From positions 1-21,834 of IMG/VR virus record IMGVR_UViG_3300009285_001661: a stretch of 21,834 bases of DNA, one strand, 5' to 3'. The notes beneath the pieces were generated by a model. That model saw nothing but the letters and a program-made list of their open reading frames with translations. It was not told the DNA's origin and made no database searches. This document shows, in pieces, positions 1-21,834 of the stretch. This stretch comes from a virus. Every line of letters starts with the position of its first letter. Within the stretch, counting starts at the first letter, position 1. A program made the translations under genes and the position numbers.

Positions 1-2
1 GG

Positions 3-131
3 GCGGCGGTTTATATCCTATCGAGTGGAACCCCGGTATCAGGGCAGGCGGTCGTAATGGGATCTAACGTTGTCATGGGGATTGCGCCGGATTCTACAGA
101 TAGGCTTTGGTGCAGGGGGTATGAAACGTGA
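3..131 (+). CDS. C-terminal end of an unidentified phage gene (5' cut by window edge)
   Basis: An open frame runs from the window edge to a TGA at 129-131 and gives about 42 residues ending in LWCRGYET. Its stop overlaps the GTG start of the next gene by four bases (GTGA), the same coupling seen throughout this phage, which argues that it is real. The visible part is short, beta-prone and rich in Gly, Val and Ser, with a repeated VVMG. I do not recognise the family; its position just upstream of a fibre-like gene suggests a virion structural protein, which is inference only. Confidence 0.55.
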   Translation, partial: AAVYILSSGTPVSGQAVVMGSNVVMGIAPDSTDRLWCRGYET

Positions 132-1546
132 AAAGACTGCTCGCCTTCTTAACTCTGTTTTTCGCTCTGGCAGGAGTGGCGGACGCTCAAATCCGTTTCC
201 GCAAGGAACAGCAACACGCCGAAACTCTTTATAGTTCCAGCGCATCACCGACGATCACTTCCCTCTGGACCTTTAGCGGAGGAATTACCGTCGCCACCGG
301 GACGGCCTTTTTTGATGATAGCATTTTCGTTCTGCGGGACGACCTCGACAATAGCAAACGGGCGCAGTTCCAGGTATCAGGAGTAACCACTGGAACCACT
401 CGGACATTCACCTTTCCCGATGTAACGGGAAGCATACCCACCGGGACAGGAACAGCTAATCAAGTTGCTTATTGGTCTGCGACAAGCATTTTAACAGCCA
501 CAAGCGGTTTTACCTTCACCGGATCTACCGCCAGTATCGGGGTAGTGTCATCGGCAACCAACGCGTTGACAGTACCTGATTTGGGCGTGCGACCTGGATA
601 CGCTGGCACGGATGCCACCATCACCTTAGACCCGCCGCTGTCTGCTAATAGCTGGTTTCTAAGATCGCACAATACCGGGGGACGCTTTGCGATTATTGCA
701 ACAACTGGACCGCTTGAAAACCTGACCGTACTGCAAACGGGAGAGGTGGGCATAGGGGTTGCCGCTCCAACGTCTGGGGTTAGCTTGGAAGTCGCTGATT
801 CCATAAAAATGCCATACGACGCTACTTTTTTAGGAAAGATGGCGGCAAGCACCGAGTGGACGGTCTTTCAAACGAGCATAACCGGAGTTGGAGACGGATT
901 AACGATTAACCCATCGAACGGGAATACTGTTTTCAACACGACGAGCGGCAACGTCGGTATTGGGCTAGTTGCGCCTATTGGCAAACTCGACGTATCGACG
1001 GCGACAAGAAGTGGGACTCAAGCCGTTGCCCCATCTGTTTATTTTACGGCTGGCATGGGGACTGGTCAAACAGGATATGCGGCGGGAAATGTGGAGTTAC
1101 GCCATTCTAACGCAACGCAGGGAATAGGTTTTGGTTATAATACTATCTATCAGGCTGGATCTGACACGAACGCAGCATTGAACCTGCTGTCTAAGGGCAC
1201 TAGCCCAATAACGCTCAATGCCTATGCCTACAGCACCGGCAATGTCGGTATCGGAACGGCGGCTAACATCAATCAATCTCTCACTTTTGCCAACACCGGG
1301 ACGATAGGTTTTGTCAACGCGGCGGTAAATACCAGCTATCAGGCCATCACGATGAACGCCTCAAACGAAATCATCTATGGAAATACGACCACCACGCAGA
1401 GGATTCGCACGTTAGGAGGGACGCCGGGAACCCTCGGCAATGGTGATGTCTGGTGGGAAGTGTCAGGGACTACACCTAATCGGTTAGTCTGTCAGAAGAT
1501 GTACGATGGGAGCGCAACGCGGGATATCTCATGTATCGTTTACTAG
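128..1546 (+). CDS. Tail-fibre-like virion protein with N-terminal signal peptide
   Basis: The 472-residue protein starts at GTG, four bases into the previous gene. Residues 1-20 are a classical Sec signal peptide: Lys-Arg, a hydrophobic core, then ADA before Q21. The rest is Ser/Thr/Gly-rich and beta-prone. It carries fibre hallmarks: a segment near residues 70-105 of the form RDDLDNSK...TTGTTRTFTFPD, and three later copies of a VGIG motif (VGIGVAAPT, NVGIGLVAP, NVGIGTAAN) like the repeated knob motifs of phage tail fibres and S74-type fibres. No S74 intramolecular chaperone is visible; the C-terminus ends in two Cys within a short domain. Likely role: host recognition or a tail or head appendage. 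The signal peptide is odd for a virion protein, which normally assembles in the cytoplasm. Confidence 0.75.
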   Translation: MKRLLAFLTLFFALAGVADAQIRFRKEQQHAETLYSSSASPTITSLWTFSGGITVATGTAFFDDSIFVLRDDLDNSKRAQFQVSGVTTGTTRTFTFPDVTGSIPTGTGTANQVAYWSATSILTATSGFTFTGSTASIGVVSSATNALTVPDLGVRPGYAGTDATITLDPPLSANSWFLRSHNTGGRFAIIATTGPLENLTVLQTGEVGIGVAAPTSGVSLEVADSIKMPYDATFLGKMAASTEWTVFQTSITGVGDGLTINPSNGNTVFNTTSGNVGIGLVAPIGKLDVSTATRSGTQAVAPSVYFTAGMGTGQTGYAAGNVELRHSNATQGIGFGYNTIYQAGSDTNAALNLLSKGTSPITLNAYAYSTGNVGIGTAANINQSLTFANTGTIGFVNAAVNTSYQAITMNASNEIIYGNTTTTQRIRTLGGTPGTLGNGDVWWEVSGTTPNRLVCQKMYDGSATRDISCIVY

Positions 1547-1554
1547 GGGGAACC

Positions 1555-1911
1555 ATGAAAAAACTGATTATCGTCCTATTGATTCTTTCTTTTGGAACTC
1601 CTGCGTTTACTCAGATGAAGAAGTGTATTGGCGGAACCCCGACTATGGGGGCTTGTGCAACTTCTCCTTCTGTAGCGGGCACGGATTCGTGCGGTACAAT
1701 AACGATAGGAACTTCTGTTGCCAATAGTGTTTGCGTGCTGAATTTTAGCCAGACTTACGGCTCTGCTCCAAGCTGTAGGGCAAATCTGAACACCAGATCA
1801 GGCGGCAACACTTTTTTAGTAATAGATACTTCAACTACGACGGTCACTTTTACTGCCGGAGCGCAACCAGAAGCCGGGCAGAAAATTCACTTCGATTGCG
1901 ATGTTCCATAA
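1555..1911 (+). CDS. Small secreted Cys-rich protein with fibre-type C-terminal domain
   Basis: 118 residues. The ATG at 1555 is chosen over an in-frame ATG at 1531 because it follows AGGGGGAACC and opens directly with a Sec signal peptide (MKKLIIVLLILSF, likely cut near PAFTQ). The mature part has six Cys, with SPSVAGTDSCGTITIG, then CVLNF, a SAPSC strand, a Thr-rich TTTVTFT strand and a final HFDC. This order resembles a small beta domain that I recall at the ends of many phage fibre or hypothetical proteins (GTD..GTITIG ... C.v.F ... aP.C); that link is from memory. Even Cys content and export suggest disulphides. It probably accompanies the fibre encoded just upstream; function unproven. 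Confidence 0.65.
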   Translation: MKKLIIVLLILSFGTPAFTQMKKCIGGTPTMGACATSPSVAGTDSCGTITIGTSVANSVCVLNFSQTYGSAPSCRANLNTRSGGNTFLVIDTSTTTVTFTAGAQPEAGQKIHFDCDVP

Positions 1912-1923
1912 GGAGATGAGAAA

Positions 1924-2235
1924 ATGAAAATTTTGATCCTATTATTACTTTTGATTGCAATTCCAGCCTTAGCCGTAGAACCCGGAACCTATGACCCGGC
2001 AACCGGACAGGCGACTTTTACCTTATCCCCACAAGAAAGGGCTGACTTAAAACGCGCCGCCAAACAGTTTAAGACCCCGGAAGCCGAATTGCTCAGGCAA
2101 ACGAATGAGAATTGGCTGAAGCACGTCAGGGAAACGATGACAAAGATGAGGGAGCAGAATCTAAGAGAGCGATACGAAAAACTCACGCCGGATCAGCGAA
2201 AGACGGTTGACGACGTGATGGGGCCGATACCGTAA
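1924..2235 (+). CDS. Secreted charged helical protein, unknown function
   Basis: 103 residues with a strong signal peptide: MKILILLLLLIAIPALA, likely cut after ALA. The mature part is very polar and predicted helical (repeated E, K, R, Q), with a possible coiled coil at residues 35-95, and no Cys. AAGGAGATGAGAAA gives a good ribosome binding site. It is the third successive gene with an export signal, within a run that continues directly into virion genes. I do not recognise the family. It could be a periplasmic chaperone or adaptor for the two secreted neighbours, or a virion-associated protein; neither is shown. Confidence 0.6.
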   Translation: MKILILLLLLIAIPALAVEPGTYDPATGQATFTLSPQERADLKRAAKQFKTPEAELLRQTNENWLKHVRETMTKMREQNLRERYEKLTPDQRKTVDDVMGPIP

Positions 2236-2245
2236 GGGGGGAAAG

Positions 2246-4198
2246 ATGGATGCACGTAATGACCTAGTAATGGGAATTGAACCCGATTGGTTGATGAGAG
2301 GATTACCTAATCCTAATGTCGCACCGACTCAGCCCGTAAACGAACCCACCTTTCCCGGCACAACGACACCGATAGGCAATATTGCCCGAAGCGCGTTGTC
2401 GAATTACAGCGACTACCGGAACAGTTTAGGTATTCCACGCATAGGCAACACGCGGGTAGCGGATTTGATGCGGGGTAGGGCAGAACGGACGGCAGAAGGG
2501 GAGATAGACCGCTATACGGGCATTCGGAATAAATTGGGAGCACCACGACTCCAGGACACCGAGCTTGCCAAGATCATTAACCGGACCCTTACGAACCCGG
2601 AAGAGTCCCCCGGCTTTAAGCTCGGCCAGAACATGCTTAACCAGAGTCGGACCACGCAGCGGGAGAATTTGAACACGATCCTAGAGAAATCCGGCCTGGC
2701 CGCGTCACCGTCTGGAATAGGCATAAAGGCTCTGAATATGCTGAACCGGCAGGGTGACGTAGAGATGGGGAATCTCGCGCTCACAGAAGGCAGTAACGCC
2801 ATTAACCGATCAATGCAGTTTCAGCCGATGGTGGAAAATGCCTTTAACACCGAACTGGACCGTGGATTAGGGGCAGAGCAGCAAGGTGTAACCGATCTTT
2901 ACAACCTGGAACGGTCAAGCCAAGGGGATTTCCAGAACGAACTAGGCAAGGCTCTTTCTCAAGAAGAACTGGCAAAAAAAAGGGATCTACAGACAAAACT
3001 GCAAGATATGAAAAATCAGGGTGCATTAGGAGGGGCGGCAGGAGACCTTCTTTCTAAGGCACTACCTCAGATCCTTCAGGCGTTGGGATTAGGAATAGCC
3101 CCAAATGCAATAGAACAGCAACTTGGCTTGCCTGCCGGAACCCTGCTAAGCCTTCTGGGGAAAACTGTAGGGGCGGCGGGAGGAGCGTTAGGAGGCTTAA
3201 TCGGATCGGGAGTAAAGGGATTAGGGAGTCTTTTTGGCGGTTTATTCGGTGGTGGCGATGGTGGTGGCGATTTTGTTCCCGATCCGTGGGGAACGCAACC
3301 AGGGGATCTTAGTGGCATTGGCCCCGATCCAACAGGCGGAACAGGTGGCGACTTTACCCCTGACCCCTGGGGGACCGGGGCCGGCGACCTTGACTGGCTC
3401 TCAGGAGGAGGTGGGGATTTTGTCCCCGATACTTGGGGGGCCGAGGCCGGCGACCTTGACTGGCTCTCAAATTTTTCTAATGCCAGCACCGGAGCGGCGG
3501 GTGTTGGCGCTGAAGCAGCCGCAGGGTTCGGGGAATTTACCCCAGAAATACTGGAAGGAATAGAGGCTGGTTATGGCGGCATGGTAGGGGCAGGGGGAAG
3601 CGGATTAGGAGGATTAGCCAGCCTTGCTACCCCTTTTGGTATCGTAGGAGGCGGATTAGCGTTAGGGAAACTAATGGCGAAATTGTTCGGTTTTGAGTCT
3701 GGCGGGAGAAAATGGGAAGAAAAGGCCGCTGGCTGGCAGGATGAATATGCAGGAAAGATCAAGGCGAATCCGCAAGCCTGGGTACAGGAGTTTGAAAACG
3801 CGTATGGCCCGGAGGGTAAACAGGCGGCTATAGAAGCCCTGCAAGGCAAATTGACCCCTCAGCGGGTAAAGGAACTGTTTGGCTTTGCCGATATACCGGA
3901 GTTTTTCCAGAACTTCTCTTTAGGCCAGAATAAGAAATACGGCAATCTGTCCCAAGCGGTAGCCCTGGAAGGCAGCAGGGGGGAATTGTCGAACTTTAAG
4001 AACCTAGCCCCAAGCTATCAGGCGGCTCGGGCTCAACCCCCGATTGACCTGACTCAAGACATAGAGACAGGGACTTGGGGGAACGTCTTTGGCCGGGACG
4101 ACGTTACTAAGGGGCGCGGAGTAACCTTACCTCCAGGGTGGGAATTGACAGGCTCTAAAGACCCCTGGGAAGCTATCCGGCGGGTTCAAGGAGAGTAA
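2246..4198 (+). CDS. Large Gly-rich virion protein, probable ejection (internal virion) protein
   Basis: 650 residues, preceded by AAGGGGGGAAAG. The N-terminal third is helical and holds an internal duplication (residues 54-76 and 90-112). A Gly/Ala/Leu-rich stretch follows at about 260-340 with apolar segments able to lie in a membrane, then three acidic DF.PD.WG repeats at 339-409, another Gly-rich apolar stretch at 440-482 (LASLATPFGIVGGGLALG), and a helical C-terminus ending soon after LPPGWE. This build of long helices, glycine zippers and repeats, in a run of three such genes before the lysis genes, is typical of podovirus DNA-ejection proteins (compare T7 gp14-gp16 or P22 gp7/gp20/gp16 by position only). 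No enzymatic motif is seen. Exact family unknown. Confidence 0.6.
   Translation: MDARNDLVMGIEPDWLMRGLPNPNVAPTQPVNEPTFPGTTTPIGNIARSALSNYSDYRNSLGIPRIGNTRVADLMRGRAERTAEGEIDRYTGIRNKLGAPRLQDTELAKIINRTLTNPEESPGFKLGQNMLNQSRTTQRENLNTILEKSGLAASPSGIGIKALNMLNRQGDVEMGNLALTEGSNAINRSMQFQPMVENAFNTELDRGLGAEQQGVTDLYNLERSSQGDFQNELGKALSQEELAKKRDLQTKLQDMKNQGALGGAAGDLLSKALPQILQALGLGIAPNAIEQQLGLPAGTLLSLLGKTVGAAGGALGGLIGSGVKGLGSLFGGLFGGGDGGGDFVPDPWGTQPGDLSGIGPDPTGGTGGDFTPDPWGTGAGDLDWLSGGGGDFVPDTWGAEAGDLDWLSNFSNASTGAAGVGAEAAAGFGEFTPEILEGIEAGYGGMVGAGGSGLGGLASLATPFGIVGGGLALGKLMAKLFGFESGGRKWEEKAAGWQDEYAGKIKANPQAWVQEFENAYGPEGKQAAIEALQGKLTPQRVKELFGFADIPEFFQNFSLGQNKKYGNLSQAVALEGSRGELSNFKNLAPSYQAARAQPPIDLTQDIETGTWGNVFGRDDVTKGRGVTLPPGWELTGSKDPWEAIRRVQGE
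2405..2581 (+). repeat. Internal duplication in the 650-aa virion protein
   Basis: Residues 54-76 and 90-112 align without gaps: YSDYRNSLGIPRIGNTRVAD against YTGIRNKLGAPRLQDTELAK. They share Y, R-N, L-G, P-R and a following hydrophobic pattern, with a 36-residue period. The DNA copies have diverged, so the duplication is old and kept at the protein level. Confidence 0.6.
3260..3472 (+). repeat. Three imperfect G-D-F-x-P-D-x-W-G repeats in the 650-aa virion protein
   Basis: The units begin near residues 339, 367 and 389. All contain GGDF, PD, WG and GDL; the second and third also share GDLDWLS. The DNA of the last two is close (GCCGGCGACCTTGACTGGCT is shared), which points to a recent tandem duplication. 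The acidic, Trp-containing units resemble binding or linker repeats rather than an enzyme. Confidence 0.75.
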
Positions 4199-4201
4199 AT
4201 T

Positions 4202-5233
4202 ATGGCTGGATTTGGATACGGATTTGGTACGGGTCTCATGGGCGGGATGAGTAAGAATATCGACGAGGACCGGAAGAACCGCCTAATAGAAGCTCAGCTT
4301 ATGGGCGATATTCAGGGATATCAGGCCGACCTACCCCCCGATCAGCAGACCACGATACCCACCACAACACGCCCTACAAGCGGCCTGGGGGGTATTCTAG
4401 GGGCTTTTGGCCTTGGGGGGGACAGAACCCCCGACATGGAGGCTATGATAGCCAAGCGGGCAATGGCCGCCCGGCAATCGGCGGTTTATAAGCAGGCTAT
4501 GGCGGTGGCGGCAAAATTGACCGACCAGATCGCTAAGGGAGAGTTGGATGTTGAAGATCCAAACGTACAGGAGTTAATAAATAAGTTGCCTGCAGCGGCT
4601 AGGCTGCCGGTCCAAGCGGCGGTCAATCAGCAGAAGAAGCAAAAGGCTCAAAGGAATATCTTGCAGGGGATAGTCGGCACAGGCAGGGTAGATGTCCCTG
4701 GATATGAGGATACAGAAGCGGGTATGTCGCGGGGACCGACTACCAGGGAGGCAACACGGCCAGATGTGCTTGGAGCTATGTTCGGGGTAAAGGGGCTGGA
4801 AGATGAGGCGGCGAAAGATTACTTGTATAGGCCGCCCCCTGATCCTACTTCCTTAATCCAGCCAGGTCCGGGCACCCCAGCGGCTATTGTGAACCGGAGG
4901 ACGGGGGTAGTGAATCCATTGCAAGGGACGCAGAGGCCAAGTCCGGCGGTCGATCCGGTGATGAACGAATACCGGAATCTCAGAAATAAGCTGATGATGA
5001 ATCGCCTCAAAGGAGTAGAAACACCGAAAGATCGACAGCAGAGCTTATTGAGATTGATTGCACTAGCGCAAACCCTCAAAAAGAACGCCGACCCTGGCTC
5101 ACCGGAAGAGGCTCAATATGAGGGTGACTTAAGACGGTATCTGTCCGAACTGAACCAAGCCCACCCATCCCCATCCACCCCAGCACAACCCGGCGGGGGT
5201 GGATTACCCCAAGGATGGAGATTTAGGGACTAA
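4202..5233 (+). CDS. Probable virion/ejection protein, mid-size partner
   Basis: 343 residues. The ribosome site AAGGAGAG lies in the end of the previous gene, three bases separate the two genes, and the stop overlaps the next start (TAATG), so all three large genes look translationally coupled. The N-terminus is Gly/Met-rich and apolar (GFGYGFGTGLMGGM), followed by a helical region (residues 75-155), a Pro-rich linker (about 205-245), a second helical block (245-310), and a Pro-rich tail ending in LPQGWRFRD. No known catalytic motif. Role as a virion-internal protein is inferred from its neighbours and composition. Confidence 0.55.
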   Translation: MAGFGYGFGTGLMGGMSKNIDEDRKNRLIEAQLMGDIQGYQADLPPDQQTTIPTTTRPTSGLGGILGAFGLGGDRTPDMEAMIAKRAMAARQSAVYKQAMAVAAKLTDQIAKGELDVEDPNVQELINKLPAAARLPVQAAVNQQKKQKAQRNILQGIVGTGRVDVPGYEDTEAGMSRGPTTREATRPDVLGAMFGVKGLEDEAAKDYLYRPPPDPTSLIQPGPGTPAAIVNRRTGVVNPLQGTQRPSPAVDPVMNEYRNLRNKLMMNRLKGVETPKDRQQSLLRLIALAQTLKKNADPGSPEEAQYEGDLRRYLSELNQAHPSPSTPAQPGGGGLPQGWRFRD

Positions 5234-8200
5234 TGCCACCACAGTTGCGCCTCATAGAAAACGAGGATAGTAAGGAACAGGCGTTATGGAACCCTGAAAC
5301 GCAGAGCGTGTTTGATCCTAAAGATTCAAAAGTGGTTATCCATGAATCAGGCCAACAGGCTCTATTCGACCCCACAAGTCAGTCAATTATAGCCTACCTT
5401 CCAAGCTCTGTAGGACAAACACCGACATCGGTTGTTACCCAAGAGCACCCCGTCAAGTATGGGGGATCTAAGAAGGAAATTCTCCCCGAGGTTCAACCCC
5501 CGTCTGCGCTTCAGCGTCTTGCGATGGGGCCGGTGGGTACGGTAGTTGAGAAGGGATTAGAAGTTATTGCCAAGCCTGCGCAATTAGCAAATGAGTATCT
5601 TGCTAAACCTCTTACCCCTTTTCCTGAATTACTAAAGCCTGAAACATATATGCAAGAAGAAGGGGCCGTATTCCCAGAGTCCGAACGGCGCAAGATGGAA
5701 GCTATCAGTCAACCGCTTCCGGAGATTATGACTAAGCCGGTAATTGCAGCAGTGGATTTAGTAAGAAAAGCATCTCCGGAAGCCGCTAAGGTAATTGAAG
5801 ATACGATGGCGAATTACCCTGCTTTGCAGAAGTATGGTCCTATCCCTAAAATGTCCGACTTTGCAATGAAAATAAGGGAAGCAACTAAAGGAAAAATACC
5901 AGAAATCCAATCGGTAGAAGAATTAAAGGCGACACCGCCACGCAATTTTATAGAAGAGGCGAAGGCCAGACGAGCAGCAAGGGAATCTGAACCCGCTTTT
6001 GTTGAGACATTGAAAGAGGAACCTGCGCCAGTAGCCGAGGCTACGCCTCCCGTAGCCGAAGCGCCAAAGATCCGCGAACTCCGACCGGAAGAGCCGATTG
6101 AGGATATAAGGCCGGTAGAACGTGCGGAGGCGGAGGGTATCGTCAAGCCCCGCGTCGAACCGACTGAGGCCGGGATGCAGGGGGTATTGGCTGAGACGCC
6201 ACAACGGGAGACTCCCACCACAGCCCTTCGTACTAAAGCCAGACAGACTGAAAAACTGACTGATTTGGAGAAGGCTACTATTCCAGAGACACAGATGGAA
6301 CTAGCTGGTCAAGATAAGCCTATCCCCTCTAAAGGGCCATTAACTCCTGAAGAGATTGCCGCAGCCGACGAGATGAGACAGATACTTGGTGGAAAGAAGA
6401 GAACTCGTCGCCCACGCCTTGAGGACGAAGAGGTTGCCGCCTCCACTTTCATCCAGCGCCAAGGCGGAATGAATATCCCTGCAAAGTTAAAAGAAGAATT
6501 TGGCGCGTGGAATCGCTACCACAACCCGAAAGGTCTTGGAGTTGATGAAATGGCAGAGGCATTGCATGAGGCGGGGATTATTCCTGAGCCAACAATCAAT
6601 TCCATGTTGGAAGCGAAGGGGACGGGGAGAAGAACGGCTGGCGGTTTTGAGAAACAGCAAATGGCTGGATATGTTCAAGATAAGATCAATACGATTACTG
6701 AAACACCCGCAGAGCTTCAATACAAAGGGAAAACATATACCGAGGCAATCAAGGAAAAAGGGGGGATACGCCTAAAGGATGATGTTGATGTTGTCCTAAA
6801 GAAAGATGCCGACATTTTGAAAGTTGAGGAGAAGATACCGTTTGATGTGCCATTTGAAGAATCGTCGTTAAGTCAAGCCGACCTTGCCGCTCAAAAACTT
6901 TTCGGGACCCGTGGCGGTGCTCCGGGTGAACCAAGCGACATTCCCCCGCCAAAAAAACTAACTCCCTTAGAGAAAGAGATGGGTCATCCTGTCACGGAAA
7001 CGACCTTTGAAGGGATACCGAAAGGCGTAACAGGAAGCCGACTTGAGACCGGCACAACCAAACTCATCACCGAAGCCGGGATCGAAGCCTTCAAATCTTT
7101 GGGAAAAGAGCTTGAGCCGGACATTCCTGTAACAATTCAATTAGCCAGAGCCATGCAGAGAGGCGAATTGGATTTACGGGGCTTGGAACGGATATTGGAA
7201 AGTAAAGGCGTATCAAGAGAACAATTCATTGAGTCATTTATTACCACAGCGAGCAACGCAGGCAGGCAACTCTCACAGCTCGCCAAGGTCGTAAAGAGTT
7301 TAAAGAATGCGGATGCTGCCTTTGGAGAGATCGGAAAGCGACTTCCCCTTTATACCTCCATTTTGGAAGCTGGCAAAACTTTCATTGAAAAAGGAAAACT
7401 CAGTGTAGCCGAAGGCACTCAGCTTGGCCGTGATGTTATCGACTCAATCCGTTTGAACCTTTTCTCTGTAACGTCTTTTTCGCTGGACATGATCGGCAAC
7501 GCGACAGAAATAGGGGCGCAGATTGCGGGTGGTGTTGGCAAGGATTTAGTTCAAGTTGCCAAAGGTCATGTCAATTTTCCTAGTATTCAAGCGGTCATTA
7601 GAACCATAAAAGACCGACCCAGAGTAGCAGGTGTTGAGAAAGGTTTAGAATTAACAGCAATCGGGGAAAAGCTAAGGGGCGGTTTTCAGAAAGGTCCGGG
7701 GACTTTCACTCTACGCAGCAATGCAGCCAGTAAAGGACTGGACTATCTGGTAGGCAGCCCACTCTATCTTAAGGGCGTAATGGACACCGGAGCCAAGCGG
7801 TTCAGCGCCGCTATTAGCATCTGGCAAGACGCGATTATGTCGGCTAATTTGAAGGGACTAAAGGGCACAGAGAGACAGAAATTTTACGAACAGTTTTGGG
7901 AAGACCCGCCAAAGAGTGTAATTCAAAAAGCTATTAACGAGGGCAACAAAGCAGGATTTAACCGGACTCTTTCTAAAATAGAGGAAAAATACGCTAGTTC
8001 GACTACTGTTAAGTTGCTGGTTGATACATTTGGCCGGTGGCCGTGGCAGTTTACAAGGTGGGGTGCTGAGATGGTGGGATATAATCCAGAACTGTTCAAA
8101 GCCATACGACAAGGAAAGGCGAGCGCTGAGGACATTGCAGGATATTTGACAAAAACCGCATCCGGCTGGGGCGGGCTCTACTTAATAGATCGGGCCTTGT

Positions 8201-9096
8201 ATGACCACGTTGATTTCAACTCGATGGAATACGTCCACGCCGATGGCGACCGAACAAGGTTATCAAGCAGGGAACCCCTTGCGTCTGCTTTATGGCTCTT
8301 GGCGGTTATAAAGGGGGACGTGGAAAAAGCCAAAGGCGGATTTAAATTTGCCTCGGTTCCAGGGGCACAGCTTTTAGGTGAGCAAGGCACACCTGGCCTT
8401 TTAGGGGGAATAATAAAACAAGCGCAAGCCGCTATCTCGCGCAAAGGAGTTGACCCAAGAGGGTTATCGCGTGAACTGACAGGCTTTTTGAATCGACTTA
8501 TTCCAGGTCAAGCGATTCTCTCAGCAATCGAAAGCGTATTTGATCCGACATTACGTGAAGGCATCGGAGCCAATATCCCCGGAATATCTTCATTAAAACC
8601 AGCAGCAATTAACCCGGCTACTGGTAAACCGCTTATATCTCTTCAAGAAATACCAGGTACAGGCATCGAATTTCCGCAAATTGGGGGAGTTCCTATCCCT
8701 GGCGCAACGCGGAAACTTGATCCAGTTACTAAAATACTCTCTAAATTTGGGTTGCTGGTTTATAGGGGGCCACGACAACCCATAGCGGGAGTTCCGCCCG
8801 GAGAAGCACCAACAGAAGTTAGGCGGGAATGGCTAGAAGCATTTGGCAAAAGGAGGGAAAAGACTCTTTCGCCCTTGATTCCAAGAATAGAGGAAGCGGA
8901 AAGGTTGCATCCAAAGGAAATGCTACAAGGTGGCCGTTTGTATGAAGCATGGCGTAAGCGAATCCAGTTTTATGATTCGATAGCAGCGAAGCGAGCAACG
9001 GCAGAAGTAAATGCAAAACGTGGCACGCGGAAAAAATTACCGCGTCAGCCGACTCTGCGCGAACTAAGACGCCCGAATGCGGAGGCAGCCCCATGA
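5233..9096 (+). CDS. 1287-aa polyvalent-type virion protein, probably ejected with the DNA
   Basis: The largest gene here. Residues 15-55 hold two related short units (QALWNPETQSVFD, QALFDPTSQSIIA). Residues 240-400 are a disordered Pro/Glu/Lys linker. Residues 405-450 contain FIQRQGGMNIPAKL...GLGVDEMAEALHEAGII, which resembles a module I recall in phage polyvalent proteins. Residues 610-1020 are long helices with NLFSVTSFSLDMIGN (742-756) and WPWQFTRWGAE (936-946), like the helical membrane-active domains of large polyvalent proteins. The C-terminus (1190-1287) is strongly basic. Such proteins are thought to enter the host with phage DNA. No lytic transglycosylase or polymerase motif is visible. 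The start overlaps the upstream stop, and the stop overlaps the endolysin start (ATGA). Function beyond virion and ejection is inference. Confidence 0.6.
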   Translation: MPPQLRLIENEDSKEQALWNPETQSVFDPKDSKVVIHESGQQALFDPTSQSIIAYLPSSVGQTPTSVVTQEHPVKYGGSKKEILPEVQPPSALQRLAMGPVGTVVEKGLEVIAKPAQLANEYLAKPLTPFPELLKPETYMQEEGAVFPESERRKMEAISQPLPEIMTKPVIAAVDLVRKASPEAAKVIEDTMANYPALQKYGPIPKMSDFAMKIREATKGKIPEIQSVEELKATPPRNFIEEAKARRAARESEPAFVETLKEEPAPVAEATPPVAEAPKIRELRPEEPIEDIRPVERAEAEGIVKPRVEPTEAGMQGVLAETPQRETPTTALRTKARQTEKLTDLEKATIPETQMELAGQDKPIPSKGPLTPEEIAAADEMRQILGGKKRTRRPRLEDEEVAASTFIQRQGGMNIPAKLKEEFGAWNRYHNPKGLGVDEMAEALHEAGIIPEPTINSMLEAKGTGRRTAGGFEKQQMAGYVQDKINTITETPAELQYKGKTYTEAIKEKGGIRLKDDVDVVLKKDADILKVEEKIPFDVPFEESSLSQADLAAQKLFGTRGGAPGEPSDIPPPKKLTPLEKEMGHPVTETTFEGIPKGVTGSRLETGTTKLITEAGIEAFKSLGKELEPDIPVTIQLARAMQRGELDLRGLERILESKGVSREQFIESFITTASNAGRQLSQLAKVVKSLKNADAAFGEIGKRLPLYTSILEAGKTFIEKGKLSVAEGTQLGRDVIDSIRLNLFSVTSFSLDMIGNATEIGAQIAGGVGKDLVQVAKGHVNFPSIQAVIRTIKDRPRVAGVEKGLELTAIGEKLRGGFQKGPGTFTLRSNAASKGLDYLVGSPLYLKGVMDTGAKRFSAAISIWQDAIMSANLKGLKGTERQKFYEQFWEDPPKSVIQKAINEGNKAGFNRTLSKIEEKYASSTTVKLLVDTFGRWPWQFTRWGAEMVGYNPELFKAIRQGKASAEDIAGYLTKTASGWGGLYLIDRALYDHVDFNSMEYVHADGDRTRLSSREPLASALWLLAVIKGDVEKAKGGFKFASVPGAQLLGEQGTPGLLGGIIKQAQAAISRKGVDPRGLSRELTGFLNRLIPGQAILSAIESVFDPTLREGIGANIPGISSLKPAAINPATGKPLISLQEIPGTGIEFPQIGGVPIPGATRKLDPVTKILSKFGLLVYRGPRQPIAGVPPGEAPTEVRREWLEAFGKRREKTLSPLIPRIEEAERLHPKEMLQGGRLYEAWRKRIQFYDSIAAKRATAEVNAKRGTRKKLPRQPTLRELRRPNAEAAP

Positions 9097-9479
9097 TTAC
9101 CCTCCAGGAATATTTCCAAGGCCGGGATAAGCAATTCCCCGACGATCTGACAACGGATCTCCGCATTAACGCGCAGGAGACGGTTATCAGGATCAATACT
9201 TTACTCGGCTACTTTGGCGAGTCGCGGGATATTACTTCCGGTTGGCGGCCCCCGGCGGTAAACGCGGCGACAACGGGCGCGGCCCCACTATCCAAGCACA
9301 TGACCTGCCAGGCAATAGACGTAAAAGACCCCGAAGGCGACCTTGACGAATGGTGTTTGACTCATCCTGAGATATTGGGAAAGATCGGGCTTTGGCAAGA
9401 GCATCCCGCAAGCACAAAGGGCTGGACGCATCTACAAACAGTGTCACCGAAATCAGGTAAAAGGGTATTTTATCCGTAG
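9093..9479 (+). CDS. Endolysin: peptidoglycan peptidase of the M15 family
   Basis: 128 residues, the usual size for a single-domain phage M15_3-type peptidase. Visible motifs: SGWRPPAVN (49-57), SKHMTCQAIDV (67-77) with zinc ligands His69 and Asp76, the probable catalytic Glu103 in LWQEHP, and the third zinc ligand His113 in GWTHLQ. The family cuts peptide cross-links or stems in peptidoglycan (D-Ala-D-Ala carboxypeptidase or L-Ala-D-Glu peptidase type); the exact bond is not readable here. Gly in the SxHxxGxAxD signature is Cys72, which I believe occurs in a known phage subfamily. There is no signal peptide, so release would need a holin; two candidates follow. The start is coupled to the preceding virion gene by ATGA, so virion association is also possible. 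Confidence 0.9.
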   Translation: MITLQEYFQGRDKQFPDDLTTDLRINAQETVIRINTLLGYFGESRDITSGWRPPAVNAATTGAAPLSKHMTCQAIDVKDPEGDLDEWCLTHPEILGKIGLWQEHPASTKGWTHLQTVSPKSGKRVFYP

Positions 9480-9486
9480 GGGGTGG

Positions 9487-9705
9487 ATGATGGATTTATT
9501 AACCGAATCACAAGCCGTCGAACTGCTTATTCGTATCGACGAACGAACGAAAAAGATAGAAGAAAATCTGGCACTCTTTGAAGAACTCTACGTTACGCAC
9601 AAAGAATTTGCCCCGGTCAAACTTATTACCTACGGCCTTGTGACCCTTTGCATGACGGGACTCATTGGGGCATTATTGATGTTGATTTTGAGAAAGCCAT
9701 TTTAG
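9487..9705 (+). CDS. Small membrane protein, holin-associated type (N-terminal helix, C-terminal TM)
   Basis: 72 residues: a charged helix able to form a coiled coil (about 10-40), the segment THKEFAPVKLITYGLV, and one transmembrane helix (about 47-68) ending in RKPF. Small proteins with the THxEFxPVK..VYGLV pattern are common beside phage endolysins and resemble XhlA-like holin partners in build; I know the pattern from memory. Two adjacent ATG codons exist (9487 and 9490); the G-run after the preceding stop is spaced better for 9490, so the protein may be 71 residues. Likely role: membrane anchor or regulator of lysis. Confidence 0.7.
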   Translation: MMDLLTESQAVELLIRIDERTKKIEENLALFEELYVTHKEFAPVKLITYGLVTLCMTGLIGALLMLILRKPF

Positions 9706-9714
9706 GAGATAAGC

Positions 9715-10020
9715 ATGGACTTTGACATCACCAGTTTTATCACGGCGGAGACTCTAAAGACCTTCCCTATTCAGGTGCTTGTCATTGTTGCCCTGACGCA
9801 ACTTTGGAAGGAACTCCCTACAGGGAAGATCAATCCCGACCCGCGCTATATCGCATTGGCTGTAGCTGTCTGGATTCAGGTGGTGACGAACTTCCTGGAT
9901 GGGTATTTTCTCAAAGTGACGCTGGCTATCCTTAATGGAGGACTGATAACGCTCGTAAGCTGGAAGGGAGCGGAGATGTTGCGAGGGGTCGGCGTAAAAC
10001 AACCGGAAGTAAAACAATAA
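9715..10020 (+). CDS. Putative holin, multi-spanning membrane protein
   Basis: 101 residues with three hydrophobic segments: about 18-33 (IQVLVIVALTQLW), 46-63 (ALAVAVWIQVVTNFL) and 67-87 (VTLAILNGGLITLVSW), and a polar C-terminal tail. Size, membrane topology and place directly after the M15 peptidase fit a holin that releases the endolysin from the cytoplasm. AGGAGATAAGC supplies the ribosome site. Holins share little sequence, so this rests on topology and context; it could instead be a different small membrane protein. Confidence 0.6.
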   Translation: MDFDITSFITAETLKTFPIQVLVIVALTQLWKELPTGKINPDPRYIALAVAVWIQVVTNFLDGYFLKVTLAILNGGLITLVSWKGAEMLRGVGVKQPEVKQ

Positions 10021-10029
10021 GGAGGGTTT

Positions 10030-10221
10030 ATGAAGAAAATCTTACGTGGATTAGTTCTGATGATGACATTGGGCCTCAGCGGGTGTACGGGCCTGGAAAT
10101 GCTACTCGTAGGCGGTAGCATGGGTGGCCTTGGGGCGAGCTACTTAAAGCCCTGGATGGATAAGTACCTAACACCGGCACCGGCCCCAGTGCCGGACGAT
10201 CTCCCGATAGTCATAAAGTGA
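10030..10221 (+). CDS. Small lipoprotein with Pro-rich tail; spanin (Rz1-like) candidate
   Basis: 63 residues, preceded by AAGGAGGGTTT. It starts with a lipoprotein signal, MKKILRGLVLMMTLGLSGC, with lipobox LSGC and Cys at 19. A Gly-rich apolar middle (LLVGGSMGGLGASY) follows, then a Pro-rich tail (TPAPAPVPDDLPI). Small Pro-rich outer-membrane lipoproteins beside endolysin and holin genes are typical of the Rz1 half of spanins. No matching Rz-type inner-membrane partner with a long periplasmic coiled coil is seen, so a unimolecular spanin or an unrelated lipoprotein remains possible. Confidence 0.6.
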   Translation: MKKILRGLVLMMTLGLSGCTGLEMLLVGGSMGGLGASYLKPWMDKYLTPAPAPVPDDLPIVIK

Positions 10222-10352
10222 AATTGGCCTTATTGGTTCTTTTAATTACCCTTTCGGGATGTGCTCCGGCGCTCCCGAAGGGGTTCTTTTGCTGGCAGGA
10301 TAGGGGATATATGGTCTGTCAGTTTATGCAGGTGGAACAAGAGAGAAATTAA
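10218..10352 (+). CDS. 44-aa lipoprotein, last gene of the late operon
   Basis: It begins at GTG overlapping the previous stop (GTGA) and codes for MKLALLVLLITLSGCAPALP followed by a short Cys-containing tail ending VEQERN; TAA at 10350-10352. The lipobox LSGC puts the lipid-bearing Cys at position 15. Signal peptide, lipobox and coupled start together make it convincing despite its length. It may be the second spanin component or a superinfection-type lipoprotein; neither is shown. Oddly, a terminator-like hairpin lies inside the gene (see the terminator entry). Confidence 0.65.
   Translation: MKLALLVLLITLSGCAPALPKGFFCWQDRGYMVCQFMQVEQERN
10248..10290 (+). terminator. Intrinsic terminator-like hairpin inside the 44-aa lipoprotein gene
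   Basis: Left arm ACCCTTTCGGGA (10248-10259) pairs with TCCCGAAGGGGT (10273-10284): 12 pairs including one G-T, with a 13-base loop, followed by TCTTTT at 10285-10290. Stem plus T-run fits a rho-independent terminator for rightward transcripts. On the other strand no T-run follows the stem, so it looks one-directional. The loop is longer than usual, which lowers confidence. Confidence 0.6.
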
Positions 10353-10369
10353 AACTTCCTCTTCGGATA

Positions 10370-10741
10370 TCATTTATCTCTTCCTATTGTTTCATTTCCT
10401 ACCTGAATAGCATTCACAGTAGAGACCCAAAGCTTACATTCGGATAAATTTTTCAAAAGATTCCGTCGAGCCATAGCTTTATCATCACCTATCCCAATTA
10501 TCTCAGCAGAATCCTTTAAATGTAATTCGGCTCGAATCCAAGACCCAGACTGACTTTGAAAAAAAAAGTACGAAACTTCCAAACCTTTTTCTAAGTCGGT
10601 GGGAGTTATGCAGCCCTTTTGAATTGCTTTGTGAGTCAAGTCCATCTCGATTTTTGGGAGATCGTCCGGCGCTAGTTCGGTAGGCTCTTCCCCACAACTC
10701 GCTAAAAATAAGAATGTCAAAAAAGCGATTACAATTATCAT
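10370..10741 (-). CDS. Lipoprotein of unknown function, last gene of the leftward operon
   Basis: 123 residues. It opens with a hydrophobic segment and lipobox, MIIVIAFLTFLFLASC, with the lipid Cys at 16, though there is no basic residue before the core. The mature part is mixed alpha/beta, with a further Cys near GCITPTD and one near SECKLW. It starts within ATGA shared with the previous gene's stop. I do not recognise the family. As an early-operon envelope protein it might act in superinfection exclusion or another envelope change; that is a guess from location signals only. Confidence 0.6.
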   Translation of the reverse strand: MIIVIAFLTFLFLASCGEEPTELAPDDLPKIEMDLTHKAIQKGCITPTDLEKGLEVSYFFFQSQSGSWIRAELHLKDSAEIIGIGDDKAMARRNLLKNLSECKLWVSTVNAIQVGNETIGRDK

Positions 10742-10965
10742 TTATCTCCTTGCTCTCGGGCGAACGCGAAAAAATCCCTCGTTTTTCTAGCCTCCTCCTT
10801 TTCTGGTTGATCCAATTCCGGCAGTTCTGGCGCAACCCGAATTGTCAGAGTGTCTATCATGTCCCCGTTAAGACAAGAAGCGCTAATCGTTAGCGCTATC
10901 CCGCGAGAAAGTTTTTCCAGATCTACCTTCGTTAATCGCAAACTAAACCCATTTTCGACTCTCAT
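10738..10965 (-). CDS. Small hypothetical protein, Pro/Glu-rich tail
   Basis: 75 residues from the ATG at 10965, which overlaps the upstream stop as ATGA and sits after AGGAAACAACGAAA. A longer in-frame reading from 10995 would run deep into the upstream gene and is less likely. The first 50 residues look like a small beta-strand domain (FSLRLTKVDLEKLSRGIALT, then DTLTIRV), followed by a charged tail with LPELDQPEKEE. No family recognised. Confidence 0.6.
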   Translation of the reverse strand: MRVENGFSLRLTKVDLEKLSRGIALTISASCLNGDMIDTLTIRVAPELPELDQPEKEEARKTRDFFAFAREQGDK

Positions 10966-11648
10966 TTTCGTTGTTTCCTTCCTTCCTCCGTCCATTGTTG
11001 GCGGGTCCAGGAGTGGCGTTTATCAGAACTTAGACAATAGTCACAATGAGATAGGTTTGTGTTGTGAAGCTTGTAGAAGTATACTTCCATCACCTTTCCT
11101 CGTTCTTCATCCAAGGCATCTTGCAGCCGGTCCCTTTCCTCAATAATCTGGTAGATCAATTCGGTAGGTGATTCAGCAAACCCACGAGGGGAACTCCATG
11201 CAGACTGACAAGCTTTTTGTATTTCAGATAGACAGCAAAAGTAGCCATCGAAATTATCTAAGCCCTCCTCTCTCAAGGTAGGGGCTTGCTTATAAAGCGT
11301 GTCAAGAAAATCTGCCACATTATTACCCAATTCCAGCTTTTCTTTTGCTGCCCTTAACTCCGCCTTCAATCCCCTTACAGTGTTGTCATTAAAGCACCAC
11401 TTTTTTGCCTCTTTGAGTTCAGCCCTGAGAAGCACACACTCATCCCACGACTTTACCGACTCAGCATCCAGCCGGTTAGCATCGGCCTCTGCCATTTTGA
11501 GTTCGGCTTTGAGAGTAGATATTTGCTTTTTTAATTGCTGAACTTCAGTCAACCCTTCCTCCTCGCACCTTGGACATTCATCTACGTTACCAACATCCAT
11601 GTCCCACTCTCCATGTGTAAGGCAGTAACGGTGTATATAGCTGCTCAT
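10962..11648 (-). CDS. Coiled-coil protein with Cys/His knuckles
   Basis: 228 residues. The N-terminus has a C-x2-H then C-x2-C pair (Cys9, His12, Cys25, Cys28) that could bind zinc, then a long coiled coil (about 34-105, with KKQISTLKAELKMAEADA). A third CDYC with a nearby His lies near residue 205. Start and stop are both within ATGA overlaps, showing tight coupling to its neighbours. Phages often carry such zinc-knuckle plus coiled-coil proteins of unknown role; I cannot name a family. Confidence 0.65.
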   Translation of the reverse strand: MSSYIHRYCLTHGEWDMDVGNVDECPRCEEEGLTEVQQLKKQISTLKAELKMAEADANRLDAESVKSWDECVLLRAELKEAKKWCFNDNTVRGLKAELRAAKEKLELGNNVADFLDTLYKQAPTLREEGLDNFDGYFCCLSEIQKACQSAWSSPRGFAESPTELIYQIIEERDRLQDALDEERGKVMEVYFYKLHNTNLSHCDYCLSSDKRHSWTRQQWTEEGRKQRK

Positions 11649-12184
11649 TTTAGTAACTCCTTTAACCCGCAGTCACAAAACGTATCTGGCATGCAGTTTT
11701 TGCCATGTAACGCATTGCATCGAAGCCAGTCTAACAATCGCTCCACTTCCTCCTTATGCTTGCAGGTGGGAGTGGAAGCAATAGCCTTAGCAGTACCACA
11801 GTTTTCTGGATACAGACAGGGTTCTGGGTTGCCGCTGATGCTATAATGGTAATGCGCGCGTTTTAGCGCCTTCCTCGTCTCACACAATTGGGATTCAAGC
11901 TCGGCCTTCTCACGCAACGCATCATCTCGCTCGTGCATTAAAGTGACAATTTGGGCAGCGTTCTCTTTATTTTTTAGGTGTAGCACTTTATTATCGGGTT
12001 CCAGGTTGCTAAGTTCTCGACCTATATTCGGCAACTTTCGCAATCGCTCCACTTCCTCAATCAAGTCGCGGCACCAGCCAATCAACTCAAGCTGATGCGC
12101 TGATCCAAAATCGTCTAGCCCCGGTCCAAACTTCATTTCCTCTAATTCTGCGAGGCGTTGCTTCAATTCTTTAAGGTTGATCAT
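11645..12184 (-). CDS. Coiled-coil hypothetical protein with Cys-rich C-terminus
   Basis: 179 residues from the ATG at 12184, selected because it forms an ATGA overlap with the upstream stop; an in-frame start at 12280 would add 32 residues read through the upstream gene. Helical segments run from MINLKELKQRLAELEEM through a heptad-like stretch near 75-110. The C-terminal third holds at least seven Cys, including CLYPENC and CMPDTFCDC. It resembles its downstream neighbour in build (coiled coil plus Cys clusters), so the two may have a shared origin or work together. Function unknown. Confidence 0.6.
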   Translation of the reverse strand: MINLKELKQRLAELEEMKFGPGLDDFGSAHQLELIGWCRDLIEEVERLRKLPNIGRELSNLEPDNKVLHLKNKENAAQIVTLMHERDDALREKAELESQLCETRKALKRAHYHYSISGNPEPCLYPENCGTAKAIASTPTCKHKEEVERLLDWLRCNALHGKNCMPDTFCDCGLKELLK

Positions 12185-12429
12185 ATTCCCCACTCCTTTT
12201 CCACAAACTCCTGCCAGTCGGCATCGAGCCATTGGTGAGCATCGCTTATAGCTAATTTGTGCGTTGGATATTTTCGCCAAAACTCCGCCTTTTCCCTCAT
12301 CGCCTCAGATTTGATCAAAAGAGAGAGGAAACGACCACGGTCAGGGCAGCTGTCACAATCAACTGGATTGGGACAATGGACAATTTTGTCGTATTGTGCT
12401 TTTACAAACTTTACGTCTGCCTGTTTCAC
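12181..12429 (-). CDS. Small Cys-containing hypothetical protein
   Basis: 82 residues starting at GTG 12429, supported by AAAAGGAGGCCTAA directly upstream. Cys19, Cys25 and Cys28 (CPNPVDCDSC) form a possible metal knuckle; the rest is helical with FWRKYPTHK and HQWLDADWQEF. Unrecognised family. Its stop overlaps the next start as ATGA. Confidence 0.6.
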   Translation of the reverse strand: MKQADVKFVKAQYDKIVHCPNPVDCDSCPDRGRFLSLLIKSEAMREKAEFWRKYPTHKLAISDAHQWLDADWQEFVEKEWGI

Positions 12430-12473
12430 TTAGGCCTCCTTTTCCCACAGAGTCTTGCTTTTGGATTTTCATG

Positions 12474-12680
12474 CTACTCATCTTCCTTCTCCAGTCTTGC
12501 GCGGGCCTGTTTAAGTCGGCGATTCATTGGCGTATCACCTGAAATGCCGACATATTTAAATTCACCTTCCGCCGCCTCGTAGTATTCGACCAATAGGGCG
12601 ATACGTCTATCCCACGGTGGGGGTACTATAATATTAATTTCATCTCTTATCCGGTCGATTGTTTTCAAATTTCCTCCCAT
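12474..12680 (-). CDS. Small basic hypothetical protein
   Basis: 68 residues from the ATG at 12680. The GGAGGAAA ribosome-site sequence lies inside codons 2-4, so translation may instead begin at the TTG at 12668 (64 residues, MKTIDRIRDEI...). The product is charged, with PPPWDRRIALLVEYYEA and a basic helical end (RRLKQARARLEKEDE). No family recognised. It overlaps, in another frame, the small gene at 12640-12783. Confidence 0.55.
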   Translation of the reverse strand: MGGNLKTIDRIRDEINIIVPPPWDRRIALLVEYYEAAEGEFKYVGISGDTPMNRRLKQARARLEKEDE

Positions 12681-12783
12681 TCCCGGCCAACGCTACCACC
12701 CGGATTGAACCGTGTCCAAACGGAGCCCCTCGCCAGCTTAACCAGACACCAGCACAAAAATGGGGGGCTACGATGCGGATCAT
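12640..12783 (-). CDS. 47-aa protein with APHFCAG motif
   Basis: The ATG at 12783 overlaps the upstream stop as ATGA, and TAGGATGATCC places GAGG-like bases a little further back (AGGCAAATAGG). The product begins MIRIVAPHFCAGVWL and ends in a basic tail. Many phages encode a small protein starting with a similar V-A-P-H-F-x-A-G motif; I know this from memory, and those versions usually have a different second half (a RYM.GW motif), which is missing here. It fills what would otherwise be a 99-bp gap. It could be a shortened or frame-shifted relative, or chance. Confidence 0.5.
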   Translation of the reverse strand: MIRIVAPHFCAGVWLSWRGAPFGHGSIRVVALAGNGRKFENNRPDKR

Positions 12784-13010
12784 CCTATTTGCCTCCATGC
12801 TTTTGGTTCTTTGATGCCCCGCATATAATTTACAGTTCCGTCAGCATTCATTACCGGCACAAACCAACCTATATACGCAGGCTGTTCTTCGCCACTCAGA
12901 TCACACGCCCAATGCGCTCTTTCATAGACTGTCCCATCAGCCATGAGAACTTCTATATCTGTTGCATCTTTGGGTGCGGTTTTGATAGGTTGCCAGTCTA
13001 ACTCTCTCAT
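12780..13010 (-). CDS. Small phage protein of the W-x-P-I-x-T-A-P-K-D type
   Basis: 76 residues. LDWQPIKTAPKDATDIEVLM at 4-23 matches a common small phage protein pattern (W.PI.TAPKDGT.I..), then HWACD, IGWFVPVMN and a final EPKAWRQIG, the usual strand order ending in a Trp/Pro segment. Related in form to the DUF551-type gene at 14506-14739. Widespread in phage genomes, without an assigned function. GATGGAGAATTTAAG gives a ribosome site. Confidence 0.7.
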   Translation of the reverse strand: MRELDWQPIKTAPKDATDIEVLMADGTVYERAHWACDLSGEEQPAYIGWFVPVMNADGTVNYMRGIKEPKAWRQIG

Positions 13011-13044
13011 CTTAAATTCTCCATCACGTCCTCAAGGGACCGGG

Positions 13045-13380
13045 CTAATCCCACTTAATTTCGATCACCGTTTCTTCAGTTGCGGAAACTTCCTGGCTAA
13101 ACGATACCTCTTTGACGTACTTGGCTGAATCATCTGGTAATATTCCGCCTTGGACCAAGCCGTCCATCGCGGCCTTACAACTGACCCCATCCGGATCTGC
13201 GAGCCTCCGGCGTCGTGAATGGAAGTGGATACAAACTCTCTTATCCAGTTCACCACTTTCTGCCTCTCCCACCTGTTCATGGCTAGAAGTTGATTCCATG
13301 TCGGGAGTCTGAAAGGGAGGATTATCTGGATCGAATTCATCTTCGCTTGCCTCAGTCCTTCTGAGATTTTTTTCCTTCAT
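13045..13380 (-). CDS. RusA-like protein (possible Holliday-junction resolvase relative)
   Basis: 111 residues from the ATG at 13380, after AGGGAACGGC. This start overlaps the upstream gene by 29 bp; a longer reading from 13476 would overlap by over 120 bp. The first 45 residues are disordered and acidic. The rest matches the core of RusA: RRRRLADPDG (56-65), CKAAMDGLVQGGILPDDS (68-85), then strands (YVKEVSF, TVIEIKW). RusA uses paired Asp in D-x-D-N, a Lys, and a later Asp; here Asp62, Asp64, Lys69 and Asp83/84 are present, but N is G65 and the D-to-K spacing is one longer. RusA resolves four-way DNA junctions. Activity is uncertain, but the nearby Bet and exonuclease make a recombination role plausible. 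Confidence 0.6.
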   Translation of the reverse strand: MKEKNLRRTEASEDEFDPDNPPFQTPDMESTSSHEQVGEAESGELDKRVCIHFHSRRRRLADPDGVSCKAAMDGLVQGGILPDDSAKYVKEVSFSQEVSATEETVIEIKWD

Positions 13381-13678
13381 GCCGTTCCCTGTATTCCTTT
13401 TTCCATTTTTCCGTCCACTCCACCTCACCGCATTGCCACACATACCGGCCCTTAGCCAAGCCCATACGCCCAGCAATCTCCTTACTTATGGTCCCCTCAT
13501 CGCAAGCCGCAAAGGCCAACTCTTTTTCAATTTCGCATGGAATTTCTCCTGCTTCAAATTGAGTAGTTGTCGCCGCCTTTTTACATCGCCCACAGTTTGA
13601 GACTTGCCAATCCAGATATTGAGTCCCATTAGAAAAAGGTCTAATTTTTTCTGCCTCAGTCCTTCTGGGTCGGGTCAT
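13352..13678 (-). CDS. Conserved phage Cys-motif protein
   Basis: 108 residues. Features: PFSNGTQYLDW (14-24), NCGRC (28-32), Cys48 with EIPCEIEKELAFAAC, and WQCGEVEW (81-88). The order F-x-N-G-T..W...NC..C....C.IE.AL..A.....W.C is a pattern I recall in many phage hypothetical proteins, and four or five Cys suggest metal binding. The end is basic and charged (KWKKEYRERHEGKK). Starts in an ATGA overlap. Function unknown. Confidence 0.65.
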   Translation of the reverse strand: MTRPRRTEAEKIRPFSNGTQYLDWQVSNCGRCKKAATTTQFEAGEIPCEIEKELAFAACDEGTISKEIAGRMGLAKGRYVWQCGEVEWTEKWKKEYRERHEGKKSQKD

Positions 13679-13977
13679 CTTTTCCCTTTCAATTCCTGTA
13701 CGATCTGAGTTAATTTACATCCCGGCGTAGGACAACTGCATCTGGGGATAGGCCATTTTTCAGTGTGATTGTCTCCATAATAGTCCCCGCAAAACGCGCA
13801 CATAGGAATGTGGTCTTTTTCTATAGCACTCTTCAACTCCCTCAATTCTTCCTTCCTAAACTCCATCAGTGCCTCGGCCATGATCTCGATATACCGGCTT
13901 TCGTGGCTGGACCAAATTAGTCCACACTTACGCAGAGCTTTTCTCGCCACCCTTCGGGCTTTTTGGTGGAGGGTCAT
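13675..13977 (-). CDS. Small zinc-binding-like protein
   Basis: 100 residues: a basic helical start (KARRVARKALRK), a helix at 28-55, then CAFC (60-63) and CSCPTPGC (80-87), a likely zinc site with five Cys. ATGA overlaps at both ends. Possibly nucleic-acid binding from its basic N-terminus and zinc knuckle; family not recognised. Confidence 0.65.
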   Translation of the reverse strand: MTLHQKARRVARKALRKCGLIWSSHESRYIEIMAEALMEFRKEELRELKSAIEKDHIPMCAFCGDYYGDNHTEKWPIPRCSCPTPGCKLTQIVQELKGKR

Positions 13978-14168
13978 AGGTTTTTTGCCTTATTCGTGTT
14001 TGTGTATGCAGTACCGTAATCCCTTCTTGTCATATCGTGGATTGTTTCGAGTCGCTCAAAGGCGCAAGTTGGACAAACCATGCGTCGAGGATCTTTTGGG
14101 TAACGACCGCGAATTTCAATCATCGTCCCACCACATCGGTTGCAGCATAGAACCTTAATTTTGCTCAC
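13974..14168 (-). CDS. Zinc-ribbon phage protein
   Basis: 64 residues with CCNRCGG (8-14) and CPTC (32-35): a two-knuckle zinc ribbon, C-x2-C with a 19-residue gap before the next C-x2-C. RRMVCPTCAFERLE is a form seen in many small phage proteins. ATGA overlaps link it to both neighbours. Probably a DNA, RNA or protein-binding accessory; role not known. Confidence 0.7.
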   Translation of the reverse strand: MSKIKVLCCNRCGGTMIEIRGRYPKDPRRMVCPTCAFERLETIHDMTRRDYGTAYTNTNKAKNL

Positions 14169-14509
14169 AATCCCAACTCCTTCTCCTTCTCGCTCGGCGG
14201 TATCAGGATGTAGCCGTGGCGGGTAATGGTTTTAACGTAACCGCTACCAAGCATCCCCGTCCACGGTGCATGAAAGGAAAGGATCTTATACCCAGGCATT
14301 TGATTAATCTCCCAAATCCTGCGCCTGTAATCACTCGTATTCGCTTCAAGATCAATAGTGCGGGACCATTCCCACAGGCAACCTATCATTTTAACAAGAT
14401 GCCAAAGATACGGATTGTCTGTAACAACCGTAGCCCCCTTCGGTAGATACCGAATAGGATTCTTCTGGATAGCATGGAGGACACGTTGCTGAGAAGGGGA
14501 GAGGGTCAT
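14165..14509 (-). CDS. Winged-helix-like small protein
   Basis: 114 residues. The first helix, LSPSQQRVLHAIQKNP, and the later YRRRIWEINQMPGYKILSF resemble helices 1 and 3 plus the wing of small winged-helix proteins (ends in R.R..EIN..PGY.I), with an atypical insertion between residues 20 and 65. C-terminal strand HGYILIPP. It could be a DNA-binding regulator of this operon. The assignment is by pattern only; the usual second helix is not clear. Confidence 0.5.
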   Translation of the reverse strand: MTLSPSQQRVLHAIQKNPIRYLPKGATVVTDNPYLWHLVKMIGCLWEWSRTIDLEANTSDYRRRIWEINQMPGYKILSFHAPWTGMLGSGYVKTITRHGYILIPPSEKEKELGL

Positions 14510-14739
14510 GGCTTCCTTGGCCGCTTTGGCATTGGCATCCAGTGAGTAACGCCGATAAGCTCCGCCCCATAGAGATAAAACGCGGGCCTTCCCGTTGCTC
14601 GTTTGCCGTAATAGGCAAAGCCATCGACTCCATCTTGCTCAGGTTGCGGATTGGGGGGCCATATCAAAACCGGATACCCAGGCGCGTCCTTATCGCGGGA
14701 ACATGGCGGCTTTCGTTTTTTGACGTTAATCCACTTCAT
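14506..14739 (-). CDS. DUF551-type phage protein
   Basis: 77 residues. It shows the DUF551 outline: MKWINVKKRKPP at the start, PVLIWPP in a first strand, FYLYGAE, and VTHWMPMPKRP at the end (family form: W..V...LP......VL.....V THWMPLP.PP). DUF551 proteins are common single-domain phage products without a known activity. Coupled at both ends by ATGA. Confidence 0.8.
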   Translation of the reverse strand: MKWINVKKRKPPCSRDKDAPGYPVLIWPPNPQPEQDGVDGFAYYGKRATGRPAFYLYGAELIGVTHWMPMPKRPRKP

Positions 14740-15005
14740 TTCTTCCCCCTATTCCCGTTCTGGCAGATCCCTTCCCGCATTACCGCTTTTCCCTTCCTTT
14801 TTGGCGAAGGTCTGCCGGCCATAGGCGGATTGAATCGCCGCCTACTCCCATCCATCCGCACATGATAGCCGTTTTCTGAAATGTGACGCCAACGAAAACC
14901 CTCCAAAATTGGCTCCAAATAATGCGGAGGCCAGACCTTGAGGGTCATCGGCCCCTCGGCGGCATCGTCCAGGGTGACTAATCCAAAGAGGTTGATTTCA
15001 GCCAT
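14736..15005 (-). CDS. Small basic hypothetical protein downstream of bet
   Basis: 89 residues. The first half has LFGLVTLDDAAEGPMTLKVW and YLEPILEGFRWRHISENGYH; the second is strongly basic (RMDGSRRRFNPP, SPKRKGKAVM). The start lies four bases after the bet stop. No family recognised; the basic tail suggests nucleic-acid contact. Confidence 0.6.
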   Translation of the reverse strand: MAEINLFGLVTLDDAAEGPMTLKVWPPHYLEPILEGFRWRHISENGYHVRMDGSRRRFNPPMAGRPSPKRKGKAVMREGICQNGNRGKK

Positions 15006-15009
15006 GAGG

Positions 15010-15960
15010 CTATTCCTCCTTCTCCTGGATCTTCTCGATCTCCTTTTTCCGCTTGTTCAGGGCCGTGGTGATTTTCAGAATGTCTTCATTGTTGGCAATC
15101 CATGCCTTTTTCAGCCGTGCGTTTAGCTGGATCTGCATCTCCGTGATTCCGGCATGGGTGGTCATGGATTCAATGTCGGCAAGGAGTTCTAAAACGGGGT
15201 CAGGGTTTTGGAGTTCCCCAGGTTGACCTGGCTCTGGCTTTTCCTGTGGGGGTTCTGGTTGCGTTGGCGGCCCCTTGTCGGCTTTGAGGTTGTCTTTGAG
15301 CTGTTCCAAGGCTGGCTTGCCATTTTCGGCTGTAGCCTCCAATGTTTGCATAGGCAACCCTTGGCTGATCTCCTCCTTGATATAGAGCTTGGCAAATTCA
15401 TCCGGCCATGCTCGGCGTAGCCCTTGCGACTCCGCCACTTTTGCGATTTGCTCAGGCTGATTCTCTTCTGACCAAAAGCGGGTCACTCTGCCGTCCTTAG
15501 TGGTCTTGATGTAACGCTTCAAAGAGACGGCCCATTCAAGGTCCGTGGTCCAATCCTTCGGCCTCGCTCTGAACCATCCTCCCATGAGAGTTTCACCCTC
15601 AAAAAGCACTGCGCCTTTTCGGTACTCTGCCTGTCTTTCTCCGGTCTTAACGATGATTCCGCATTCCCATCCGGTACAATCCGGTTGAGCTTTGGCGCGG
15701 CTCCGGTAGTAATCAATAGAAACGATGGTGGCCGCCGGATCTCCTTGCGTGTATTTGATGAGGTAACAGTCTTTTTTGAACGGATTGAGACCCCTGGCTT
15801 TGCACATCCCCATGTAAAGCACTATCTCTTGATCGGTCACATACTCCGGGTGTCCCGATACCAGGAATTTGCGAACCACAGAAAAGGACAACTTAATTTC
15901 CTGGTCATCTCGGCTACGATATTGCACGATTCCTTTTTCTTCCGTACTCTCTTTTGCCAT
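15010..15960 (-). CDS. bet: Phage recombination protein Bet (RecT/Red-beta annealase)
   Basis: 316 residues. Recognised by GMCKARGLNPFKKDCYLIKY (51-70), IVSIDYYRSRA (79-89), CTGWECGIIV (95-104), then LMGGWFRARPKDW, WAVSLKRYIK and a late LRRAWPDEFAKLYI (181-194), in the order of the lambda Red-beta/Bet family. Bet anneals complementary single strands and works with a 5'-3' exonuclease, encoded directly upstream (one base between its stop and this stop-start junction, TAAGATG). A Pro/Gln-rich linker (about 220-255) leads to a helical C-terminal domain (260-316), which in Red-beta binds the exonuclease. No SSB gene is seen in the window. Confidence 0.92.
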   Translation of the reverse strand: MAKESTEEKGIVQYRSRDDQEIKLSFSVVRKFLVSGHPEYVTDQEIVLYMGMCKARGLNPFKKDCYLIKYTQGDPAATIVSIDYYRSRAKAQPDCTGWECGIIVKTGERQAEYRKGAVLFEGETLMGGWFRARPKDWTTDLEWAVSLKRYIKTTKDGRVTRFWSEENQPEQIAKVAESQGLRRAWPDEFAKLYIKEEISQGLPMQTLEATAENGKPALEQLKDNLKADKGPPTQPEPPQEKPEPGQPGELQNPDPVLELLADIESMTTHAGITEMQIQLNARLKKAWIANNEDILKITTALNKRKKEIEKIQEKEE

Positions 15961-15961
15961 C

Positions 15962-16858
15962 TTACTTCCCCCCCTTTTTTTGATGCCGCCTTAAAACGCG
16001 GAATTCCTGTGCTTTGACTTCGTAGGCTGCTTTTTTTTGATGCTTCCAGGTGTAGCTGAGCCCGTCCCCGATTATCCCCGTCGTAGCATCGCCAATTAGC
16101 GCCTTTAGGTCGTTCTCCGCCTGGGTTTTGATTGCCTCCATTTGATCTATTGCCGCCATTGCTTCAATGCGCTTGCGGTCTATCTCGATAGCTGTTTCCG
16201 GCAGGATAATTTCCCGCCCGGTATCTTTTGGGTACATCTTCTGCAAAACCGCCCTTGCGCTTTCGCTTGAGTCTGGGTCGGGTGGATTGCGTTCTTGGAC
16301 GTGCTTCCAAAAGGCCGCCTCCTTATCAAATAGCAGTTCGATAAATTCCTTGTCTGCCTGAATGTCCACCCAAAAAAGTTTACGGTGAGGCAAGGGGATT
16401 GTGATAGATGCCATCTCCAGGCCGAGCACTCCGAGGCAATGCTGAACTTGCACTTGCCAGTTGATGGGAATCTCCTCTTCCAGCTCTTGCCGGGTAATAA
16501 CCTCGCTGGTTTTGATTTCCAGGATTCCTTTTGGCTCGACTATCATCGCGTCAAGGCTAGCAAAGACCGGCAAATCTGGCCGCGATTGAGAAGTGAAGAA
16601 ATGATTGCCAAAATATTTGAGTTTTCTTTCCGTTTCCCTGCGGTACGCTTGCGCTACTATCGGCTGTAGTTTTCGACCCCACCAGAGGATATTGTTATCG
16701 TCCCCGGACTCTGTAAGACCCGCCTTGTCCGCGTAAACCTCTAACGCGGAACGGTAAGGATCTACCCCAAGAATCGCCGGAGCATCGCTACCGCCGATAC
16801 CGCCCTTGCGGGCCTCAAGCCATTCTTTTCTACTTTTGAATTGTTTCAGTTCCGCCAT
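15962..16858 (-). CDS. YqaJ-family viral recombinase exonuclease
   Basis: 298 residues from the ATG at 16858 behind GGAGGGGAT; a longer reading from 16894 would run into the upstream gene. Motifs: RKGGIGGSDAPAILGVDPY (17-35), SLDAMI with Asp103, EIK (Glu114, Lys116), and WQVQVQHCLGV (134-144). This is the PD-(D/E)XK fold of lambda-exo-like nucleases, which degrade 5' strands to feed the annealase Bet encoded downstream. The first motif Glu of this superfamily, in G...E, is Gln65 here (GRKLQPIVAQAY). The C-terminal 70 residues form a helical, Lys-rich tail. Confidence 0.9.
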   Translation of the reverse strand: MAELKQFKSRKEWLEARKGGIGGSDAPAILGVDPYRSALEVYADKAGLTESGDDNNILWWGRKLQPIVAQAYRRETERKLKYFGNHFFTSQSRPDLPVFASLDAMIVEPKGILEIKTSEVITRQELEEEIPINWQVQVQHCLGVLGLEMASITIPLPHRKLFWVDIQADKEFIELLFDKEAAFWKHVQERNPPDPDSSESARAVLQKMYPKDTGREIILPETAIEIDRKRIEAMAAIDQMEAIKTQAENDLKALIGDATTGIIGDGLSYTWKHQKKAAYEVKAQEFRVLRRHQKKGGK

Positions 16859-16866
16859 ATCCCCTC

Positions 16867-17439
16867 CTATCCAAAAATTGTTTCCCCGTTCCACTTGCAG
16901 TTCGGGATAAGTGCCGGAATGTTGTCGTCCAGAACCTCCCGCTTCGCATCATAGTCGCCGCGCAGAAGTTCCCGCTTCGCCTCATAGTCGTCGCGCAGAA
17001 GTTCCCGCTTCGCCTCATAGTCGTCGCGCAGAAGTTTCCACTTCGCCCAATAGTCGCCGTCCAGAACCTTCCACTTCGCCTTATAGTCGCCGCGCAGAAG
17101 TTCCCACTTCGCATCATAGTCGCCGCGCAGAAGTTCCCACTTCGCATCATAGTCGCCGCGCAGAAGTTCCCACTTCGCCCAATAGTCGCCGTCCAGAACC
17201 TTCCACTTCGCCTCATAGTCGCCGCGCAGGTCGGTAGGCATAGGATAGATATGCTGTAACCGCGCAAGAATTTTCTCTGGCGATTCGTTTTTCGCTTTTT
17301 CGCGCAGGATATAACCTACCCTCTCCATTACGTTTGCCGATTTTTCTGCAATCGGCCCTTCGTGGTGCAAAAAGGTGAACCAGCCCGATTGTGGTCCCGC
17401 CTTGAGCCGGTCAACTTCGGCCTGAATTGCTTCGTTCAT
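16867..17439 (-). CDS. Hendecad-repeat coiled-coil protein upstream of the exonuclease
   Basis: 190 residues after AAGGGGGGAAT. Residues 1-66 form a helical domain with FLHHEGPIAEKSANVMERVG and LQHIYPMP; its pattern of H..P..E.....ER..YI...K resembles N-termini of phage proteins that carry similar repeats (from memory). Residues 71-169 are nine back-to-back 11-residue repeats, consensus LRGDYDAKWEL, with no gaps. Eleven-residue periodicity is typical of right-handed or weakly twisted coiled coils. The final 20 residues are a separate cap with NIPALIPNCKWNG. It sits eight bases before the exonuclease gene, so a recombination-linked or scaffold role is possible but unproven. Confidence 0.75.
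   Translation of the reverse strand: MNEAIQAEVDRLKAGPQSGWFTFLHHEGPIAEKSANVMERVGYILREKAKNESPEKILARLQHIYPMPTDLRGDYEAKWKVLDGDYWAKWELLRGDYDAKWELLRGDYDAKWELLRGDYKAKWKVLDGDYWAKWKLLRDDYEAKRELLRDDYEAKRELLRGDYDAKREVLDDNIPALIPNCKWNGETIFG
16933..17229 (-). repeat. Nine tandem 33-bp coding repeats
   Basis: The array is exactly 9 x 33 bp, read on the minus strand as L-R/D-G/D-D-Y-x-A-K-W/R-x-L/V. Units 1-2 and 5-6 share a longer pattern (a unit ending KV followed by LDGDYWAKW), showing that copies spread in pairs. Some units are nearly identical in DNA, a sign of recent expansion or homogenisation. Because each unit lacks stops in other frames, a long meaningless open frame appears on the plus strand. 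Confidence 0.9.
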
Positions 17440-17451
17440 ATTCCCCCCTTG

Positions 17452-17739
17452 TTAAATCGCCAGTAAAATAACCCGCTTTCCTTCTGGAAGAAGGTTAATA
17501 ATCTCTTCCATTGTGGGTTTCGGTTTTGCCCCGAATAATTCTTCGATAAGCCCTTCTGTATCGAAGCAAAATTCATGCGTGAAAACAGGGCGGCCCAGAG
17601 TTTCCTCGATGGCCTTATGAAAAACCTCAACAGGCATACACATTCGCCGTTCTAAAAGTTGGAATTTCGCGATGTCATGGGCGCTCATTTCTTCCCAAAA
17701 TTTAGAATCGGCTAAGGCTATCGCCTGTTCTTTTGTCAT
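17452..17739 (-). CDS. Conserved phage protein, DUF7736-like
   Basis: 95 residues after AGGGAGAAACC. The pattern MTKEQAIALADSKFWEEM, FQLLERRMCMPVEVFHKAIE, LGRPVFTHEF, then GLIEELFG and a final PEGKRVILL fits a widespread small phage family I recall as DUF7736; the name is from memory. Members are full length at about 90-100 residues, so this copy is intact. No activity is known. Confidence 0.75.
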   Translation of the reverse strand: MTKEQAIALADSKFWEEMSAHDIAKFQLLERRMCMPVEVFHKAIEETLGRPVFTHEFCFDTEGLIEELFGAKPKPTMEEIINLLPEGKRVILLAI

Positions 17740-17751
17740 GGTTTCTCCCTA

Positions 17752-17847
17752 TTAAGTCACCAGTATGACTATCGCCAGTGAGACTAACGCCAATATCACC
17801 CCGGTAATCAGGATGCCGTAAAGGTCAACTCTGGTTTGCTTGGACAT
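17752..17847 (-). CDS. 31-aa single-span membrane microprotein
   Basis: ATG at 17847 after a perfect GGAGGTGA ribosome site with proper spacing; TAA at 17752-17754. The product is MSKQTRVDLYGI followed by a single hydrophobic helix of about 19 residues (LITGVILALVSLAIVILV). N-terminal Lys/Arg predicts N-in topology by the positive-inside rule. It is one of several tiny membrane proteins in a 1.1-kb cluster. No homology can be claimed for so short a chain. Confidence 0.7.
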   Translation of the reverse strand: MSKQTRVDLYGILITGVILALVSLAIVILVT

Positions 17848-17974
17848 GATTCACCTCCATGCTTTTTCGCTTCCGAAGTCGTATCCCAAGGAACAATCTA
17901 AGATGCGTCGGCAACCATCCCGCAGCAGCCCGGAGTAGTTTCCTGAGAGTCAATTTTCGTTTATGCTTTTTCAT
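17825..17974 (-). CDS. Candidate 49-aa very basic protein overlapping both neighbours
   Basis: ATG at 17974, inside the end of the 17961-18110 gene, after GGGTGGTAA; TGA at 17825. It reads MKKHKRKLTLRKLLRAAAGW and continues with many Arg/Lys. It overlaps the 31-aa gene by 23 bp, including that gene's ribosome site. Position and a usable start favour it, and it fills a 113-bp gap, but its composition gives no domain and coupling could be chance. Confidence 0.4.
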   Translation of the reverse strand: MKKHKRKLTLRKLLRAAAGWLPTHLRLFLGIRLRKRKSMEVNHVQANQS

Positions 17975-18110
17975 TTACCACCCATTCCTTTCTGAGTTCA
18001 ATAATCGGCTCCTCCTGCATCTTCGCCCACTCCAGGAAAGCCCAACAGATAATCAACATGGCGGCGGACCAGAAGGCGGTGAGGGCAGCGATCATGCGGA
18101 GCGTATCCAT
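17961..18110 (-). CDS. 49-aa membrane microprotein
   Basis: ATG at 18110 overlaps the upstream stop (TAATG). Residues 4-26 form one transmembrane helix (LRMIAALTAFWSAAMLIICW); a charged cytoplasm- or periplasm-facing tail follows (EWAKMQEEPIIELRKEW). TAA at 17961-17963. The coupled start and clear two-part build support it. Unknown family; may be a membrane-targeted host-takeover factor by analogy with other early phage microproteins. Confidence 0.65.
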   Translation of the reverse strand: MDTLRMIAALTAFWSAAMLIICWAFLEWAKMQEEPIIELRKEWVVNEKA

Positions 18111-18730
18111 TAGTCAATACTTAAATCCACTTCGGCATTGCTGGCAGCCTCATCCCTGGCTTGCTCATTAGCCTCGTCCATGTCTTGCTTGACGCGCGTC
18201 TTGTGAGCCTCTTCGCTCTCTTTCTCTTCCCGCGCTGTTTCGTTATCTGCAAGGTATTCTTCAAGATCGTCATAAAGTTCAACTGACTCAATTTCGCTCG
18301 CAGCACTCTCTAGCTCGTCGGCTTTACTCTCACACTCCTGCGCCCGGTTTTCGAGGAGTTGGCCAGTATCTCCCTGCTGTAACCCTTCTGGCATATTATC
18401 AAGTTTGCCCTGGCATTCTTCCCCCAGATCTCGCAACTCCTGTGCGGTATCATTGAGGGCACTGGCAAGATCTCCCGGTTCTCCTCCGTTGCGGAAATCA
18501 TCCAGGGCCGTTTCAACGGATTCTTGGATACCGTATAAAGTCCCATAAAACTCCGATTGCGTGAGGTCGCTCGGTTTCGGGGAGCATCCCGGCTTGAGGC
18601 ACCGGATTCGACGCCCACCATACCTAAATTTCCACCACTTATAGGCGTCGCCTTTTTCAATTTTGGCGTTGCATCTTCCGCATTCGCCTTGCGCTTTTTG
18701 CGCTTTCTTTACTATAATTACTCTTGGCAT
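18110..18730 (-). CDS. Conserved phage zinc-knuckle protein with acidic C-terminus
   Basis: 206 residues after TAGGAGGATGAG. MPRVIIVKKAQKAQGECGRC begins a recognisable small phage family: C17-x2-C20, GDAYKWWKFRYGG (27-39), then C44-x4-C49 closing the zinc site, and PSDLT. A helical middle (55-120) with GKLDNMPEGLQQGD follows, and the C-terminal third is extremely acidic (Glu/Asp-rich). The N-terminal part likely binds metal; function of the family is unknown. An acidic tail of this sort could mimic DNA or bind basic proteins, which is speculative. Confidence 0.75.
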   Translation of the reverse strand: MPRVIIVKKAQKAQGECGRCNAKIEKGDAYKWWKFRYGGRRIRCLKPGCSPKPSDLTQSEFYGTLYGIQESVETALDDFRNGGEPGDLASALNDTAQELRDLGEECQGKLDNMPEGLQQGDTGQLLENRAQECESKADELESAASEIESVELYDDLEEYLADNETAREEKESEEAHKTRVKQDMDEANEQARDEAASNAEVDLSID

Positions 18731-18731
18731 C

Positions 18732-18848
18732 TCATCCTCCTATCAGTAATGACACGATCACGACGATAACAATCCAGCCGCACCATAACCCCAAAGCCCA
18801 GAGGGAAATATGCGGAGAGAAAAAGTTGGCGGTGCTAGGGAGTTTCAT
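18732..18848 (-). CDS. 38-aa membrane microprotein
   Basis: ATG at 18848, 14 bp inside the end of the upstream gene; TGA at 18732, one base before the next gene's start. The product begins MKLPSTANFFSPH and then has a Trp-rich hydrophobic helix (WALGLWCGWIVIVVIVSLL). GAAGGGAAC lies nine bases upstream. It fills exactly the space between two solid genes. It shares the bases AGGGAGTTTCATC (as read on the plus strand) with the start of the neighbouring 84-aa gene, so both proteins begin MKLP. Confidence 0.6.
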   Translation of the reverse strand: MKLPSTANFFSPHISLWALGLWCGWIVIVVIVSLLIGG

Positions 18849-19089
18849 CGATCGAGTTCCCTTCTTCATCTTCCCAATCAACCCATTCCCCGTGTTCGTA
18901 AATCATAAGGCCCCCAGCGTTTGAATAGTCGCCTTTAACGCGGTTTTTAAACTGAAAAATATCGTAATTTGCTAAAACATCAAGCAAAAATTTTGCTTGT
19001 GTAATGCTTTCGACTTCGACCTCAAACGGTTTCATAGGGATTTGGGGAGTCCACCAAACTTTTAAATCTCCGTTATGAGGGAGTTTCAT
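18835..19089 (-). CDS. Conserved phage protein with K-V-W-W-x-P-Q-x-P-M-K motif
   Basis: 84 residues after GGAGGTAAAGAAAG. LKVWWTPQIPMKPFEVEV (9-26), LLDVLANYDIFQF (35-47), KGDYSNAGGL (52-61) and GEWVDWEDEEG (66-77) follow a pattern I recall as a frequent small phage protein; the whole length is conserved in that pattern, so this copy is intact. Mixed alpha/beta, soluble, acidic. No assigned function. Confidence 0.7.
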   Translation of the reverse strand: MKLPHNGDLKVWWTPQIPMKPFEVEVESITQAKFLLDVLANYDIFQFKNRVKGDYSNAGGLMIYEHGEWVDWEDEEGNSIDETP

Positions 19090-19315
19090 CTTTCTTTACC
19101 TCCGCCGGCGCGTTGACGTGGACCTCTCCGAGCCAGGTATTAAAAGCCTGAAGCAAGCAAGCCCGACCGCACGCATCTTTAACCAGTTCCGCTTTCAGCT
19201 TTTCCTTAGATCCGTATGCGGTAAACTTTTTCGGCTTCGGGGAGAATCGCAACCACCCGTTCGCCGAAAGCTGGCGCTGGCCGCATACATCGCAGGATTT
19301 TATGGATTGCTCCAT
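19073..19315 (-). CDS. Small zinc-knuckle protein
   Basis: 80 residues. Cys8-x2-Cys11 (CDVCG) and Cys49-x3-Cys53 (CGRAC) can form one zinc site across a beta segment (GWLRFSPKPKKFTAYG). The start follows directly after the stop of the 43-aa zinc-ribbon gene (TAA then ATG), and the end overlaps the next gene by 17 bp. Function unknown. Confidence 0.65.
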   Translation of the reverse strand: MEQSIKSCDVCGQRQLSANGWLRFSPKPKKFTAYGSKEKLKAELVKDACGRACLLQAFNTWLGEVHVNAPAEVKKDETPS

Positions 19316-19447
19316 TTATTTTTTTTCTCTCCATTTATAGCTGCCACAAAATGGGCAGCGTTTTGGGAGCACCGTGCGAGGCTGCCAGGTGTACCCGCAA
19401 CGCTCGCACCCTTCGGGATAGATTAATTTCGGCTTTGGTTTTTTCAT
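19316..19447 (-). CDS. 43-aa zinc-ribbon protein
   Basis: ATG at 19447, TAA at 19316-19318 touching the next start. The product, MKKPKPKLIYPEGCERCGYT and then RCPFCGSYKW, has C14-x2-C17 and C31-x2-C34, a complete small zinc ribbon with a basic start, the type used by rubredoxin-like and transcription or nucleic-acid-binding ribbons. It is the first gene after a promoter-like sequence. The four perfectly spaced Cys make chance unlikely. Confidence 0.75.
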   Translation of the reverse strand: MKKPKPKLIYPEGCERCGYTWQPRTVLPKRCPFCGSYKWREKK

Positions 19448-19455
19448 GCCTTACT

Positions 19456-19484
19456 TCTCTACATCATGTTGGCGGCGTTGTCAA
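19456..19484 (-). promoter_or_regulatory. Sigma70-like promoter for the leftward genes
   Basis: On the minus strand, a perfect -35 box TTGACA (19484-19479) is followed 17 bp later by TAGAGA (19461-19456), a partial -10 match. It lies in the only sizeable gap (19448-19524) of the leftward operon. The predicted start of transcription, about seven bases further on, would fall 1-3 bases before the ATG at 19447, giving an almost leaderless message for the zinc-ribbon gene. Strong -35, weak -10. Confidence 0.6.
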
Positions 19485-19524
19485 GAAAATTCTTTAGCCC
19501 CCAAAACCGACCCTTACTCTGCTA

Positions 19525-19782
19525 TCAACTTCCCTCGCCGCGTTCAACCTGAGGCAAGCTAGGGCCTAAGTTTTTTTCTCCCGACCCCTCTTTTCCCGCT
19601 TTCGAGTAATTGCGGTATTCCAAGATGATTATCCCTTCGTCCGAAAAAGCCAGCTCTTTATAAGGCCAGTGGTAAATAAAAATCCCCCTGCGTCCGAGGC
19701 CGATCAGGGATTTAAGATCCGGGGTGATCGTAATCCCGGACCAGGGGACAAGGCGCAGAGGGTCAAGGTGGATATGATACAT
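19525..19782 (-). CDS. Small hypothetical protein
   Basis: 85 residues. Beta-prone start (MYHIHLDPLRLVPWSGITIT), a glycine turn (LGRRGIFIYHW) and a disordered charged end (KEGSGEKNLGPSLPQ). GGGAAAGTAACCC gives a weak ribosome site overlapping the upstream stop. It is the last gene before the promoter gap. No family recognised. Confidence 0.55.
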   Translation of the reverse strand: MYHIHLDPLRLVPWSGITITPDLKSLIGLGRRGIFIYHWPYKELAFSDEGIIILEYRNYSKAGKEGSGEKNLGPSLPQVERGEGS

Positions 19783-19785
19783 GGG

Positions 19786-20277
19786 TTACTTTCCCGCCTT
19801 CTCCCAGGCGGAGAGCGCGGCGCTAACTGCGTCGATTTCGGTGATAAAATACTGAGTACGAATTGCTAGATCCTCATCTATACCAGCTTTTAGGCGATCT
19901 GTAGGGGCCATTCTTACGGCCCGACATAGTGCTTTAACTAGGATCGCCAGCTCCTCCGCCGCCTCTAGCTTGCGCCGGTTGATATCTTCAGCCCGCAAAC
20001 GACCTACCTCCTCGCAGGATGGGCAGTTAGGTGGCGGATGCGCGTGACTCAGCTTTTCCATGTTATTCTCCCTTTTCCATTCCACCTTCTGATAATCACA
20101 AGGAGCGCAATAACCTCCTTGCTTATCCGCTTCTATCGGCATCAAGGCATGAAGATGAACAAATGCGCCGCAGTTCTTGCAATTAAAATTGATAAAATTC
20201 AGCTTGTCCTCTTCCGTTTGGACTCCGAGTTGTTGGAGCATATTGTCGTTACAGTCGCAAATCATTTCGCCTGACAT
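19786..20277 (-). CDS. Cys-rich two-part protein, possible in-frame fusion
   Basis: 163 residues. The first part (1-70) has C7-D-C9, CKNC (33-36) and CAPC (57-60), suggesting one or two zinc sites. The second (73-163) starts MEKLSHAHPPPNCPSCEEVG and continues as helices (RRKLEAAEELAILVKALCRA). Codon 73 is ATG (20061) with GGGAGAATAAC upstream, so a 91-residue product may also be made, or two genes have fused. Function unknown. Confidence 0.6.
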   Translation of the reverse strand: MSGEMICDCNDNMLQQLGVQTEEDKLNFINFNCKNCGAFVHLHALMPIEADKQGGYCAPCDYQKVEWKRENNMEKLSHAHPPPNCPSCEEVGRLRAEDINRRKLEAAEELAILVKALCRAVRMAPTDRLKAGIDEDLAIRTQYFITEIDAVSAALSAWEKAGK

Positions 20278-20278
20278 G

Positions 20279-20566
20279 TTATTCCCCCTTCAAATTTTTC
20301 AGGGCTCGCTCAAGCCGTTGTTTCACACTTTCATTATCTATCGGAGAGCCGTCAAAACAGGCATCATAAGCAAACTCCGCCGCCTCAACCAGCCCCTTAA
20401 TCGCGCCGGGGTTCAGACCGACCAGGGCGTTGTGATCGGCCACTATCCCGGTGGCGTTGTCTTTTCTTTTGACATTGGCAATCACCTCCGGCGCAGGTTG
20501 TCCATTCGGCGGCCCGAAAATAGTAAACCCTGCATCTCCTACCCTCCATTGTTCTTTCGTGTGCAT
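20279..20566 (-). CDS. Small phage protein, conserved pattern
   Basis: 95 residues from the ATG at 20566, two bases after the upstream stop and behind GGAAGGACTAAC; an in-frame ATG at 20605 would overlap the upstream gene and is less likely. EQWRVGDAGFTIFGPPNG leads into AEVIANV-like strands and DHNALVGLNPGAIKGLVEAA, which resembles the small phage proteins with an N-terminal W.V....I.GP and a helical A..L..A end. Function unknown. Confidence 0.65.
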   Translation of the reverse strand: MHTKEQWRVGDAGFTIFGPPNGQPAPEVIANVKRKDNATGIVADHNALVGLNPGAIKGLVEAAEFAYDACFDGSPIDNESVKQRLERALKNLKGE

Positions 20567-20567
20567 G

Positions 20568-20828
20568 TTAGTCCTTCCTTTCTGCGAGGGAAATTGCGGC
20601 ATCAATCAGACTAACTAACCCGGCATAATTACCGCGCTGATTATATGCGTCCTCGCTTCCCGATTGTTGATAAACAATATTTGCCGTATCCTGCCATGCG
20701 CTTAATCGGTCTTTTACCGCTTTCAACGCCTTTAGCATCTCCGGCGCCGCCGCGTGGAGGGGGCAGAAGAGAATCTCTTTTCGATCGGGGTCTATCCGGC
20801 TTGTGTCAATCCAGCATTTACATTTCAT
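20568..20828 (-). CDS. Small phage protein with C-P-L-H-A-A-A-P-E motif
   Basis: 86 residues. Cys3 and Cys5, then CPLHAAAPEMLKALK (22-36): C-x-C and C-x2-H could hold a metal ion, and the helix that follows is a familiar piece in small phage proteins of this neighbourhood type. The later half is helical (YAGLVSLIDAAISLAER). Starts in ATGA overlap with the upstream gene. Confidence 0.7.
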   Translation of the reverse strand: MKCKCWIDTSRIDPDRKEILFCPLHAAAPEMLKALKAVKDRLSAWQDTANIVYQQSGSEDAYNQRGNYAGLVSLIDAAISLAERKD

Positions 20829-21028
20829 GGTTGCACCTCCTTAGCCTTTCTCTCCGCTTCGGCTTTGGTACGATAGGTAAAGGGCAGCGGGCTTCCGTCG
20901 TCGTTTCGGACGCCGTAGCCGTGTGAGGGCATATATTCGCTGGTTAGCCAGTCTTCATTCAGCTTCTTGCGTTCTGGGCTTCCTTTCTCGAACTTCAATG
21001 CTTCAAATGTTCTCCTGACAGTTTTCAT
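20825..21028 (-). CDS. Small hypothetical protein
   Basis: 67 residues after AAAGGGGAGAAT. Contains SEYMPSHGYGVRND and PFTYRTKAEAERKAKEV, the latter like the short fold (strand then helix) found in several small phage proteins where a parameter-like strand precedes AEAE.KA. Basic overall. No assigned function. Confidence 0.6.
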   Translation of the reverse strand: MKTVRRTFEALKFEKGSPERKKLNEDWLTSEYMPSHGYGVRNDDGSPLPFTYRTKAEAERKAKEVQP

Positions 21029-21044
21029 ATTCTCCCCTTTCCGG

Positions 21045-21815
21045 TTAGGCTGCTATTTCCTGCGCCGTTCGGTTAATGAGCGACTGCCAATTCCAGTGAT
21101 AATTTCCCTCGGCATTGCCAAGAGGGGAGCCGTTAGCCTGCCCGTTGTTGTATTGCTCTACGGTCGGGGCTTCCGCATTCCCGTATTCTGCTCCAATGAT
21201 TTTGATTGCCTTATCCACCAGGGCATCGGAGTAATGGCGGGTTGACATGATGTATTTAGCATCCCCGAACGCCTCAATCCACGCGCTATGGCTGTAGGTG
21301 TAGGAGTCGTCGGACCCGTCGAAACTTCCGGCGCTGTACTTGTCAATGATAGCGTCAACTTGTTTCGAGGTCGGACCGTCGGTCCAAGAGACATTGATAT
21401 CATCGCCGCCGGAAAAACTTCTCCCCTTCACTGAAAACTTGACTCCTGGAAAGGCTTTTGCCAGCTCAACGCGGATATTTTTGGCGGCGGTTACTCGGTC
21501 GCGGCCAGGGATTAGGTGGGGGTGCTGCTTGATAAGATCGGCGACTTCAATTTTAAAAGCTTCCGCCGCTTCCTTCCCGGCTTTCTCCCGTTCAATAACC
21601 GCCTCTTGGGATCGCTGCACTAGGAAAGCGCACTCCTCAGCGGAGAAGTCGGGGTTGTCTTCGTAATGCCCCCCGCCGGGGCTGTCAAGGTAGGTTGTTG
21701 AAACGGTAGAAACGTGGTAGTCCTCCACGAAGACAATCTTCTGCCCTTGAATTGACCCCTCAGTTTCTACCACAACGGCCTTTTGCCTGGGGTTCGCCAT
21801 GTCGCCGTAGCTCAC
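21045..21815 (-). CDS. LPD29-domain protein, possibly 5' incomplete
   Basis: 256 residues if it starts at GTG 21815; the frame stays open to the window edge (21834), and an ATG at 21800 is also possible, so the true start is unknown. IRVELAKAFPGVKFSVKG (114-131), SGGDDINVSWTDGPTSKQVD (135-154) and FDGSDDSYTY (165-174) match the large-polyvalent-protein-associated domain LPD29, which occurs in phage and plasmid proteins thought to act on DNA or host defence during entry. N-terminal 60 residues are beta-prone; the C-terminus is Asn/Gln-rich. Activity is not known. Confidence 0.75.
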   Translation of the reverse strand: MSYGDMANPRQKAVVVETEGSIQGQKIVFVEDYHVSTVSTTYLDSPGGGHYEDNPDFSAEECAFLVQRSQEAVIEREKAGKEAAEAFKIEVADLIKQHPHLIPGRDRVTAAKNIRVELAKAFPGVKFSVKGRSFSGGDDINVSWTDGPTSKQVDAIIDKYSAGSFDGSDDSYTYSHSAWIEAFGDAKYIMSTRHYSDALVDKAIKIIGAEYGNAEAPTVEQYNNGQANGSPLGNAEGNYHWNWQSLINRTAQEIAA

Positions 21816-21834
21816 AACCTGCCCAAGCCTAAGC

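Follow-up and report, generated by a model that had tools for sequence, protein, structure and literature searches.

A late-operon trio of signal-bearing fibre-like proteins in an uncultured tailed phage and a putative class of exported, disulphide-bonded phage fibres

Three successive genes close to one end of a 21.8-kb virus record (the whole analyzed stretch of DNA, hereafter the window) were originally predicted to encode proteins with Sec signals inside a virion operon, which raises the question of whether a tailed phage exports fibre-like proteins and, if so, whether these proteins reach the virion. A near-identical 19.4-kb twin contig (L002) extends upstream of the window, and the two together give the following gene order: a tail-tube-B-like protein, signal-less fibre-like genes, the trio of 472, 118 and 103 aa, three large virion-type genes and, finally, the lysis genes. 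The relevant features of the window are these:

1..131, plus strand: 3' end of the preceding 78-aa fibre-like gene (complete in the twin contig, L002:3974-4210)
128..1546, plus strand: 472-aa exported fibre-like protein (predicted); GTG start, Shine-Dalgarno-like sequence, predicted signal 128-187 with cleavage ADA^Q
257..436, plus strand: fibre module DDxDNSKRAQFQxSGxTTxTTRTFTFPD within the 472-aa gene, common to signal-less fibres and the exported 1003-aa tailspike of L088
1085..1543, plus strand: C-terminal region of the 472-aa protein, holding both of its cysteines (455, 469) and conserved in a 519-aa protein of L070
1555..1911, plus strand: 118-aa exported receptor-tip-like protein (predicted) with six cysteines; Shine-Dalgarno-like sequence, predicted signal about 1555-1611
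1651..1905, plus strand: CGT domain of the 118-aa protein, all-beta with paired cysteines, corresponding to the C-terminal domain of exported tailspikes elsewhere
1924..2235, plus strand: 103-aa small exported protein (predicted), many charged residues, no Cys; Shine-Dalgarno-like sequence, predicted signal 1924-1974, ALA^V
2246..9096, plus strand: three virion-type genes (650, 343 and 1287 aa), no signals, no Cys, no weighty family matches
9093..10221, plus strand: lysis genes (M15 endolysin, two small holin-like proteins, small o-spanin-like lipoprotein), assigned by family matches and a lipobox

Signals were called by a custom rule for the n-, h- and c-regions, and all three products of the genes between 128 and 2235 carry them, as had been predicted: each has the positive n-region, hydrophobic h-region and small -3/-1 residues expected of Sec substrates of signal peptidase I. 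The N-termini are MKRLLAFLTLFFALAGVADA^Q for the 472-aa protein, MKKLIIVLLILSFGTPAFTQ for the 118-aa protein (predicted cleavage after TPA or AFT; APAFA^Q in the L070 ortholog) and MKILILLLLLIAIPALA^V for the 103-aa protein. The rule misplaced the cleavage of the 118-aa protein, calling it as a lipobox at residue 33, beyond the signal, although the presence of a signal is clear; none of the three window signals contains a lipobox with a Cys at +1. The 472-aa gene begins at a GTG that overlaps the TGA stop of the 78-aa gene, which argues that this start, and so the signal, is right; the overlap likely reflects translational coupling. For the 118-aa gene, an ATG at 1531 was rejected as the start because it lies inside the preceding gene, while the start at 1555 has a ribosome-binding site, and a Pfam Ibs_toxin match (E 0.017) was discarded as reflecting the hydrophobic signal alone.

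The background of the rule is 2.2-2.5% of the genes in control phage loci and 0.8% of shuffled proteins, so that at about 2.5% per gene three successive signals would be expected by chance at ~1.6e-5 per position. The genes that follow, anticipated to be ordinary virion proteins, indeed encode products of 650, 343 and 1287 aa that lack both signals and cysteines and thus serve as an internal control within the window; judging by their position, they probably are internal or ejection proteins. In the twin contig (L002 6325-8211), the counterpart of the 650-aa protein (2246-4198) lacks 22 aa owing to a repeat-unit indel within a GGGDFVPDPWGT-type repeat.

Similarity to fibres or spikes was detected for two members of the trio. 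The 472-aa protein matches phrog_13925 (2.9e-8) and phrog_692, a virion structural protein family (1.7e-6), and contains the common fibre module; the 118-aa protein, with cysteines at 24, 34, 46, 60, 74 and 115, is linked to receptor-binding tips by its structural model. The mature domain of the latter yields an all-beta AF2 model (pLDDT 85, pTM 0.75) for which Foldseek retrieved uncharacterized proteins of uncultured phages (E 8e-5) and, weakly, R-pyocin fibre tips, the receptor-binding domain of the Pam1 tailspike and the Helix pomatia agglutinin, with no match below E 0.16 in the PDB. The likeness to the H-type lectin, the R-pyocin tip and the Pam1 domain is one of all-beta, tip-like fold, and the 118-aa protein differs from all of these in its extra predicted disulphides. 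The single-sequence model of the 472-aa protein (pLDDT 35) was not used. The 103-aa protein shows two sub-cut-off matches to LTXXQ/Spy-like families (Metal_resist 0.016, DUF3106 0.038). None of the three proteins matches murein hydrolase or spanin families, and the lysis genes of the window are separate (9093-10221), with an endolysin that matches Peptidase_M15_3 (8.3e-8) and phrog_894 and an o-spanin-like lipoprotein with the lipobox SGC.

The check originally proposed, namely whether homologues keep the signals, gave a positive answer for all three proteins. A divergent viral contig, L070, encodes homologues of the entire trio, all signal-bearing, with the order of the last two swapped. Over 171 alignment columns, its 519-aa signal protein is 56% identical to the C-terminal portion of the 472-aa product, the last 100 residues included, whereas the N-terminal halves of the two fibres, both signal-bearing, do not align. 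The 116-aa L070 protein is 55% identical to the 118-aa protein, and a 94-aa product (10674-10958) is 31% identical to the 103-aa protein (blastp E 2e-9); the 94-aa gene overlaps other frames and its only Cys lies inside its signal. Several phages likewise encode a small, Cys-free signal protein close to the exported fibre (78, 94, 103 and 104 aa, the 94-aa one being Cys-free outside its signal). The L070 cassette is located between TailA-like and TailB-like genes, as opposed to the position of the window trio after tail-tube B, and the trio therefore has been moved or rearranged as a unit. The same phage encodes a signal-less, pectate-lyase-like tailspike (6706-8760, minus strand), which gives L070 a second candidate besides the exported fibre; in this phage and in the window, the exported proteins may be additions to a conventional fibre and not its substitute.

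Relatives of the CGT domain were collected by a DNA pattern derived from the domain motif and then by a profile. Among the 20 distinct viral proteins found in the fetched loci, 18 have a called signal and two (L083 and L149) a Sec-like one by eye. All 20 domains have an even Cys count, with columns pairing as 16/47 and 61/106, plus a pair (6/33) confined to the window. In L088, the domain forms the C-terminus of a signal-bearing tailspike of 1003 aa that also includes a tailspike-like middle part and the TTRTxTxPD module; the gene directly after it encodes a 78-aa signal protein. The window proteins thus resemble an exported fibre split into separate products. The TTRTFTFPD module does not by itself imply export, because dozens of other viral ORFs contain it and all of these lack a signal. 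Searches with tblastn of 50,697 phage records, using the 472-aa and 118-aa proteins, the CGT domain, the L072 493-aa spike and the L133 exported fibre, yielded no match.

L088 and L066 have in common the motif GDxxNACAxTxFV, which resembles a two-cysteine form of the widespread fibre motif GDNSTxIATTAFV. A scan of viral contigs for GDxxNACAxTxFV returned 74 stretches, nearly all with a signal directly upstream; of 65 different contexts, a signal within 70 aa was called in 60 and is visible by eye in four, the remaining one being cut off. The first Cys of the extended motif is present in 75/75 members, though only the second was part of the search pattern. Beyond the motif these proteins are variable (about 20% identity) and match tail fibre, tail spike, Collar and pectate-lyase families. 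Across 40 exported fibres with A^Q-type sites, A19 is nearly invariant and Q20 invariant. Many of the loci and L088 have MCP, Bbp16 and tail proteins in common, and the exported fibre gene is located between these; most exported fibre genes precede tail-protein genes, and several loci contain long runs of signal genes, 16% of the genes in these loci being called by the same rule. The 472-aa protein lacks the motif (CxxRPxGDxxNACAxTxFV) after its signal and is tied to this class only via the module and CGT domain common with L088. The relatives are metagenomic contigs, and cultured-phage collections contain almost no members.

Comparison with cultured phages indicates what sets these fibres apart. 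The epsilon15/BPP-1/BcepC6B-like podoviruses (GP7 capsid, Bbp16) have capsid, Bbp16-like and tail proteins homologous to those of the cassette relatives, and their fibres and spikes display Collar and pectate-lyase folds, as in these relatives. Only 1 of 126 genes in the cultured epsilon15/BPP-1-like relatives is called, a SAR-like endolysin, and the six examples have no signals in the virion operon; here, by contrast, the virion-operon fibre combines a signal with predicted disulphides. The conventional motif is the same, with the same spacing, but the exported version has a Cys pair for A and I, right after the signal. Cultured fibres with the motif (NPTAPTQ..GDNST.IATTAFV) from Dinoroseobacter, Rhizobium, Pseudomonas, Microcystis, cyanophage and Bordetella phages have neither Cys nor signal; the matches are weak (E 0.06-9), nearly all are to annotated fibres, and one signal call, in L198, is a weak hit of the rule.

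An even Cys count is found in 41 of the 48 exported fibres (p 6e-7) and 68 of the 74 other signal proteins (p 2e-14), compared to 168/395 non-signal genes of the same loci and 7/14 ordinary fibres; these p-values overstate independence given that the sequences are related. Furthermore, in one pair of homologues (35% identity) from different phages, the signal is of the Tat type in one member and of the Sec type in the other. The exception to the Cys pattern is the circular record MW202444 (L200/L203) from Manatee Spring, where a Cys-free motif and a signal are found on a 1253-aa fibre-like protein with an even Cys count. Considered together, the invariant motif cysteines, the Cys- and signal-free cultured fibres, the even Cys counts and the replacement of Sec by Tat are hard to explain otherwise than by export of the trio and class proteins into an oxidizing compartment, which we regard as strongly supported.

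Several observations on these loci deserve mention in their own right. In MW202444.1, the fibre-like gene (36356-40117) adjoins a gene annotated as a sep15/selm redox domain; two further signal proteins (40102-40476 and 1-315) are located by an M15 peptidase at the lysis end, and the phage has portal, tail and integrase genes. Tat signals (MSRISRRHLLRGG..., TRRGLLRAAG...) are present on lectin-like proteins in the virion operons of L126/G004 (7731-8576 and 10561-11517), L157 and L168, and one protein of this set has a Sec-signal homologue in G003. Podoviruses L066, L069, L082 and L088 encode, inside the exported cassette, a multi-pass protein that resembles Wzy_C (O-antigen ligase); in L088 it is located at ~2741-3841, and its Pfam match of 1.9e-5 is below the curated cut-off.

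We propose that the trio is a late cassette of exported receptor-binding parts that fold in the periplasm and join virions at lysis, a reading to which we assign a probability of roughly one half and which draws on conserved signals, paired cysteines, three-gene linkage, the fusion and the fibre identity of the homologues. Under this scenario, all three products (the 472-aa fibre, the tip-like domain of 118 aa and their 103-aa partner) would pass the inner membrane by way of Sec and lose their signals to signal peptidase I. In the periplasm, assuming that the host has one, cysteines would pair to form three disulphides in the 118-aa protein and one in the 472-aa protein. These two proteins would act together, since the single exported L088 tailspike holds both modules; the 103-aa protein might, at a guess, be a periplasmic chaperone or connector. 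The finished fibres would meet cytoplasm-assembled, fibreless virions at lysis and attach to them, so that the adsorption parts are added outside the cytoplasm.

Whether the exported proteins indeed become part of the particle is the point at which explanations diverge. The original prediction offered incorporation into virions or a role as surface decoys; its inference of export and oxidative folding of fibre-like proteins is strongly supported by the conserved signals, paired cysteines and Sec/Tat replacement, whereas virions are only tentatively favoured over decoys. In the second of these possibilities, the cassette would be exported but never join the particle, its products being envelope-bound or released fibre-like lectins or depolymerases that mask receptors against superinfection, keep progeny off debris or strip polysaccharide from the host or its neighbours. 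We consider this rather unlikely but far from negligible: the evidence of export fits it equally well, several related phages have many secreted lectin-like proteins and the Wzy_C-like protein in the same cassette, and L070 retains its separate signal-less spike. Nevertheless, the cassette belongs to the late virion operon, not an early one, and its proteins are not lipoproteins, in contrast to the known exclusion proteins. Moreover, the conserved N-terminal motif and variable C-termini seen here are characteristic of fibres anchored to a constant tail component. In the full annotation of the near-complete L088 genome, no other fibre- or spike-like gene was recognized: apart from the exported genes and two small unknowns, the virion module encodes portal, scaffold/protease, capsid, tail, internal virion and lysis proteins; five more near-complete genomes are apparently alike, as judged from listings of large genes that were not each annotated. 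Because no other fibre gene was recognized in these related genomes, we lean to virion receptor-binding proteins. Against incorporation count the cytoplasmic assembly of tailed phages, the signal-less fibre-like genes upstream in the window and the spike of L070, and no attachment domain of a known type was recognized in the window proteins.

Two further explanations appear improbable. The hydrophobic N-termini could act within the virion, as a tail anchor or in membrane insertion at entry, given that entry-related virion proteins with such termini exist; this has a slim chance in view of the canonical n/h/c structure with A^Q-type sites in 40 fibres, the restriction of paired cysteines to signal-bearing versions, the Sec/Tat replacement between homologues and the signals on unrelated neighbour genes. 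The chance is similarly slim that the genes are cargo or morons of bacterial origin, ordinary secreted host-surface proteins placed in the late operon by chance, even though bacterial secreted proteins are commonplace and the cassette content differs between close relatives. The homologues match phage tail families, the fibre gene occupies a fixed place in most loci, and scans of genome contigs gave no relative of the CGT domain and five matches to the NACA motif, of which four were not real and one was, on a Terriglobia MAG contig that also encodes a tail protein; among 396 genomes of the phylum of that MAG, the motif relative was found in that genome only.

Virion proteins made with Sec signals are familiar from filamentous phages, in which pIII and pVIII are assembled in the inner membrane during extrusion; the cassette resembles these in its Sec signals, but the phages here are tailed and have lysis modules. 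Phage proteins targeted to the envelope include the superinfection-exclusion lipoproteins Llp and Cor, and the trio, likewise envelope-directed, differs in being fibre-like, late and devoid of a lipobox. As a tentative generalization, held at slightly less than even odds, widespread but uncultured tailed phages (podoviruses from soil and water plus at least one siphovirus-like phage) may make Sec- or Tat-exported, disulphide-bonded periplasmic fibres that are attached at or after lysis. If true, virion assembly would be split between two compartments, a second assembly route for tailed phages; a fibre made in the cytoplasm cannot readily form disulphides. Exported oxidized fibres would bear on adsorption, superinfection, fibre sharing between particles in a lysate and the engineering of stable fibres. 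The class is common in environmental phages, and, on this view, a signal peptide on a phage gene would not be evidence against virion membership. We found no account of exported tail fibres, and no earlier description of this disulphide-bonded class, in the open-access full-text literature, most subscription journals being outside the search; the publications consulted apply signal prediction only to lysis or other proteins.

PADLOC found nothing. Elsewhere in the window, directly past the lysis genes on the minus strand, a 123-aa lipoprotein-like ORF (MIIVIAFLTFLFLASCGEE) is present at 10370-10741, and a 190-aa ORF at 16867-17439, also on the minus strand, consists mostly of about nine tandem 13-residue repeats (GDYDAKWELLR) that probably form a coiled coil.
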